From a bacterium (lineage in GTDB: Bacteria; Acidobacteriota; Polarisedimenticolia; Polarisedimenticolales; Polarisedimenticolaceae): 64,000 nucleotides of DNA. The translations under genes and the position numbers were made by a program. Where the stretch lies: assembly GCA_024226515.1 (NCBI GenBank), contig JAAELQ010000030.1, positions 1 to 64,000 of the forward strand, given 5' to 3'. Shown here one piece after another: positions 1-64,000 of this stretch. The stretch's first letter is position 1, and every line of letters begins with the position of its first letter. Under the pieces are notes generated by a model that was not told the origin of the DNA, did no database searches, and saw only the letters and a program-made list of their open reading frames with translations.

Positions 1-107
1 GCTTGCCGCGTGACCTCAACCTTCCGAACCGCCGGATGCGGACCCGCTTGTCCGGTGGTGTGGGAGGGGATCGGCCGGGGAATCCCGGCCGCCCCTATCC
101 CGATCGC
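1..107. other. Upstream edge, no gene assigned
   Basis: No complete gene is visible here. A TGA at 11-13 could end a plus-strand gene cut off by the window edge (last codons CTT GCC GCG), but too little remains to support it. A GC-rich hairpin at 72-91 follows and may be the terminator of that upstream gene. Confidence 0.3.
72..91. terminator. GC-rich hairpin, possible terminator
   Basis: A perfect 8-bp stem, CGGCCGGG (72-79) pairing with CCCGGCCG (84-91) around a GAAT loop, with outer GGGG/CCCC runs that could extend it past a small bulge. There is no T-tract, so an intrinsic terminator is only a possibility. It lies just upstream of the SPFH-gene promoter and may insulate it from upstream transcription. 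Confidence 0.35.
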
Positions 108-135
108 TTGACATATGATTTCAAAGTGATATCAT
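108..135 (+). promoter_or_regulatory. Sigma-70-like promoter of the SPFH-Arc operon
   Basis: TTGACA (108-113), a 16-bp spacer, then TATCAT (130-135), which matches the -10 consensus at five of six positions. The expected transcription start is near 142, about 35 nt before the SPFH ATG at 178, and GGAGGG at 164-169 serves as ribosome binding site. The -10 element is buried inside a perfect inverted repeat, so this promoter is probably repressed by a DNA-binding protein. Confidence 0.7.
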
Positions 136-146
136 TTACATATCAC
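126..146. promoter_or_regulatory. Inverted-repeat operator over the -10 box
   Basis: GTGATAT (126-132), 7 bp, then ATATCAC (140-146): perfect 7-bp arms with a centre-to-centre spacing of about 14 bp. Inside it, TGATATCA (127-134) is itself an 8-bp palindrome. The repeat covers the -10 hexamer and the likely transcription start, the position expected for a repressor site. The ribbon-helix-helix (Arc-family) protein encoded two genes downstream is the obvious candidate ligand; that link is inferred. Confidence 0.6.
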
Positions 147-177
147 GGGTTACAGGAAGAAATGGAGGGTCCCGACC

Positions 178-1125
178 ATGACCCAGGAAAAAAGAATCAA
201 TCCGATGTCCGGCTGGCTGCCTCTGATCGTCTGCCTGGGGCTCTTCGCCGGCGGCCCTCTGTTCGCGGCATTCGCCGGCGCCATCGACATCGACGTCGAG
301 GGCCGGATCGCCGTCTGGGTGGTCTGCTACGTGACGCTGTTCATCAGCCTGTTCGGCTTCCAGGCCGTGGCTCCGAACCAGGCGCGCGTGCTGCTGCTGT
401 TCGGCAACTACAAGGGCTCGATCTGCGAGTCGGGCTTCTACTGGGTCAATCCGTTCTACTCGAAGAAGAAGATCTCGCTGCGCATCCGAAATTTCGAGAC
501 GGGCTCGATAACGCGCCCGGAGAAGAAGGACGCGACGACCGGCAAGGTGCTGGAGAAGAAGTCGCGCACCGCCGGCAAGCCGTCCAAGGTCAACGACCGC
601 GACGGCAACCCGATCGAGATCTCGTCGGTCGTCGTGTGGCGCGTGGTCGAGACGGCCGAGGCGCTGTTCGAGGTCGACGACTACGAGGACTTCGTCGCGG
701 TACAGAGTGAAGCGGCGTTGCGCAACCTCGCGACGCGGCACCCGTACGACAGCGCCGACGGCGAGATGTCCCTGCGCGGCAACACGGTCGAGGTCTGCAC
801 GCAGCTGCAGCACGACATCCAGGAGCGGCTGGAAAAGGCGGGAGTCGAGGTGATCGAGGCGCGGATCAGCCACCTGGCGTACGCCGCCGAGATCGCCGCA
901 GCGATGCTGCGACGACAGCAGGCCCAGGCGGTCGTCGCCGCGCGGACCAAGATCGTCGAGGGCGCCGTCGGCATGGTGCGCATGGCGCTGGATCAGTTGA
1001 AGGCGGACGGCATCGTCGACCTCGACGAAGAGCGCAAGGCGGCGATGGTCAGCAACCTGCTGGTCGTGCTGTGCAGCGACCGCGAAACGCAACCGGTCGT
1101 CAACACCGGAACGCTGTACCACTAA
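178..1125 (+). CDS. SPFH/band-7 domain membrane protein
   Basis: A 315-residue protein of the SPFH (stomatin/prohibitin/flotillin/HflK) superfamily. Two hydrophobic segments occupy about residues 13-37 and 47-63. The SPFH domain follows, recognisable from the [17 protein letters not shown] entry strand and the VVVWRVV strand, and a helical C-terminal part contains an alanine-rich stretch ([14 protein letters not shown]). Such proteins oligomerise on membranes as scaffolds, often with proteases or other partners. The start is supported by GGAGGG nine bases upstream. The gene is followed after 18 bp by a small Arc-family DNA-binding protein, a pairing I recall from many genomes; the cellular role of the pair is not established here. 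Confidence 0.88.
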
Positions 1126-1143
1126 CCGGAATCGAGGTCTCCG

Positions 1144-1323
1144 TTGGCTTCCAGAGAGTCGTTCCTGCTGCGGACCGATCCGGAAGTGCTGAAGGCGCTG
1201 AGGCGCTGGGCAGCCGACGAGCTGCGCAGCGCCAACGCGCAGCTCGATTTCCTGCTGCGCCGGGCGCTGAAGGATGCGGGCCGCTTACCTCCCTCAAACA
1301 CGCCCCCCGGGGAAGACGCGTGA
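1144..1323 (+). CDS. Arc-family ribbon-helix-helix protein, 59 aa
   Basis: A short gene starting at TTG (1144) with GAGGT at 1134-1138 as ribosome binding site. The product begins MASRESFLLRTDPEVLKAL and continues RRWAADELRSANAQLDFLL, then RRALKDAG. The N-terminal strand (SFLLRTDPEVLKAL) followed by a helix containing RSANAQLDFLLRRAL is typical of Arc/MetJ-type ribbon-helix-helix repressors, which bind palindromes as dimers of dimers. It lies 18 bp after the SPFH gene and is surely co-transcribed with it. Likely role: autoregulation of the operon through the inverted repeat at 126-146. The family call is confident; the target is inference. Confidence 0.8.
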   Translation: MASRESFLLRTDPEVLKALRRWAADELRSANAQLDFLLRRALKDAGRLPPSNTPPGEDA

Positions 1324-1344
1324 CGGCGGGATCACATGTAGAAT

Positions 1345-1360
1345 CTCCGTGACCACGGAG
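1345..1360 (+). promoter_or_regulatory. Hairpin sequestering a ribosome binding site
   Basis: CTCCGT (1345-1350) and ACGGAG (1355-1360) form a 6-bp stem with a GACC loop. The right arm contains GGAG, the only good ribosome binding site for the ATG at 1366. If the stem folds in the mRNA it would limit translation of the metallopeptidase/TPR protein. A short stem such as this can also arise by chance. Confidence 0.35.
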
Positions 1361-1365
1361 ACTGC

Positions 1366-3384
1366 ATGAGACGAACTCGAATCGCGATCGCGCTGGCCCT
1401 GTTGCTCGCCGCCCTGCCCGCCGGTGCGGCCGCCGACAAGCCGCCACGGTTGCCAAAGACCAAGGGCTGGATCGAGTGCAAGAGCCCGCACTTCACGCTG
1501 GTTTCCAGCGTCAGCCGGTCCAGCACGACGCGCCTCGCGTCCCGGCTGGAGAAGTTTCGCGCGGCCCTGGCGCAGATCACGAAGGGCTTCGAGCTGGACA
1601 CGCGCGTTCCGACCCACACCTTCGTCTTCCGCAACGCGTCGAGCTATCGGCCGTACCGGCTGAACGCCGACGGCAGCGAGATGAACGTCAGCGGCTACTT
1701 CCTGCCTCGCCCGTACCGCAACTACATCACGATCGACTCGTCGACCCCCGGTCGTCCGATGCACGTCGTGTATCACGAGTATTTCCACGCGGTGATCGAG
1801 GCCAGCATCGGCGACCTGCCGCTGTGGCTCAACGAGGGTCTGGCCGAGTACTTCAGCACGTTCAAGAGCTATCCGGGATCGACGACCGTCGAGGCGGGCC
1901 ACCCGATCGCGCAGCACCTCGCGCATCTCAGCGAGCAGGGCGGCATGCCGTGGTTCGACGTGTTCAATCTCGACAAGCGATCCCCGGCCTACAACGAAGG
2001 GTCGCGGCAGGGCTCGTTCTACGCGCAGTCGTGGCTGATCGTGCATTACCTGCACTCGACCGACGAGGGTGTGAAGGCCCTCGGCCGCTACCTGACCCAG
2101 CTGCGCTCCGGCAGCGAAGAGCCGGAGGCGTTCGCGGCCGCTTTCGGCAAGAGTCCCGCGAAGCTCGGTGCGGACGCGGAGAAGTACCTCGAGACCGGCA
2201 GCCGCTTCATCGAGTGGAAGCTGGGCGAGGAGGCTGCCTCCCCCGCCGTCGAGGTGCGCGAGCTGGAACCGAGCGAGGTGCTGTACCGTCTGGGCGAGCT
2301 GCTGGCGCAGCGCGGCCAGCGCCCGGCGGCAAGGCGGCACCTCGACGCGGCGGAGGCAGCGGGCTGGAACGGCCCGACGCTGGACACGGCGCGCGCCGCG
2401 GCGGCGTTCTATGCCGAGGACCCCGACGCCGCGGAAGCGCTGCTGCGCGCGGCGATCGAGGCCGAGTCGGCCAGCCCCGAGCCGTACGCGATCCTGGGCG
2501 AGGTGCTGCTGACCCGCTTCGTGGAGTCGGCCGACGCCATGCGATACCACGAACAGACCCCGGCCCCCATCCTCGAGTCCCGAGCGCTGTTCGGGCGCGC
2601 GCTGGAGCTGGACTCCGAGGACTACTCGTCGCTGGTCGGGATCGCGCAGACGTACCTGTTCGAGGGCGGAGACACCGCCCCCGGCGCCGCCGCGCTGGGA
2701 CGCGCGCGCAGCCTGCGCCCGCTCGACCTCGACCTGCTGCAGATCCAGGCGTCGCTGCTGGCGCGATCGGGCAACATCGAGGCGGCGTGGGCGCTGGTCA
2801 CACGCGAGCTGGCGCCGCGCGACCCCGACCTGGCGCAGGTGGCGGCGCAGTTCGTCGTCGACGGCGTCCTCATGACGGCGATGCGAAGCGTCGAGCGGGA
2901 CCGCGACGCGGCGCTGGCGCTGATCGACCGCGCGCTGGCCACCGTGGACGACGCGCGCCTGCGCCCGGAGCTGACCGAGGTCCGCGAGGTGATCGCCAGT
3001 GGCGGCTCGGTGTACGTCGCCGAGACGCCGGAGTCCGAGGCGGCCGGCGCGAAGTCGATCGAGATCTTCAACCGGGCCGCGACCGCCGCGCAGCAAGGCA
3101 ACCTCGACGAGGCCGTGTCGCTCCTGGACGAGTTGATTCCGATCTGCAGCGAGCCGAAGCAACTGTGCGAGACGGCCGTCAAGCAACGCAACGAGATGGC
3201 ACGGGTCGCCGAGCACAATCGCATCGTCGACTCGGTCAATCGGGCGGTCGAGCTGGCCAACGCGGGCGAGGTCAAGAAGGCGATCACGCGACTGAACGAG
3301 CTGGAGCAAACCGTGGAGAACCCGCAGATGCTGGCCCGGGTCCGGGAACTGTTGAAATCGATGGGCGCCCGGGTCGACGAATGA
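1366..3384 (+). CDS. Secreted gluzincin-like peptidase with TPR repeats
   Basis: A 672-residue exported protein. A signal peptide (about residues 1-24, ending in an AAAD context) precedes a peptidase-MA/DUF1570-like domain with a zinc-binding HEYFH motif (H137, E138, H141) and a downstream WLNEGLAEYF motif whose E157 is the likely third ligand. From about residue 300 to the end there are helical TPR-like repeats (for example YRLGELLAQRGQ, EPYAILGEVL, NLDEAVSLLDEL). An intact active-site motif suggests a working periplasmic or surface metallopeptidase of unknown substrate. GGAG at 1357-1360 supports the start. The stop overlaps the next gene (ATGA), so the AsmA-like protein is translationally coupled to it. 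Confidence 0.85.
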   Translation: MRRTRIAIALALLLAALPAGAAADKPPRLPKTKGWIECKSPHFTLVSSVSRSSTTRLASRLEKFRAALAQITKGFELDTRVPTHTFVFRNASSYRPYRLNADGSEMNVSGYFLPRPYRNYITIDSSTPGRPMHVVYHEYFHAVIEASIGDLPLWLNEGLAEYFSTFKSYPGSTTVEAGHPIAQHLAHLSEQGGMPWFDVFNLDKRSPAYNEGSRQGSFYAQSWLIVHYLHSTDEGVKALGRYLTQLRSGSEEPEAFAAAFGKSPAKLGADAEKYLETGSRFIEWKLGEEAASPAVEVRELEPSEVLYRLGELLAQRGQRPAARRHLDAAEAAGWNGPTLDTARAAAAFYAEDPDAAEALLRAAIEAESASPEPYAILGEVLLTRFVESADAMRYHEQTPAPILESRALFGRALELDSEDYSSLVGIAQTYLFEGGDTAPGAAALGRARSLRPLDLDLLQIQASLLARSGNIEAAWALVTRELAPRDPDLAQVAAQFVVDGVLMTAMRSVERDRDAALALIDRALATVDDARLRPELTEVREVIASGGSVYVAETPESEAAGAKSIEIFNRAATAAQQGNLDEAVSLLDELIPICSEPKQLCETAVKQRNEMARVAEHNRIVDSVNRAVELANAGEVKKAITRLNELEQTVENPQMLARVRELLKSMGARVDE

Positions 3385-5360
3385 ACGCTCCACGCACCAG
3401 ACGACGTTGGCCCTGGATCGTCATCGGCGCGGTCGTGGTGATCGCGGTCGTGGCCGCGGTCGCATTGCCGCTGTTGCTCGACGTCGAGCGTCACCGCGAG
3501 CGGATCGCGGACGCGCTGCGCGACGCGACGGGCTGGGAGCCCGAGCTGGGCGCGATGCAGTTCTCGGTGTTCGGCGGACTGGTGCTGAAGGTCTCCCCCG
3601 CCTCGCTGATCGCGCCGGACGGCGACGCGCGCGTCGACATCGACGCGCTGGCCGTGCGAGCGGGTCTCGTTCCGCTGCTACGCGGCGAGCTGGCCGTGCG
3701 TCGCGTCGAGATCGTGAGACCTTCGATCGATCTGGTGCGCGAGGACGCCGAGAGCGGCTGGTTGCTTCCGATCCCGGTCGCCGACGGAGTCGAGCCGAAC
3801 CTCGGCGTCGAACCGGAGGCCGGGGTCAGCGTCTCGGTGGATCTGATCGAGATCAGCGACGGCACGCTGCGGCTGCGCGACGCGACGACCGACCCGCCGC
3901 TCGACGTGACGTTGAACGACGTCGCCGCGACGATCCGGCCGACGCAGGCGCAGGCGAAGGGTAGCGCTCGACTCGAGAGCGGAGGCAAGACGGGTCGCTT
4001 GGCCTGGAGCGGCAACCTCGATCGCGGCCTGCTGCTCGAGCTGAACGACGTCCCGACCGAGCTGCTCGCTCCGCTGGTCGGGCCCGACCTGATCCACGAC
4101 GGGGGCACCGTCGGCGGCGAGCTCACGCTGCGTATGCCGCTGGCGGTCGAGGGCCGGCTCACGCTGCGCGATTTGAAGCTGCTGGCCGGCGAGCGGAGGC
4201 TCTCCGAGGCGCAGCTCGAGTTGCGCGCGGCCGAGAACGCCGACGGCATCTCGACGGAGTTCGAGCTGCGCGCAGGCGACGCCGCGGTCGAGGGTCGTGG
4301 ATCGCTGACGCCGGAGCTGCATCTTCAGCTCGAGATCCCCAGCGCGCCGCTCGAGCCCGCGATGCATCTGGCGCGCGCCGTGCTGCCGGTGCCGCTCGAT
4401 CTCCAACCTCCCGGCACGGTGCAGGCGACCGCCATCGTCGACGCGCTGCCCGGCGAGGAGCCGACGTACGAGGCGACGGGCACGATCTCGGCGGCGTCGA
4501 TCGCGCTCTCGGAGATGCTGCCGCCGGTCGAGGCGATCGAGACCACGTTCGAGCTCTCGCGTGAGGGAGAGCTGACGCTGGATCTCGGCGGCGGCTCGGT
4601 CGCGGGCGGAGCGCTGAGTGGCCGCGTCGGCGTGGCGTCGATCGAACCGCTCGCCCCGGTCGTGTTCGACGGAGGACTGGCCGATGCGTCGGTGGGACCG
4701 CTGCTCGCGGGGTTCGTCAGCGATGCCGTCGAATCGATCGTCGGCAACGCGGAGTTCAACGGACGTGTCGCGCTCGATCTCGACCGCGAGGTGATCGACG
4801 CCAGCGCGATTCGCGGCCGACTCGAGCTCGGCGCGCGCGAGCTCTCGCTTCCCGGCTGGGACCTCGAGCGGGCGATCGAGAACCAGCTCCGTCAACGCGC
4901 CGGCGCGCTGGCGAGCCTGCTGGACCGGGACTCGGACAGCAGTGAAGATTCCGGACCGGACGAGGTGCGCGCGTTCGACGACCTGGCCCTGGTCGTCGAC
5001 CTCGACGAGCGACCGTGGAAGCTCGAGCGCTTTCGGCTGGTCGTGGGCGATGTCTCCGCCAACGGGCGCGGCACGCTCGATCCCGTCACCGGCAACGTCG
5101 CCGCCGACTTCTCCGCCACGCTCAATGTGGAGAAGACGGCCGAGCTGATGGAGCGCTACCCGGAGGTTCGCCTGCTGGTCGCGCGCGACAACCGGTTGAC
5201 CCTGCCGCTCAGCGTCGCCGGCCCGCTCGTCGGTCCGCAGATCGGCATCGACCTGAGCGAGCTGGGCAAGATGCAGCTGGGCGAAGATCCCGAGGACACG
5301 GTCAAGGGCCTGCTGCGCAACCTGCTGGACAAGAAAGACAAGAAGAAGAACAAGAAGTAG
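3381..5360 (+). CDS. AsmA-family protein
   Basis: A 659-residue protein with an N-terminal membrane anchor (about residues 10-30, preceded by TRRRWPW) and a long, strand-rich periplasmic part of the AsmA/TamB type. N-terminal AsmA signatures include LRDATGWEPELGAMQFSVFG and LAVRRVEIVRPSIDLVRE. The C-terminal region has SVAGPLVGPQIGIDLSELG, as in the AsmA C-terminal domain, and ends in a lysine-rich tail (KKDKKKNKK). AsmA proteins are implicated in phospholipid transport between inner and outer membrane and in outer-membrane biogenesis. The start ATG at 3381 overlaps the preceding stop. The same frame stays open far upstream through the preceding gene, but that part is a shadow. Confidence 0.85.
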   Translation: MNAPRTRRRWPWIVIGAVVVIAVVAAVALPLLLDVERHRERIADALRDATGWEPELGAMQFSVFGGLVLKVSPASLIAPDGDARVDIDALAVRAGLVPLLRGELAVRRVEIVRPSIDLVREDAESGWLLPIPVADGVEPNLGVEPEAGVSVSVDLIEISDGTLRLRDATTDPPLDVTLNDVAATIRPTQAQAKGSARLESGGKTGRLAWSGNLDRGLLLELNDVPTELLAPLVGPDLIHDGGTVGGELTLRMPLAVEGRLTLRDLKLLAGERRLSEAQLELRAAENADGISTEFELRAGDAAVEGRGSLTPELHLQLEIPSAPLEPAMHLARAVLPVPLDLQPPGTVQATAIVDALPGEEPTYEATGTISAASIALSEMLPPVEAIETTFELSREGELTLDLGGGSVAGGALSGRVGVASIEPLAPVVFDGGLADASVGPLLAGFVSDAVESIVGNAEFNGRVALDLDREVIDASAIRGRLELGARELSLPGWDLERAIENQLRQRAGALASLLDRDSDSSEDSGPDEVRAFDDLALVVDLDERPWKLERFRLVVGDVSANGRGTLDPVTGNVAADFSATLNVEKTAELMERYPEVRLLVARDNRLTLPLSVAGPLVGPQIGIDLSELGKMQLGEDPEDTVKGLLRNLLDKKDKKKNKK

Positions 5361-5363
5361 ACG

Positions 5364-5999
5364 CTACTCGACGACCTTCGCGCCCTCGATGCGTCCCTGA
5401 ACCCGGCTACCGCCCGACAGGATCACCTCGACATCGATGTTCTTCGGGTCCTCGACGATGATGTCGCCGGCGACCGTCGAGCCGTCGTTCAGCTCGATCG
5501 TCAGCCGGCGCCGCTTGCCCCAGTTGCCGTCGACCTCTTCCACGACGATGCTGCCGCCGACGCGCGCACCGTCGACCAGCGTCACGTCGCCGTTGATCAC
5601 GCTCACGTCGTTGCGCACCGCCGCCCCGACCAGCCGGATCGAACCGTTCACCGAGGAGACCTCGCCGGCCTCGGAGCCGTACTGCAGCTCGATGTCGCCG
5701 TTGACCGTCTCGACCTCGTCCGCGATCACCGCACGCTCGCCGACGCGAATCCTGCCGTTGACGGAGTTCAGCCCCTCGGCTCGGGCGTCGGCGCCGACCG
5801 TGATGCTGCCGTTGACCGAGTCGCAGTCGCCCTTGACCGTCGCCCCGTCCCCGACCGAGATGCGGCCGTTCAGCGAGGACAGATCCCTGTCCGCAACCTC
5901 TCCGTCGCGCACTCGCACGGACTCGTTGAACGGCCCGTCGGCCAACGCCGGCAGGGCCGCAATCGTCAGAACCAAGACCAGGATCCATCGTCGATTCAT
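5364..5999 (-). CDS. Exported NG-repeat solenoid protein
   Basis: A 211-residue protein with a cleavable signal peptide (about residues 1-20, ending LPALA-DG). The mature part is built from roughly 20-residue units each carrying an [SVI][LVI]NG core (SLNGRISVG, SVNGSITVG, SVNGRIRVG, TVNGDIELQ, SVNGSIRLV, VINGDVTLV). This is the pattern of a small beta-solenoid, like bactofilin or DUF4097-type proteins. No catalytic motif is visible. GGAGGAG precedes the ATG. It converges on the AsmA-like gene with 3 bp between the stops. Function unknown; a polymer-forming or structural envelope role is the most that can be inferred. Confidence 0.75.
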   Translation of the reverse strand: MNRRWILVLVLTIAALPALADGPFNESVRVRDGEVADRDLSSLNGRISVGDGATVKGDCDSVNGSITVGADARAEGLNSVNGRIRVGERAVIADEVETVNGDIELQYGSEAGEVSSVNGSIRLVGAAVRNDVSVINGDVTLVDGARVGGSIVVEEVDGNWGKRRRLTIELNDGSTVAGDIIVEDPKNIDVEVILSGGSRVQGRIEGAKVVE

Positions 6000-6031
6000 C
6001 TTCCGCTCCTCCGTCCCATCAGGCCCCTCGA

Positions 6032-6049
6032 CAGGCGCAACGGCGCCTG
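6032..6049 (-). terminator. Hairpin after the nuo operon
   Basis: CAGGCGC (6032-6038) and GCGCCTG (6043-6049) form a perfect 7-bp stem with a 4-nt loop, in the 113-bp gap between the nuoN stop and the start of the NG-repeat gene, both on the minus strand. There is no U-tract on either side, so termination is uncertain. It could equally be structure in the leader of the NG-repeat gene. Confidence 0.3.
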
Positions 6050-6112
6050 CCCTTTAGAACGCTCGGGGGCGGAAAACGGTTGCGAAATTTCTGGGTGGGG
6101 CGGGATCGCCCG

Positions 6113-7564
6113 TCAGATCAGGGCGCCGGCCAGGTCCTGCACGATGGCCAGGATGCGGTCGGGCGCCAGCCCCAGCACCAGCACTCCGGCCGCGGCGACG
6201 GTCATCACGACCGCCGTGGCCGGCGAGACCGGCAGCGGCAGCTCGTCGGTCTCGGACTCGCGCATGTACATCGCGACGATCACGCGCAGGTAGTAGTAGA
6301 CCGAGACGGCGGCGTTGAGCACGCCGATGACGGCCAGCAGGTACTGCTTGGAGTGGATCGCCGCCTGGAAGATGACGTACTTGCCGATGAAGCCGCCCGT
6401 CGGCGGGATACCGGCCAGCGACAGCAGGAAGAACATCAGCGCCAGGCCCAGCATCGGACGCTTCCAGCCCATGCCGGCCCAGTCGTGCAGCGTGTAGCCG
6501 CGCTCGCCCTCGGTGTCGCCGCGGCCTGCGGCGGCCAGCACGGCGAAGGCTCCGACGGTCATGAAGGCGTAGACCGTCAGGTAGAACAGGATGGCGGACA
6601 CGCCCTCGTCGGGGCGGCAGACGACCGCGATCAGCAGGTATCCCGCGTGCGCCACCGACGAGAACGCCAGCAGGCGCTTCAGGTTGGTCTGCGTCAGCGC
6701 GATGATGTTGGCCACCGTCATCGTCAGCACGGCCAGCCACTGGATCAGCGGCTCCCAGATCTCGCTGTGGTCGCCGAAGGCGCCGAGCAGGAAGCGCAGC
6801 AGCACGGCGAATGCCGCGGTCTTGGTCGCCGCGGCCATGAAGCCGGTGACGTTGGTCGGCGCGCCCTCGTAGACGTCGGGCACCCACTGGTGGAACGGGA
6901 CGACCGCGATCTTGAACGCCAGGCCGACGAGCACGAGGCCCATGCCGATCCACAGCATGCTGCCGCCGTCCGCCGCGGCGGCCGAGGCGATACGCTGCAT
7001 GTCGAGCGACCCGGCCGCGCCGTACAGCAGCGCCATGCCGTAGACGATGAAACCGGAGGAGAACGCGCCGAGCAGGAAGTACTTCAACGCGGACTCGATG
7101 GACTTCTTGCGGTTGCGGGTGAGGCCGGTCAATACGTAGAGCGACAGCGAGAAGACCTCGAGCCCGATCAACACCATCATCAGGTGCGAGGTGTGCAGCA
7201 TGAGGAACATGCCGGCCAGGCAGAACAGGACGAGCGGATAGAACTCGCCGTGGTCCGCCTCTTCGCGCTCGATGAACGTCATCGAAGCCAGCACCGTCAG
7301 GAAGCCGACGATCAACAGCACGAACGACAGGTACAGGCCGAAGCTGTCGATGCGCACCATGCCGAAGGCGGACTCGAGCGCGTCCGAGCGGCTGTGCATC
7401 CACAACGTACGCAGCAGCACACCCGTCGTGCCCAGGCCGACCAGCGACATCACGCCCAGGATGCGGGTGTTGCCGCGGAAGAACGGGACGGTCAGCAACG
7501 TCAACAGCCCGAAGGCCGTGAGGCTGATCACGGGATAGACGTGCAGGATCTGGAAGTCGCCCAT
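6113..7564 (-). CDS. nuoN: NADH-quinone oxidoreductase subunit N
   Basis: A 483-residue antiporter-like membrane subunit of complex I, with about 14 hydrophobic segments. Identification as NuoN rather than NuoM rests on the block LEVFSLSLYVLTGLTRNRKK followed by ALKYFLLGAFSSGFIVYGMA; the lysine in the ALKYF helix is one of the conserved proton-path residues. Length is normal. It begins 10 bp after nuoL and is the last gene of the operon. nuoM, normally found between nuoL and nuoN, is absent, and no room is left for it. Confidence 0.95.
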   Translation of the reverse strand: MGDFQILHVYPVISLTAFGLLTLLTVPFFRGNTRILGVMSLVGLGTTGVLLRTLWMHSRSDALESAFGMVRIDSFGLYLSFVLLIVGFLTVLASMTFIEREEADHGEFYPLVLFCLAGMFLMLHTSHLMMVLIGLEVFSLSLYVLTGLTRNRKKSIESALKYFLLGAFSSGFIVYGMALLYGAAGSLDMQRIASAAAADGGSMLWIGMGLVLVGLAFKIAVVPFHQWVPDVYEGAPTNVTGFMAAATKTAAFAVLLRFLLGAFGDHSEIWEPLIQWLAVLTMTVANIIALTQTNLKRLLAFSSVAHAGYLLIAVVCRPDEGVSAILFYLTVYAFMTVGAFAVLAAAGRGDTEGERGYTLHDWAGMGWKRPMLGLALMFFLLSLAGIPPTGGFIGKYVIFQAAIHSKQYLLAVIGVLNAAVSVYYYLRVIVAMYMRESETDELPLPVSPATAVVMTVAAAGVLVLGLAPDRILAIVQDLAGALI

Positions 7565-7574
7565 GTCCGCTTCC

Positions 7575-9569
<1,995 letters not shown>

Positions 9570-9576
9570 GGCTCGC

Positions 9577-9876
9577 CTACCACTTCATCAGGTTCAGCTC
9601 GTCCACGTCGGTGGACTCGCGCAAGCGGAACAGGGCGATGACGATGGCCAGGCCCACGGCGGCCTCGGCGGCCGCCAGGGTCATGATGAAGAACGCGTAG
9701 ATCTGTCCGTCGGCCTGGTCGAACTGCCGGGCGAACGAGATGAACGCCAGGTTGGCGGCGTTCAGCATCAGCTCGACGCACATCAGGATCGTGATCGCGC
9801 CGCGGTTCCACAGCACGCCGAAGACGCCCATGGCGAACAGCACGGCCGATAGAATCAACAGGTGATGAGGGGCCAT
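9577..9876 (-). CDS. nuoK: NADH-quinone oxidoreductase subunit K
   Basis: A 99-residue protein with three membrane helices. It carries the NuoK signature [17 protein letters not shown], including the membrane glutamate in CVELMLN that belongs to the proton-translocation path. Length is normal for NuoK. It starts 4 bp after the nuoJ stop and precedes nuoL. Confidence 0.96.
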
Positions 9877-9880
9877 CGAA

Positions 9881-10378
9881 CTAGAGCCTCTTCTTCGCCA
9901 GCAGCACGGCGCCGATCATGGCCACCACGAGCAGCAAAGAGATCGCCTCGAAGGCGTAGAAAAACGTCGTGAACAGATCGGTGCCCAGGGCGGCGATCGT
10001 GCCGAAGCCCTCGGAGGTCGCGGGATACTCGCCGCCGCCGACGCTGGAGTAGATCGCCTTGGCGGCGAGACCGGCGAACGCGGCCGCCAGCAACAGGCCG
10101 CCCCACTTCTGGACGAAACCCGCGCCATGCGAGTGTTCTTCGTCCTGTAGGTTCAGCAGCATGATGACGAACAGCACCAGCACCATGATCGCGCCGGCGT
10201 AGACGATGATCTGCAGCAGCGCCAGGAACTGCGCGTTGAGCAGCATGTAGAACCCGGCAATGATGGCCAGGTTGAATGCCAGCGCGAGGGCGCAGATCAC
10301 CGGACTCTTGTGGAACACGACCACGGCCGCGGAGGCCACGGCGAGCACGGCGAGAATGAGGAAGCCTGCGAACTCCAC
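9881..10378 (-). CDS. nuoJ: NADH-quinone oxidoreductase subunit J
   Basis: A 165-residue membrane subunit with five hydrophobic segments. It carries the NuoJ block FLALLQIIVYAGAIMVLVLF followed by VIMLLNLQ, which includes the pi-bulge helix region (IIVYAGAIMVL) involved in coupling. It starts at GTG (10378), 4 bp after the nuoH stop. nuoI normally lies between nuoH and nuoJ and is missing here. Confidence 0.95.
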   Translation of the reverse strand: MEFAGFLILAVLAVASAAVVVFHKSPVICALALAFNLAIIAGFYMLLNAQFLALLQIIVYAGAIMVLVLFVIMLLNLQDEEHSHGAGFVQKWGGLLLAAAFAGLAAKAIYSSVGGGEYPATSEGFGTIAALGTDLFTTFFYAFEAISLLLVVAMIGAVLLAKKRL

Positions 10379-10382
10379 GTGC

Positions 10383-11444
10383 CTACCTCGGAATCTTGTC
10401 GTACGCCACGAGCAGCGCGCTGATGAAGATGTTGAGCAAGGCCAGCGGGAACAGCCGCTTCCAGCCCAGCGTCATCAACTGATCGTAGCGAAAACGCGGC
10501 AAGGTCCAACGGACCCAGACGAACAGGAACATGAAGAAGCCGACCTTGGCCGCGAAGGCCAGGATCTGCAATGTCCACAGCGACCAGCCCTCGAGCGCCA
10601 CCGGGAAACCCAGGTGATATCCGCCGAGGAACAGCGTCACCGCCATCGCCGACATGGTGATCATCGCGATGTACTCGGCCATGAAGAACATCGAGAACTT
10701 CATCGACGAGTACTCGGTGTGATAGCCGGCGACCAACTCGCTCTCGGCCTCGGGCAGGTCGAACGGCAGTCGGTTCGTCTCGGCGTAGCCGGCGATCATG
10801 AAGATGATGAAACCGAGGAGTTGTCCTCCGCCGAGGGCGTTCCAGTTCCAGAACCAGCCCGCCTGCTGCTCGACGATCAGCGTGGGCCGCAGCGTCCCGC
10901 TGACCAGCAGCACGCCGATCAGCGACAGTCCCAGCGACAGCTCGTAGGAGATCATCTGCGCCGACGAGCGCAGGCCGCCTATCAGCGCATACTTGCTGCG
11001 CGAGGCCCAGCCGGCGCAGACGATGCCGTAGACGCCCAGCGACGTCGCGGCCAGCGCGTACAGCAGGCCGCCGTCGAGGTCCAGAATCACGAGGTCGATC
11101 GTGATCTCGCCGATCTGCACCGTGGGCCCGAACGGGATCACGGCGAAGGCGCACATCGAGGTGATCATCGCGATCGCCGGGGCCAGCACGAACACCGGCT
11201 TGTTGGCGTCGGCCGGGATGACCTCTTCCTTGAAGATGAACTTGATGCCGTCGGCGATCGGCTGCAGCAGCCCGGCCGGACCCACACGGTTGGGACCCAC
11301 GCGGAACTGGATGATCGCCGACCCGCGGCGCTCGACCCAGGTCATCGCGGCCACCGAGACCATCAGCACCTGCGTCACGATGAAGACTTCGAGGAACTGC
11401 AAGACGAACGGCTTGGTGAGCAGGGCCAGCAGTTTTTCCGTCAT
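10383..11444 (-). CDS. nuoH: NADH-quinone oxidoreductase subunit H
   Basis: A 353-residue membrane subunit forming the quinone-chamber entry of complex I. Signatures: TWVERRGSAIIQFRVGPNRV near the N-terminus, and TNRLPFDLPEAESELVAGYH, the conserved acidic loop near the quinone cavity. The start is ATG 11444, overlapping the nuoG stop by ATGA; the same frame is open further upstream but only as a nuoG shadow. It is followed by nuoJ after 4 bp, with no nuoI. Confidence 0.96.
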   Translation of the reverse strand: MTEKLLALLTKPFVLQFLEVFIVTQVLMVSVAAMTWVERRGSAIIQFRVGPNRVGPAGLLQPIADGIKFIFKEEVIPADANKPVFVLAPAIAMITSMCAFAVIPFGPTVQIGEITIDLVILDLDGGLLYALAATSLGVYGIVCAGWASRSKYALIGGLRSSAQMISYELSLGLSLIGVLLVSGTLRPTLIVEQQAGWFWNWNALGGGQLLGFIIFMIAGYAETNRLPFDLPEAESELVAGYHTEYSSMKFSMFFMAEYIAMITMSAMAVTLFLGGYHLGFPVALEGWSLWTLQILAFAAKVGFFMFLFVWVRWTLPRFRYDQLMTLGWKRLFPLALLNIFISALLVAYDKIPR

Positions 11445-13045
11445 TTCGCCGTCCCCGCCGCTGCGCCGCTCGCCGCGCCCAGCAATCCGATGCTCTCCTC
11501 GGTCATGCCCTCGAAGTGCGGCACTCCGGAGGCCAGCGCGGCCAGCACGTCGATCTCCGACGACCAGCCCTCGGACTCGAAGCCGGCAGCCTCGATGATC
11601 TCGGCCACGACGCGCCACGCCGGACGGCCCTCGCCGCGACTTCGATGCGCGCGGCGGACACGCTGCACGCGACCCTCGAAGTTGACGATCGTGCCGTTCT
11701 CTTCGGCCCAGGCGCACGCCGGCAGCACCACCGAGGCGCCCTTCGCCGCTTCGTCGCGGAACGAGCCGATGTACAGCACCTGCTTCAGCATCGAGGTCAG
11801 CGACTCGTCGACGCCGGGCGTGTCATCGGCGTCGAGCGGGTCACCGACGACCAGCAGCACGTCGATCTCACCGCCCGCGATGGCGTCACGAACGCCTTGT
11901 TCCCAGGCGTTGCCCAGGATCCACTGGGCGCCCTGCGAGTTCGCGCCCTTGTCGGCCAGCACCAGCAGCTCGTCGTCCGCGCCCTCGATCAGGCTGCGGA
12001 TACCGACGCGCACTCCGCCGAGCGCGCCGAACAGCTGACTCAGTGCATAGTACGTCTCGTTGGTCAGGCGCGGCGAGAGGATCGCCGCCGCGCGGCCGGC
12101 CTCGGCCGACGAGTGCAACGCCTCGGCCGCCTGCTTCACCGCGTCGTCCCACTCGACCTCGGTGCCTTCCGGAACCTCGGCGGCGGTCAGCCGCTCGCCG
12201 GCCTGCAGACGCAGGTACGACAGGCGGCCCGCGTCGCACATCCAGTGGCCGTTGACCTCTTCGTTGACCCGCGGAACGAGGCGCTTGATCCGATCGTCGA
12301 GCTGGCCGGTCGTCGTCATCAGCTCTTGCTGCTTACCGACGGCGACGACGACATTGCAGCCGCGCGAACAGCCGGCGCAGATCGACGGCGTGTTCTTGAG
12401 GTACCACACGCGGTTGGTGAAGCGGAGTTCTTTCAGTGTCAGCGCACCCACCGGACAGATGTCGACGACGTTGCCCGAGTACTCGTTGGCCAGCGGACGG
12501 CCCGGCGAGATGCCGATCATCGAGCGCTCGCCGCGCTGGAAGAACGCCAGCTCGCTCGTCTGCGTCACCTCGTCGCAGAAGCGCACGCAACGGCTGCACT
12601 GGATGCAGCGCTCCTGGTCCAGCATCACGTGCGGTCCGATGTCGACGGCCTTGTTCAACGCCAGCTTCTTCTCGGTGAAGCGGCTGACGCCCGAGCCGTA
12701 GGACACCGCGTAGTCCTGCAGCTTGCACTCGCCGGCCTGATCGCAGATCGGGCAGTCCAGCGGGTGGTTGATCAGCAGGAACTCCATCACCGACGTCTGC
12801 GCTTCCTTCACACGGTCGTTCTTCGTATTGACGACCATGCCGTCGGTCACGGGTGTCTGGCAACCGATGACGAGCTTCGGCGCCTTCTCGACCTCGACGA
12901 GGCACATGCGGCAGTTGCCCGCGATGGACAGACCGGGGTGGTAGCAGTAGTGCGGGATCTCGCGGCCGACGGACATCGCGGCCTGCAGGATCGTCTGCCC
13001 CTCCGGGACCTCGATCTCGTGTCCGTCTATGGTGACTTTCGGCAT
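11441..13045 (-). CDS. nuoG: NADH-quinone oxidoreductase subunit G, short form
   Basis: A 534-residue iron-sulfur subunit. Visible in order: the N-terminal ferredoxin-type [2Fe-2S] site (CYHPG, CRMC, GCQTPV; about residues 34-65), the histidine-liganded [4Fe-4S] site (HPLDCPICDQAGECKLQ), a further four-cysteine site (CIQCSRCVRFC with a downstream DICPVGAL) and a CAGCSRGCNVVV motif opening the molybdopterin-like domain. That last domain is cut short: NuoG proteins are commonly 680-900 residues. The electron path is intact; only the non-catalytic C-terminal part is reduced. It starts 18 bp after the nuoF stop. Confidence 0.94.
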   Translation of the reverse strand: MPKVTIDGHEIEVPEGQTILQAAMSVGREIPHYCYHPGLSIAGNCRMCLVEVEKAPKLVIGCQTPVTDGMVVNTKNDRVKEAQTSVMEFLLINHPLDCPICDQAGECKLQDYAVSYGSGVSRFTEKKLALNKAVDIGPHVMLDQERCIQCSRCVRFCDEVTQTSELAFFQRGERSMIGISPGRPLANEYSGNVVDICPVGALTLKELRFTNRVWYLKNTPSICAGCSRGCNVVVAVGKQQELMTTTGQLDDRIKRLVPRVNEEVNGHWMCDAGRLSYLRLQAGERLTAAEVPEGTEVEWDDAVKQAAEALHSSAEAGRAAAILSPRLTNETYYALSQLFGALGGVRVGIRSLIEGADDELLVLADKGANSQGAQWILGNAWEQGVRDAIAGGEIDVLLVVGDPLDADDTPGVDESLTSMLKQVLYIGSFRDEAAKGASVVLPACAWAEENGTIVNFEGRVQRVRRAHRSRGEGRPAWRVVAEIIEAAGFESEGWSSEIDVLAALASGVPHFEGMTEESIGLLGAASGAAAGTAK

Positions 13046-13063
13046 TCGGTTCTACCTACCCCG

Positions 13064-14356
13064 TCACGTGCACGACTCGGCCACGCCGAGAATCGTGCAC
13101 GCGCCCGCGTCCACGTGCGCCTGGAACTCCGGACGGAACTTCTTGACGAACGACTGCACCGGCCACGCGGCGGCGTCGCCGAGGGCACAGATCGTGTTGC
13201 CCTCGATGTTGTCCGCGATCGAGACCAGTAGATCGACATCCTCGTTGCGACCCGCGCCGCTCTCGACGCGCGCCAGGATGCTCGCGAGCCAGCCCGTGCC
13301 CTGACGGCACGGAGTGCACTGGCCACAGGACTCGTGCGAATAGAAATGCGAGATGCGGTGCAACGCCTTGACCATGCAGGTCGAGCTGTCCAGCACCATG
13401 CACCCGGCCGAGCCGAGGCCCGTGCCGGCCGTCTGCAGCGAGTCGAAGTCGAGGTTGACGTTGCACTGCTCGGCGGTCAACACGGGCACCGACGAACCGC
13501 CGGGGATGCACGCCTTCAGCGGCCGGTCGTCGTGCAGCATGCCGCCGCCCAGATCGTTGATCAGGTCCATCAGCGGCAGGCCCATCGCGGCCTCGTAGAC
13601 GCCGGGCCGCTTCACGTGGCCGCTGAGGCAGAACAGTTTCGGGCCCGTGTTGCGCTCGTCCGGTCCGATGCCGGCGAACCACTCGGGGCCACGTTCGAGG
13701 ATGAACGGCACGCAGGCCAGCGTCTCGACGTTGTTGATCGTCGTGGGCATGCCCCACGCGCCCGACTGCGCGGGAAACGGCGGTTTGACACGGGGCCAGC
13801 CGCGCTCGCCCTCGAGCGAGGTCATCAGCGCCGTCTCCTCGCCGCAGATGTAGGCGCCGGCGCCCATGTGGACCACGACGTCGCAATCCCAGCCGCTGCC
13901 GAGGATGTTCTTGCCGGCGTAGCCCTTGTCGTAGGCCTCGGCGACGGCGCGTTGCATCACCTTGCCGGGGTAGACGAACTCGCCACGGATGTAGATGTAG
14001 CAAGCGTCGGCCCGCATGGCGTACGCGCCGAGCAGGCAACCCTCGATGACGAGGTGCGGATCGCGCTCCATCAACAGACGATCCTTGAACGTCCCGGGCT
14101 CGGACTCGTCGGCGTTGCACAGCAGGTAGTGCGGCTTGTTCTTTTCCTTGGGCATGAAGGACCACTTCAGGCCCGTCGGAAAGCCCGCGCCGCCGCGGCC
14201 GCGCAGACCGGACTTCTTCACCGCCTCGATGACGTCGGCCGGCGCGGTGCCTCCGAGCGTCTTGCGCAGGGCCTGGTATCCACCGCCCTGCTCGTAGACG
14301 GCGAGCGTCTCGCAGCCTTCCTTGTGGATGTTGCGCGTGAGGATCTTCTCGTCCAT
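13064..14356 (-). CDS. nuoF: NADH-quinone oxidoreductase subunit F
   Basis: A 430-residue NADH-binding subunit carrying FMN and the N3 [4Fe-4S] cluster. Signatures: the glycine-rich GLRGRGGAGFPTGLKW (NADH/FMN site, about residues 48-64), CNADESEPGTFKDR, and the cluster motif ESCGQCTPCRQG near residue 345. The start is ATG 14356, which shares one base with the nuoE stop (TGATG). The frame is open upstream but the family begins here (MDEKILTRNI). Confidence 0.96.
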   Translation of the reverse strand: MDEKILTRNIHKEGCETLAVYEQGGGYQALRKTLGGTAPADVIEAVKKSGLRGRGGAGFPTGLKWSFMPKEKNKPHYLLCNADESEPGTFKDRLLMERDPHLVIEGCLLGAYAMRADACYIYIRGEFVYPGKVMQRAVAEAYDKGYAGKNILGSGWDCDVVVHMGAGAYICGEETALMTSLEGERGWPRVKPPFPAQSGAWGMPTTINNVETLACVPFILERGPEWFAGIGPDERNTGPKLFCLSGHVKRPGVYEAAMGLPLMDLINDLGGGMLHDDRPLKACIPGGSSVPVLTAEQCNVNLDFDSLQTAGTGLGSAGCMVLDSSTCMVKALHRISHFYSHESCGQCTPCRQGTGWLASILARVESGAGRNEDVDLLVSIADNIEGNTICALGDAAAWPVQSFVKKFRPEFQAHVDAGACTILGVAESCT

Positions 14357-14820
14357 CAGGGGAGACCGTCCAGCAGTTGATCCACGGCGTCGTGGGTCAG
14401 ATCTTCGTGAAAGTCGTCGTTGAGCTGCAGCATCGGCGCCGTGCCGCACGAGCCGAGACACTCGACGCGCACCAGCGAGAATCTGCCGTCCTCGCTAACC
14501 TCGCCCGGCTTGATCCCCAGCTTGCTCTGGAGGTGATCCACCAGCTCGTCCGATCCACGCAGCATGCAGGAGAGCGTGGTGCAGACCTGGACGTGGTACT
14601 TCCCCATCGGCCGCTGCTTGTACATCGTGTAGAAGCTGACGACACCGTGAACCTGCGACGCGCTCGTGCCCAGTCGCTCGGCGATCCACACTTCGACCTC
14701 GGTGTCGATCCAGCCCTTCGCGCGCTGGGCTTCCCACAGCACGGGCAGCAACGCACCGCGCGGCTCGGGGTACTTCGCGACCAGCTCGTCGACCCGCTTT
14801 TCGAACTCTGGACCAAACAT
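14356..14820 (-). CDS. nuoE: NADH-quinone oxidoreductase subunit E
   Basis: A 154-residue thioredoxin-fold subunit that binds the [2Fe-2S] cluster N1a. The four cysteine ligands appear as CTTLSC and CLGSCG. The N-terminal helical part (AKYPEPRGALLPVLWEAQ) and VVSFYTMYKQRPMGKY are typical. Gene order nuoD-nuoE-nuoF with tight spacing is standard. Confidence 0.96.
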   Translation of the reverse strand: MFGPEFEKRVDELVAKYPEPRGALLPVLWEAQRAKGWIDTEVEVWIAERLGTSASQVHGVVSFYTMYKQRPMGKYHVQVCTTLSCMLRGSDELVDHLQSKLGIKPGEVSEDGRFSLVRVECLGSCGTAPMLQLNDDFHEDLTHDAVDQLLDGLP

Positions 14821-14837
14821 CGATCTGCGTCCTTAAC

Positions 14838-16034
14838 TTATCGGTCGACCTCGCCCATAACGGGATCGAGGCTGGCGATGTTGGCGATGACATCGGCGAT
14901 CAGGCCACCCTCGACCAGATGCGGCAGGGTGGCGATGTTGTTGAAGCTCGGCGAGCGGATGCGCAGGCGGTACGGCGATTTCCCCCCCTGCGAGATGATG
15001 TAGAAACCGAGCTCGCCCTTGGGCACCTCGGTCGCGTGGTACACCTCGCCGGCCGGACAATCGAAGCCCTCGGTGACGATCATGAACTGATGGATCAGCT
15101 CTTCCATGCTCGTCAGGACTTTCTTCTTCGGCGGCAGGAAGATCTTCGGGTCGTCGACGCTGACCGGACCGTCGGGCAGATTGTCCAGCGCTTGCTGGAG
15201 AATTCGCGCCGACTGGCGCATCTCTTCCAGGCGCACGAGGTAGCGGTCGTAGATATCCCCCTCGGTACCGGTCGGGATCTCGAACTCGTAGTTCTCGTAG
15301 CCCGAATACGGCCGCGCCTTGCGTATGTCGTATTCCTTGCCCGCCGCGCGCAGCGCCGGACCGGTCATGCCGTACGAGACCGCGTCCGCCTCCGAGATCG
15401 CGCCGACGCCCTGCGTGCGCTGCATCCAGATCGTGTTGCCGGTCAGCAGCGACTCGTACGCGTCGATGCGGCCGGGCATCGCGTCGGCGAACTCACGCAG
15501 CCGGCCGAGCCACTCGGGAGTGACGTCGTGCATCACGCCGCCGACGCGGCTGAACGAGGTGGTCAACCGCGCGCCCGTCAGGTCCTCGACGAGGTCGTAG
15601 TGCCACTCGCGATCCTTGAACGTGTGGAAGAAGACGGTAGCCGCGCCCAGATCCAGTGCGTGGGTCCCCAGCCACAGCATGTGCGAGCCCAGTCGCGCCA
15701 GCTCGCAACAGATGACGCGGATCATCGCGCAGCGCGCAGGGACCTCGACGTCCAGCAGGCTCTCGACCGCGAGCGCGAAGCCCATGTTGGCGGCCAGCGG
15801 GCTGAGGTAGTCCATCCGATCGGTGTAGGGGATGAACTGCAGATACGTCCGGTTCTCGGCGATCTTCTCCATGCCGCGGTGCAGGTAGCCCAGGTGCGGC
15901 ACGCACTTCTCGACCGTCTCGCCCTCGAGCTTCAGCACCAGCCGCAACACGCCGTGCGTCGCGGGGTGCGAGGGCCCCATGTTGACGGTGACGATGTCGG
16001 GGTTTTCCGCCGATCGCTCGAACGTGTGGTCCAT
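14838..16034 (-). CDS. nuoD: NADH-quinone oxidoreductase subunit D
   Basis: A 398-residue 49-kDa-type subunit lining the quinone site. Signatures: NMGPSHPATHGVLRLVLKLE at the N-terminus (quinone-site histidine loop), PHLGYLHRGMEKIAE, and the C-terminal GELGFYIISQGGKSPYRL with IRSPSF. It is a separate protein, not fused to NuoC. It starts 9 bp after the nuoC stop. Confidence 0.97.
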   Translation of the reverse strand: MDHTFERSAENPDIVTVNMGPSHPATHGVLRLVLKLEGETVEKCVPHLGYLHRGMEKIAENRTYLQFIPYTDRMDYLSPLAANMGFALAVESLLDVEVPARCAMIRVICCELARLGSHMLWLGTHALDLGAATVFFHTFKDREWHYDLVEDLTGARLTTSFSRVGGVMHDVTPEWLGRLREFADAMPGRIDAYESLLTGNTIWMQRTQGVGAISEADAVSYGMTGPALRAAGKEYDIRKARPYSGYENYEFEIPTGTEGDIYDRYLVRLEEMRQSARILQQALDNLPDGPVSVDDPKIFLPPKKKVLTSMEELIHQFMIVTEGFDCPAGEVYHATEVPKGELGFYIISQGGKSPYRLRIRSPSFNNIATLPHLVEGGLIADVIANIASLDPVMGEVDR

Positions 16035-16043
16035 CGCCTTCTT

Positions 16044-16502
16044 CTATCCGCGGTACAGCGGGAATTCTTTGCGCAACGGGAAGTCGGTGTAGTCGTCGGG
16101 CATCAGGATGCGGCGCAGGTCGGGATGCCCTTCGAAGCGGATGCCGAACATGTCGTACGTCTCGCGCTCGTTCCACGCGGCCGAGAGCCACAGTCCGGTC
16201 AACGAGGGGACGGGTCCCTTGTCGGCCGCCGGCGTCTTGACCCGCAGCCGGTCGTTTCGCGCGTAGCTGCACAGGTGGTAGACGACCTGCATCGGCGACT
16301 CTTGTTCCGGCCAGTGCACGGCGGTGACGTCGACGAGGTAGTCGAACTGCGTCGACTCGTCGTCGCGCAACCACGCGCAGACCTCGAGCACGTGATCCGT
16401 CTCGAGCTCGACCCAGTGCTGCCCGCACTCCGATCCGTGCGAGCGCACGGCATCGGGGAACTTCTCCCGGACCAGCTCCGCCGCCCTGGCGCCGTCCTCC
16501 AC
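16044..16502 (-). CDS. nuoC: NADH-quinone oxidoreductase subunit C
   Basis: A 152-residue 30-kDa-type subunit. It carries FDYLVDVTAVHWPE and the C-terminal signature NERETYDMFGIRFEGHPDLR followed by RILMPDDYTDFPLRKEFPL. It starts at GTG 16502; GGGAG just inside the end of nuoA serves as ribosome binding site. It follows nuoA after 4 bp. nuoB, normally between nuoA and nuoC, is not present and is not fused to either neighbour. Confidence 0.95.
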   Translation of the reverse strand: MEDGARAAELVREKFPDAVRSHGSECGQHWVELETDHVLEVCAWLRDDESTQFDYLVDVTAVHWPEQESPMQVVYHLCSYARNDRLRVKTPAADKGPVPSLTGLWLSAAWNERETYDMFGIRFEGHPDLRRILMPDDYTDFPLRKEFPLYRG

Positions 16503-16506
16503 GGTG

Positions 16507-16875
16507 CTACTCCCAGTCCAGCGCGCCGCGCTTCCACACGTACGCGAAGCCGGCGACCAGGATGCCGAGGAACACCGCCATCTCGCCCAGCACGAACAGC
16601 TTGTTCGCAGCGAACGTCTTGAACGTTACGGCCCATGGAAAGAGGAAGGCCGCCTCGATGTCGAACAGGATGAACAGCATGGCGACGAGGTAGAAGTGGA
16701 TCGAGAAACGGTGCTTCTCGACGCGCTCGTAGGGCGCCATCCCGCATTCGTACGGCGACCTGTCGACTGGAGAGCGGCGTACGCGGCCGAAGATGTGCGT
16801 GATCACCAGCAACCCGCCGGCCATGCCGCTGGCGGTCAGAATGGTCATCAGCACAGTGAGTCGGCTGTCGGACAC
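16507..16875 (-). CDS. nuoA: NADH-quinone oxidoreductase subunit A
   Basis: A 122-residue protein with three membrane helices and the NuoA signatures SPYECGMAPYE and HFYLVAMLFILFDIEAAFLF, including the acidic residues of the helix (FDIEAAF). It starts at GTG 16875 behind GGAGGGG. It is the first gene of the nuo operon and lies immediately downstream of the terminator that ends the Ton-system operon. No convincing promoter was identified in the roughly 40 bp between them. Confidence 0.95.
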   Translation of the reverse strand: MSDSRLTVLMTILTASGMAGGLLVITHIFGRVRRSPVDRSPYECGMAPYERVEKHRFSIHFYLVAMLFILFDIEAAFLFPWAVTFKTFAANKLFVLGEMAVFLGILVAGFAYVWKRGALDWE

Positions 16876-16914
16876 GCGCCCCTCCTAACCCGTCCGGAAG
16901 GGGGTTACGATAGC

Positions 16915-16938
16915 AAAAAAGGGAGGCCGAGGCCTCCC
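16915..16938 (-). terminator. Intrinsic terminator between Ton and nuo operons
   Basis: On the minus strand a perfect 8-bp stem (GGGAGGCC/GGCCTCCC, 2-nt centre, 16921-16938) is followed directly by six Ts (16915-16920 read in reverse). It ends the exbB-exbD-exbD-tonB-TPR operon 38 bp after its last stop codon and sits about 40 bp before nuoA. It is the clearest Rho-independent terminator in the window. Confidence 0.85.
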
Positions 16939-16976
16939 TTTCGGACGTTTTCGAGGGGGATCGCGGGGTCGGCCCG

Positions 16977-18164
16977 CTAGTCGTCACGCTCGCGCTTTTT
17001 CTTCCACTCTTCCGTCTTGGCCAGCTCTTCCTGGTACTCCTGCTCGGCCTTCTTGATCGCGGCGTCCTCGGCCACCCGCTCGGCCTCGATCTCGGCGTTC
17101 TCGGCCTCGATCTCCAGGTTCTGGTTGCACGTGTCGATCAGCTTCTGCACCGAGTTGGAGGGCTTGATCTCCATCGCCTTCTGGTAGGCCGCGACGGCCT
17201 CGGGCAAGCGCTTCTGCTTCTGCAGGGCGAAGCCCAGGCTCTCGTGCATCACCGCCATCCGCGGGGCGCAGTTGGTGCCGTCCCGCAGGGCCCTTTCTGC
17301 GTCGGTCCACTTCTTCTGCGCGATGTAGACCTTGCCCAGGTTGGCCATGGAATAGCAGTAGTCGGGCTTCTGCTCGAGCACCCGGGTGAAGGCCTGCTCG
17401 GCCTTGGGGTAGTTCTTGCCGCCCAGGGCCGCCCGGCCGACGAGGTTGCTCGACTCGAAGTTGGTGGGCTTGAGTTTCTGGTACTTCTCGGCGTAACCCA
17501 GCGCCTGACCGTACAGATCGACCTTGCCCGGGCCCTTCGGCGCCTCGGCGCCGCGGTCCATCAGGGCGTTGGTCAGCATGCGCAGCGTCGCGTCGTTATT
17601 GGGCGCGGACGCGAGCGATTCCTTCAGCAGCGGGATCGCCTTGTCGTGATGACCCAGGTTGAAGTACGACACCGCGAGGCGATCGACCACGTCGGCGGTC
17701 TTGCGCACCGCCTTGGCCTTCTCGAGATCCTCGATCGCGTCGCCCCATTTCTCGAGTGCGGCGTAGGAAACGCCACGCAGCTTGAACAGGTTGTACTTGT
17801 GAGCGTCCGCGGCCAGCGGCTCGGCCGTGCGTAGAGCGCCCACGGCCTGCGAGTACTTTTTCATCTTGTAGTACGTCGTGGCCAGTCCGTAGTGGTACTC
17901 GAAGCGCTCGCCGTTCAGCTCGATCGCCTTCTGGAAATTCGACTCGGAGTCCTGCAGCTTCCCCATCTGGAGGAAACACTGCGCGAGCATGAAGTAGCCC
18001 GAGTCGTATTCGGGCGCCTGGTCGACGAGGGCCTGGAACTCGGCCGCGGCCTCGACGTACTTGCCCGCCTTGAAGTTGCTCATCGCTTCCTGAAAATCGG
18101 CCGACGCGGCCGTCGCCGCGAGCAACGCGACGATCAGGACAGCGAAGACATGCTTGGGCTTCAT
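16977..18164 (-). CDS. Exported TPR protein of the Ton operon
   Basis: A 395-residue protein with a signal peptide (about residues 1-22, ending AASADF). Tandem tetratricopeptide repeats cover most of residues 25-320 (FKAGKYVEAAAEFQALVDQ, YHYGLATTYYKMKKYSQAVG, YNLGHHDKAIPLLKES-like units). The C-terminal 60 residues are a highly charged helix or coiled coil (EIEAENAEIEAERVAEDAA). ATG 18164 is preceded by GAGGAG; the longer frame is not needed. It is the last gene of the exbB/exbD/tonB operon and probably acts in the periplasm as an adaptor to the Ton complex, though no partner can be read from sequence. Confidence 0.82.
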   Translation of the reverse strand: MKPKHVFAVLIVALLAATAASADFQEAMSNFKAGKYVEAAAEFQALVDQAPEYDSGYFMLAQCFLQMGKLQDSESNFQKAIELNGERFEYHYGLATTYYKMKKYSQAVGALRTAEPLAADAHKYNLFKLRGVSYAALEKWGDAIEDLEKAKAVRKTADVVDRLAVSYFNLGHHDKAIPLLKESLASAPNNDATLRMLTNALMDRGAEAPKGPGKVDLYGQALGYAEKYQKLKPTNFESSNLVGRAALGGKNYPKAEQAFTRVLEQKPDYCYSMANLGKVYIAQKKWTDAERALRDGTNCAPRMAVMHESLGFALQKQKRLPEAVAAYQKAMEIKPSNSVQKLIDTCNQNLEIEAENAEIEAERVAEDAAIKKAEQEYQEELAKTEEWKKKRERDD

Positions 18165-18189
18165 GTCCGGCTCTCCTCTTCTCGATACA

Positions 18190-18900
18190 TCAATGCAGCT
18201 TGAACTCGACAAAGACCGTGAAGTAGACCTCGACCGGCTTGCCGTTCTGCAGCGCCGGCTTGTAGGCCCACTGCTTCACCGCGTGGATCGCGGACTCTTC
18301 GAACCCCATCCCCGGCCGGTTGGTGCGCAGCACCTCGACGTCTCCCACGCTGCCGTCGGCGTGGATGATCGCCTGCAAGATCACGCTGCCCTCGAGTCGG
18401 GCGACGCGCGCCAGCTCGGGGTATTCGGGGTCGATCTTGCTCTCCGGGATCAGAATCGGGTTGGTCACGTCACCCACGCCGGCCAGCAGCGGACCGCTGG
18501 GCGGCGGCGGCTCGGGTACACCGATCATGATCTCGACGTCCGGCGGAATCGGCTCCGGCTCGATCTCCGGCTCCGGCTCACGGATCGGTTCCGGCTCTTC
18601 CGGCGTCGGATCGGGGATCGGAACTTTCTTGGTCAGCTTCTTGCGCACGACCTTCTTGCGCTGGACCTTGGGTGGCGGCGGGACGTACTTCTTGACGATG
18701 ATCACGTCCTGTCGCTTCTTCTCGGCCTGCGCCTTCTTCATCTCGGGGAAGTTGACCAGCAGCACGACTGCGTGCAGAACGAGTGCCCCGAGAAAGGCGT
18801 AGAAGAAGAAGCCGCCGTCCTTGTGTTCGAGAAGCTGCGCAAAGGCGGTATCTTCCGCCCTTACCCTCTCATCGAGTCGAAGCGTGGATTCTTGAGCCAT
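18190..18900 (-). CDS. tonB: TonB-family energy-transducing protein
   Basis: A 236-residue protein with a cytoplasmic N-terminus of about 28 residues, one membrane helix (FFYAFLGALVLHAVVLLVNF), a proline- and charge-rich periplasmic spacer (KKYVPPPPK, PEEPEPIREPEPEIEPEP) and a C-terminal TonB fold (about residues 150-236, DPEYPELARVARLEGSVILQ ... GFEESAIHAVKQWAYKPAL). It transmits proton-motive force to outer-membrane transporters. The start at 18900 (MAQES) is chosen because GGAG lies 8 nt upstream; an in-frame ATG at 18918 is the alternative. Downstream of two exbD genes in one operon. Confidence 0.9.
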   Translation of the reverse strand: MAQESTLRLDERVRAEDTAFAQLLEHKDGGFFFYAFLGALVLHAVVLLVNFPEMKKAQAEKKRQDVIIVKKYVPPPPKVQRKKVVRKKLTKKVPIPDPTPEEPEPIREPEPEIEPEPIPPDVEIMIGVPEPPPPSGPLLAGVGDVTNPILIPESKIDPEYPELARVARLEGSVILQAIIHADGSVGDVEVLRTNRPGMGFEESAIHAVKQWAYKPALQNGKPVEVYFTVFVEFKLH

Positions 18901-18926
18901 ATCGAAATCTCCGGGCATGCCGCCGG

Positions 18927-19403
18927 TCAGCCTTCACACCGAGTTTCGAACGGATTGACTCCGAACAACTCGATGTACTCGGCGACCTCGGTCTGCGTGG
19001 GGACCGAGATGTTCTTGACCTTGAAGCCGTGTTCCTCGACCGTCGCCACCGCCAGCGCGTCGTAGACGGTGATCATCGCCTGGTACGGCGCGTAGGCGTC
19101 GGTGTACAGGATCACCGGCTTCTCGGCGTCGCGGGTCAGCTTCGGCTGGAGGTAACCGAGAATATCTTCCGGATACATCGGCTTGCAGTCGACGAGCACC
19201 GAGCTGTCCGGGTTGACCTTGATGAAGACCGCTTCTTCCTGCTCCGGGGCCTTGTTGTCCTCGTCCTGGGGCAGCTTGAAGTCCAGACCCTTGGTCGCCG
19301 AGAACACGGCCGTGACCATGAAGAAGATGATCAGCAGGAACGCGATGTCGGCCATCGACGAGGTCGGGATCTCGGGTTCGTGCTCCGGTTTCTTGAGTCT
19401 CAT
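18927..19403 (-). CDS. exbD: ExbD/TolR biopolymer transport protein (second copy)
   Basis: A 158-residue ExbD/TolR protein with one N-terminal membrane helix (SSMADIAFLLIIFFMVTAVF). The aspartate in SMADIAF is the conserved proton-path residue. The periplasmic domain follows (about residues 45-158). Its start shares one base with the stop of the first exbD. With its neighbour it probably forms a mixed ExbD dimer inside the ExbB pentamer. Confidence 0.92.
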   Translation of the reverse strand: MRLKKPEHEPEIPTSSMADIAFLLIIFFMVTAVFSATKGLDFKLPQDEDNKAPEQEEAVFIKVNPDSSVLVDCKPMYPEDILGYLQPKLTRDAEKPVILYTDAYAPYQAMITVYDALAVATVEEHGFKVKNISVPTQTEVAEYIELFGVNPFETRCEG

Positions 19404-19852
19404 CAGCCGTCCTCGGTCTGCTGCGCTGTGAGCAGCAGCACCTTCTGCACGCCACCGCGTCGCATCGCGTCGAGCAACTCGTCGACTTTCTCGAAGCGCA
19501 CGGAGCCGTCCGCCTTCAAGATGAACTGGTGCGTCTTGTCGCGGTACGTGATGCGCGAGGCCTCGAGGTAAATGTCCTCGGGCGATTGAACCAGCGTACT
19601 CTGCGTCTCACCGTTGGAGAACTTGTACTGCAGGATCTCCTCGCCCGACATCTCGACCTTCTTGCCCAGCACGACGATCGCGGCGCCCTTCTCGGCCTCT
19701 ACACGGATCTTGCCCAGCGGCAGGTTGACGCTCGTGCGATCCAGCTCGTGCACGGTCGTCACCATGAAGAAGATAATCAGCAAGAAGGCGATGTCCGCCA
19801 TCGAGGCGGTCGGGATGATCGCTTTCTCCTTGGCTGCACGTCTGAAGCGCAT
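19403..19852 (-). CDS. exbD: ExbD/TolR biopolymer transport protein (first copy)
   Basis: A 149-residue ExbD/TolR protein with the membrane helix TASMADIAFLLIIFFMVTTV including the conserved aspartate, and a periplasmic domain. Almost identical to the second copy in the membrane helix but different in the periplasmic part, so the two are old paralogues. It starts 13 bp after exbB. Confidence 0.92.
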   Translation of the reverse strand: MRFRRAAKEKAIIPTASMADIAFLLIIFFMVTTVHELDRTSVNLPLGKIRVEAEKGAAIVVLGKKVEMSGEEILQYKFSNGETQSTLVQSPEDIYLEASRITYRDKTHQFILKADGSVRFEKVDELLDAMRRGGVQKVLLLTAQQTEDG

Positions 19853-19865
19853 GCCCTAGAACCCC

Positions 19866-20558
19866 CTATGCGCCGCTGGAAGCGGCCTTGGACGGCGCCG
19901 CCTTCGCGCCACCCATGCGCTCCATCTCGTCGAACGTCTCGAACAGGATGTTCGAGGCCGTCTCGATCTCACGCGTGTAGGCGGCGACCTTGCTGACGAA
20001 GAAGCTGTAGAACGGCTGCGTGACGAAGGCCACGATCAGACCGTAGGCCGTCGTCAACAGGGCGACCGAGATTCCCTTGGCCACCATGCCCGGGTTGTTC
20101 AGGCCCTGCTCCGCGATGACCTCGAACGACAGGATCATGCCGACGACGGTACCGAGGAAGCCGAGCAGCGGGGCGATGTTGGTCACGGTCGACAGCACCG
20201 TCAGGTACTTCTCGAGGTACGCCACCTCGTGAATCGCCGCGTTCTCCATCGTCTTCTCGATCTCCGCGCGCGGCGAGCCGCCGTCGCGCTTGAGCAAGCC
20301 CAGCTTGATGATCGAGGCCAACGGACCGCGAGCCTCTTCACAAGCCTGCGTCGCACCCTTCATGTTGCCTTTCAGCAGGGAGCCGCGCACCTTGGAGATC
20401 AACTCGTTGATGTTGGTCTTGACCTTCTGGAAGACGATGATCTTGTAGATGATCGCCGTCACCGAGAAGAGGGACAGCACCGAGATCATGTGCATGACCG
20501 CGCCACCCTGCAGGTAATAGCGCAGCAGATCCCCAGGAAGATTCGATAGGTTCTCCAA
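19866..20558 (-). CDS. exbB: MotA/TolQ/ExbB proton channel protein
   Basis: A 230-residue membrane protein with three hydrophobic segments. The family core is LTVLSTVTNIAPLLGFLGTV followed by VGMILSFEVI and LLTTAYGLIVAFVTQPFYSF, forming the channel helices around ExbD. The start is taken as TTG 20558, because GGAGGGG (20565-20571) sits 6 nt upstream; a TTG at 20573 in frame has no such site. First gene of the operon exbB-exbD-exbD-tonB-TPR. Confidence 0.9.
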   Translation of the reverse strand: MENLSNLPGDLLRYYLQGGAVMHMISVLSLFSVTAIIYKIIVFQKVKTNINELISKVRGSLLKGNMKGATQACEEARGPLASIIKLGLLKRDGGSPRAEIEKTMENAAIHEVAYLEKYLTVLSTVTNIAPLLGFLGTVVGMILSFEVIAEQGLNNPGMVAKGISVALLTTAYGLIVAFVTQPFYSFFVSKVAAYTREIETASNILFETFDEMERMGGAKAAPSKAASSGA

Positions 20559-20573
20559 GGCCGTCCCCTCCAA

Positions 20574-20833
20574 ATGGTCAAGCCGTATTCGCGCTCGACA
20601 CCATTGTCACTCCACGTCACAGCGCGGAGCGATTCAAGTTTTGCGGCTGCGAGTTTAGCGTAACGCCCGCGCTCGCGGTCAATCGCGCGCCCTAAACCTA
20701 TACGACACAGTGTATTACGAGGCTATGAACGTGCCCTTGACCGCTTCCGATGGTACGACGGGCCCAAAAAGGTGTCAAGGAAACCGGGGGTCGGTTGCGG
20801 GCCGATCACAGCAGCGGCCGCATCGAATTCCCG
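20574..20833. other. Intergenic region before exbB
   Basis: About 260 bp between the ABC ATPase stop and exbB, both on the minus strand. No gene or RNA was recognised. One candidate promoter (20652-20682) for exbB is listed separately. The rest shows nothing distinct. Confidence 0.5.
20652..20682 (-). promoter_or_regulatory. Candidate exbB promoter
   Basis: On the minus strand TTGACC (20677-20682) is followed after 19 bp by TAAACT (20652-20657). Five and four matches to the sigma-70 consensus respectively, but the spacer is two bases longer than ideal. It would give a leader of about 85 nt. Confidence 0.3.
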
Positions 20834-21529
20834 TCAACCGGCGGAGGCCGTGGCGCTGGTGCGCTCGTCGGAGACGATCTTCCCGTCCTTCAGCCGAACG
20901 ATCCGGGCGGACCGCTCGGCGAGGAATTCCTCGTGCGTCACCAGGACGATCGTGTTGCCGTCCCCGTGCAGGCGATCCAGCAACCCCATGATCTCGTCCC
21001 CGGTCCTGGAGTCCAGGTTTCCGGTCGGCTCGTCGGCCAGGATGATCGACGGGTCGTTGACCAGGGCCCGGGCCACGGCGACGCGCTGGCGCTGGCCGCC
21101 GGACATCTCGTTCGGCTTGTGGTGCATGCGGTCACCGAGACCCACGGCCTGTAAGGCCTTCTCGGCCCGATCCCGCCGCTCTTTCTTGGTCAGCCCCGAG
21201 TAGACCAGCGGCAATTCGACGTTCTGCATCGCGTCGGTGCGCGGCAACAGGTTGAACGTCTGGAAGATGAAACCGATCTCGCGGTTGCGGATCTCGGCCA
21301 GCTCGTCGTCTTCCATGCTGGCCACCTCGTGGGTGTTGAGCTGGTACGAACCGCCGCTGGGCGAATCGAGGCAGCCGACGATGTTCATCAGCGTCGACTT
21401 GCCCGAGCCCGAGGGGCCCATGACGGCCACGTAGTCGCCCTTGTCGATCTTCAGCGACACGCCGTCCAGGGCGCGGACCTTCTCCGCGCCCATGTCGTAG
21501 ACCTTCTCGATGTTGTTGAGGTCGATCAT
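20834..21529 (-). CDS. ABC transporter ATPase, MacB/LolD type
   Basis: A 231-residue ATP-binding subunit. Walker [10 protein letters not shown] (about residues 38-46), Q-loop [12 protein letters not shown], signature [15 protein letters not shown], Walker [13 protein letters not shown] and H-loop VTHEE are all intact. The TGNLDS and TFNLL details place it in the MacB/LolD/FtsE-like group that drives type VII ABC permeases for export or lipoprotein/antibiotic extrusion. It lies 60 bp downstream of a TolC homologue on the same strand; the membrane fusion protein and permease it needs are not in this stretch. Confidence 0.92.
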
Positions 21530-21589
21530 CGTCGCTCCCCTCGCCCCTGTCCTATGTACGTCGGAACGAGGGTTTTCGTTGGGTCGAAT

Positions 21590-23194
21590 CTACTGGCGGC
21601 CAACGGTGAGCCCGCGGGCCTCGAGCAGCGTGCCCTTGGACAGCTCCAGGGCCGACACGGACTTCAGGTAATCGAGCGCCGCCTGGATCTGGCTCAACTC
21701 GGCGTCGGCGAGATCGTTCTGGAACTGGAGCACCTCGAACGAAGTGCTCATTCCGTTGTCGAATTTCTTCTGCTCGGCCTCGAGCTTCTTTTCCTGCAGC
21801 TCGACGTTCTTGCTCGCGGCCTCGATCCGCTGGTGGCCCGATTCGAGGCCTCGGGCCGAGCTGCGCACCTCGACGCGGATGTCCTGCTCGACGCTACGCA
21901 GCGCGACCGCGCTCTTCTGCGTGTTGAGCTGGGCGATCGCGTAGTTTGCCTTCGCGGCGCGGTTGCGGATCGGGTATCTGTAGGTGAGGCCCAGCGTCCA
22001 ATCGTCTCGATCGGATTCGCGGGTCTCGTCGGCCACGGCGAAGGTGGCGGGCGCGAGCTCGCGGATGGTCAGCGTGTCCGCATCGTCCGTGCGGCCGGGG
22101 GTCACCGACGCATTGAAGTCCAGCTGGTGGCGCTTGCCCTTCTTGGCCACGCGCTCGGACAGCTCGTCGTTTGCCAGGCTCTGCCGCGCGTTGACGATCT
22201 CGACCCTTCGCTCGAGAGCGGTCGCGATCGCGTTGTCGAGATCGACCTCGACCTTGCTGAACGACGGCCGGTCGGCCGTCAGGATGGACTGATTCCACTT
22301 CGCGTCGTCCGCCGGCACGGCGAGCAGCTTCAGCAACGCGTCCTCGGAGTCCTCGAGTTCGGTCTCGCGGACGATGACGAGCTCCACGTTCGTGGCGACA
22401 CCGGCCTCGGCCTCGGTGATCTCGATCGGCGCCAGCGTGCCGACCTCGACCTTCTTGCGGTTCAGGTCGAGCAGGTCCTCGGCGCGCGTCAGCGCGAGGC
22501 GCGAGATCCTCAGCGCCTCTCGCGCGGCCAGCAGATCCCAGTACGCATCCTCGACCGCCTTGATCGTGTTCATCGCAGTCAGCCGGAGATCCTCGTACGA
22601 GCTCGTCAGCGCGTTCTGCGCAAGCAGCACGTCGATCCGGTTGACCTCGGCGCCGAAGCCCTTCAACAGCGGCATCGTGTACTCGAGACTGAAGTAGTTC
22701 TGCTCCGTCGCCGAGTCCGCACTCGTCAGGAACGTCGTGGATCCGTCGATACCGAGCTGACTCTGGTCGTCGTCCGAGTAGTTGTACTGGATCTTGTAGC
22801 TGCCACCGAAGTTCATCAGGTTCTCGAAGAACAGGTTGGCGTTCAGATCCTCCAGGTCGAACGAGGATTCCGGGAACTCGGTAGAAAGCGTAGGTGGCGG
22901 AGGCAGGGGATCGATACGATCCACCCGGCTATCACCGGAGGAGTCCACTTCCGTGTAGTTCGCGCCGGATCCGAGGACCGAATCGAACGGCGCCTCGCTG
23001 ACGCCGATCTGCAGCTCGGCGATCGCCGGGTTGTTCCGGGCGGAAACGAGGTCCAGGTTGTTGGCCAGCGCCGTTCGCAGGCACTCGTCCAACGACAGGC
23101 TCACCGAATCCCCGTCCTGGCCCAGCGCGGCCGGAGCGGACAGCAGGCTGATCAGCGCGACAAACAACAGAACCGAACCTGGTCGCCTTGGCAT
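21590..23194 (-). CDS. TolC-family outer membrane efflux protein
   Basis: A 534-residue exported protein with a signal peptide (about residues 1-25) and the two-fold helical TolC/OEP layout: SLDECLRTALANNLDLVSAR after the signal peptide, long coiled-coil segments (for example QEKKLEAEQKKFDNGMSTSF near the C-terminus) and YRYPIRNRAAKANYAIAQL in the second half. It forms the outer-membrane exit duct for tripartite efflux. The ATG at 23194 follows GGAG. The ABC ATPase downstream is probably its energy partner; an adaptor protein is not encoded beside it. Confidence 0.88.
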   Translation of the reverse strand: MPRRPGSVLLFVALISLLSAPAALGQDGDSVSLSLDECLRTALANNLDLVSARNNPAIAELQIGVSEAPFDSVLGSGANYTEVDSSGDSRVDRIDPLPPPPTLSTEFPESSFDLEDLNANLFFENLMNFGGSYKIQYNYSDDDQSQLGIDGSTTFLTSADSATEQNYFSLEYTMPLLKGFGAEVNRIDVLLAQNALTSSYEDLRLTAMNTIKAVEDAYWDLLAAREALRISRLALTRAEDLLDLNRKKVEVGTLAPIEITEAEAGVATNVELVIVRETELEDSEDALLKLLAVPADDAKWNQSILTADRPSFSKVEVDLDNAIATALERRVEIVNARQSLANDELSERVAKKGKRHQLDFNASVTPGRTDDADTLTIRELAPATFAVADETRESDRDDWTLGLTYRYPIRNRAAKANYAIAQLNTQKSAVALRSVEQDIRVEVRSSARGLESGHQRIEAASKNVELQEKKLEAEQKKFDNGMSTSFEVLQFQNDLADAELSQIQAALDYLKSVSALELSKGTLLEARGLTVGRQ

Positions 23195-23312
23195 GCTCGA
23201 TCTCCTCAGAGGGTCCCCACGCGGCGGGCGTCGCCCCGCCCCGGACGTCTTTCTCTGACGACGCAGGAGCCCGATAGTTCGCCAATACTACGCACGGCGC
23301 GCCTCGATGGTT

Positions 23313-24302
23313 TCACCCGTGCCGGGGTTCGACGAGGCGGCAAGCCACTTTATGCCTGCCCTGGACCGGAATCAACCGTGGAGCGTCTCGCGAGCATTCT
23401 TCTTCCGCCACGGGGCAGCGCGGGTGGAACGGGCACCCCGGCGGAGGCTCGGTCGGCGAGGGCGGCTCTCCGGCCAGCGCGGGGGCGGGCTCGCTCCCCG
23501 GGTCCAGCGTCGGCGTCGACGCCAGGAGGGCCCTCGTGTAGGGGTGTTTCGGGTCGTCGTAGACCTCGCGGGCCGGCCCCTCCTCGACGATCTGCCCGAG
23601 ATACATCACCGCCACACGGTCGCAGATGTGCTCGACCAGGCGCAGGTCGTGGGCGATGAACAGGTAGGCCAGCCCGAGGCGCTCCTGCAGGTCCATCATC
23701 AGATTGATGATCTGGGCCTGCACCGGAGGATCCAGCGCCGAGACCGGCTCGTCGGCCACGATGAAGCGCGGCGAGCAGGCGATGGCGCGGGCGATGCCGA
23801 TGCGCTGGCGCTGCCCGCCGGAGAACTCGTGCGGGAAGCGTGAGGCGACCGACGGGTCGAGGCCGACCTGCTCCAGCAGCTCCGCGACCTTCTCGCCGCG
23901 CTCCTGCCGGCTCGACACCAGCCTGTGCACGGTCAGCGGCTCGCCGATCGTCGTGCCCACGCGCATCCGCGGATTCAGCGAGCCGTAGGGATCCTGGAAG
24001 ATGATCTGGAACTCGCGGCGCAGGCGGCGCAGCTCGCTCGAGCTCTGCTGCAGCAGGTCGTGACCGTCGAAGCGGATCGTCCCGGCATCGGGCTCGATCA
24101 GGCGGATGATCATGCGCCCCAGGGTCGACTTGCCCGAGCCGGACTCGCCGACCAGGCCCAGCGTCTCGCCGGGGCGGATGTCCAGATCGACTCCTGCCAC
24201 CGCGTGCACCGGCGGACCGGCGGAGCCCCAGAACGCGCCGCGCGAGGCGAATGCCTTGCGCAGCCCGCGCACCTCGACGAGAGGCCGGGAGTCGTCCTTC
24301 AC
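23313..24302 (-). CDS. Oligopeptide/dipeptide ABC transporter ATPase, OppF type
   Basis: A 329-residue ATPase: Walker [10 protein letters not shown], signature [15 protein letters not shown], Walker [13 protein letters not shown]. The C-terminal oligo/dipeptide extension is present (about residues 240-329) with the cysteine-rich [18 protein letters not shown] motif that binds an iron-sulfur cluster in this family. It starts at GTG 24302, overlapping the oppD stop (GTGA). It pairs with the OppD-type ATPase; no permease or binding protein gene is adjacent. Confidence 0.9.
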
Positions 24303-25279
24303 GGCGCCTCCTCCCCGAAGAGAAAGCAGGCCACCTCACGATCGCCGCCGGGAGCGGTGACCGGCGGCTCGGCGGCGTCGCAGGGCGCGAAACGTTTTGG
24401 ACAGCGCGGATGAAAGCGACACCCGGGCGGCGGCGAGGCCGGATCGGGCACGCCACCCGGCAGCGTCGGCAACCTGCGCCCCGCGGCACGCGCGCCGGGG
24501 CGTCCCGGCATCGACTCCAGCAGCCCGCGCGTGTAGGGATGCCTCGGATCCTCGAACAGCGCCGCGACCGGGGCCGTCTCGACGATGCGGCCGGCGTACA
24601 TCACGCCGACGCGGTCGGCGTTCTCGGCGACCACGCCCAGGTCGTGCGTGATCAGCAGGATCGTCAGCTCCAGCTCCTGCTTCAGCCGGCGCAGCAGCGC
24701 CAGGATCTGTGCCTGGATCGTCACGTCGAGCGCGGTGGTCGGTTCGTCGGCGATCAGCAGCGCCGGCGAGGCCGACAATGCGATCGCCAGCATCACGCGC
24801 TGCCGCATGCCGCCGGACAGCTCGTGCGGGTAGGCGCGCGCCTGGCGCTCGGGGTCCGACAGGGCGACCACGCCGAGCAGCCGCACCGCCTCTTGCCAGG
24901 CCTCCTTGCGGCCCATGCCCCGATGGATGCGCAGCGCCTCGGAGACCTGCGACCCGATGCGCATCACCGGGTTGAGCGCGGCCGAGGCCTCCTGGAACAC
25001 CATGCCGATGCGGCCGCCGCGCACGCCGCGCATCGCCTTCTCGTCGAGCTGCATCAGGTCGCGGCCCTCGAACAGCAGGCGTCCTCCGGCGATCCGGCCG
25101 GGCTCGACCAGCCGCAACAGCGACAATGCGGTGGCACTCTTGCCGCACCCCGACTCGCCCACCAGCGCGTACGTCTCACCGCGGCGTAGCCCGAACGACA
25201 CGCCGTCCACGGCGCGAACCGGCGTGTCGAACGGCGGGAAGTGGACCTCGAGATCCTCGACTTGCAGCAGTGAGTCCAT
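24299..25279 (-). CDS. Oligopeptide/dipeptide ABC transporter ATPase, OppD type
   Basis: A 326-residue ATPase beginning [14 protein letters not shown]: Walker [11 protein letters not shown], signature [15 protein letters not shown], Walker [13 protein letters not shown], and the OppD/DppD C-terminal extension with [18 protein letters not shown]. The start is ATG 25279; the open frame upstream runs into the divergent fabI and is not coding. With OppF it forms the heterodimeric ATPase of a peptide importer whose permease and binding protein must be elsewhere. Confidence 0.9.
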
Positions 25280-25364
25280 GCGGGGCTGCGATTCTACCCC
25301 GCTACCGGGCGGATTGACATGCCGCCCGCCAGGGGCGACCCTACGCCTCGAAGGAGAATCTGCG

Positions 25365-26141
25365 GTGCGCAAGATCGATCTGCGAGGAAAACACGCGTTG
25401 GTGCTCGGCGTGGCCAACCAGCGTTCGCTGGCCTGGGCCATCGGCGACGCCCTCGGCGAGGCCGGGTGCAAGCTGGCCTTCACCTACCAGGGCGAGCGGC
25501 TGCAGAAGAACGTCAACAAGCTGGCGCAGAAGTACCCCGGCTCGCCCGTGATGGCCTGCGACGTAACGAGCGAGGAGCAAGTCGACGGAGTCTTCGCCCG
25601 CGTCGAGAAGGACTTCAAGAAGCTCGACATCCTCGTGCACTCGATCGCCTTCGCCCGGCAGGAGGACCTGAAGGGCGACTACCGCGACACGACGCTCGAG
25701 GGCTGGCGCACGGCGCTCGAGATCAGCGCGTTCTCGCTGGTCCATCTGACCAACCGCGCGGTGGAGCTGATGCCGCGGGAGGGCGGCTCGATCCTCGCCT
25801 TGACCTACCTGGCCAGCCAGAAGGTCGTCCCCAACTACAACGTCATGGGCAGCGCCAAGGCCGCGCTGGAGCACGCCGTGCGACAGCTCGCCGCCGAGCT
25901 GGGCCCGGAGAAGATCCGCGTCAACGCGATCTCCGCCGGCCCGGTCCCGACCCTCTCCGCCCGCGGCATCTCCGGCTTCACCGGCATGGCGTCGCACCAC
26001 GCCAAGGCCGCGCCGCTCGGCCGCAACGTCAGCCCTCAGGAAGTCGGCGACGCGGGGCTCTTCCTCTGCAGCCCGATGGCCTCCGGCATCACCGGCGAGA
26101 TCCTCTTCGTCGACGCCGGCTACAACATCATGGGCGTGTAG
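25365..26141 (+). CDS. fabI: Enoyl-ACP reductase FabI
   Basis: A 258-residue SDR-fold enoyl-[acyl-carrier-protein] reductase, the last step of each fatty-acid elongation cycle. The cofactor loop is GVANQRSLAWAIGDALGEAG. The active site matches FabI: Y148 (in ALTYLASQ), Y158 and K165 (YNVMGSAK), giving the Tyr-X6-Lys spacing. The start is GTG 25365 with AAGGAG upstream; length agrees with E. coli FabI (262). The upstream part of the long open frame overlaps oppD and is a shadow. Convergent with tsaD, 6 bp between stops. Confidence 0.95.
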   Translation: MRKIDLRGKHALVLGVANQRSLAWAIGDALGEAGCKLAFTYQGERLQKNVNKLAQKYPGSPVMACDVTSEEQVDGVFARVEKDFKKLDILVHSIAFARQEDLKGDYRDTTLEGWRTALEISAFSLVHLTNRAVELMPREGGSILALTYLASQKVVPNYNVMGSAKAALEHAVRQLAAELGPEKIRVNAISAGPVPTLSARGISGFTGMASHHAKAAPLGRNVSPQEVGDAGLFLCSPMASGITGEILFVDAGYNIMGV

Positions 26142-26147
26142 CGGGGC

Positions 26148-27170
26148 TCAGAGTTTCATCGCGGCGTCGGCGTTGAGGTCGAGGCCGGCGTGCGCACCGC
26201 GGTCGAGGTGCAAGAACCCGGCGGCGGCGATCATCGCGGCGTTGTCCGTCGTGTACCTCGGCGCCGGGATGTACAGCGACAGGTCCTCGCGGGAGACGGC
26301 CTCCTCGAACGCGGCGCGCAGCGCGCCGTTGCAGGCGACCCCGCCGGTGACGAGGACGCTGCGCACCGACTCGCGGCGGCTGATGCGCAGCGTGCGCTTG
26401 ACCAGCACGCGGATCACCGACTTCTGGAACGAGGCCGCGAGATCCCGGGCGCGCTGCGGGACCTCACCGTCGGCGCCCGCGTCGACGAGGCCCTCATCTT
26501 GAACCAGGCGGCGGACGGCGCTCTTGAGGCCGCTGAACGAGAAGTCGAGCGAGCCGTCCTTCATCTGCGCCTGCGGCAGCTCGAACGCGTTCGCGTCGGC
26601 GCCGCGCGAGATGCGCTCGATGACCGGTCCGCCGGGGTAACCCAGGCCCAGTAGCTTCGCGACCTTGTCGAACGCTTCCCCCGCCGCGTCGTCGCGCGTC
26701 TTGGCCAGGGTGCGGTAGACGCCCTCCTCGGGACACAGGTAGAGCGCCGTGTGGCCGCCCGAGACGACGAGGGCAAGCGCCGGATACTCGATCTGCGGCT
26801 GCTCGATGAACGCCGAGCGCACGTGACCTTCCAGGTGGTTGACCGCCAGCAGCGGCAGCCGGCGGCTCCAGGCGATCGCCTTGGCGGCCGAGATGCCGAC
26901 GAGCAGGCAGCCGATCAGGCCGGGCCCGGACGTCACCGCGACCGCGTCGATCGAGTCGAACGTGCAGCCCGCGTCGTCGAGCGCGCGACGGACGACGGGC
27001 GAGATGGCCTCGACGTGGTGCCGCGCCGCGATCTCGGGGACGACGCCGCCGTAGGCGCGGTGCACCTCGATCTGCGATGCGATCACGCTGGACAGCACCT
27101 CGGTGCGGTCGTCGACGATCGCGGCGGCCGTCTCGTCGCAGGAGGTCTCGATCCCCAGGATCCTGGCCAC
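26148..27170 (-). CDS. tsaD: tRNA threonylcarbamoyladenosine transferase TsaD
   Basis: A 340-residue ASKHA-fold protein that transfers threonylcarbamoyl to A37 of ANN-decoding tRNAs. It carries LGIETSCDETAAAIV at the N-terminus, the metal-binding HLEGH motif (H112, H116), SGGHTALYL and VTGGVACNGALR. Start at GTG 27170 with GGAGG 4 nt upstream. It lies 10 bp after mtnA and is probably co-transcribed with it. Confidence 0.96.
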   Translation of the reverse strand: MARILGIETSCDETAAAIVDDRTEVLSSVIASQIEVHRAYGGVVPEIAARHHVEAISPVVRRALDDAGCTFDSIDAVAVTSGPGLIGCLLVGISAAKAIAWSRRLPLLAVNHLEGHVRSAFIEQPQIEYPALALVVSGGHTALYLCPEEGVYRTLAKTRDDAAGEAFDKVAKLLGLGYPGGPVIERISRGADANAFELPQAQMKDGSLDFSFSGLKSAVRRLVQDEGLVDAGADGEVPQRARDLAASFQKSVIRVLVKRTLRISRRESVRSVLVTGGVACNGALRAAFEEAVSREDLSLYIPAPRYTTDNAAMIAAAGFLHLDRGAHAGLDLNADAAMKL

Positions 27171-27180
27171 GACGCCTCCG

Positions 27181-28239
27181 TCACCCGCCGTCGCGCATGC
27201 GCGCCAGCGAATCCTGAAACGGCGGCCGCGCGATGCCGCGCTCCGTGACGATCGCCTTCACGTAGCGCGCGGGGGTCACGTCGAACGCGATGTTGCGCAC
27301 ACCGATGCCCGGAGGCGCCACCCGCGTGCCGAACAGCTCGGTGACCTCCGTCGGGTCGCGCTCCTCGATCGGGATCAGGTCGCCGTCGGGGCAGTCGAAG
27401 TCGATCGTCGACATCGGCGCGGCGACGTAGAACGGGACGTCGTTCTCGCGCGCCAGCACGGCGACGCTGTACGTGCCGATCTTGTTCGCCACGTCCCCGT
27501 TGGCCGCGATGCGATCCGAGCCGACGACGACGAGCTGGACCTCGCCGGCGCGCATCAGGCTGCCGGCCATGCTGTCGGTGATCAGCGTCGTGTCGATGCC
27601 GTCCTTCTGTAGCTCCCACGCGGTCAGGCGGGCGCCCTGCAGAAAGGGGCGCGTCTCGTCGGCCAGCACGCGGATCTTCTTGTTTGCCTCGACGGCCCCG
27701 CGGATCACGCCGAGCGCGGTCCCGTAACCCGCCGTCGCCAGCCCGCCGGCGTTGCAATGGGTCAGGATCGTCGCCTCGCCCGGCACCAGCCCCGCGCCGA
27801 AGCGGCCCATCGCGCGACACGCCGCCAGGTCCTCGTCGTGGATGCGGCGCGCGTCCCGCTCGAGTCGCTCGACGACTCCCGCGTTGTCCAGTCCCGCGGC
27901 CCGCGCGGCGTCGGCCACGCCCAGCATGCGGTCCAGCGCCCAGCCCAGGTTGACCGCCGTGGGCCGCGACGCGCGCAACACCTCGGCGTCCTGCCGCAAA
28001 CGCGCATCGAACTCCGCCGGATCGAGCGCGACTTTCTGGTCGGCACCCAGCGCCAGCCCGAACGCGGCCGAGATGCCGATGGCCGGCGCACCGCGAACGA
28101 CCATGTCGCGGATCGCCGTCGCGACCTCCGCCGGGCTGTTCAGATCGAGGTACGTCTCTTCCAGCGGCAAGCGGCGCTGATCGATCATGCGCACGCCGTC
28201 GGCGGTGCGCGCCACGGTGCGGAATGTCCCGTCAATCAC
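27181..28239 (-). CDS. mtnA: S-methyl-5-thioribose-1-phosphate isomerase
   Basis: A 352-residue aIF2B-fold isomerase of the methionine salvage pathway, converting methylthioribose 1-phosphate to methylthioribulose 1-phosphate. Signatures: [38 protein letters not shown] (catalytic cysteine), [17 protein letters not shown], and [20 protein letters not shown] (catalytic aspartate). Start at GTG 28239. It is divergent from the mutase gene with only 32 bp between starts. No other methionine-salvage gene is in the window. Confidence 0.95.
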
Positions 28240-28271
28240 GGCGAATCCCTTGTGCTAGGCTGGCCAGCGCC

Positions 28272-29936
<1,665 letters not shown>

Positions 29937-29997
29937 GAGCCTGCCCGGGGCCGAGCGACGCACTATACTGGCCGAATCAGCGAGTTAAGGAGCTTTC

Positions 29998-31002
29998 ATG
30001 CGTCAGTCCACGAAACCGTCCTGCTTCCCGCCGGCACGCTGCCGCGGCGCCGCTGCGATCGCGTGCGCGCTGCTGCTGCTCGCGGGGGCCGAGGCGGCGG
30101 CCGGAAAGTACCGCTACGGCGGCAGCTACGCGGCCGGAGGTGACGAAGAGCCCGGGTTCTTCCTCGACGTCGAGGGTTTCATGGCCAACGTCCGCAACGC
30201 GGACAACGTCGTGGCCACGTCGGACTCGGTCGACATCTCCCCGATCATCCCGGTGTGGGACGACGAGTTCGCCGGCCGGCTGCGCTTCGGCTACGGCTGG
30301 GCCGGCGGCAGCAAGCTGTTCCTGAGTCTCTGGGGTTTCAGCAGCGAGGTCACGGGCGCCGGGGCCGAGCCGATCTTCCTGGCGATCGGCCCGCCGGTCA
30401 GCGGCGTGGGCGACCAGGGAACGTCGTTCGACATCACGACGGAGATCACCGCCCGGACGATCGACCTGGGGTGGGGCAAGTCGGCCCCGCTGGCCGAGAC
30501 GTTCCGGCTGGAGTGGTCGGTCAGCCTGCGTCACGCCAGCTACGAAGAGACGATGCAGGGTCGGTACGGCGGCGTCGGCCCCTCGGCAGAGACGTTCCTG
30601 GCGGACAAGGAGAACGAGGGGGACATGCTCGGCGCGCGTGCCGCGGTGACCGGTCACTACGACCTGAACGAGACGATCTCGTTCCGCGCCGGCCTGGGGG
30701 TCTCGTTTCTCGACGGCGAGATCTCGGCGCACTCGATGCTGATGCGGCCGGCCAGCACCGGACCCGCGAGCTTCAGCTCGATCACCGACGACAGCCGCTC
30801 GGGGTCGATTCGCGATTTCGCCGTCGAGGCGCGCTTCCGCATCACGAACGGGCTGCACGCGTCGATCGGCTGGGAGCAATCCCAGTGGGACGGCATCGCC
30901 GTGGATCGGGTACGCAACTTCCCGGACACCAGCGCGCCGCTGGGCGACCGCGACGGCGTCGTCTTCTCCGGCTACAAGATCGGCCTCCACGCCCGGTTTT
31001 GA
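29998..31002 (+). CDS. Putative outer-membrane beta-barrel protein
   Basis: A 334-residue protein with an N-terminal signal peptide (about residues 14-37, AAIACALLLLAGAEAAAG). The rest is alternating hydrophobic/polar strand-like sequence with aromatic girdles (RLRFGYGWAGGSKLFLSLWG, RLEWSVSLRHASYEE, YDLNETISFRAGLGVSFLDG) and ends in an aromatic-terminated strand (YKIGLHARF), the C-terminal phenylalanine of many outer-membrane barrels. A -10-like TATACT lies at 29964-29969 and AAGGAG at 29987-29992 precedes the ATG. I do not recognise the specific family. Confidence 0.7.
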   Translation: MRQSTKPSCFPPARCRGAAAIACALLLLAGAEAAAGKYRYGGSYAAGGDEEPGFFLDVEGFMANVRNADNVVATSDSVDISPIIPVWDDEFAGRLRFGYGWAGGSKLFLSLWGFSSEVTGAGAEPIFLAIGPPVSGVGDQGTSFDITTEITARTIDLGWGKSAPLAETFRLEWSVSLRHASYEETMQGRYGGVGPSAETFLADKENEGDMLGARAAVTGHYDLNETISFRAGLGVSFLDGEISAHSMLMRPASTGPASFSSITDDSRSGSIRDFAVEARFRITNGLHASIGWEQSQWDGIAVDRVRNFPDTSAPLGDRDGVVFSGYKIGLHARF

Positions 31003-31028
31003 CGTGCGCGGGACACTCGGCAGTCAAC

Positions 31029-31057
31029 TTGACAAAGGTTTTTCCGGCGGGTATCAG
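31029..31057 (+). promoter_or_regulatory. Promoter of the beta-helix/cohesin gene pair
   Basis: A perfect TTGACA (31029-31034), a 17-bp spacer and TATCAG (31052-31057, four of six). It would give a leader of about 120 nt before the TTG start at 31187. Within that leader CTCGGC (31078-31083) can pair with GCCGAG (31123-31128). No known riboswitch pattern was recognised. Confidence 0.6.
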
Positions 31058-31186
31058 TTTATGCGTCCCTTCCGAATCTCGGCACAGGTGTAACTCTTTG
31101 ATTCTCCTAGATATAGCGAAACGCCGAGTCTCGGCCCGGCGCGAGGGGCAGACATTTCGCGAGCCCACGCGCGAGGAGGTCCGATT

Positions 31187-33472
31187 TTGAAAGCCCGCAG
31201 CTTCTCCGTTCTGGTTTGCGCCCTCGCCGTCGCCCTCGTGGCGGCCAGCGCGCACGGCGCCACCTGGTGGGTCGATTCGGTCAACGGCAACAACTCCAAT
31301 CCCGGCACCAGCGAGGTCCTCGCCTTTCGCACGATCGGGTTCGCCCTGCTCAACACGGGGGCCGGTGACACGATCCGTGTGCTGCCGGGCGACTACGCCG
31401 GATGCTTCGATGCGACCGGGTCCACCGGCGACAAGCCGCTGGAGATCATCGCCGACGATCCCGACAACGCGGTCCCGACCGTCATCGACGGTGCGGCGGG
31501 CGGCTGCGGTCCGGGTGGGTCCCCGGCGGCCGTCGTGACCATCGGCTCGTCCGACTCGCGGCTCGAGGGCTTCACGATCACCGGCGGCGGCGCCAGCGGC
31601 GTGCGCGCCTTCGGGCAGGTCGCGATCACCAACAACATCATCGAGGACAACATCGCCGAGCGCGGCGGCGGCCTCTTCTTTTTTACGGACAACTGCACCT
31701 ACGGCGACAACGCGCTCGACCTCTCGGACAACACGATCCGCAACAACACCGCGCTGGCGCTCGGCAACGCCAGTCCCGACGGCGGCGGCGTGTTCATCGA
31801 GGCGCGTGCTTTGCTGGGCCAGACCGCGTGCCTCGACGGCAACACGACCGTCACGATCGACAACAACACCATCGAGGACAACAAGGCGGGCTCCGACGGC
31901 TTCGGCGGAGGACTCTACATTCGCACGAACTCGCGGCAGTCGGGCTCGCAGGTCGACGTCGCCGTGACGCGGAACATGATCCGCGGCAACGAGCTCGACG
32001 GCAACTCGGCCAGCTCCGGTTTGAACTACACGTGGGCCGGCGGCGGCGCGTGGCTCAGCACGTTCGGCTACGGCACCGAGAGCATCTCGGTCACCGACAA
32101 CACGTTCGAGAACAACGTCTCCACGTTCGACGGCGGCGGCCTCTCGGCCTGGATCCAGGCATTCGAAGACGGCAATCACGAGTTGATCGTGCAGAACAAC
32201 ACCGTGAGCAACAACCACGCCGACGGCAACGGCGGCGGCATGGACCTGTTCATGTTCACGGACTCGCTGTTTCCCGCGCAGTCGATGGCCATGCGGACGC
32301 TCGACAACACGATCACCGGCAACACCGCGCGCACGGTGTTCTGTCAGGACGACTTCGCGCCGGCCGGCTGCCCCATCCTGTTTCCCGCGGGCCAGAGCGA
32401 TCCGGGCACCGGAAGCCTCGGCTCCGGGGGAGGAGGAGGCATCCTGGCCAGCCTGTTCTCGGAGAGGACGCTGGAGTCGAGTCAATCGCTGTTCGCGTTT
32501 GAAGTCGCCGGCAACGTCATCACCGGCAACACGGCGGAGGTCGACGGCGCCGGAATGGGCATCCTGGTCAGCGCCGACGGAGACCCGCCGCCCCCCGTCG
32601 GGTTCCCACCGGACCCGGCACCCACCTCGGCAACGATCGACATGCAGAACAACCTCATCGCGCAGAACACGGCCCTGGCACCGAACGGCGCGTCGTTTCC
32701 CGCGGTCGGCGGAGGAGTGTTCGCCTTTCTGCAGTCTTTCGGCGAGGGAGCGTCCAACCTCAACATCGTGTTGAACACCATCGCGGCCAACACGACGGAG
32801 ACCGGTTCGGGCGGCCTCGAACTCGAGCAGCTCGCGTTCTTCGACACGACCGACAACGACATCGAAGGCCAGAACACCGTGCGGATCAACAGCTCGCTGC
32901 TCACGACCAACGACAGCTTCGCCATCGGCGGGCCGTCCGAGGGCGTGCCGGGCGTGATCACACCCGGGGCCAGTGCGCCGGGGGATCCGCCGAACCTGTT
33001 CAACCTGCATCTCGACATCACGTTCTCGGACCTGTTCGGCAACGGGTTCGATGGCGTCGAGGCCGCGCTCGAGGCCGATCTGGCCTCGATCACTTCGGAC
33101 TTCATCACCGAGGATCCGCTGCTGGACGGCAACTTCGTCCCGCTGGATCCTTGTTCGCCCGCGATCGACAGCGCGGACCCCGGCCTGCCGTTCGCCGACG
33201 AGCCGGGACCCAACGGCGACCGCGCCAACATGGGCGACACCGGCGGCACGACGCTCGCCGCTCGCTCCCTGGCCGACGTCAACGGCGACCGCGCCGCGGA
33301 CGGCATCGACGTGGTGAAGCTCTCGACCGCGCACGGGTCCTTCAACTTCAACGAGCGCTACTGTGTACCGTTGTTTGTATGCACCCAGCCGGCCGACTTC
33401 GACCAGGACAACGACGTCGACGGCGACGACCTGACCTTGCTGGGCGTTGACTTCGGCAAAGTCTGCCCCTGA
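31187..33472 (+). CDS. Secreted beta-helix protein with C-terminal dockerin-like domain
   Basis: A 761-residue protein starting at TTG 31187 behind the strong site GAGGAGGT (31173-31180). A signal peptide (about residues 1-22) is followed by a right-handed beta-helix region with many NNT/DNT turn motifs (ITNNIIEDNIAERGGG, DNTIRNNTALA, DNTFENNVSTFDGGG), as in pectate-lyase-like or polymorphic surface proteins. The last 67 residues carry two canonical calcium loops, DVNGDRAADGID (697-708) and DFDQDNDVDGDD (737-748), each with acidic or amide residues at positions 1, 3, 5 and 12: a type I dockerin-like domain, with two cysteines between the loops. The next gene, 8 bp away, encodes a lipoprotein with a cohesin-like domain. 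No catalytic residues were identified. Confidence 0.85.
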   Translation: MKARSFSVLVCALAVALVAASAHGATWWVDSVNGNNSNPGTSEVLAFRTIGFALLNTGAGDTIRVLPGDYAGCFDATGSTGDKPLEIIADDPDNAVPTVIDGAAGGCGPGGSPAAVVTIGSSDSRLEGFTITGGGASGVRAFGQVAITNNIIEDNIAERGGGLFFFTDNCTYGDNALDLSDNTIRNNTALALGNASPDGGGVFIEARALLGQTACLDGNTTVTIDNNTIEDNKAGSDGFGGGLYIRTNSRQSGSQVDVAVTRNMIRGNELDGNSASSGLNYTWAGGGAWLSTFGYGTESISVTDNTFENNVSTFDGGGLSAWIQAFEDGNHELIVQNNTVSNNHADGNGGGMDLFMFTDSLFPAQSMAMRTLDNTITGNTARTVFCQDDFAPAGCPILFPAGQSDPGTGSLGSGGGGGILASLFSERTLESSQSLFAFEVAGNVITGNTAEVDGAGMGILVSADGDPPPPVGFPPDPAPTSATIDMQNNLIAQNTALAPNGASFPAVGGGVFAFLQSFGEGASNLNIVLNTIAANTTETGSGGLELEQLAFFDTTDNDIEGQNTVRINSSLLTTNDSFAIGGPSEGVPGVITPGASAPGDPPNLFNLHLDITFSDLFGNGFDGVEAALEADLASITSDFITEDPLLDGNFVPLDPCSPAIDSADPGLPFADEPGPNGDRANMGDTGGTTLAARSLADVNGDRAADGIDVVKLSTAHGSFNFNERYCVPLFVCTQPADFDQDNDVDGDDLTLLGVDFGKVCP

Positions 33473-33480
33473 GGTATTTG

Positions 33481-34098
33481 ATGAATCGACCCCTCCGCCT
33501 CGCGTCCGTCGCCTCGATCCTCGTTTGCCTCTGCCTGGCTCTGGCCTGTGGCGGGGGCGGCGGCGATCGGGATACTCCGCCGATCACGGACCTCGCCCTC
33601 TCGTTCGTACCGAGCGCCCCTACGCCGGGAACGATGACCATCAGCATGAGCGACAGCTCGATCGCCGGCGACGTCCTGGATCTCGACATCCTGGTGACCG
33701 ACATCGACGATTTCTTCGGTGCCGGATTCCGCGTCTACTTCGACGACACCGCGCTGACGTACAACGGGTTCGCTTCCAGCGGGTCGTTGATCCTGGTCTG
33801 CGGTGCGGGCTGCACGGATTTTCGGGCCGAGCTCGCGGCGCCGGGGGAGATCTTCGTCACCGCGACGACGCAGGGGCCGCAACCTGGAGTTCCCGCTTCC
33901 GCCACACCGGAGTTCCTGATCCAGTTGACCTTCACCGCGGAGCTCGACCAGGACTCCAGCACGGCGATCTCGTTCGACACTCCGGGTACTCCGGCGATGT
34001 TCCGCACGGTCGAGACCTGTCCGACGGCCACCGGGGTCTGCGACACGGTCGACGACGGCGACCTGACCTGGGCCGGCGGCACCGTCGTCGTGATGTAA
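33481..34098 (+). CDS. Lipoprotein with cohesin-like domain
   Basis: A 205-residue protein with a lipoprotein signal peptide; the acylated cysteine is probably C23 (CLALAC), followed by a glycine tract. The mature part (about residues 45-205) resembles a cohesin domain: an opening strand SDSSIAGDVLDLDILVTDID, then FGAGFRVYFDDTALTYNGF, a GEIFVTATT strand and a closing FLIQLTFTAEL strand, the order seen in cohesins that bind dockerins. GAGG at 33471-33474, inside the previous stop region, serves ATG 33481. Co-transcribed with the dockerin-bearing protein, which it probably anchors at the outer membrane. The cohesin call rests on pattern only; other cohesin-like immunoglobulin folds are possible. 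Confidence 0.72.
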   Translation: MNRPLRLASVASILVCLCLALACGGGGGDRDTPPITDLALSFVPSAPTPGTMTISMSDSSIAGDVLDLDILVTDIDDFFGAGFRVYFDDTALTYNGFASSGSLILVCGAGCTDFRAELAAPGEIFVTATTQGPQPGVPASATPEFLIQLTFTAELDQDSSTAISFDTPGTPAMFRTVETCPTATGVCDTVDDGDLTWAGGTVVVM

Positions 34099-34109
34099 TC
34101 AACAAGCCA

Positions 34110-34189
34110 GGGGTCAGACCCTGCATCGTGCGTCCTCCACAGACCGGCGGGCCTCGCCGCGGGCCACGCACGATGCAGGGTCTGACCCC
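34110..34189. repeat. REP-like element with 24-bp inverted arms
   Basis: A perfect 24-bp inverted repeat, arms 34110-34133 and 34166-34189, around a 32-bp spacer that holds a smaller GC stem (CGGCG/CGCCG). Each arm begins with the motif GGGGTCAGACCC, itself nearly palindromic, and the same motif recurs at 40236-40338. This is the layout of REP/BIME elements dispersed by REP-associated Y1 transposases (RAYTs). No such transposase gene is in the window. It lies between the convergent cohesin lipoprotein and LysR genes and may also end transcription from both. Confidence 0.7.
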
Positions 34190-34194
34190 GTTCC

Positions 34195-35064
34195 TTATCC
34201 CCTCCTGAGCAGAGAGAACAGCTCGTGCGCCTCCTCGGGTAGCGGCACTCCCGCACGCACCGCGCGGGCGTAGGCCACCGGCGGGATGCCGCGCAGCCGG
34301 TAGCGCTCGACACCGGGAAACCTCTCGCTCTCCGGAAACGCGACGCGCGGCACCGGCGCAACGCCCAGGCCCGCCGCCACGAAGCGCCGCACCAACGACA
34401 GGTTGCCGACCTCGACGGCGGTGTGCAGCGCGTGTCCGGCATCTCGAAACGCGCGTTCGAGGTGACGCCGGAACCCCGACCCGGGTTGAAGCACGACCAG
34501 GCGGCGCCCCTGCAGCGAGCGCAGGGCGACGCCCCAGCGACCGGGGGGCAGTGTTCCGTCGGGAACCAGGAGATCGATCTCGCTCCGGGTCACCTCGGTC
34601 AGCTCGACGCCGTCCGGGACGACCTCGGGCCGGACGACGAGCGCGATGTCGATCTCGCCGTCGCGCAGCGCGGCCAGCAGTGCCGGGCCGGGGCCCTCGC
34701 GCAGACGCACGTCGAGATCGGGCTTGCGACGCAGCAGGGCCGCGAGCGCGCGCGGCAACACGTGGCGCCCGAGCGCGTCTCCCGCTCCGAGCCGCAGCCC
34801 GGTCGGCCGTGCGATCGGCAAGCCCGCGGCCTGGTCGAGCTGCTCGAGCTGGCCCAGCGCCGCCTCGGCCAGCGGGAGCAGGCGCGCCCCCTCCGGCGTC
34901 AGCTCCATGCCGCGCGGTGTGCGGCGGAACAGGCGCGTGCGCCAGGCCTGCTCGAGCCCCGCCAGGCGCGCGCTGATACTGGGCTGAGACCGGTCCAGCA
35001 GCCGGGCGGCCCCGCCCACGGTGCCGGCGCGCGCCACGGCGACCAGCGCCTGCAGCGCGAGCAC
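34195..35064 (-). CDS. LysR-family transcriptional regulator
   Basis: A 289-residue LysR-type regulator. The winged helix-turn-helix occupies about residues 1-60 (AGTVGGAARLLDRSQPSISA, RLAGLE), followed by a periplasmic-binding-like effector domain (from GLRLGAGDALG). The GTG at 35064 has no ribosome binding site, whereas AGGAGG at 35103-35108 is well placed for an in-frame CTG at 35094 or ATT at 35097, which would add 10 or 11 residues; the true start may be one of these. Divergent from purL, with a LysR-type palindrome at 35126-35142 between them. Effector and targets are unknown. Confidence 0.88.
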   Translation of the reverse strand: MLALQALVAVARAGTVGGAARLLDRSQPSISARLAGLEQAWRTRLFRRTPRGMELTPEGARLLPLAEAALGQLEQLDQAAGLPIARPTGLRLGAGDALGRHVLPRALAALLRRKPDLDVRLREGPGPALLAALRDGEIDIALVVRPEVVPDGVELTEVTRSEIDLLVPDGTLPPGRWGVALRSLQGRRLVVLQPGSGFRRHLERAFRDAGHALHTAVEVGNLSLVRRFVAAGLGVAPVPRVAFPESERFPGVERYRLRGIPPVAYARAVRAGVPLPEEAHELFSLLRRG

Positions 35065-35125
35065 ATCCGCCGACGGGTCCGGTAGCTCGGCCAGAATCGC
35101 CTCCTCCTATCATTGTGAATCATGC

Positions 35126-35142
35126 TATCGGAAAAATCGATA
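35126..35142. promoter_or_regulatory. LysR-type operator
   Basis: TATCG (35126-35130), 7 bp, CGATA (35138-35142): a perfect inverted repeat that contains ATC-N9-GAT, a common LysR-box form. It lies in the divergent region between lysR and purL, 80 bp from the purL start, where a LysR protein would regulate itself and perhaps purL. Confidence 0.5.
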
Positions 35143-35221
35143 CCCATGATACGACCGATGGCTTGTCCCCCGGGATCCGGCGGATCTACCCTGCTCGCCT
35201 GAGCTTCCCCGGAGACCGCCC

Positions 35222-38200
35222 ATGATCACGCGACTGGAGATCGCCACCCGCCCGGATCTGCAGGATCCTCGCGGCCTCGCGGTGGCGCACAAGATCCGTT
35301 CGTTCCTGCACCTCGACGTCGGCCGCGTCCGCACGACGGACGTCTACCGCATCGACGCCGACCTCACGGGCGACGAGCCGCAGCGGGTGCTGCGCGAGTT
35401 CGTCGACCCGGTCGCGCAGCGCGGCGCGCTGGGGCGACTCGAAACCGAGTCGTTCGACTCGGTCGTCTGCGTCGGTTGCAAGCCGGGCGTGACCGACCCC
35501 GTGGGCAAGAGCGCCCGCGTGGCGGTCGAGGACACGCTGGGCCGCGAGCTGGCCGAGAGCGACGCGGTCTACTGCAGCCGGCTCTACTTCCTCGACGGAA
35601 TAGGAGTCGAGCAGGCGAAGCGCGTCGCGGAGGAGCTGCTGGCGAATCCGGTGATCCAGACGATCGAGGTCGCGAGTCGGCGGGAGTGGCACGATTCGGA
35701 GCCGGACCTGGTTGTCCCGCGCGTCGACGCACACGTCACGCCCGCGGTCGAGACGGTCGACCTGTCGGGAGAGGACGCGGAGCTCGAGCGCATCAGCCGC
35801 GATGGGCTGCTGGCGCTGACGCTGCAGGAGATGCACGCGATCCGCGATCACTTCGTCGCCGCGGGCGACGTGGCCCTGCGCGCGGAGCTGGGGCTCGGCA
35901 CGAACCCGACCGACGTGGAGCTCGAATGTCTCGCCCAGACCTGGAGCGAGCACTGCAAGCACAAGATCTTCAACTCCAGCGTGACGTACGAGGAGCCGGG
36001 CTCGGCGCCCGAGCGCATCGACTCGCTGTTCAAGACGACGATCCGGCGCGTCACCGAGGAGCTCGACCGCGAGCAACGCGAGCGCGACGGGAAGTCGTGG
36101 CTGGTGTCGGTGTTTCACGACAACGCCGGCGTGATCGCGTTCGACGAGCAGATTCATCTGGTGTTCAAGGTCGAGACACACAACTCACCTTCGGCGCTGG
36201 ATCCTTACGGTGGCGCGATCACCGGCATCGTCGGCGTCAACCGCGACCCGTTCGGCACCGGCCTCGGATCCGACCTGCTGACCAACGTGTGGGGTTACTG
36301 CTTCGCCTCGCCGTTTCACGACGCCCCGCTGCCGAAGGGGCTGCTGCACCCGCGGCGGATCCGCGACGGCGTGCACGAGGGCGTGATCGACGGCGGCAAC
36401 CAGAGCGGCGTCCCGTACGGGCGCGGCTGGGAGTTGTTCGACGAGCGTTACCTCGGCAAGCCGCTGGTGTTCTGCGGGACGGTCGGCGCCCTGCCGGTGA
36501 CGATCGCCGGCGGGCCCGGCGAGGAGAAGGCCGCGCGGCCCGGAGACGCGATCGTGATGACCGGCGGACGCATCGGCGCCGACGGGATCCACGGCGCGAC
36601 GTTCTCCTCCGCCGCGCTCGACGAGTCGGCGCCCGTACAGGCGGTCCAGATCGGCGACCCGATCACGCAGAAACGGATGTTCGACTTCCTGCTCGAGGCA
36701 CGCGAGGAGGGACTGTACACGGCGATCACCGACAACGGCGCCGGCGGGCTCTCGTCGTCGGTCGGCGAGATGGCGGAGCAGTCCGGCGGTGCGCGACTCG
36801 ACCTCGCGCTGGCGCCGCTGAAATACCAGGGACTGGCTCCGTGGGAGATCCTCGTCTCCGAGGCGCAAGAGCGCATGACGCTGGCCGTCGAACCGGAGAA
36901 GATCGATCGCTTCCTCGAGCTGGCGCGGCGTCTCGAGGTCGAGGCCACGGTGCTCGGCGAGTTCACCGACGACGGATACCTCCACGTGATGCACGGTGAC
37001 GAGACCGTGGCGCACCTGTCGATGGAGTTCCTGCACGAGGGCGACCCGGACCTGCAGCTCGTCGCGCGCTGGCAGCCGCCGCGGTTCGAAGAGCCGCCCG
37101 CCCGCACGGCGTTCGACGGCAACGAGGCGTTGACGGCGATGCTGGCGCGGTTGAACCTGGCCTGCGGCGAGGGCAAGGCGCGGCACTACGATCACGAGGT
37201 CAAGGCGCTCAGCGTGATCAAACCGTTCATCGGCGTGCGCGGGGACGTTCCGGCCGATGCGACGGTCTCCCTCGCGCGACACGGATCGACGGCGGGCTTC
37301 GTGCTCTCGGAGGGCGTCAACCCGTTCTACTCCGACATCGACACGCGCGCGATGGCGATGTCGGTCGTCGACGAGGCGGTGCGGCGTCAGATCTGCGCCG
37401 GCGCGCGGATCGACCGCATCAGTCTGCTCGACAACTTCTGCTGGCCCGATCCGGTGCAGTCCGCGTCCACGCCGGACGGCGAGTACAAGATGGCGCAGCT
37501 GGTGCGCGCCTGTCGCGGGCTGTACGACGCGTGCCGCGCCTACGGAACCCCGCTGGTCTCGGGCAAGGACTCGATGAAGAACGACTCGACCATGGGCGGC
37601 GTCAAGATCAGCGTCCCGCCGACGCTACTCGTCTCGGCCATGGGTCTGATCGACGACGTGCGCGACGCACGGACGCTGGAGTCCAAGCAGGCCGGCGACG
37701 CCGTGTTCCTCGTCGGACCCACGCGCGAGGAGACGGGCGGCGGCGAGTACTTCCGCTTGCTCGGCGACCGGGACGCCGCCGCGAGAGAGACCGGCGGGCC
37801 TCAACCCTACGTCGGCAACAAGGTGCCTCGAGTCGATCCGGCCGAGACGCTGCCGCGCTACCGCGCGCTGGCCTCCGCGATCGCGGACGGGCTGGTGCGC
37901 TCGGCCTCCACTCCGACGAAGGGCGGGTGGGCGCCGACCTGGGCGCGCGCCGTGCTGGCCTCGGGCCTCGGGCTGGAGCTCGACCTCACCGGCTGCGACG
38001 ACATGGCGCAGCTGGACGACGACGTGGCGCTGTTCTCCGAGTCGAACGGTCGCTTCCTCGTCACGACGTCCGAGGCGGACGCGGACCGCTTCCGCTCGGC
38101 GCTGGGCGAGGACGCCCGGCTCGTGGGTCGGGTGGTCGAGCGGGCGCGGCTGACCGTTCGGCGCGGAGAGCGCACGCTGATCGATCTCGCGCGTTCGGAT

Positions 38201-38242
38201 CTCGAACAGGCATTCAAGGGGACCTTCTCCGATGACGGATAA
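35222..38242 (+). CDS. purL: Phosphoribosylformylglycinamidine synthase, PurS-PurL fusion
   Basis: A 1006-residue synthetase of purine biosynthesis (FGAR + ATP + glutamine-derived ammonia to FGAM). The N-terminal 190 residues look like one or two PurS-like ferredoxin folds (for example AVAHKIRSFLHLDVGRVRTT and AKRVAEELLANPVIQTIEV). The catalytic part carries LAQTWSEHCKHKIF, VETHNSPSALDPYGGAITG and GVNRDPFGTG, typical of PurL, and GMDDVR-type second-half motifs such as SGKDSMKNDS. Unlike the about 1290-residue fused proteobacterial enzyme it lacks the glutaminase, which is the next gene. Start ATG 35222. Confidence 0.92.
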   Translation: MITRLEIATRPDLQDPRGLAVAHKIRSFLHLDVGRVRTTDVYRIDADLTGDEPQRVLREFVDPVAQRGALGRLETESFDSVVCVGCKPGVTDPVGKSARVAVEDTLGRELAESDAVYCSRLYFLDGIGVEQAKRVAEELLANPVIQTIEVASRREWHDSEPDLVVPRVDAHVTPAVETVDLSGEDAELERISRDGLLALTLQEMHAIRDHFVAAGDVALRAELGLGTNPTDVELECLAQTWSEHCKHKIFNSSVTYEEPGSAPERIDSLFKTTIRRVTEELDREQRERDGKSWLVSVFHDNAGVIAFDEQIHLVFKVETHNSPSALDPYGGAITGIVGVNRDPFGTGLGSDLLTNVWGYCFASPFHDAPLPKGLLHPRRIRDGVHEGVIDGGNQSGVPYGRGWELFDERYLGKPLVFCGTVGALPVTIAGGPGEEKAARPGDAIVMTGGRIGADGIHGATFSSAALDESAPVQAVQIGDPITQKRMFDFLLEAREEGLYTAITDNGAGGLSSSVGEMAEQSGGARLDLALAPLKYQGLAPWEILVSEAQERMTLAVEPEKIDRFLELARRLEVEATVLGEFTDDGYLHVMHGDETVAHLSMEFLHEGDPDLQLVARWQPPRFEEPPARTAFDGNEALTAMLARLNLACGEGKARHYDHEVKALSVIKPFIGVRGDVPADATVSLARHGSTAGFVLSEGVNPFYSDIDTRAMAMSVVDEAVRRQICAGARIDRISLLDNFCWPDPVQSASTPDGEYKMAQLVRACRGLYDACRAYGTPLVSGKDSMKNDSTMGGVKISVPPTLLVSAMGLIDDVRDARTLESKQAGDAVFLVGPTREETGGGEYFRLLGDRDAAARETGGPQPYVGNKVPRVDPAETLPRYRALASAIADGLVRSASTPTKGGWAPTWARAVLASGLGLELDLTGCDDMAQLDDDVALFSESNGRFLVTTSEADADRFRSALGEDARLVGRVVERARLTVRRGERTLIDLARSDLEQAFKGTFSDDG

Positions 38243-39110
38243 CACGCTGAACCGATTGCGGGATCTTCCGAATGACGAGTTGACTCGCCGACGCGCGGAC
38301 GTCCGCGTGCTGATCCTGACCGGACTGGGGCTGAACTGCGAGGCCGAGACGGAGGCCGCGTTTCGCATGGCCGGCGCCACGACGCGACGGGCGAACCTGC
38401 TCGACGTCCTCGCCGGCGGCGACGGGACTCGGCTGGCCGATCACGACATCCTCACCTTCATCGGCGGCTTCGCCTTCGGCGACCACCTCGGCGCGGGATT
38501 CGTGTTCGCCAACAAGATCCGCTGGCGACTGTACGACCGGTTGATCGAGTTCATCGAGAACGACGGACTGGCGCTGGGAGTGTGCAACGGCTTCCAGACG
38601 CTGGTACGACTGGGCGTGTTGCCGGGGCTGGACGGGGACTACCGCACGCCGCGCGCGACGCTGGCCCCGAACGATCGGCTGGGGTATCGCGACGCCTGGG
38701 TCCGACTGAGCTTCGACGCCGACTCGCCCTGCGTCTGGACGCGGGGACTCGGGCCGATGGACCTGCCGGCGCGGCACGGCGAGGGGAAGTTCCTTGCCGA
38801 GAGCGACGAGCTGCTCGATCGACTGGAGGCGGGAGCCCAGATCGCCGCGCGCTACGTCGATGCGGACGGGCAACCGACCGAAGCGTGGCCGGGCAACCCC
38901 AACGGCTCGCCGCGCGGCGTCGCCGGCATCTGCGATCCGTCGGGTCGCATCTTCGGACTGATGCCGCACCCCGACGCGTATCTCTACCCGTTCCACCACC
39001 CGCGCTGGGAGCGGCGGCTCGCCACGTCTCCCCTGCCCGATGAGGGCGAGGGAATGGCGATCTTCCGCAACGGCGTCGACGCCGTCGCGGCTCGCGGTCT
39101 GACAGGCTGA
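38232..39110 (+). CDS. purQ: Phosphoribosylformylglycinamidine synthase glutaminase subunit
   Basis: A 292-residue class I glutamine amidotransferase that feeds ammonia to PurL. It carries VLILTGLGLNCEAETEAAFR, the nucleophile elbow LGVCNGFQTL (catalytic cysteine) and the C-terminal MPHPDAY region with the catalytic histidine. It is longer than stand-alone Bacillus-type PurQ (about 227) and resembles the C-terminal domain of the large fused enzyme. It overlaps the purL stop by 11 bp, so the two are translationally coupled. Confidence 0.9.
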   Translation: MTDNTLNRLRDLPNDELTRRRADVRVLILTGLGLNCEAETEAAFRMAGATTRRANLLDVLAGGDGTRLADHDILTFIGGFAFGDHLGAGFVFANKIRWRLYDRLIEFIENDGLALGVCNGFQTLVRLGVLPGLDGDYRTPRATLAPNDRLGYRDAWVRLSFDADSPCVWTRGLGPMDLPARHGEGKFLAESDELLDRLEAGAQIAARYVDADGQPTEAWPGNPNGSPRGVAGICDPSGRIFGLMPHPDAYLYPFHHPRWERRLATSPLPDEGEGMAIFRNGVDAVAARGLTG

Positions 39111-39174
39111 CGGGGCGCGGTGCTACGATGCGCGCGATCGGGCGTCTCCGATCCCACGGTCAAAGGCATCTGAC

Positions 39175-40236
39175 ATGATCCGCACCCGCATCGCACTCGT
39201 CGTGTCCACGCTCGTCCTGCTCGCCCTGATGGGCTGCAGTCCACCCGCGGAGGAGAGCTCCACCGCGACCGAGGAGTCCCCACGGCGCACCTACGAGCTG
39301 CCGTACCACGGCGCGATCTCGTTGGCCGTCCCGGAAGGCTGGCGCGACAACGTCCGCCGCCCGCCCGGTGCGGCGCCGCCGACGATCACCTTCGCACCCG
39401 AGGTCGGCGAGGACTTCGGTATTCAGATCACGGTCTTCTGGGATCCCGGGACCGGGACGGACTTCAACTCGCCCACTCGGCTGCAAGCGCTGGCGTCCGA
39501 GGAGGCGGAGAAGATCGCGAACACGGCCACCGAGGGCGTGCTGGATCTGCGCGAGGTCAAGGGTGCCCATGCGACGGGATACGTCTTCTCTGCGACGGCG
39601 GGCCAGGCCGACCTGGGCCCGGGCCAGTACCGCAACATGACGACCGGCGCTCTGGCCGTGGAAGACCTGCTGCTCTACGTGCGCATTCTGTCCAACGATG
39701 CCGGCCTGGAACAGGTCGAGGGTGCTCTCGAGGTCGCGCTGAGCGCGGCGCGCGAGGAGGGTTCGTCGAGCCCGGCCGATCTGGAGCAGAGCCTGATCCT
39801 CGGCGACGACGGCCGCGTGACGAACCGCGACGGTCGCTACTCCGTCGTAGTGCCTGCGGGCTGGCGGATGCGCCCGACGTCGACGCCCCAGGTGCTCATC
39901 ATCGACTCCGGGGATCAGGCCTCCGCCTTCACGATCGTGATGAAGCCGGCCGCGCCGACCGTGCTCGACGACGTTCGCCAGCTGAAGCTCTCGCTGTCGA
40001 CCGCGCGCAAGGAATACGTCGAGCTGGCGCAGGAGGAGATTCAGATCGACGGTGTCGACGGCTACCGCGTGGTCTCGCGGACCGAGGTCGGCGGCGTACC
40101 CGTCGTGACGGAGAACTTCATCGTGAAACGCGACGAACAGGTCGCGGTGGTCGTGGGCTTCGAATCCGCCGAGGAGAACCGCGACCGATTCGCCGAGGAC
40201 GTCAAGGCCCTCGTCGAATCGATCGACTGGGAATAG
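39175..40236 (+). CDS. Lipoprotein of unknown function
   Basis: A 353-residue lipoprotein: signal peptide with lipobox LALMGC (C21), then a low-complexity serine/threonine/glutamate linker (about 22-38). Two similar domains follow, each opening with a PEGW or PAGW motif in a strand context (YHGAISLAVPEGWRDN and DGRYSVVVPAGWRMR), as in PsbP/DcrB-like lipoproteins. So it seems to be an internal duplication. The stop codon TAG is formed by the first bases of the GGGGTCAGACCC repeat, so the repeat may have trimmed or fixed its C-terminus. Confidence 0.75.
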   Translation: MIRTRIALVVSTLVLLALMGCSPPAEESSTATEESPRRTYELPYHGAISLAVPEGWRDNVRRPPGAAPPTITFAPEVGEDFGIQITVFWDPGTGTDFNSPTRLQALASEEAEKIANTATEGVLDLREVKGAHATGYVFSATAGQADLGPGQYRNMTTGALAVEDLLLYVRILSNDAGLEQVEGALEVALSAAREEGSSSPADLEQSLILGDDGRVTNRDGRYSVVVPAGWRMRPTSTPQVLIIDSGDQASAFTIVMKPAAPTVLDDVRQLKLSLSTARKEYVELAQEEIQIDGVDGYRVVSRTEVGGVPVVTENFIVKRDEQVAVVVGFESAEENRDRFAEDVKALVESIDWE

Positions 40237-40338
40237 GGGTCAGACCCTGCACCGCGGCAGAGGATAGGGAATAGGGGTCAGACCCCAATCGTGGACCACA
40301 CGCGTCGGGTTGTTCTCACAGCGTTGGGTCAGACTCCT
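40236..40338. repeat. Cluster of GGGGTCAGACCC repeats
   Basis: Three copies of the REP-like motif in a 103-bp gap: GGGGTCAGACCC at 40236-40247 followed by TGCA as in the 34.1-kb copy, the 13-bp palindrome GGGGTCAGACCCC at 40274-40286, and a degraded copy GGGTCAGACTCCT at 40326-40338. The first two are each preceded by GAATA. They lie between the convergent lipoprotein and ilvE genes. Confidence 0.7.
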
Positions 40339-40339
40339 G

Positions 40340-41215
40340 TCATCTGAATGCGACGGCGACGCCGTCGGTTACGATCAGCTCGCGGAACGCGCGCAGCAGG
40401 CGGCCGGTTCCCGCGCCCGGAGTTCCGTCGCCGATGCCGCGCCCGTCCACGTTGATGACGGGGACGATCTCGGCGCCGGTTCCGGTCAGGAAGCACTCTT
40501 CGGCGTTGTACAGGTCGTGCAGTCCCAGCCGGGTCTCCTGCGGCTCGTACCCGATCTGCTTGCCCAGCTCCAGCACGGTCGCGCGCGTGATGCCGGGTAG
40601 CGCCCCCTCGGTCACGTCCGGCGTCAGCAACTTGCCGTCCTTGATCACGAACAAGTTGTCGGCCGTGCACTCGGCGACACGACCGTTCTGGTTGAGCATG
40701 ATCGCCTCGGGCACGCCGGCGCGACGCGCCTCGATCTTGGCCTGGATGTTGTTGAGGTAGTTCAGCGACTTGATGCGCGGGTCGAGGCACTCGAGCGGGA
40801 TACGGCGCGTGCTGGCCGTGATCAGCGAGATGCCCGTGTCGTAGAACTCCGGCGGGTACAGCGCGATCCCGTCGACGATGATGATCACGGTAGGCACGTC
40901 GCAGTTGGCCGGGTCGATACCGAGGTCGCCGACGCCGCGCGAGACGACCAGCCGGATGTAGCCGTCCTTGCGGCCGTTGGCCGCCACGGTCTCGACGGTG
41001 GCCTCGATCATCTTCTCCAGCGACATCGGGATCTCGAGCATGATCGTGCGCGCCGATTCGTACAGGCGCTCGATGTGCTCGCGCAGGCGGAAGATGTTGC
41101 CCTCGTAGACCCGGATGCCTTCGAAAACTCCGTCGCCGTAAAGCAAACCGTGGTCGTAGACCGAGACCTTCGCCTCTTCCTTGGGAACCAGTTTGCCGTT
41201 GAGATAGATCAGCAT
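40340..41215 (-). CDS. ilvE: Branched-chain amino acid aminotransferase
   Basis: A 291-residue fold-type IV PLP enzyme that interconverts branched-chain amino acids and their 2-oxoacids. Signatures: YGDGVFEGIRVYEGNIFRL, the PLP lysine in RIKSLNYLNN, GVPEAIMLNQNGRVAECT and LPGITRATVLELG. D-amino acid aminotransferases and aminodeoxychorismate lyases share the fold, but the first motif fits IlvE. Its start overlaps the pdxT stop by 7 bp, so it is the fourth gene of the vitamin B6 operon. Confidence 0.9.
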   Translation of the reverse strand: MLIYLNGKLVPKEEAKVSVYDHGLLYGDGVFEGIRVYEGNIFRLREHIERLYESARTIMLEIPMSLEKMIEATVETVAANGRKDGYIRLVVSRGVGDLGIDPANCDVPTVIIIVDGIALYPPEFYDTGISLITASTRRIPLECLDPRIKSLNYLNNIQAKIEARRAGVPEAIMLNQNGRVAECTADNLFVIKDGKLLTPDVTEGALPGITRATVLELGKQIGYEPQETRLGLHDLYNAEECFLTGTGAEIVPVINVDGRGIGDGTPGAGTGRLLRAFRELIVTDGVAVAFR

Positions 41216-41862
41216 GTAACCCTCCGTTGTGCGCCCCCGGGGTCCGCCGCGGCCTCGAGCCGCGGCGTCTGCACTCCCTCCGGGGTCGTTCGACCGGCGA
41301 TCGATTCCAGAAAGCGACGTTGCAGGCGGCGGTCGGCGGTCAGCTCCGGGTGGAACGTCCCCGCCGTCACGCGCCCCTGTCGCACGAGCACCGGTTCATC
41401 TTCTAGTTTTGCCAGGACCTCGACTCCGGGGCCCGTCCTTCGAAAACGCGGCGCCCGGATGAACACCGCGGGCAGCGGCTCGTCGTCACCGTCCCAGTCG
41501 AGGTCGGTCTCGAACGAGTCGATCTGCCTGCCGAACGCGTTGCGCTCGACCGTCACGTCGATCAGGCCCAGGCCGGCCTGCGCCGGCCCCGTGACTTCCC
41601 TGGCCAGCAGAATCGCGCCGGCACACGTGCCGAGCAACGATCCGCCGCACCGGTGAAACTCGCGCAACCGCTCGAACCACGGCTCGTCCGCCATCAGGTT
41701 GAGCAACGTGGTGCTCTCGCCGCCCGGGATGACGAGCGCATCGAGCCCATCGAGCTCGCGCGTACGTCGCACCTCGACGACCTGCACGCCGAACTCTCGG
41801 AACGCTACGGCGTGGGCCGCGAAGTCGCCCTGCAGGGCCAGAACACCTACGCGCACGTTCAC
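41209..41862 (-). CDS. pdxT: Pyridoxal 5'-phosphate synthase glutaminase subunit
   Basis: A 217-residue glutaminase that supplies ammonia to PdxS. Motifs: [28 protein letters not shown], the nucleophile C80 in [11 protein letters not shown] and the C-terminal FHPEL (His-Glu of the triad). The start is GTG 41862, overlapping the pdxS stop as GTGA; no ribosome binding site is evident, so translation probably depends on coupling. About 20 extra C-terminal residues beyond the usual length overlap the start of ilvE. Confidence 0.94.
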
Positions 41863-42758
41863 CACCCGCGCGTTTGCAACTGCTCGACCGGCTCGAGCTT
41901 CGAGGTCTCGATACTCTCCATCGGCTGCCCGAGTCCGCGCGAGACCTCGACCAGCACGGCCGGATCGCGATAGTGCGTCGTCGAACGGACGATGGCCCTG
42001 GCGCGCTCGGCCGGGTTCTCGGACTTGAAGATCCCGGAACCGACGAACACCGCCTCGGCGCCGAGCTGCATCATCAGCGATGCGTCGGCCGGCGTGGCGA
42101 TCCCACCCGCCGCGAAGTTCGGCACGGGCAGCTTGCCCTCCCGCGCCACGAGCCGCACGAGCTCGTAGGGCGCGCCGAGGTTCTTGGCCTCGGTCATCAG
42201 CTCGTCGTCGCCCAGCACCGTCAGCCGGCGAATCGCCGAGACGACCGAGCGCATGTGCCGCACGGCTTCGACGATGTCTCCGGTGCCCGCCTCGCCCTTG
42301 GTGCGCATCATCGCCGCACCCTCGCCGATCCGACGCAGGGCCTCGCCCAGGTCGCGACAGCCGCAGACGAACGGCACCTTGAACGCGAACTTGTCGACGT
42401 GGTGCGCCTCGTCGGCCGGCGTGAGCACCTCGCTTTCGTCGATGTAGTCGACGCCGAGCTCTTGCAGGATCTGCGCCTCGGCGAAGTGACCGATACGACA
42501 CTTGGCCATGACCGGGATCGAGACCGTCTTGACGATCTCCTCGATCATCGTCGGGTCGGACATGCGCGCCACGCCGCCGTCGCGACGGATATCGCTGGGC
42601 ACGCGTTCCAGCGCCATCACCGCGGTCGCGCCGGCGTCCTCGGCGATGCGCGCCTGGGTGTCGTCGACCACGTCCATGATCACGCCACCCTTGAGCATCT
42701 CGGCGAGACCCGTCTTGAGCCTCATCGTGCCCCGGTTCGTTCCGTTGCCTTCCTGCAT
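41859..42758 (-). CDS. pdxS: Pyridoxal 5'-phosphate synthase subunit PdxS
   Basis: A 299-residue TIM-barrel synthase that makes PLP from ribose 5-phosphate, glyceraldehyde 3-phosphate and ammonia. Motifs: [70 protein letters not shown] and [17 protein letters not shown]. Length and all motifs are normal. It begins 14 bp after pdxR and overlaps pdxT. Confidence 0.97.
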
Positions 42759-42772
42759 TTCTTGTCGACTCC

Positions 42773-44299
42773 TCAGAAAATCGGCATGGCTTCGACGGCG
42801 GAACGACGCGTTGCGTCGCCCCCGCGCGGCCAGCGTTCTCGAATCAATTCGCCCAGAATCGCCACACCCGACTCGATCTGCGACGGCGAGGCCGCAGAGT
42901 AAGTCAGGCGCATGCTGTTGCGTCCCTGCCCGTTGCTGTGGAACAGCTCGCCGCGGCTGAAGAGCACGCCCTTCTGTCGCGCAGCCACGAACAGCTCGTT
43001 ACCGTCGAAGTCCCCGGGTAGGGTAACCCATAGGAACAAACCGCCCACCGGCCGGGTCCACTGCGCCCCCTCCGGGAGGTGACGCTGCAGCGCGTCCAAC
43101 ATCGTGTCACGCCGCTCGCGGTAGATCGGCAGGACCCGCCGCAGGTGGTCGCTCAACCCGTTTTCCTGCAGAAACACATGAAGCGCCTTCTGCAGCAGCG
43201 GGCTGGTGCCGCAATCCTCGATGCGTTTCAACTCGACCAGGCGCGAGTAGACCGGCTGGGGAGCGGCGACCCAGCCGATGCGCAGGCCCGGCATCAGCTT
43301 CTTGGAGAACGTGCCGACGTGGATCACGTGGCGACCGCCGTCGAGCGCGTACAGCGACGGCAGGTCCTCGCCGCCGAGGCGCAGATCCCCCGCCCAGTCG
43401 TCCTCGACGACCGGGCAGCGATGGCGGCGAGCGACCTCCAGCAGCTGCTCGCGGCGCTCGCGGCCCATCACGCAGGTCGTCGGGTTCTGGAACGTCGGCT
43501 GGACGTAGATCAGCTTGGGCCGGTTCCGCTGCAGGGCGATCTCGAGCAAGTCGGGCCGCAGGCCCTGGTCGTCGCCCGGCACTCCGACCGCACGCGCCCC
43601 GATCGCACCGAAGACGGTGAGGGCGCCGGTGTAGGTCGGTTCTTCGATGATCACCGAGTCGCCGCGGTCGAGGAATGTTCGAAAGACCAGCTCGAGCGCC
43701 TGCTGCGCGCCGCTGGTGACCAGGATCTGCCCCGTATCGACCGTGGCGCCCTTGGCGCGCAGGTCGGCGGCGATGCTCTCGCGCAGCGGCGAGAAGCCCG
43801 CCGTCGCGCCGTAGGCCAGGATCTGCGAGCCGCCCTCCTCGATGGCGCGCGCCATGGCGCGGCCGAACCGCTCGACCGGGATCGTCTCGTTGGCCGGGTA
43901 GGAGCCCACGAACGAGATGCCCTCGCCCGAGATCGCCAGGCGGTAGATCGATTGCAGCCCGCCGTCGGTCGCGCCCTCGACGGTGCGCGAGAAGGCCGTG
44001 AACCAGGTGGACGCCGGCTCGGCGGACGGGGTCGATGACTCCGTCGCCGTGGGCCGGGGGACGACGAACGTCCCGCGCCCGGTGTGGCTGCGAACGCAGC
44101 CCTCGGCGACCAGCGCGTCGTATGCGGCGACCACCGTGTTGCGATTGACGCCCAGCTGGCGCGCCAGGTCGCGGGTCGCCGGCAGCCGGTGCCCGGGCTC
44201 GAGCCGGCCGTCCTCGACCGCCGCACGGACGTATCCGGAGATCTGTCGGTACGCCGGCACCGAACTGTCCCAGTCGATTTTCAGTCGTCCGAGAATCAT
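42773..44299 (-). CDS. pdxR: MocR/PdxR-type GntR-aminotransferase regulator
   Basis: A 508-residue regulator. Residues about 1-75 form a GntR winged helix-turn-helix ([35 protein letters not shown]). From about 110 on lies a fold-type I aminotransferase-like domain with the PLP lysine in [17 protein letters not shown]. MocR proteins sense PLP and control vitamin B6 or GABA genes; the position directly before pdxS identifies it as a PdxR. ATG 44299 is chosen because the family starts here. A promoter with a palindrome at its transcription start precedes it, indicating autoregulation of the whole operon. Confidence 0.93.
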
Positions 44300-44311
44300 C
44301 TCCACCCCGAT

Positions 44312-44332
44312 TGGCCTAGGCCACCTAGGCCA
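44312..44332. promoter_or_regulatory. PdxR operator
   Basis: GGCCTAGG (44313-44320), CCA, CCTAGGCC (44324-44331): perfect 8-bp inverted arms. The same bases also contain a 12-bp palindrome TGGCCTAGGCCA (44312-44323) and a direct repeat of CCTAGGCCA (44315-44323 and 44324-44332). It sits at the expected transcription start, just downstream of the -10 box. MocR regulators are known to bind closely spaced direct or inverted repeats. Confidence 0.65.
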
Positions 44333-44359
44333 TTCTAACGCATTTGCGGGGCCAGACAA
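44332..44359 (-). promoter_or_regulatory. Promoter of the pdxR-pdxS-pdxT-ilvE operon
   Basis: On the minus strand TTGTCT (44354-44359), a 16-bp spacer and TAGAAT (44332-44337, five of six). The predicted start of transcription falls within the palindromic operator, which fits repression by PdxR. Confidence 0.6.
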
Positions 44360-44450
44360 GGGCCGAATCCGACCAAATTGGCCCCGAGGGCCGGGTCCGC
44401 CCGCCATTCGCTATGATGAACCCCCCAAACGGAGCCGAGATGACCACCCC

Positions 44451-44501
44451 GACCCAGGTTGATGAATGACCGCCCGAATCTCCCGGACCCAGGTTGATGA
44501 A
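44451..44501 (+). repeat. 16-bp direct repeat across the TPR gene start
   Basis: GACCCAGGTTGATGAA occurs at 44451-44466 and again at 44486-44501, 35 bp apart. The first copy lies in a nine-codon reading frame (ATG 44440, product MTTPTQVDE) that has its own GGAG and ends in ATGA at the true start; the second lies in codons 7-12 of the gene (RTQVDEG). It looks like a small tandem duplication of the gene start. Confidence 0.7.
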
Positions 44502-46319
44502 GGGCGATTCGCCCTCGCCATCTGCGTGGGGCTGGTGCTGGCCGTCGTGCTGGTCTACGCGGGCACGGCGAACCACGAGTTCGTCCACTGGGACGACGAC
44601 ATCTACGTCTTCGACAACGCGCGCGTCGTCGGCGGCCTCGATGCCGACGGAGTGGGCTGGGCCTTCACCAGCACCCATGCCGCGAACTGGCACCCGCTGA
44701 CCTGGATCTCGCACATGGTCGACGTCGAGCTGTTCGGGCTCGAACCGGGAGGCCACCACCTGGTCAACGTGGCCCTGCACGCGCTGAACGCGGTCCTGCT
44801 GTTCGCGGCGCTGCGGATGATGACCGGGACTCTGTGGCCCCCCGCCCTCGTCGCGGCGCTGTTCGCGTTGCATCCGCTGCGCGTCGAATCGGTGGCCTGG
44901 GTCGCCGAGCGCAAGGACCTGCTGAGCGGCCTGTTCTGGATGACGACGCTGCTGGCCTACGCCTGGTACTGCAAGCGAACGGGGCCGGCGCGCTACCTCG
45001 TCGTCGTCGCGTCGCTGGCGCTGGGATTGATGTCCAAGCCGATGCTGGTCACGCTGCCGCTCGTCCTGCTGCTGCTGGACGGCTGGCCACTCGGGCGTCT
45101 CGCCGGAGGGCCGGCGGGGCGGGTCGCGTTCGACCGGCCGAGGTCGGTGAGCTTCCTGATCGTCGAGAAGCTGCCGCTGCTGTTGCTGTCCGCCGTGTCG
45201 AGCTGGTTGACCGGCGTCGCCCAGAAGAGCGGCGGAGCGATCGGCTCGCTCGAAGCGCTGCCGTTCGCCGACCGTCTGGCCAACGCGCTGACGGCATACG
45301 TGGCCTACCTGACGAAGACGATCGCGCCACTGGGTCTGGCCTGCCTCTACCCGCATCCGGCCCTCGTGGGACAGACGAACTGGATCGGCGCGGCGATCGC
45401 CGGATTGCTGCTGCTGGTCATCACCGCCGCCGCGATATTCCTGTGGAAGCGCGCGCCCTACGTGACCGTCGGCTGGCTGTGGTACGTCGGCACGCTGGTC
45501 CCCGTGATCGGGCTGTTCCAGGTGGGCATCCAGTCGATGGCCGACCGCTACGCGTACGTCCCGTTGATCGGCGTTTACATCGTGGTCGCGGGCGTCGGCG
45601 CGACGCTCGTCTCTGCGCGGCCGTCGCTGCGCAAGCCGGCCGCGGCGGTCGCCGGCATCGTGCTGCTGGGACTCGCTGCGGGGACGTGGCTACAGGTACG
45701 GACCTGGAGCGACAGCCGCGCGCTGTTCGAGCGCGCGCTGAGCGTCACGTCGAACAACTACCGCATGCACAACAACCTGGGCAATGTCTATCTTCGCGCC
45801 GGCGAGGTCGAACGCGCTTCCGGAGAGTTCGAAGCGGCCCTCGAGATCAAGCCCGACTACGCCACCGCGCGCAACAACCTGGGCAAGGTCTGGGTACGCC
45901 GCAACGATATGACGCGCGCGGCGCAGCAGTTCGCGCGCGCGGTCGAGCTCGAACCCGACTACGCGAAGGCGCACTACAACCTGGCACAGGTGCTGGGGCA
46001 AATGGGGCGGGTGGACGAGGCGCTGCAGCACCTACGGACTGCCGTGGAGCTCGACCCCGGGTTACCCAACGCGCACAACGCGCTGGGCGTGCGCCTCGAG
46101 GCGAACGGCGACCTCGACGGCGCGCGCCGCCACTACGAACGGGCGATCGCGATCAAGCCGGACTTTTCCGAGGCGCACAACAACCTGGGGATTCTGCTCG
46201 CCAGGCAGGGCGACCTGCAGGGAGCCGCCGCCAGCTTCGAACGCGCGCTTCAGGCCGATCCGAACAACCCCGGCGCGCGTGACAACCTGCAACGCGTGCG
46301 CGGGATGCTGCGGCGCTGA
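44466..46319 (+). CDS. Polytopic membrane protein with C-terminal TPR repeats
   Basis: A 617-residue protein of the TMTC-like type. About ten hydrophobic segments span residues 16-410, with the acidic loop HWDDDIYVFDN after the first helix that recalls GT-C glycosyltransferases, and HPLRVESVAWVAERKDLLSG, a block frequent in these proteins. Residues about 418-615 form five or more TPR units (NNLGNVYLRAGEVERASGEF, YNLAQVLGQMGRVDEALQHL, NNLGILLARQGDLQGAAASF). A protein- or lipid-glycosyltransferase activity is possible, not shown. Translation probably starts by coupling from a nine-codon upstream frame. Confidence 0.82.
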   Translation: MTARISRTQVDEGRFALAICVGLVLAVVLVYAGTANHEFVHWDDDIYVFDNARVVGGLDADGVGWAFTSTHAANWHPLTWISHMVDVELFGLEPGGHHLVNVALHALNAVLLFAALRMMTGTLWPPALVAALFALHPLRVESVAWVAERKDLLSGLFWMTTLLAYAWYCKRTGPARYLVVVASLALGLMSKPMLVTLPLVLLLLDGWPLGRLAGGPAGRVAFDRPRSVSFLIVEKLPLLLLSAVSSWLTGVAQKSGGAIGSLEALPFADRLANALTAYVAYLTKTIAPLGLACLYPHPALVGQTNWIGAAIAGLLLLVITAAAIFLWKRAPYVTVGWLWYVGTLVPVIGLFQVGIQSMADRYAYVPLIGVYIVVAGVGATLVSARPSLRKPAAAVAGIVLLGLAAGTWLQVRTWSDSRALFERALSVTSNNYRMHNNLGNVYLRAGEVERASGEFEAALEIKPDYATARNNLGKVWVRRNDMTRAAQQFARAVELEPDYAKAHYNLAQVLGQMGRVDEALQHLRTAVELDPGLPNAHNALGVRLEANGDLDGARRHYERAIAIKPDFSEAHNNLGILLARQGDLQGAAASFERALQADPNNPGARDNLQRVRGMLRR

Positions 46320-46325
46320 CGGCTC

Positions 46326-48128
<1,803 letters not shown>

Positions 48129-48165
48129 AGAACGAACCTCCCTGCCCAGAAGATACCGTGAAACG

Positions 48166-49167
48166 CTAGAGTTTGCCGATGAAGTGCGTGCCTCCGCGTC
48201 CCTGCAGGGCGTGCGGCAGGCTCTCGGGGTCGGTGATCAGCGCACGGCGTCCGCCGTTGCGCAGGAAACGGATCACGGCCTCGATCTTGGGCCCCATGCT
48301 GCCTGCCGAGAAGTGTCCCTCGGCGTGGAAGCGCTCGATCTCCTCCACGGTCACGGCGCTCAGAGCCTGTTGCTCGGGCTTGCCGAAGTGGAGGTAAACC
48401 TGCGGCACCGCTGTGAGGATGATCAGCAGCTCGGCGCCGATGTTCGTCGCCAGCACCGACGAGGTGAGGTCCTTGTCGACCACCGCCTCGACGCCCTCGT
48501 AGGCCCCCGCGGACGACGTCTTGATCGGAATCCCGCCGCCGCCGCAGGCGACGACGATGTGGCCCGCCGTCGCGGCCTCGCGGATCATGTCACGCTGGAT
48601 CACGCGGATCGGGCGCGGCGAGGCCACCAGGCGCCGCCAGCCGCGACCGGCGGCGTCCTCGCGGATCATCCAGCCGTCTTCCTTGCGCCGGCGCTCCGCC
48701 TCCTCGCGCTCGAGGAACGGGCCGATCGGCTTGCTGGGCGTCTCGAATGCGGGGTCGTTCTCGTCGACCATCACCTGCGTGACCATCGTGACGACGAAGC
48801 GCCGCACGTCGAGCTCCCGCAGGCGGTTCAGTAGGCTCTGCTGGAGGATGTAGCCCAGGCTGCCCTCGGTCATCGCGACCAGCACGTCGAGGGGCATCTC
48901 GACCGTGTCCCCGTGGGTCAGCTCGTTCTGGATCAGCAGGTGACCGACCTGCGGGCCGTTGCCGTGCGTGATGACGAGATCGTAATCGCGCTCGACGAGA
49001 CTCATCAGCTTGCCGGCGATCTGCCGGGCGTTGCGCTCGTGCTCGGTCATCGTCCCCCGCTCGTCGGCGAGGATGAACGCATGACCGCCCATGGCCACGA
49101 GGGCGAGGGGCCGGGTCTTCGTCACGGGAGCCTCTCCTTCGGCCCCCAATGTCGTGTCCAGATTCAT
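48166..49167 (-). CDS. arcC: Carbamate kinase
   Basis: A 333-residue amino-acid-kinase-fold protein that makes ATP and carbamate from carbamoyl phosphate and ADP. Signatures: LVAMGGHAFILADERGT, ITHGNGPQVGHLLIQNEL, VACGGGGIPIK and AVVDKDLTSSVLATNIGAELL. The N-terminal 15 residues are a non-conserved extension. No arginine deiminase or ornithine carbamoyltransferase gene is beside it, so its route of carbamoyl-phosphate supply is unclear. Divergent from the SDR gene and followed by hflX. Confidence 0.92.
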   Translation of the reverse strand: MNLDTTLGAEGEAPVTKTRPLALVAMGGHAFILADERGTMTEHERNARQIAGKLMSLVERDYDLVITHGNGPQVGHLLIQNELTHGDTVEMPLDVLVAMTEGSLGYILQQSLLNRLRELDVRRFVVTMVTQVMVDENDPAFETPSKPIGPFLEREEAERRRKEDGWMIREDAAGRGWRRLVASPRPIRVIQRDMIREAATAGHIVVACGGGGIPIKTSSAGAYEGVEAVVDKDLTSSVLATNIGAELLIILTAVPQVYLHFGKPEQQALSAVTVEEIERFHAEGHFSAGSMGPKIEAVIRFLRNGGRRALITDPESLPHALQGRGGTHFIGKL

Positions 49168-49262
49168 CTAGGTCCACTCCGACGCCGTATTAGGCGGCAC
49201 TCCCCGAGTATGGCACGCGGGGACCGATTGCGTCCGCACCGGCGGTTGGGCATCATGGCCCG

Positions 49263-50138
49263 ATGAGCCAAGATAATTCCGCGAACACGAAGTCCTCGAT
49301 GGCCCCGGATCTGCTGGCCGGCAGGGTTGCCTGGATCACCGGCGGCGGAACCGGGCTCGGCCGTGCCATGGCGCTGCGTTTCGCGTCGCTGGGCGGCAAG
49401 ATCGCGCTGTGCGGCCGACGCCAGGAGCCGCTCGACGAGACCGCACAGACGATCCGCGACGCCGGCGGCGAGGCCGCGGTCGCGACCTGCGACGTGCGAG
49501 ATCCCGACGCCGTGCAGGCGGTGCTCGAGTCGCTCGTCGAGCAGCTCGGGCCGATCGACATCCTGGTGAACAACGCCGCGGGCAACTTCCTCTGTCCGTC
49601 CGAGGAGCTGTCGCCGAACGGCTTCGACGCCGTCGTGCGCATCGTGCTGCACGGCACGTTCCACTGCACGCGCGCCGCCGGACGGCACTGGATCGAGACG
49701 AAGCGCCCCGGCTCCGTGCTGAACATCGCCGCGACCTACTGGAACACCGGCTCGGGATTCGTGCTGGCGTCGGCCTGCGCCAAGGCCGGCGTCGTCGCGC
49801 TGACCCGCTCGCTGGCCGTCGAGTGGGCGCGGCACGGCATTCGCCTGAACGCCATCGCGCCGGGCCCGATCCCGACCGAGGGGGCGTTCTCGCGCCTGAT
49901 GCCGTCCGACGCGATGCTCGAGTCGCGACGGCGCAAGATCCCCGCGCAGCGTTTCGGCACGCCGGAAGAGCTGGCCGACCTGGCGGCCTTCGTCGTCTCC
50001 GACGCCGGAAGCTGGATGCGCGGCGAGGTCGTGACGTTCGACGGCGGGGAGTGGCTGCGCGGCGCGGGCGAGTTCAACGACCTGCTCGAGCTTCCGCCCG
50101 AGACCTGGGAGGCGCTGCGCAAGGGGGCCGGCGGCTGA
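49263..50138 (+). CDS. SDR oxidoreductase, 2,4-dienoyl-CoA reductase-like
   Basis: A 291-residue short-chain dehydrogenase. The NAD(P) loop is TGGGTGLGRAMALRFASLGG (about residues 26-45) and NNAAGNF follows. The usual Tyr-X3-Lys is replaced by SGFVLASACAKAGV, a pattern I know from DECR-type 2,4-dienoyl-CoA and trans-2-enoyl-CoA reductases, with the catalytic lysine kept. This suggests a role in unsaturated fatty-acid beta-oxidation. It shares bases with the next start (TGATG). Confidence 0.87.
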   Translation: MSQDNSANTKSSMAPDLLAGRVAWITGGGTGLGRAMALRFASLGGKIALCGRRQEPLDETAQTIRDAGGEAAVATCDVRDPDAVQAVLESLVEQLGPIDILVNNAAGNFLCPSEELSPNGFDAVVRIVLHGTFHCTRAAGRHWIETKRPGSVLNIAATYWNTGSGFVLASACAKAGVVALTRSLAVEWARHGIRLNAIAPGPIPTEGAFSRLMPSDAMLESRRRKIPAQRFGTPEELADLAAFVVSDAGSWMRGEVVTFDGGEWLRGAGEFNDLLELPPETWEALRKGAGG

Positions 50139-51256
50139 TGCCCAGCCGCCGCATCGCGGCGCTGTTGCTCACGCTGCTCGCGACGTTTGCGACAACCGCG
50201 AGTCTGGCCCACGACTTCTCGCTGACCGACACGCTGGTCCTGCTGAAGACCGACGGGACCTTCGTCGTCGACATGCGGCTCGACGTGGACGCGCTGGCGC
50301 TCGGCGCGGCGCCCGCCACCGACGACGCCGAGTTGGTGGCGGCACTGCGGGCGCTGGACGACGCCGGGCTGCAGGCCGCCGTCGATCGCGCGACGCGCAC
50401 GCTGCGCCGACGCGTGCGCGCCCGCTTCGACGACGACAAGATCGTGCCGCACGTCGACTTTCCCGATCGCGAGCTGCCCTGGATCGAGTCGGCCGAGCCG
50501 CCGACGGTGCTGGGCATCACCGCGCGACTGACCGGACGCATGCCGGACGACGCGCAGCAGTTCCGCTTCGGCGCCTCGCGCGCCTTCGGGCCGTTGCGCG
50601 TGACGCTGGTGGACCAGTCGACGGGGCGCAGCGAGACGCACCTGCTGGGCGCGGGCGAGGACACACCGCTGTTCGCCCTCGGCACGGCGCCGACCGCGCA
50701 GTCGGGCTCCGTCGTCTGGCGCTACGTCGCCCTCGGCTTCGAGCACATCGTGCCGCTGGGGGCGGACCACATCCTGTTCGTCCTGGGCCTGTTCCTGCTC
50801 TCGACGCGCATGCGTCCGCTGCTGGTGCAGGTCACCGCGTTCACGGTGGCCCACACGGTCACGCTCGCGCTGTCGATGCGCGGCGTCGTCTCGTTGCCGT
50901 CGGGGCCCGTCGAGGCGCTGATCGCGCTGTCGATCGCATACGTCGCGATCGAGAATCTGGTCACGACCGAGTTGAAGCCGTGGCGCCCCGCTCTGGTGTT
51001 CGCCTTCGGCCTGCTGCACGGCCTGGGCTTCGCGGAGGTGCTGCGTGAGCTGGGGCTGCCCGACGATCGCTTCGCGGGCGCGCTGATCGGCTTCAACGTC
51101 GGCGTCGAGCTGGGACAGCTCGCGGTAATCGGGATCGCGTTTCTCGTCGTGGGTCGCTTCCGCGACCGCGACTGGTATCGCTCTCGCGTCGTGGTCCCGG
51201 CCTCGCTGCTGATTGCCGCGGCCGGATTGTGGTGGTGCATCACGCGGACGTTCTGA
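50138..51256 (+). CDS. HupE/UreJ-like membrane protein
   Basis: A 372-residue protein with a signal peptide (about residues 1-24), a periplasmic domain of about 170 residues and six hydrophobic segments in the C-terminal half. The membrane part has the HupE/UreJ_2 motifs GFEHIVPLGADHILFVLGLF, TAFTVAHTVTLALSM and FGLLHGLGFAE with conserved histidines and acidic residues that may bind nickel or cobalt. Metal permease function is likely but the metal is unknown; no hydrogenase or urease genes are nearby. ATG 50138 overlaps the SDR stop. Confidence 0.85.
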   Translation: MPSRRIAALLLTLLATFATTASLAHDFSLTDTLVLLKTDGTFVVDMRLDVDALALGAAPATDDAELVAALRALDDAGLQAAVDRATRTLRRRVRARFDDDKIVPHVDFPDRELPWIESAEPPTVLGITARLTGRMPDDAQQFRFGASRAFGPLRVTLVDQSTGRSETHLLGAGEDTPLFALGTAPTAQSGSVVWRYVALGFEHIVPLGADHILFVLGLFLLSTRMRPLLVQVTAFTVAHTVTLALSMRGVVSLPSGPVEALIALSIAYVAIENLVTTELKPWRPALVFAFGLLHGLGFAEVLRELGLPDDRFAGALIGFNVGVELGQLAVIGIAFLVVGRFRDRDWYRSRVVVPASLLIAAAGLWWCITRTF

Positions 51257-51314
51257 GTCCCGAACCTCCGGGCGCCGCGTCCGTACAATGGCTGCACGAC
51301 GAGGAAGGCGGACC

Positions 51315-51761
51315 ATGCATCCTGAAAGCAACAGATCGTCGTCGAGACGCAACTGGCTGCTGCTGCTCGGGGCCGCGATCCTGTTCGTCGTCGCGTTCGG
51401 CCTGCTCGAACGCGTCGTCGCTCCCAGGCCGGTGCCCGGCGTTACCGCGTCGGGGACGGACGACACGCAGGCCAACGCCCCCGCTCCGCCGACCGTCCAG
51501 CGGCGCAACGACGGCGGGGTCGACATCCGCCACGGCTTCTTCCACCGCACGACGATCCGCATGGGCAGTCCGGAGGACGACGACGCGCTGTACGAGTGCG
51601 TGAAGCGGGCGTTCGACGAGGCATTCGGCGACGGCACCGCCGGCCGTACGCGCGCCCAGCTCAAGGCGGAGACCGAGCGCGTGCAGGACGAGTGCATCGC
51701 GACCTTCCGGCCGCCGCGGCCCGAGCCGCCGCCCCCGCCGGATCTCCCGGGTCAGTCGTGA
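51315..51761 (+). CDS. Small single-pass membrane protein, unknown
   Basis: A 148-residue protein with one N-terminal membrane helix (NWLLLLGAAILFVVAFGLLE, about residues 13-32), a proline/threonine-rich linker and a soluble C-terminal domain with two cysteines (YECVKRAFDEAF and VQDECIATF) that could form a disulfide. It ends in a proline-rich tail (PPRPEPPPPPDLP). No family recognised. It follows the HupE-like gene after 58 bp and overlaps the 3' end of the convergent glycosyltransferase by 10 bp. Confidence 0.6.
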   Translation: MHPESNRSSSRRNWLLLLGAAILFVVAFGLLERVVAPRPVPGVTASGTDDTQANAPAPPTVQRRNDGGVDIRHGFFHRTTIRMGSPEDDDALYECVKRAFDEAFGDGTAGRTRAQLKAETERVQDECIATFRPPRPEPPPPPDLPGQS

Positions 51762-53470
51762 CGGATGAGGACGTGCGACGGATGCTCTTCGTCGATCACG
51801 CCGTGCGTCCCCGCGAGCCGGTTCTTCTTTCGTAGGTCGCGATAGCGTTTCTTGGGCAGCACCAGGTAGGCGCCGCCGTCGGTACCGAGGAACTCGGCGA
51901 GCTCGTCGGAATCGCGGATGCGATCGATCGCGTTGTCGCTGTAGTAGTAACCGGTGTCGAGCGAGGTGCCGTAGGCCCCGATCGGCTCCTGCCCCTCTCG
52001 ATGCGCTTCGTAGCTGACGAACACGTCACGCAGCGACTTCTTCGGCGAGAGGTCCGGCACGACACGTTGACCGAGAAAGAACGCGAACAACAGGGCGGGC
52101 ACGGCCGCCAGCGCGAACCAGCCCTCGCGGCGGCGCGCGATGGCGACCGCCGCGAGCACAGCCCACGCGCCGAGCGCGAGGAGCAGCGGCTGGAGGAGAT
52201 CGAATCCGAACAACGTGCGCTTGACGGTCGCGGTCTCGAGCACACGCGCCGGCTCGCCGGCCACGATCCAGGCCAGCGCACCCAGCACGACCACGGCGGC
52301 GACCGACGAGGCCGTGCGACGCCGCAACAAACGCACCGCTCCGATGCCGGCGAGTCCCGCCAGCGGAGGCTGCAGGACGCCGTAGAAGTGGCCCATCTTC
52401 GCTTCCGACGCCGTGAAGAACAGCAACGCCCCGACGAACGCTCCGGCCAGGATCCGGTCGGGTCCGGATTCGTCCCGCGCGACGGCTCCGACCAGCCCGA
52501 TGGCGGCCGGCACGGTCCAGGGCAGGCCGCCGACGGCGACGATCAACAGCACGTAGCGCAGCGGCCCGGTGTGACGCTTCGGCGTCTCGCCGAGGTTCAG
52601 CGGGTGCTTGTAGGTCAGCAGACGTTCCGCCGCCTCCTCGGGCTCGTTCTGGAACAGGGCGACGAACCACGGCGCCACGACGACCGCCAGCAACAGGAGG
52701 CCGATCAGCAACGCCTGTGCGCGTAGTTTCCCCCCGAAGCCCAGGGCCGCGATCGCGAGAGTGCCGGCCAGACCGAACGCCACGAGGTTCAGCGGCCCGC
52801 TGTACGTGTGCTGCCCGACGAAGTACAGGCCGGTCACGGCGAGCAACGCGGCCACTCCCGCGAGGGATCGCCGGGCGGCCCACCAACCCAGGACGCCCCA
52901 CGCGGCGAGGGCCAGCCCCCGCGGAAACTCGGTCAGCGTCGCGAGTCCGACGGCCACGACGCCCAGCGCCTGCACCCAGCGACGGGCGCGCTCGGATTGG
53001 ATAGCGGGCGCCGCGATCGCCGCGGCGAGCGCCGCGCCGAGCAGCGACGCGTGCGGCATGTCCGGGGTCGCGAAGCGCCCCAGCAGGACCCACTGCGGCG
53101 AGGTCAGCAACGCCGCGCCGGCGATGAGCCCCTCCGTACGCCGCCCACGCAACGTCAATGCTGCACAGAGCAGCGCCGGGCACAACGCGGCCAGCAACGC
53201 GGACGGCAACCGTGCCGAGGTTTCCGACACGCCGAACGCCGCCTGCGAGCCGCCGATCAACCAGTAGGTCAGCGGCGGCTTGACCACGCGAGGGTGCTCG
53301 CGATAGTACGGGACGATCCAATCGCCGCGCTGGGACATCTCGCGGGCGGCCTGCGCGTAGCGCGGCTCCCAGGGGTCCCACAGCCCCGAGGCGCCCAGCC
53401 TCGGCAACAACAGGCCGAGGCCGACCAGAAACAGCAACAGGGCCGGGATCCACTTCCTGTGTTCGCTCAC
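51752..53470 (-). CDS. ArnT/PMT-like glycosyltransferase (first copy)
   Basis: A 572-residue membrane glycosyltransferase of the GT-C ArnT type, which uses polyprenyl-phosphate sugars. About 11 hydrophobic segments. The first periplasmic loop carries GLWDPWEPRYAQAAREM followed by KPPLTYWL, the acidic and lysine motifs of this family. A soluble C-terminal part follows (about residues 470-572). It starts at GTG 53470 with GAGGAG upstream; TGATACGAT (minus strand, 53522-53530) could be an extended -10. It is divergent from a paralogue that shares these motifs. Confidence 0.87.
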   Translation of the reverse strand: MSEHRKWIPALLLFLVGLGLLLPRLGASGLWDPWEPRYAQAAREMSQRGDWIVPYYREHPRVVKPPLTYWLIGGSQAAFGVSETSARLPSALLAALCPALLCAALTLRGRRTEGLIAGAALLTSPQWVLLGRFATPDMPHASLLGAALAAAIAAPAIQSERARRWVQALGVVAVGLATLTEFPRGLALAAWGVLGWWAARRSLAGVAALLAVTGLYFVGQHTYSGPLNLVAFGLAGTLAIAALGFGGKLRAQALLIGLLLLAVVVAPWFVALFQNEPEEAAERLLTYKHPLNLGETPKRHTGPLRYVLLIVAVGGLPWTVPAAIGLVGAVARDESGPDRILAGAFVGALLFFTASEAKMGHFYGVLQPPLAGLAGIGAVRLLRRRTASSVAAVVVLGALAWIVAGEPARVLETATVKRTLFGFDLLQPLLLALGAWAVLAAVAIARRREGWFALAAVPALLFAFFLGQRVVPDLSPKKSLRDVFVSYEAHREGQEPIGAYGTSLDTGYYYSDNAIDRIRDSDELAEFLGTDGGAYLVLPKKRYRDLRKKNRLAGTHGVIDEEHPSHVLIRHD

Positions 53471-53598
53471 GCCGCTCCTCGCCGCAAGATCCGGCCGGGC
53501 CGGGCCGCCGCCCGAGCCGGGATCGTATCAGAGCCGTTCCCCGGCCCGACTCGGTTTTCGATGGAAAAAACGGGCCGCGGCATCTAACTTTGTCCGCT

Positions 53599-55848
53599 AT
53601 GGCCGACCTGAATCCCAGCCCCGCTCCCGCGCCCGCGCCGGAGCCCGCGGAGACTCCGCCGAAGGGTAGGCTCTTCGCCCTGCTGCCGTTCGCGGCGGTC
53701 GCCATCGTCGGACTGTCGATCCTGCTGCCTGCGCTGGGTCAGTACGGCCTGTGGGATCCCTGGGAGCCGAAGTACTCGCAGAGCGCCCGGGAGATGGTCG
53801 AGCGCGGCTCGTACATCGTGCCGTACTACCGCGGCGACATCCGACTGACGAAACCGATCCTGGCCTACTGGGGGATCCTCTCGGGCTACGCCGTCCTCGG
53901 AATGAACGAGCTGGGCGCCCGACTGCCCGGCGTGCTGCTGGCCGTGGCCACGATGCTCGCGACGCTGTACTCGGTGTCGCTGCTGCGCGGGCGGCGCGCG
54001 GGTCTGATCTCGGCCCTCGTCCTGGGGACGACTCCCTACTTCTACTTCATCTCGCGTCAGGCGATGCCCGACGTGTACCTGTTTACCTCGTACGGCTGCG
54101 CGATGCTGTTCTTCTGCCTCGGCCTGTTCGGGCCGGACCGGCGCCGACAGCTCCACTTCGGGATCAGCTACGCCTGTCTCGGCCTGGCCGTGATGGCCAA
54201 GGGTCCGATGATCGTCGGCATCCTGTTCTTCGCTACGCTCGCGATCTTCGCCTTCCTGCGCATCGACCCACGCGTTCCGGTCGCGCCCGGAATCCGTAAA
54301 GAGTCGCTGCAGCTCACGGTCTCGCTGGCCCTCGCGGCCGCCGCGAGCGGCTTCGGCGGTTTTCTCGCCTTCCTGTTCCTGCTGGGAGAGAACTGGTGGG
54401 GCTACAGCGCGGAGAAGCGCAGCGAGATGGCCTTCGTGCGGCATCAGATCGAGAATACCGCGGCGCGCTTCCACCTGACCGAGATCGTGCTGGTGGCGTT
54501 GATCGCCGCGCTCGTTGCGCTGGCCGTGCTGGCGCTTCGCGCTACCGGCTCGCCGCTGAAGCGCCGCGTCGTGCCGGCGCTCTCCGCCATCGGGGCCCTG
54601 GTCGCGCTCGTCACGCTGGTCGCCGCGGGCTCCGAGACGAAGATCGGCGTGGCGGCCGTGCTGTCGATGGTGGCCATGCTGGGAATCGCCGGCGGAACGA
54701 CGTGGCGTTACGTGCAACTGGAGACGATCGCGCCGCACGTGCTTCCGCTACTGCGCCCGATCGGCAGACAGATCGTGCTGGCCGCGATCGTGCTGACGGT
54801 AGTGGCCGGCCCGTGGCACATCGCCGTGGTGCTCGCGCAGGGCGACGGGTACTTCACCGACTTCATCCTCAAGCACAACGTCAATCGTGCCGGGGAGAAG
54901 ATCAACCGCGCGGGCGTCTCCGATTTCTACCTGCGCGTGATGATCTTCGGCTTCTTCCCCTGGGTCTGTTTCCTGCCGGTGGCGCTCGGCCGTCTGGTCG
55001 CGTGGTGGGACGAGCGACCGCTGCGTCGATTCGGCTTCGAGATCTACCTGCTGATCAACGCGGCGGTGATCTTCGTCGCCTTCAGCGGGTCGGTGACCAA
55101 GTTCCCACACTACCTGTCGCCGATGATCGTCCCGGCGACGGTGCTGGCCGGGCTGACGCTCGATCGCATGCTGCGCGACCCCGACTCGAAGCTGACCCGG
55201 GTCGGCGCCGTGGCGGCCTGCATGCTGTACCTGCCGCCGATGCTCGACCTCGTGCGCTACGACGGCATCGAGCGACTCATCGGCTCGTTCACGATGAAGA
55301 GTGCGGTGTCCTCCTCGATGGCCCCCGGAGCGCCGTACTCGGCGCTGCTGTACGCCGGCGCGGTCGCGATGTTCGCGCTGATCCTCGTACGCTCGCGCAT
55401 CGTCGTCGGTGCGCTGATCGCCTGCATGCTGGCGTTCAGTATCTACATGACCGGCGCGTTCACTCCGCGGCTGAGCGAGCACAAGTCGATGAAACTGCTG
55501 GTGGAGTCGTGGGAAGACCTGCGGCGCCCCGGCGAGCCGATCGGCTTCTTCGGCGACACCAAGCACGGCACCTTCTTCTACACCAACCGCGAGATCCAGC
55601 ACATGGCCAACGCGCGGCGACTCGAGCGCTTCCTACGGCCCGAGAACCCGGCCTTCGTCATCATGCAGCGCAAGCGACTGGACGAGATCGAAACGCGCTG
55701 GCGCACTCGCTACCCGGACAACCCGCTGTACGAGGTCAACGACTCGCACCTGTCCTACGTGACCGTGGCCAACTATCCCGTCGCCGAGAACAACGGCGAG
55801 CCGCAGCTGCTCTTCCCTCCGGAAGAGAAGAAATACGGAGAGGAGTGA
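53599..55848 (+). CDS. ArnT/PMT-like glycosyltransferase (second copy)
   Basis: A 749-residue paralogue of the divergent neighbour, with LWDPWEPKYSQSAREMVERG and TKPILAYWGI in the same positions, an alanine/proline-rich cytoplasmic N-terminus (about residues 1-22), about 13 hydrophobic segments and a soluble C-terminal domain (about 630-749). It is longer through extra membrane segments in the middle (residues about 230-370). It probably transfers a sugar from polyprenyl phosphate to a lipid or glycan. ATG 53599 has no ribosome binding site; a TTG at 53590 is the alternative start. Confidence 0.85.
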   Translation: MADLNPSPAPAPAPEPAETPPKGRLFALLPFAAVAIVGLSILLPALGQYGLWDPWEPKYSQSAREMVERGSYIVPYYRGDIRLTKPILAYWGILSGYAVLGMNELGARLPGVLLAVATMLATLYSVSLLRGRRAGLISALVLGTTPYFYFISRQAMPDVYLFTSYGCAMLFFCLGLFGPDRRRQLHFGISYACLGLAVMAKGPMIVGILFFATLAIFAFLRIDPRVPVAPGIRKESLQLTVSLALAAAASGFGGFLAFLFLLGENWWGYSAEKRSEMAFVRHQIENTAARFHLTEIVLVALIAALVALAVLALRATGSPLKRRVVPALSAIGALVALVTLVAAGSETKIGVAAVLSMVAMLGIAGGTTWRYVQLETIAPHVLPLLRPIGRQIVLAAIVLTVVAGPWHIAVVLAQGDGYFTDFILKHNVNRAGEKINRAGVSDFYLRVMIFGFFPWVCFLPVALGRLVAWWDERPLRRFGFEIYLLINAAVIFVAFSGSVTKFPHYLSPMIVPATVLAGLTLDRMLRDPDSKLTRVGAVAACMLYLPPMLDLVRYDGIERLIGSFTMKSAVSSSMAPGAPYSALLYAGAVAMFALILVRSRIVVGALIACMLAFSIYMTGAFTPRLSEHKSMKLLVESWEDLRRPGEPIGFFGDTKHGTFFYTNREIQHMANARRLERFLRPENPAFVIMQRKRLDEIETRWRTRYPDNPLYEVNDSHLSYVTVANYPVAENNGEPQLLFPPEEKKYGEE

Positions 55849-55852
55849 CCGC

Positions 55853-56647
55853 TCAGTCGACGCGCGCCAGCACGTAGTACAGGTGAGCGTAGATCAGCTT
55901 GAGCGGCAACGGCAGCGGAAGCCACTCGAAGAAGTACATGAACTTCAGCTTCGGCGGGTAGCCACCGTTCTTCATCCACCAGATCGTCCGGCTGTCCCAG
56001 TCGATCTTGTTCAGGTCGACGTTCTTGCGATGCAGCTTCATGTCGCGGATGCCGAGCGAATCCGGGTACGGTGGCGTGTCCACGGCCCCGGTGCGCACGA
56101 CGGTCAACCCCTGCTCGCGGAAGAAGCGTCGCACGTGGTACGGGTTCATGAAGCGGATGTCCCCGTGGTTCCACGGAACGTCGAACACCTTGTGCACGGT
56201 GCGGTGGCTGAAGAAGCCGGGGTTGAAACGGTTGACCGCGATGAACATCACGTAGCCGCGGGACAGGCGCACCATCTCGCGCAGCAACGCCGGCTTGTCC
56301 TCGTGCTGACTGAGCTGCATGAAGTTCCACACCAGGTCGTAGCCGGCATCGGGCAGGCCGGTGCGCTCGAGGTCCTCACACGTCTCGTAGCTCACGGGGA
56401 AGTCGAGCTCGCGCCAGGCCCACCTGGACTTCTCCTCTGCGTTGACCAGCGTCACGTCGCAGCCGGCCTCGCCGAAGGGCAGGGAGTACAGCGAGGGCAT
56501 CGCCTTCTCGCCCTTGGCCGGGATCTCCAGCACGTTCCCGATCGAGTGGTCCCGCACGAGCCGCTTGAACAGCTTGTTCATGGCATAGCGCTCGTAGTCG
56601 AGGCCCTTGCCTTCCCACTCCACCTGGCCTGTCGGTCTCTCGCTCAC
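55853..56647 (-). CDS. Methyltransferase-like protein
   Basis: A 264-residue protein with a class I SAM-methyltransferase-like layout: NVLEIPAKGEKAMPSLYSLP in place of motif I, CDVTLVNAEE as motif II, YDLVWNFMQLSQHED and LLREMVRLSRGYVMFIAVN as later strands. The glycine-rich loop is degenerate (EIPAKG rather than E-X-G-X-G), so SAM binding is uncertain. The C-terminal part is aromatic and hydrophobic (MYFFEWLPLPLPLKLIYAHL) and may touch the membrane. GTG 56647 with AAGGG 7 nt upstream is preferred over ATG 56665, which has no such site. It converges on the second ArnT-like gene. Confidence 0.68.
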   Translation of the reverse strand: MSERPTGQVEWEGKGLDYERYAMNKLFKRLVRDHSIGNVLEIPAKGEKAMPSLYSLPFGEAGCDVTLVNAEEKSRWAWRELDFPVSYETCEDLERTGLPDAGYDLVWNFMQLSQHEDKPALLREMVRLSRGYVMFIAVNRFNPGFFSHRTVHKVFDVPWNHGDIRFMNPYHVRRFFREQGLTVVRTGAVDTPPYPDSLGIRDMKLHRKNVDLNKIDWDSRTIWWMKNGGYPPKLKFMYFFEWLPLPLPLKLIYAHLYYVLARVD

Positions 56648-56733
56648 GTCGCGACCCTTATACATGGCGCGGTCCGTCGGGCGCCACCCGCGACCTACGC
56701 CGCAATAGGTATGCATAGTATGGTGATCGGCCG

Positions 56734-57735
56734 ATGACGGTGTCGAACGCACAGGACGGCACGGGTTCGCGCGTGCTGATCACCGGCGCGACCGGCTTCA
56801 TCGGCGCGCGGCTGGTTCCCGCGCTGCTCGAGGCCGGGTATCGCGTACGGGCACTGGTGCGGGATCCCGCGCGCGCCGCGGATCTGGGCGACGCCGAGAT
56901 CGCGCAGGGCGATCTACTGCGGCCCGAGAGCCTGGCCGGCGTCGAGAGCGACGTCGACGTCGTCGTGCACTGCGCCAGCATCCTCGGCAAGTGGGGCACG
57001 CCGGAGTCCGAGATCCACCGCGTCAACGTCACGGGCACGCAGAACCTGCTCGACCGCTTTTCGGATCGCCCACTGCGGCGCTTCCTACATCTCAGCGCCG
57101 GGGGCGTCTCGGGACCGGTGGCGACGCGGTCGGTCGACGAGTCCTACGTCTGTCGGCCGGCCACCGCGTACGAGCGGACGAAGCTGACGGCGGAGCAGGC
57201 CGTGCTGGCCTCGGCCGGAGACGGGCTGGCGGCGACCGTAGTACGACCGACGTTCACCTACGGTCCCGGCGACCCGCACAAGCTGGCGCTGTTCCGCGCG
57301 GTGAAGAAGGGCCGTTACGCGTTCGTCGGCGACGGCCTCAGCGTCAACCACCCGGTCTTCATCGAGGACCTCGTGCGCGGGATTCTGCTGGCTCTCGAGC
57401 ACGCGAGCAGCGGCGAGGTCTACATCATCGGCGGGCCGCAGCCGGAGACGAAACGCGACCTGATCTACGCCATCGCGGACGGCCTGGGTGTCACGCGGCC
57501 CAGGCTGCGTATCCCGCGCGGCATCGCGTGGCCCGCGGCGTGCGTGCTGGAAGCCGTCGGCCGTGCGCTCGGTTTCGAGCCGATCCTGACCCGCTCGCGC
57601 GTGATGATGATGGCGGACAACTTCGGCTACTCGATCGACAAGGCGCGACGCGAGCTGGGCTACGAGCCGCGGATGGAGCTGCGCCCCGGCATCGAGCGCA
57701 CGATCGAGTCGTACCGCGCGGCGGGGCTCCTGTGA
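56734..57735 (+). CDS. NAD-dependent sugar epimerase/dehydratase
   Basis: A 333-residue extended SDR. The cofactor loop is ITGATGFIGARLVPALLEAG; the catalytic Tyr-Lys pair is in TAYERTKLTAEQ; FTYGPGDPHKLAL and GEVYIIGGPQ are typical of UDP-glucose 4-epimerase-like and hopanoid-associated (HpnA-like) epimerases. Substrate cannot be read from sequence. It starts the glycan operon and overlaps the next start (GTGA). Confidence 0.88.
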   Translation: MTVSNAQDGTGSRVLITGATGFIGARLVPALLEAGYRVRALVRDPARAADLGDAEIAQGDLLRPESLAGVESDVDVVVHCASILGKWGTPESEIHRVNVTGTQNLLDRFSDRPLRRFLHLSAGGVSGPVATRSVDESYVCRPATAYERTKLTAEQAVLASAGDGLAATVVRPTFTYGPGDPHKLALFRAVKKGRYAFVGDGLSVNHPVFIEDLVRGILLALEHASSGEVYIIGGPQPETKRDLIYAIADGLGVTRPRLRIPRGIAWPAACVLEAVGRALGFEPILTRSRVMMMADNFGYSIDKARRELGYEPRMELRPGIERTIESYRAAGLL

Positions 57736-58583
57736 AGCGCGCGATCGTCAACGCCGACGACTTCGGCATCGCGCCCGGGGTCAGCCGCGGTATCCTGCGC
57801 GCCTTTCGCGAGGGCGTGCTGACCTCGACCACGATGCTGTGCAACCTGGGCGGCTTCGACGACGGCGTCGCGCTGGCCCGGGAGAATCCGGACCTGCCGC
57901 TGGGGATCCACCTGTCGCTGCTGTGGGGTCCCCCCGTGTCGGATCCCGCGACGGTGCCGACGCTGATGCAGGGCGACGGCTGTTTCCCGCGTAGCCTGAC
58001 GCTGCTCGCGCGGCGCTACTACCTGGGGCGGCTGTCCGCGGCGCAGGTGCGGCTGGAGCTGGGAGCCCAGATCCGGCGCTTCCTCGACGCCGGGTTGACG
58101 CCGACCCACGTGGACACACACAAGCACATTCACTGCCTTCCCGGGATCCTCGACGCTGTGTTGGACGTGGCCGCCGAGCACGGCATCCGCTGCGTGCGCT
58201 TCCCCGGCGAGGCCCCGGTCCGGGCCGGTTCCGGCTGCCCGCGCCCGGGGATCAAGGCTCGTGCGAAGCGGGATCTGATCCGTTTCCTGTCCCGCGGAGG
58301 CCGCCGCAAACTCGAGGCGGCAGGCTTCCGGACGACGGATCACTTCGTCGGGATCGCCTACATGGACCTTTTCGACGCCGAGACGCTATCTTTTCTGCTG
58401 CGAAACCTGGCAGGGGGCGTTACGGAAATCATGTGCCATCCGGGCCATGCGGACCCGCAGGCGGACATCTACTCCAGCAACCCGCCGGGGCGGGAGCGGG
58501 AGCTGGCCGCGCTGATCGACCCGCGTGTGCGGGAGGCGGCGGCGGCGAGTTCCGTGGAGCTGACGGATTACCGTACGCTGTAA
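57732..58583 (+). CDS. YdjC/ChbG/HpnK-family carbohydrate deacetylase
   Basis: A 283-residue metal-dependent deacetylase that removes acetyl groups from N-acetyl sugars. Metal ligands appear in IVNADDFGIAPG (Asp) and THVDTHKHIH (two His). HpnK proteins act on N-acetylglucosaminyl hopanoids, and an HpnA-like epimerase is the gene before; hopanoid genes themselves are not seen. Start at GTG 57732 overlapping the epimerase stop. Confidence 0.88.
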   Translation: MKRAIVNADDFGIAPGVSRGILRAFREGVLTSTTMLCNLGGFDDGVALARENPDLPLGIHLSLLWGPPVSDPATVPTLMQGDGCFPRSLTLLARRYYLGRLSAAQVRLELGAQIRRFLDAGLTPTHVDTHKHIHCLPGILDAVLDVAAEHGIRCVRFPGEAPVRAGSGCPRPGIKARAKRDLIRFLSRGGRRKLEAAGFRTTDHFVGIAYMDLFDAETLSFLLRNLAGGVTEIMCHPGHADPQADIYSSNPPGRERELAALIDPRVREAAAASSVELTDYRTL

Positions 58584-58610
58584 CGAGAGACAGAGGGCGT
58601 GGAGCAGAGT

Positions 58611-59663
58611 ATGACGGGCAACAGCACACCAGGGGCCGGGCGCTTGATCACCTTCGTGCTGCCCGTGTTCAACGAAGAGGGCAACCTCGACGAGCTGTAC
58701 GAGAAGCTGACCGCCGTCCTGGCGGGGTTGGACGAGAACTACGAGCTGCTGTTCGTCGACGACGGAAGCAGCGACGAGTCGCCCCGCGTGCTGGCCGAGC
58801 TGCAACGACGCGACGAACGCGTCCGCGTGATCGAGTTCCGGCGCAACTTCGGCAAGGCCGCGGCCTACAGCGCGGGCTTCGAGGACGCGCGCGGCGAGAT
58901 CGTCGTCACGCTGGACACGGACCTACAGGACGACCCCGCCGAGGTTCCGCTGTTTCTGGACAAGATCGACGAAGGCTTCGACATGGTCGTGGGCTGGAAG
59001 TACGAGGGCAAGGGCAACCTCGAGAAGTCGCTGCCGTCGAAGTTCTTCAACTCCGTGGTGCGGCGCATCACGGAGATTCCGCTACACGACTTCAACTGCC
59101 CGTTCAAGGCCTACCGCAAGGAAGTGCTCGACGAGATCCACGTCTACGGCGAGCTGCATCGCTACATCCCCGTTCTGGCGCACGCGCGTGGTTTCACGCT
59201 GTCCGAGATCAAGATCAAGAACCTGCCGCGCAAGTCGGGCACGTCGAAGTTCGGCTACGAACGCTACCTGCGTGGCATGCTGGACCTGCTGACGATCAGC
59301 TTCATCACGCGCTTCGCCCGCCGGCCGATGCACCTGCTGGGCATGGGCGGAATCCTCGGCTGCCTGTTCGGCTCGAGCGTGCTGTTGTTCTTCATCCTGG
59401 CGCACTTCCTGTACAAGCTGAACGTGCTGGCCGACTCCAGCTGGGTGATTCACGACCGGCCCGCGTTGAACCTGGGCATCCTGCTGATCGTCGTCGGCGT
59501 TCAGTTCTTCTCGATCGGCCTGCTCGGTGAGCTGTTGATCAGCTCGGCGCGACGCGGCCCGGACGATCGCGTGTACTCGATCAAGCACCGGCGCGGCCCG
59601 CGAGCGCAGCCGCTTCCGCACGAGACGACCGAGCGCGAGAAGACGTCGCCGCCGGGCCACTGA
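58611..59663 (+). CDS. GT2 glycosyltransferase, polyprenyl-phosphate type
   Basis: A 350-residue family 2 glycosyltransferase of the dolichol-phosphate mannosyltransferase/GtrB/ArnC type. The catalytic domain has FVLPVFNEEGNLDELYEKL, LFVDDGSSDES, FRRNFGKAAAYSAGFE and the DXD region LDTDLQDDP. Two C-terminal membrane helices (about 250-275 and 295-318) anchor it. Such enzymes make the polyprenyl-phosphate sugars used by ArnT-like enzymes, which fits the two in this cluster. ATG 58611 has GGAG 6 nt upstream; a GTG at 58599 in frame is less well placed. Confidence 0.9.
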   Translation: MTGNSTPGAGRLITFVLPVFNEEGNLDELYEKLTAVLAGLDENYELLFVDDGSSDESPRVLAELQRRDERVRVIEFRRNFGKAAAYSAGFEDARGEIVVTLDTDLQDDPAEVPLFLDKIDEGFDMVVGWKYEGKGNLEKSLPSKFFNSVVRRITEIPLHDFNCPFKAYRKEVLDEIHVYGELHRYIPVLAHARGFTLSEIKIKNLPRKSGTSKFGYERYLRGMLDLLTISFITRFARRPMHLLGMGGILGCLFGSSVLLFFILAHFLYKLNVLADSSWVIHDRPALNLGILLIVVGVQFFSIGLLGELLISSARRGPDDRVYSIKHRRGPRAQPLPHETTEREKTSPPGH

Positions 59664-60829
59664 TGCCCGACACGGACCAGTCCAGGTTGCGCATCGCCCT
59701 GGTCGGCCTGACCCACCCGTTTCGCGGCGGCATTGCCCACTACACGACGCTGCTCTGTCGCGCGTTGCGCGAGCGCCACGAGGTGCGGTTCTTCGCCCTC
59801 TCGCGCCAGTATCCGAAGCTGCTGTTCCCGGGGACCAAGCAGACCGACGATTCGGACGACGCGCTGACGGTCGAGCACGAGGCGTGCCTGGACTCGATCA
59901 ACCCGTTCACCTGGTTCTCGACGGCCTCCCGCGTACGTCGCTTCCGGCCGGATCTGTTGCTCTTCTCGTGGTGGCACCCGTTCTTCGCGCCGAGCTTCGG
60001 CACGGTCGCGCACCTGGCCCGACGCGCCGGTGTGCCCGCCTGTTTCCTGTGTCACAACGCCAAGCCGCACGAGCGCTCGCTCGTCGACGCGATGCTGCTG
60101 CGCTACGTCTTTTCCTCGAGCCGGCTGTTCGTCGCGCACTCGCGCCAGGATCACGACGACCTGCTCGAGATGCGCCCCGGATCCACGGTGCGACTGAACC
60201 CGCACCCGACGTACGAGATCTTCGGCGCCGATGAGGCTCCTTCGGGCGACGAGGCCAAGCGGCGTCTCGGGCTCGATGGGCGCCGCGTACTGCTTTTCTT
60301 CGGATACGTTCGCGAGTACAAGGGCCTGCGCTACCTGCTGGACGCGATGGCCGAGCTGGACGCCGAGCAGGGGTACCACCTGCTGATCGTCGGCGAGTTC
60401 TACGAGGACAGGTCCACCTACGCCGAGCAGCTCGACCCGCTGGAGCAGGGCGGCCGGCTGACGCTCGTCGATCGTTACGTTGCCAACGAGGAGATCGGCG
60501 GCTACTTCGCGGCCGCGGACCTCGTCGCGGTGCCCTACACCAGCGCCACGCAGAGCGGGGTCGTGCAGATGGCGTACGGCTTTCTCAAGCCCGTCGTCGC
60601 GACGCGCGTCGGCGGCATCCCGGAGGTGGTCGAGGACGGCCGGACGGGCTATCTGGTCCCCCCCGGCGACGGAGGCGCGATCGCCGCCGCCGTCCGGCGC
60701 TACTTCGACGAGGATCGGGCCGAGGAGTTCCGGCGCCACATCGACGCCGAGAACGAGAAGTACAGCTGGGATCGGATGGTCGAGACGATCGAGGCGATCT
60801 GCCCCGGCTCCGGCGACGGAAACGGGTGA
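59663..60829 (+). CDS. GT4 glycosyltransferase
   Basis: A 388-residue GT-B glycosyltransferase. The N-terminal half begins IALVGLTHPFRGGIAHYTTL. The donor-binding half has LLFFGYVREYKGLRYLLDAM, TLVDRYVANEEIGGYFAAAD and the GT4 nucleotide-sugar motif PVVATRVGGIPEVVEDGRTG. No membrane segment. Its start shares one base with the previous stop (TGATG), and its own stop overlaps the kinase start. Confidence 0.9.
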   Translation: MPDTDQSRLRIALVGLTHPFRGGIAHYTTLLCRALRERHEVRFFALSRQYPKLLFPGTKQTDDSDDALTVEHEACLDSINPFTWFSTASRVRRFRPDLLLFSWWHPFFAPSFGTVAHLARRAGVPACFLCHNAKPHERSLVDAMLLRYVFSSSRLFVAHSRQDHDDLLEMRPGSTVRLNPHPTYEIFGADEAPSGDEAKRRLGLDGRRVLLFFGYVREYKGLRYLLDAMAELDAEQGYHLLIVGEFYEDRSTYAEQLDPLEQGGRLTLVDRYVANEEIGGYFAAADLVAVPYTSATQSGVVQMAYGFLKPVVATRVGGIPEVVEDGRTGYLVPPGDGGAIAAAVRRYFDEDRAEEFRRHIDAENEKYSWDRMVETIEAICPGSGDGNG

Positions 60830-61932
60830 TGCTCGAGGCGGTTCACGAGGCCCTCGACGGGCACTTCGGCGGCGCCGCGGGACGCGAGCTGCGTATCGAC
60901 GACTGCCTGTGTCTCGACGTGACGCACGGGGCGATCGACGGCTACTGTTACCTGTTCTTCGGGCACGACGGCGAGCTCCCGCGGGTCGTGGCCAAGGCGG
61001 CGCGCACGCCGGCCGGTGCCCGCGTGCTGGAGATCGAGCTGGAAAACCTGCGCCGGCTGCACACGGCCGGAATGAACGACGGGATGCCGCGCATCCCCGA
61101 GCCGCTGCACGCGCTGCGTACCGACGAGGTCGTGGTCACGTTGCAGACCGCGCTGGCCGGCACGCTGCTGAAGAACGTCCCGGGCCCGGAGTTGTTCTCG
61201 CCCGCGGCGGCCGCGGGCACGTTCGACGCGATCTTCGACTGGTGGCGGAGCTTCGAGCGCTGCGCGGGCGTGCGTCGCACGACGATCGACGAACCGACAT
61301 ACGCGGAGCGCGTGCTGGCCGGGGTCGGGCGCTTCGAACGCCGCTACCTGCTCGACGACGCCGAGCGCGAGTTTCTCCACGCGACGTTCCGCGAGCGACG
61401 GGACTTGCTGGGACTGGACGTGCCGCTGATGCCGCGCCACGGCGATCTGTGCACGGCGAACATGGTGCGCCAGCCGGAGGGGATCGGCGTATTCGACTGG
61501 GAGTTTCCGCTGGAGGATCACCTCCCGTTGTTCGACCTGTTCTACCTGTTCTCCTCCCTGCGCCATCCGTATGGCGGCTCGCGGGGAGAGTCGGACCATT
61601 TCACCAGCTTCAAGGACGTGTTCTGGGGCGACGGACACCTCTCGCGCGAGCTGCGCGGACGGGCGAAGGGCTTCTGCACCGAACACGGGCTGGCCGAGGC
61701 GGCCGTCGCCGATCTGTTCGTCCTGGCGCTGATCGACGTCGCGAACCTGAAGTTCGAGGCGTTGCTCGAATCGCGGGGGATCGCGGAGGACGACCTGGAC
61801 GCCGACCGACGGGCGGCGTGGGACGGCCTGGGACCGGTCGAGCAGAACGTGCCCTTCGCACGCATCTCGAGCGGAGTGTTCGAGAATCTGAGACACGTGG
61901 TGCGCCACGGCGCGCCGCGATTGCTGGACTGA
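60829..61932 (+). CDS. APH-fold kinase
   Basis: A 367-residue protein with an aminoglycoside phosphotransferase/choline-kinase fold. The Brenner motif is HGDLCTANM (catalytic Asp, Asn, about residues 204-212) and the metal-binding DWEFP follows at about 224. The N-lobe lysine is probably in PRVVAKAAR. In a glycan cluster it more likely phosphorylates a sugar or a glycolipid than an antibiotic. ATG 60829 (or GTG 60826) overlaps the previous stop. Confidence 0.83.
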   Translation: MLEAVHEALDGHFGGAAGRELRIDDCLCLDVTHGAIDGYCYLFFGHDGELPRVVAKAARTPAGARVLEIELENLRRLHTAGMNDGMPRIPEPLHALRTDEVVVTLQTALAGTLLKNVPGPELFSPAAAAGTFDAIFDWWRSFERCAGVRRTTIDEPTYAERVLAGVGRFERRYLLDDAEREFLHATFRERRDLLGLDVPLMPRHGDLCTANMVRQPEGIGVFDWEFPLEDHLPLFDLFYLFSSLRHPYGGSRGESDHFTSFKDVFWGDGHLSRELRGRAKGFCTEHGLAEAAVADLFVLALIDVANLKFEALLESRGIAEDDLDADRRAAWDGLGPVEQNVPFARISSGVFENLRHVVRHGAPRLLD

Positions 61933-61936
61933 CGCG

Positions 61937-62908
61937 ATGGCCATGCGACTCAGCGTCGTCATCCCGACGCACAACCGGCCGCAGTCGCTGCGCCGGTCGC
62001 TCGACGCCCTGGAGGCGCAGACGCTCGCCCGCGATCGGTTCGAGGTGCTGGCGGTGGACGACGGGTCGAGCCCCGAGCACCGCAAGGAGATCCGGCAGTT
62101 CCGCGCGCCGTTCGGCTACCGTCTGCTGGAGAAGGCCCAGGGCGGGCTGCCCACCGCACGCAACGTGGGCGCCGAGCGCGCCACGGGCGACGTCCTGCTG
62201 TTCCTCGACGACGACGTCGTCCCGCATCCCGATCTGTTGCTGCAGCACCTGCGCACGCACGAGGAGGCGGACGAGCCGCTCGCGGTCGTCGGCGCGCTCC
62301 CCTACCCGGACCACGTCGAGCTGGACTGTTTCCTGTGGTACCTCGAGCAGAGCGGGCACTACGACCTGTACCGCAATCCGAAGAAGTACGCCGGCGGCGC
62401 GCCGCCGCTGCCGCCGCTGAACGGCAACTCGTCCGTGCGTCGCTCGGCGTTCTTCGACGTCGGCCGCTACGACGAGCGCTTCAGCTCGTACGGCAGCGAG
62501 GACCTCGAGCTGGGCTATCGGTTGAACAAGGCCGGCGTGCGCTTCGTCTACAATCCGCAGGCGGTGGGCTACCACGATCACATCAAGGACTTCCCGCGCT
62601 TCTGTCACGACATGGAGCTCGCCGGCGAGTCGCTGATCGGGATCTACCGCATCTACCCCGAGATCAAGGCGGCGAAGAAGATCGACGTCGTCGAGGATCG
62701 TCTCTCGCAACTGCACGGAAAAAAGAAGCTGATCAAGCTGATCATGGCGACGACGATGGCGCTGCCGTGGGTGCTGGCGCTGCCGCGCGCGGTCGTCCGG
62801 GTGGGGACACCGTACATGGGCCTGCGACGCGTGCTGTTCCCGCTGTATCGCTGGGTGGCGCACCATCACTACGCCGTCGGCATGCGGCGCGGGCTGGACG
62901 ACGCATGA
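61937..62908 (+). CDS. GT2 glycosyltransferase
   Basis: A 323-residue family 2 glycosyltransferase. LSVVIPTHNRPQSLRRSLDA, LAVDDGSS, LPTARNVGAERATGDVLLFL with the DXD-containing LDDDVVPHPD, and the acceptor-site SYGSEDLELGYRLNKAG are all present. No clear membrane anchor apart from a hydrophobic patch near residues 272-290. It starts 4 bp after the kinase and its stop overlaps the deacetylase start. Confidence 0.9.
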   Translation: MAMRLSVVIPTHNRPQSLRRSLDALEAQTLARDRFEVLAVDDGSSPEHRKEIRQFRAPFGYRLLEKAQGGLPTARNVGAERATGDVLLFLDDDVVPHPDLLLQHLRTHEEADEPLAVVGALPYPDHVELDCFLWYLEQSGHYDLYRNPKKYAGGAPPLPPLNGNSSVRRSAFFDVGRYDERFSSYGSEDLELGYRLNKAGVRFVYNPQAVGYHDHIKDFPRFCHDMELAGESLIGIYRIYPEIKAAKKIDVVEDRLSQLHGKKKLIKLIMATTMALPWVLALPRAVVRVGTPYMGLRRVLFPLYRWVAHHHYAVGMRRGLDDA

Positions 62909-63630
62909 GCCAGACGCCGATCCTGATGTACCACTGGTTCCGCTCTCCCGAGGTGCCGACGCGCAGCCGGTCGCCGCAGCTCGAGATCTCGCAGGAGCTG
63001 TTCGAGCGGCAGATGAACTGGCTGCGCGAAGCCGGCTACCGCACGGTGTCGATCGAGCGCGCGCTTCACGGCGGCCTCGAGGATCGGTCGATCGTCATCA
63101 CCTTCGACGACGGAACCCTCGACTTCTGGGAGTTCGCCCGGCCGATCCTCGACCGGCACGGGTTCAAGGCGACGCTGTTCGTGGTCAGCGGATCCGTCGG
63201 GGGCGAGAGCGACTGGGACCGGCACCTGGGCGAGCCGCCGCGGCCGCTGATGGACTGGGAGCAGATCGCCACGTTGCAGCGTGAGGGCCACGAGATCGGC
63301 TCGCACACGCACAGCCACCGGCCGCTGACGGAGATCGACGACGACGCGGCGCTGGACGAGCTGAAACGCTCGCGCGAGACGCTGGAGGCCAGGCTGGGAC
63401 GCGCGCCGAAGCTGCTGGCCTACCCGCGCGGCTTCTACCGCGAGCAGCACAAGCAGCTCGTGCGCCAGGCGGGCTACTCGGCCGCGTGCGCCGTGATCCT
63501 GCGCTGGCGCGACCTGTTTCGCTCGGACGTCTTCGCCCTGAAGCGCATGACGATCAAGGGTACCGAGTCGATGGGCCGCTTCAAGGCGCGGGTCCGACTG
63601 TGCCGTATGGTGCCGGACCCGCAGGCGTGA
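62905..63630 (+). CDS. Polysaccharide deacetylase (NodB/CE4 fold)
   Basis: A 241-residue carbohydrate esterase 4 protein. Motif 1 is VITFDDGTLDFW (metal and base aspartates), motif 2 is HEIGSHTHSHRPL (two metal histidines) and motif 3 is LAYPRGFY. No signal peptide, so it probably acts in the cytoplasm on a sugar or lipid-linked intermediate. ATG 62905 overlaps the previous stop (ATGA). Confidence 0.9.
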   Translation: MSQTPILMYHWFRSPEVPTRSRSPQLEISQELFERQMNWLREAGYRTVSIERALHGGLEDRSIVITFDDGTLDFWEFARPILDRHGFKATLFVVSGSVGGESDWDRHLGEPPRPLMDWEQIATLQREGHEIGSHTHSHRPLTEIDDDAALDELKRSRETLEARLGRAPKLLAYPRGFYREQHKQLVRQAGYSAACAVILRWRDLFRSDVFALKRMTIKGTESMGRFKARVRLCRMVPDPQA

Positions 63631-64000
63631 GCGCGGCGGACTCCAGCGCATGGGCCTGCCCCGACGACGGGTCCGTGCTGCGCGACTCGGCGGAGGCGAC
63701 GGTGTGCTCCGGCTGCGGCGCCTCGTTCGAGATCGACGGTGAGAGCGGAGCCCCGGTCTTCGCCGGCAGCGCCACGGAGCGGGAGCGGGCGAACGCGCGA
63801 CCGCAAGCGCTCGACGAGCTGTGGCGCTCGCTGGAACGACAGCCGCCGGAGCGGGCGCTCGATGACCTTGCCGCGGCGCACGGCTGCGTGCGCTCGCCCA
63901 CCGCGCTGGACTGGAAGCGCGTCATCGCGGTGCGGCGCGACGACAGCGTGGTCGAGATCGCGGCCGGGGGCGGCGACGACACGCTCGACCTCGCGCGGCG
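63627..64000 (+). CDS. SAM-dependent methyltransferase, 3' end cut by window
   Basis: Partial gene starting at GTG 63627, overlapping the deacetylase stop as GTGA; 124 codons are visible and the frame is open to the window edge. A zinc-ribbon-like N-terminus (CPDDGSVLRD, CSGCGASFEI; about residues 11-36) resembles a Trm112-type module. After a helical linker comes VVEIAAGGGDDTLDLAR, a class I methyltransferase motif I. It continues the glycan operon. Confidence 0.72.
   Translation, partial: MSAADSSAWACPDDGSVLRDSAEATVCSGCGASFEIDGESGAPVFAGSATERERANARPQALDELWRSLERQPPERALDDLAAAHGCVRSPTALDWKRVIAVRRDDSVVEIAAGGGDDTLDLAR

Follow-up and report, generated by a model that had tools for sequence, protein, structure and literature searches.

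The YdjC family of deacetylases includes NaxD, and FlmK is a name given to the transferase of the Francisella-type pathway. Published accounts describe the modification of lipid A with galactosamine by the NaxD/FlmF2/ArnT-type pathway in Francisella, NaxD in Acinetobacter and, in Bordetella, the lgm locus for glucosamine with its ArnT (PMC10215926, PMC8149597, PMC5454989). The locus presented here shares with the NaxD/FlmF2/ArnT pathway an ArnC-like glycosyltransferase (GT2), a deacetylase, an ArnT-like transferase and a host that probably makes LPS, a likeness in gene content. In contrast to that pathway, its operon additionally contains genes for a kinase, a NodB-type deacetylase, a GT4, another GT2 and a methyltransferase, and its ArnT genes stand outside the operon. 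The second deacetylase recalls HfsH of Caulobacter holdfast assembly, which according to PMC5362036 was reported as cytosolic and proposed to remove acetyl groups from the precursors of a lipid-linked oligomer. Both proteins belong to the NodB family and are devoid of a signal peptide, but the NodB protein of our locus reaches only 40.5 bits with the HfsH model (cut-off, 400), and the likeness covers the deacetylase alone. Furthermore, the hopanoid hpn cluster provides the best models for two of the proteins (HpnA and HpnK), although the scores lie under the cut-offs and the genome is without a squalene-hopene cyclase match. Our literature search found no relevant work on polysaccharide clusters that combine an APH kinase and a deacetylase, and nothing on Acidobacteria in connection with lipid A and ArnT.

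Gene content of the operon

The analysed stretch of DNA (hereafter the window) comprises 64,000 nucleotides (positions 1 to 64,000 of contig JAAELQ010000030.1, assembly GCA_024226515.1) from a member of the Polarisedimenticolaceae (Acidobacteriota). The operon consists of eight genes on the + strand, from 56734 to contig position 64637, in the order SDR, YdjC, GT2a, GT4, APH-like kinase, GT2b, NodB, methyltransferase, with gaps of -4 to +15 bases (by ORF coordinates: -7, +15, -1, -4, +4, -4). All genes that the sequence-only reading had listed for this tightly packed operon are present; Pfam was run on ten proteins of the locus. The start of the YdjC gene was read by eye as GTG at 57732 (overlap with the SDR gene, 4 bases); that of the last methyltransferase gene was read, also by eye, at 63627 (overlap with the NodB gene, 4 bases). 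As the ORF picker chose antisense ORFs over both the YdjC and the NodB gene, these two genes rest on family matches; in the five operon genes that it did choose, GC3 is 0.90-0.93. The GC content of the operon (0.66-0.70) is similar to that of the preceding 16 kb and gives no sign for or against import.

The SDR (56734..57735, +) is of the epimerase/3beta-HSD type (Pfam Epimerase, 137 bits; GATGFIG and YERTK motifs). Since its best NCBIfam models, HpnA (163 bits; cut-off, 368) and OleD (153 bits; cut-off, 580), both score below the cut-off, "epimerase" is here a fold-level name only. The next gene (57732..58583, +) encodes an HpnK-like YdjC deacetylase (Pfam YdjC, 243 bits), in which the five active-site positions of ChbG (D10, D11, H61, H125 and H206, taken from PMC9402603) are kept in an alignment to 7vi8. 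It scores 207.5 bits with HpnK (cut-off, 232.6) and 160.4 bits with ChbG, i.e., HpnK is ahead by 47 bits. GT2a (58599..59663, +) is a predicted ArnC/FlmF-like polyprenyl-phosphate GT2 beside YdjC, judged from its sequence: the closest solved structures are those of ArnC (PDB 9bhc, 4.5e-45), and the protein has two C-terminal TM-like segments (Pfam GT2, 114 bits; PRK10714, 169.7 bits with a cut-off of 529). It is followed by the genes for GT4 (59663..60829, +; Pfam Glyco_trans_1_4, 91 bits), for which the own genome alone has a match at E<=1e-25 among 41 genomes of the class, and, beyond the kinase gene, GT2b (61937..62908, +; Pfam GT2, 90 bits; EpsD-like, 173.8 bits with a cut-off of 370).

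The kinase (60826..61932, +) belongs to an orphan subfamily of APH-like small-molecule kinases. No Pfam family matches it up to E 10, but the catalytic HxDxxxxN and the metal-binding Asp of APH-like kinases are present (HGDLxxxN and VFDWE motifs), and PF01636 (APH) matches in two of its relatives. Fold prediction for the kinase alone failed (pLDDT, 41). The scan confirmed no kinase in the named genomes. Within the operon, the APH-like kinase is the one gene that points to a putative phosphate modification of the product.

The NodB-type deacetylase (62905..63630, +) was recognized by Pfam Polysacc_deac_1 (102.5 bits) and by its TFDDG and SHTHSH motifs. A crude hydropathy scan found no hydrophobic segment in NodB, which thus is without a hydrophobic start, or in YdjC. 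As both deacetylases keep their active-site motifs, an amino-sugar product, proposed earlier from the letters alone, is likely. The last gene encodes a methyltransferase with one CxxC near the N-terminus (63627..64000, +); the gene runs past the window end, and its ORF closes at contig position 64637. A link between this protein and the methyltransferase beside GT2a homologues in another locus (L151) was dropped, for the two have no similarity.

Upstream of the operon lie two genes for ArnT-like PMT_2 transferases, which are paralogues (40% over 191 aligned residues). Transferase 1 (51752..53470, -; 572 aa) scores 48.5 bits with PMT_2 and 105.6 bits with ArnT (PRK13279; cut-off, 567), matches ArnT in PDB (5ezm, 1.8e-14) and carries RYA and VKPP motifs; transferase 2 (53590..55848, +; 752 aa) matches Pfam PMT/PMT_2 and carries KYS and TKP motifs. 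The functional Tyr and Lys of ArnT (RYA, ..KP) are thus matched by motif, in a check of these two residues, and ArnT scores are far under the NCBIfam equivalog cut-off. According to PMC5377068, the Tyr/Lys motif residues are required in Burkholderia ArnT. Moreover, PMT_2 matches number 23 in the own genome, 21 of them above the cut-off, so the location of two such genes near the operon proves little. Between them and the operon, the divergent gene (55853..56752, -) encodes a weak methyltransferase (Methyltransf_11 below cut-off), whose membership in the operon is uncertain.

No genes for flippase, polymerase, ligase, export or an initiating transferase were found in the operon (Pfam/NCBIfam, ten proteins), and none for flippase, polymerase or export in the 1.4 kb that remain between the window and the contig end at 65419. 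The extension to the right that the sequence-only reading had asked for is confined to this short piece and does not decide whether a known locus follows. A flippase is encoded elsewhere in the genome, near a paralogue of the kinase.

Host genome

The own genome contains LpxC (344 bits), the lpx gene searched, and lipid A is therefore likely. Squalene-hopene cyclase (PF13243) has no match in this genome, which is 97.5% complete, compared with matches in 8 of the 21 genomes searched. A protein of the window that we take to be TsaD-like shares 64-71% identity with its matches in eight genomes of the same family or order and 49-58% with those of other genomes of the class, except for three partial matches (G033, 66%; G036, 61%; G039, 62%). 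This pattern fits the assignment of the contig to the genome, and a foreign contig was rejected on these identities. A single LAB_N match was obtained in the own genome; it lies on a different contig (C8).

Conservation of the gene clusters

YdjC is adjoined by GT2 in 10 of the 15 class loci, and ArnT was found within about 3 kb in all seven of these ten that were taken at length. Among the named YdjC loci, the best 80 of 577 were examined; in 36 of these 80, GT2a is located no more than 2.5 kb from YdjC, compared with 2 in which one lies more than 6 kb away (379 versus 454 kb examined). ArnT lies within 6 kb in 29 of them, both GT2a (<=2 kb) and ArnT are near in 18, and the gene order of the window with a GT2a of >190 bits is present in 16. 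No GT2a match was found within 2.5 kb in 44 of the 80, and no ArnT within 6 kb in 51, some contigs being short. The YdjC-GT2-ArnT grouping was seen in several phyla, and in 8 loci GT2 and YdjC appear fused into a single ORF, as judged by motif and length (two checked by Pfam). With GT2a as query, the flanks of the class loci fetched contained YdjC in 0 of 29 cases.

NodB follows the kinase on the 3' side and the same strand in 8 of the 13 kinase loci read (8 of 10 with >=5 kb of 3' sequence), and kinase, NodB and GT2 have a common order and strand in 8 of the 10 loci with enough sequence. The seven best NodB matches in the class (own genome excluded) are all in kinase-holding genomes, six of them on the kinase contig. 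In seven loci of class relatives (L019-L023, L025 and L027) the three genes run in one direction, as in the window, with NodB 2.4-5.2 kb downstream. According to Pfam, L022 contains a NusG-like gene and a flippase and L019 an export protein, none of which is present in the window operon. As far as tested (these two loci), the kinase/NodB/GT2 half recurs in polysaccharide-type loci. As this linkage was found in two families of one class and one further family (f8, f12, f36), it represents few independent events.

The cross-genome comparison that the sequence-only reading had called for shows that each module recurs elsewhere, whereas the YdjC/GT2 and kinase/NodB modules occur together only in this operon among the loci read. 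Its statement that the cluster matches no standard LPS, capsule or hopanoid set is right as to hopanoids and in that the operon contains no complete O-antigen or capsule set (Pfam/NCBIfam). It needs amending for half of the cluster, which has a known parallel, as YdjC, ArnC-like GT2 and ArnT follow the logic of lipid A hexosamine modification.

Proposed function of the operon

The operon probably serves to attach amino sugars to a carrier lipid of the membrane and to modify a surface glycan. We propose, with a probability of roughly one half, that it joins two glycan-lipid modules, A (GT2a/YdjC/ArnT-like) and B (GT4/GT2b/NodB/kinase/methyltransferase). What is observed here is the gene content, the coupling, the kept active-site motifs, the recurrence of A and of kinase-NodB-GT2, and LpxC. 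In module A, GT2a would couple an N-acetyl-hexosamine to polyprenyl phosphate at the inner face, and YdjC would then remove the acetyl group; after flipping, one or both ArnT-like proteins could pass the free amino sugar on to an acceptor in the periplasm, either lipid A or another one. In module B, a lipid-linked oligosaccharide would be extended by GT4 and GT2b, deacetylated in the cytoplasm by NodB and tailored by the methyltransferase, and the APH-like kinase may phosphorylate a sugar of the oligosaccharide or its precursor. The two modules might share a product or work simultaneously, which we infer, like every substrate, acceptor and flipping step named here. In favour of the proposal are the ArnC structure matches and TM-like segments of GT2a, the kept active site of YdjC and its preference for HpnK over ChbG, the recurrence of the two groupings and the presence of LpxC. 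Against it speak the tree, in which the window's YdjC has a long branch that falls outside all starred groups and whose nearest rows are mostly without GT2, the GT2a-fetched class loci without YdjC, the many named YdjC loci with neither GT2a nor ArnT at the distances given, the numerous PMT_2 matches of the genome, the low ArnT scores, the operon without flippase, polymerase and ligase, the failed fold prediction of the kinase and the few independent events behind the kinase-NodB linkage. If the proposal is true, the way of tagging with hexosamine that is known from a few pathogens exists as a widespread module in several environmental phyla, also in the form of fused GT2-YdjC, and the orphan kinase gains a testable partner and a substrate class in polysaccharide assembly.

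A possible, if tentative, alternative is that all eight genes build one lipid-linked oligosaccharide, either an O-unit or the head group of a glycolipid, for which GT2a supplies the polyprenyl-P sugar of a periplasmic branch, the ArnT-like genes being neighbours by chance. The coupling of all eight genes, the abundance of PMT_2 proteins in the genome and the position of the ArnT genes outside the operon, beyond a divergent gene, are consistent with it; the recurrence of YdjC-GT2-ArnT in several phyla and an operon without flippase, polymerase and initiating transferase argue against it. It is very unlikely that the cluster has captured YdjC as a catabolic deacetylase of the chitobiose type. 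The nearest rows in the YdjC tree do include L105 (the highest identity, 42%) and L118, which both score as chitobiose deacetylases, and the neighbours of L105 presumably are sugar-uptake genes, as they appear from ORF starts. The window's YdjC, however, prefers HpnK to ChbG, opposite to these two (HpnK minus ChbG, -54 and -96 bits), as do the six tested YdjC proteins whose loci have GT2 or ArnT nearby (+18 to +68 bits). Nor is the placement of the window's YdjC in the tree starred.

A hopanoid glycoside pathway with HpnA/HpnK-like genes, suggested by the best NCBIfam models of SDR and YdjC, is highly improbable; a hopanoid locus was rejected, as both scores are under the cut-off and the search for a squalene-hopene cyclase in the genome gave no match. 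We give equally little credence to the idea that the kinase confers aminoglycoside resistance and has nothing to do with the glycan: a profile built from seven members of its family matches an APH(3') (9qos, 8.3e-5), but the gene lies inside the coupled operon, and its relatives are located upstream of NodB and GT2 genes. To return to the two modules, an unlikely extension is that kinase and NodB form an unrecognized two-enzyme step, in which NodB would free an amine and the kinase would phosphorylate the sugar that bears it, so that surface glycans would contain a zwitterionic phospho-amino-sugar. The pair would, in this lineage, have been joined to a polyprenyl-phosphate hexosamine pathway within a single operon, and lipid A tag and surface glycan would then be made together.

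Gene content and origin of the operon

The operon is best read as joining a polyprenyl-phosphate hexosamine pathway to a kinase/deacetylase glycan-tailoring set. The hexosamine half follows known logic in a new setting, and the kinase/deacetylase half represents a recurring partnership; the two halves may or may not make one shared product. ORF reading, Pfam and NCBIfam recovered the gene content of the sequence-only reading: a back-to-back pair of ArnT-like genes (51752-53470, minus strand; 53590-55848, plus strand), a weakly matching methyltransferase gene (55853-56752, minus strand) and then, on the plus strand, genes for an SDR (from 56734), YdjC, an ArnC-like GT2 (GT2a, 58599-59663), GT4, an APH-like kinase, a second GT2 (GT2b, 61937-62908), NodB and a methyltransferase. 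By ORF coordinates the spacings are -7, +15, -1, -4, +4 and -4. Judged by eye, the most likely start codon of YdjC is the GTG at 57732, with which the first overlap comes to 4 bases; the final methyltransferase begins at 63627, within NodB, and overlaps it by 4 bases. The SDR could be a 4-epimerase setting the type of hexosamine, a function that the NCBIfam scores do not establish. About 5 kb before the cluster lies a further PMT-like gene (44466-46319), whose product matches PMT_2 weakly at its start (below cut-off) and carries numerous TPR repeats.

The contig (C30) is 65419 bases long, the window being its positions 1-64000, and its 1.4 kb past the window contain the end of the methyltransferase gene and a DUF1579 gene. 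The contamination estimate of the assembly is 5.15%. The contig is not obviously foreign to it, since a housekeeping protein encoded there, TsaD-like, is closest to counterparts in genomes of the same family and order. Kinase, YdjC, NodB and GT4 were found in none of the five other same-family genomes (thresholds 0.001, 1e-10, 1e-15 and 1e-25, respectively). This marks the operon as accessory in its lineage, and its YdjC-GT2a pairing may have arisen independently.

The YdjC-GT2a-ArnT association

Among solved structures, GT2a is closest to ArnC (9bhc, 4.5e-45 over query residues 16-313) and to sll0501, a glycosyltransferase that is presumably GtrB; two TM-like segments lie close to its C-terminus. 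The two ArnT-like proteins are paralogues of each other, and in a motif check both keep the Tyr and Lys which, according to excerpts of PMC5377068, Burkholderia ArnT requires. As the genome has 23 PMT_2 matches (21 above cut-off), an ArnT-like gene close to any given gene is not rare.

YdjC (E≤1e-10) is present in 13 of 41 genomes of the class, own included, with 15 loci besides our own. A GT2a match lies inside the 1.5 kb flanks of ten of these, and all seven of the ten that were fetched at length have ArnT within ~3 kb. Contigs of named genomes were scanned with a YdjC alignment; among the best 80 of at least 577 relatives, 36 loci have a match to GT2a (E≤1e-4) no further than 2.5 kb from YdjC (379 kb examined) and two have one beyond 6 kb (454 kb examined), while 44 lack one within 2.5 kb. 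ArnT lies within 6 kb of YdjC in 29 of these best 80, 18 have ArnT plus GT2a (the latter within 2 kb), and 16 show the order YdjC-GT2a with scores >190 bits (Planctomycetota, Thermodesulfobacteriota, Acidobacteriota and one record labelled Myxococcota). Furthermore, judged by motif and length, GT2 and YdjC form a single ORF in eight loci from class relatives, Armatimonadota and Verrucomicrobiota (L053, 8877-10442; L055, 8370-9959; L054, L056, L062, L074, L081, L127), with Pfam confirming L053 and L055. This recurrent proximity, shared order and fusion point to a common substrate for GT2 and YdjC. As a result against the association, YdjC was absent from the flanks of all 29 other class loci fetched with GT2a as query (best, 38-39% identity), a search whose threshold of 1e-25 excludes the GT2 partners found in class YdjC flanks.

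A known pathway follows the same logic: NaxD removes the acetyl group from GalNAc, after which galactosamine is added to lipid A, and FlmF2 is described as ArnC-similar, with an ArnT-type gene as its neighbour in a table (parts of PMC10215926 and PMC8149597). In Bordetella, the lgm locus contains ArnT (PMC5454989, in part). LpxC is encoded in our genome and in 39 of the 41 searched.

Two side observations concern GT2 surroundings. In a Desulforhabdus record (L113, 4953-8327), MlaC and MMPL genes, presumably HpnM/HpnN-like, lie close to YdjC-GT2a. A LAB_N domain match (contig C8 of our genome, 99231-99440, and relatives) is found in 32 of 41 genomes, many of which have it next to a short GT2.

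The YdjC deacetylase

Excerpts of PMC9402603 give D11, H61 and H125 as zinc ligands and D10 and H206 as acid/base residues of Klebsiella ChbG. Aligned with ChbG (7vi8) and numbered from the GTG start, YdjC has D10, H60 and H130, and D9 and H236, as counterparts. Among nine proteins compared, it scores 47 bits higher for HpnK than for ChbG; the difference is +18 to +68 bits in six YdjC whose loci have GT2 or ArnT nearby, and -54 and -96 bits in the ChbG-like L105 and L118. A quick ML tree of 93 YdjC speaks against the pathway reading: it places the protein on a 0.77 branch that belongs to none of the starred groups, and of the five rows closest to it L067 has GT2a and ArnT, whereas GT2 is missing from the other four. 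In the alignment, an f12-relative YdjC group (loci L030 and L032; f12, a family label) has Arg or Gln replacing the His of the CHPG-type motif and may be inactive or altered.

The kinase-NodB-GT2 partnership

The kinase is an orphan, matched in 12 of 60 genomes at E≤0.001 and in 13 of 396 phylum genomes at 1e-6 (own included in both; identity 23-31%); the scan of named genomes confirmed no relatives. A seven-member profile matches an APH(3') (8.3e-5) and, less strongly, a choline/ethanolamine kinase-like protein (0.002).

Outside the operon there are 15 kinase places, 13 of them read at length. NodB lies 3' of the kinase on the same strand, adjoining a GT2b-like gene, in eight; three of the remaining five have <3 kb of 3' sequence, and NodB was not found in 10 kb of L026 or 5.9 kb of L047. 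These kinase-NodB genomes belong to two families of the class and one other family, so the linkage events are few. Besides our own, the seven best class NodB matches (136-149 bits) each come from a different one of the eight other genomes with the kinase, and six of them share a contig with it; in the remaining genome a weaker match (94 bits, relative in two pieces) also lies on the kinase contig. The gap to kinase-free genomes is small, as the top match in these reaches 121.5 bits.

We found no description of this kinase/deacetylase partnership in the openly licensed papers searched. In Caulobacter, HfsH is a NodB-type enzyme of the cytosol that is believed to work on precursors (PMC5362036, in part). 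In the two kinase-NodB loci tested, Pfam revealed a NusG-like gene and a flippase (L022) and a polysaccharide export protein (L019). The nearest relative of the kinase is a paralogue on contig C161 of the same genome, whose surroundings hold genes for a flippase and a methyltransferase and a weak match to ATP-grasp; this region (L018, 5845-12148) is a second glycan-type locus of this genome.
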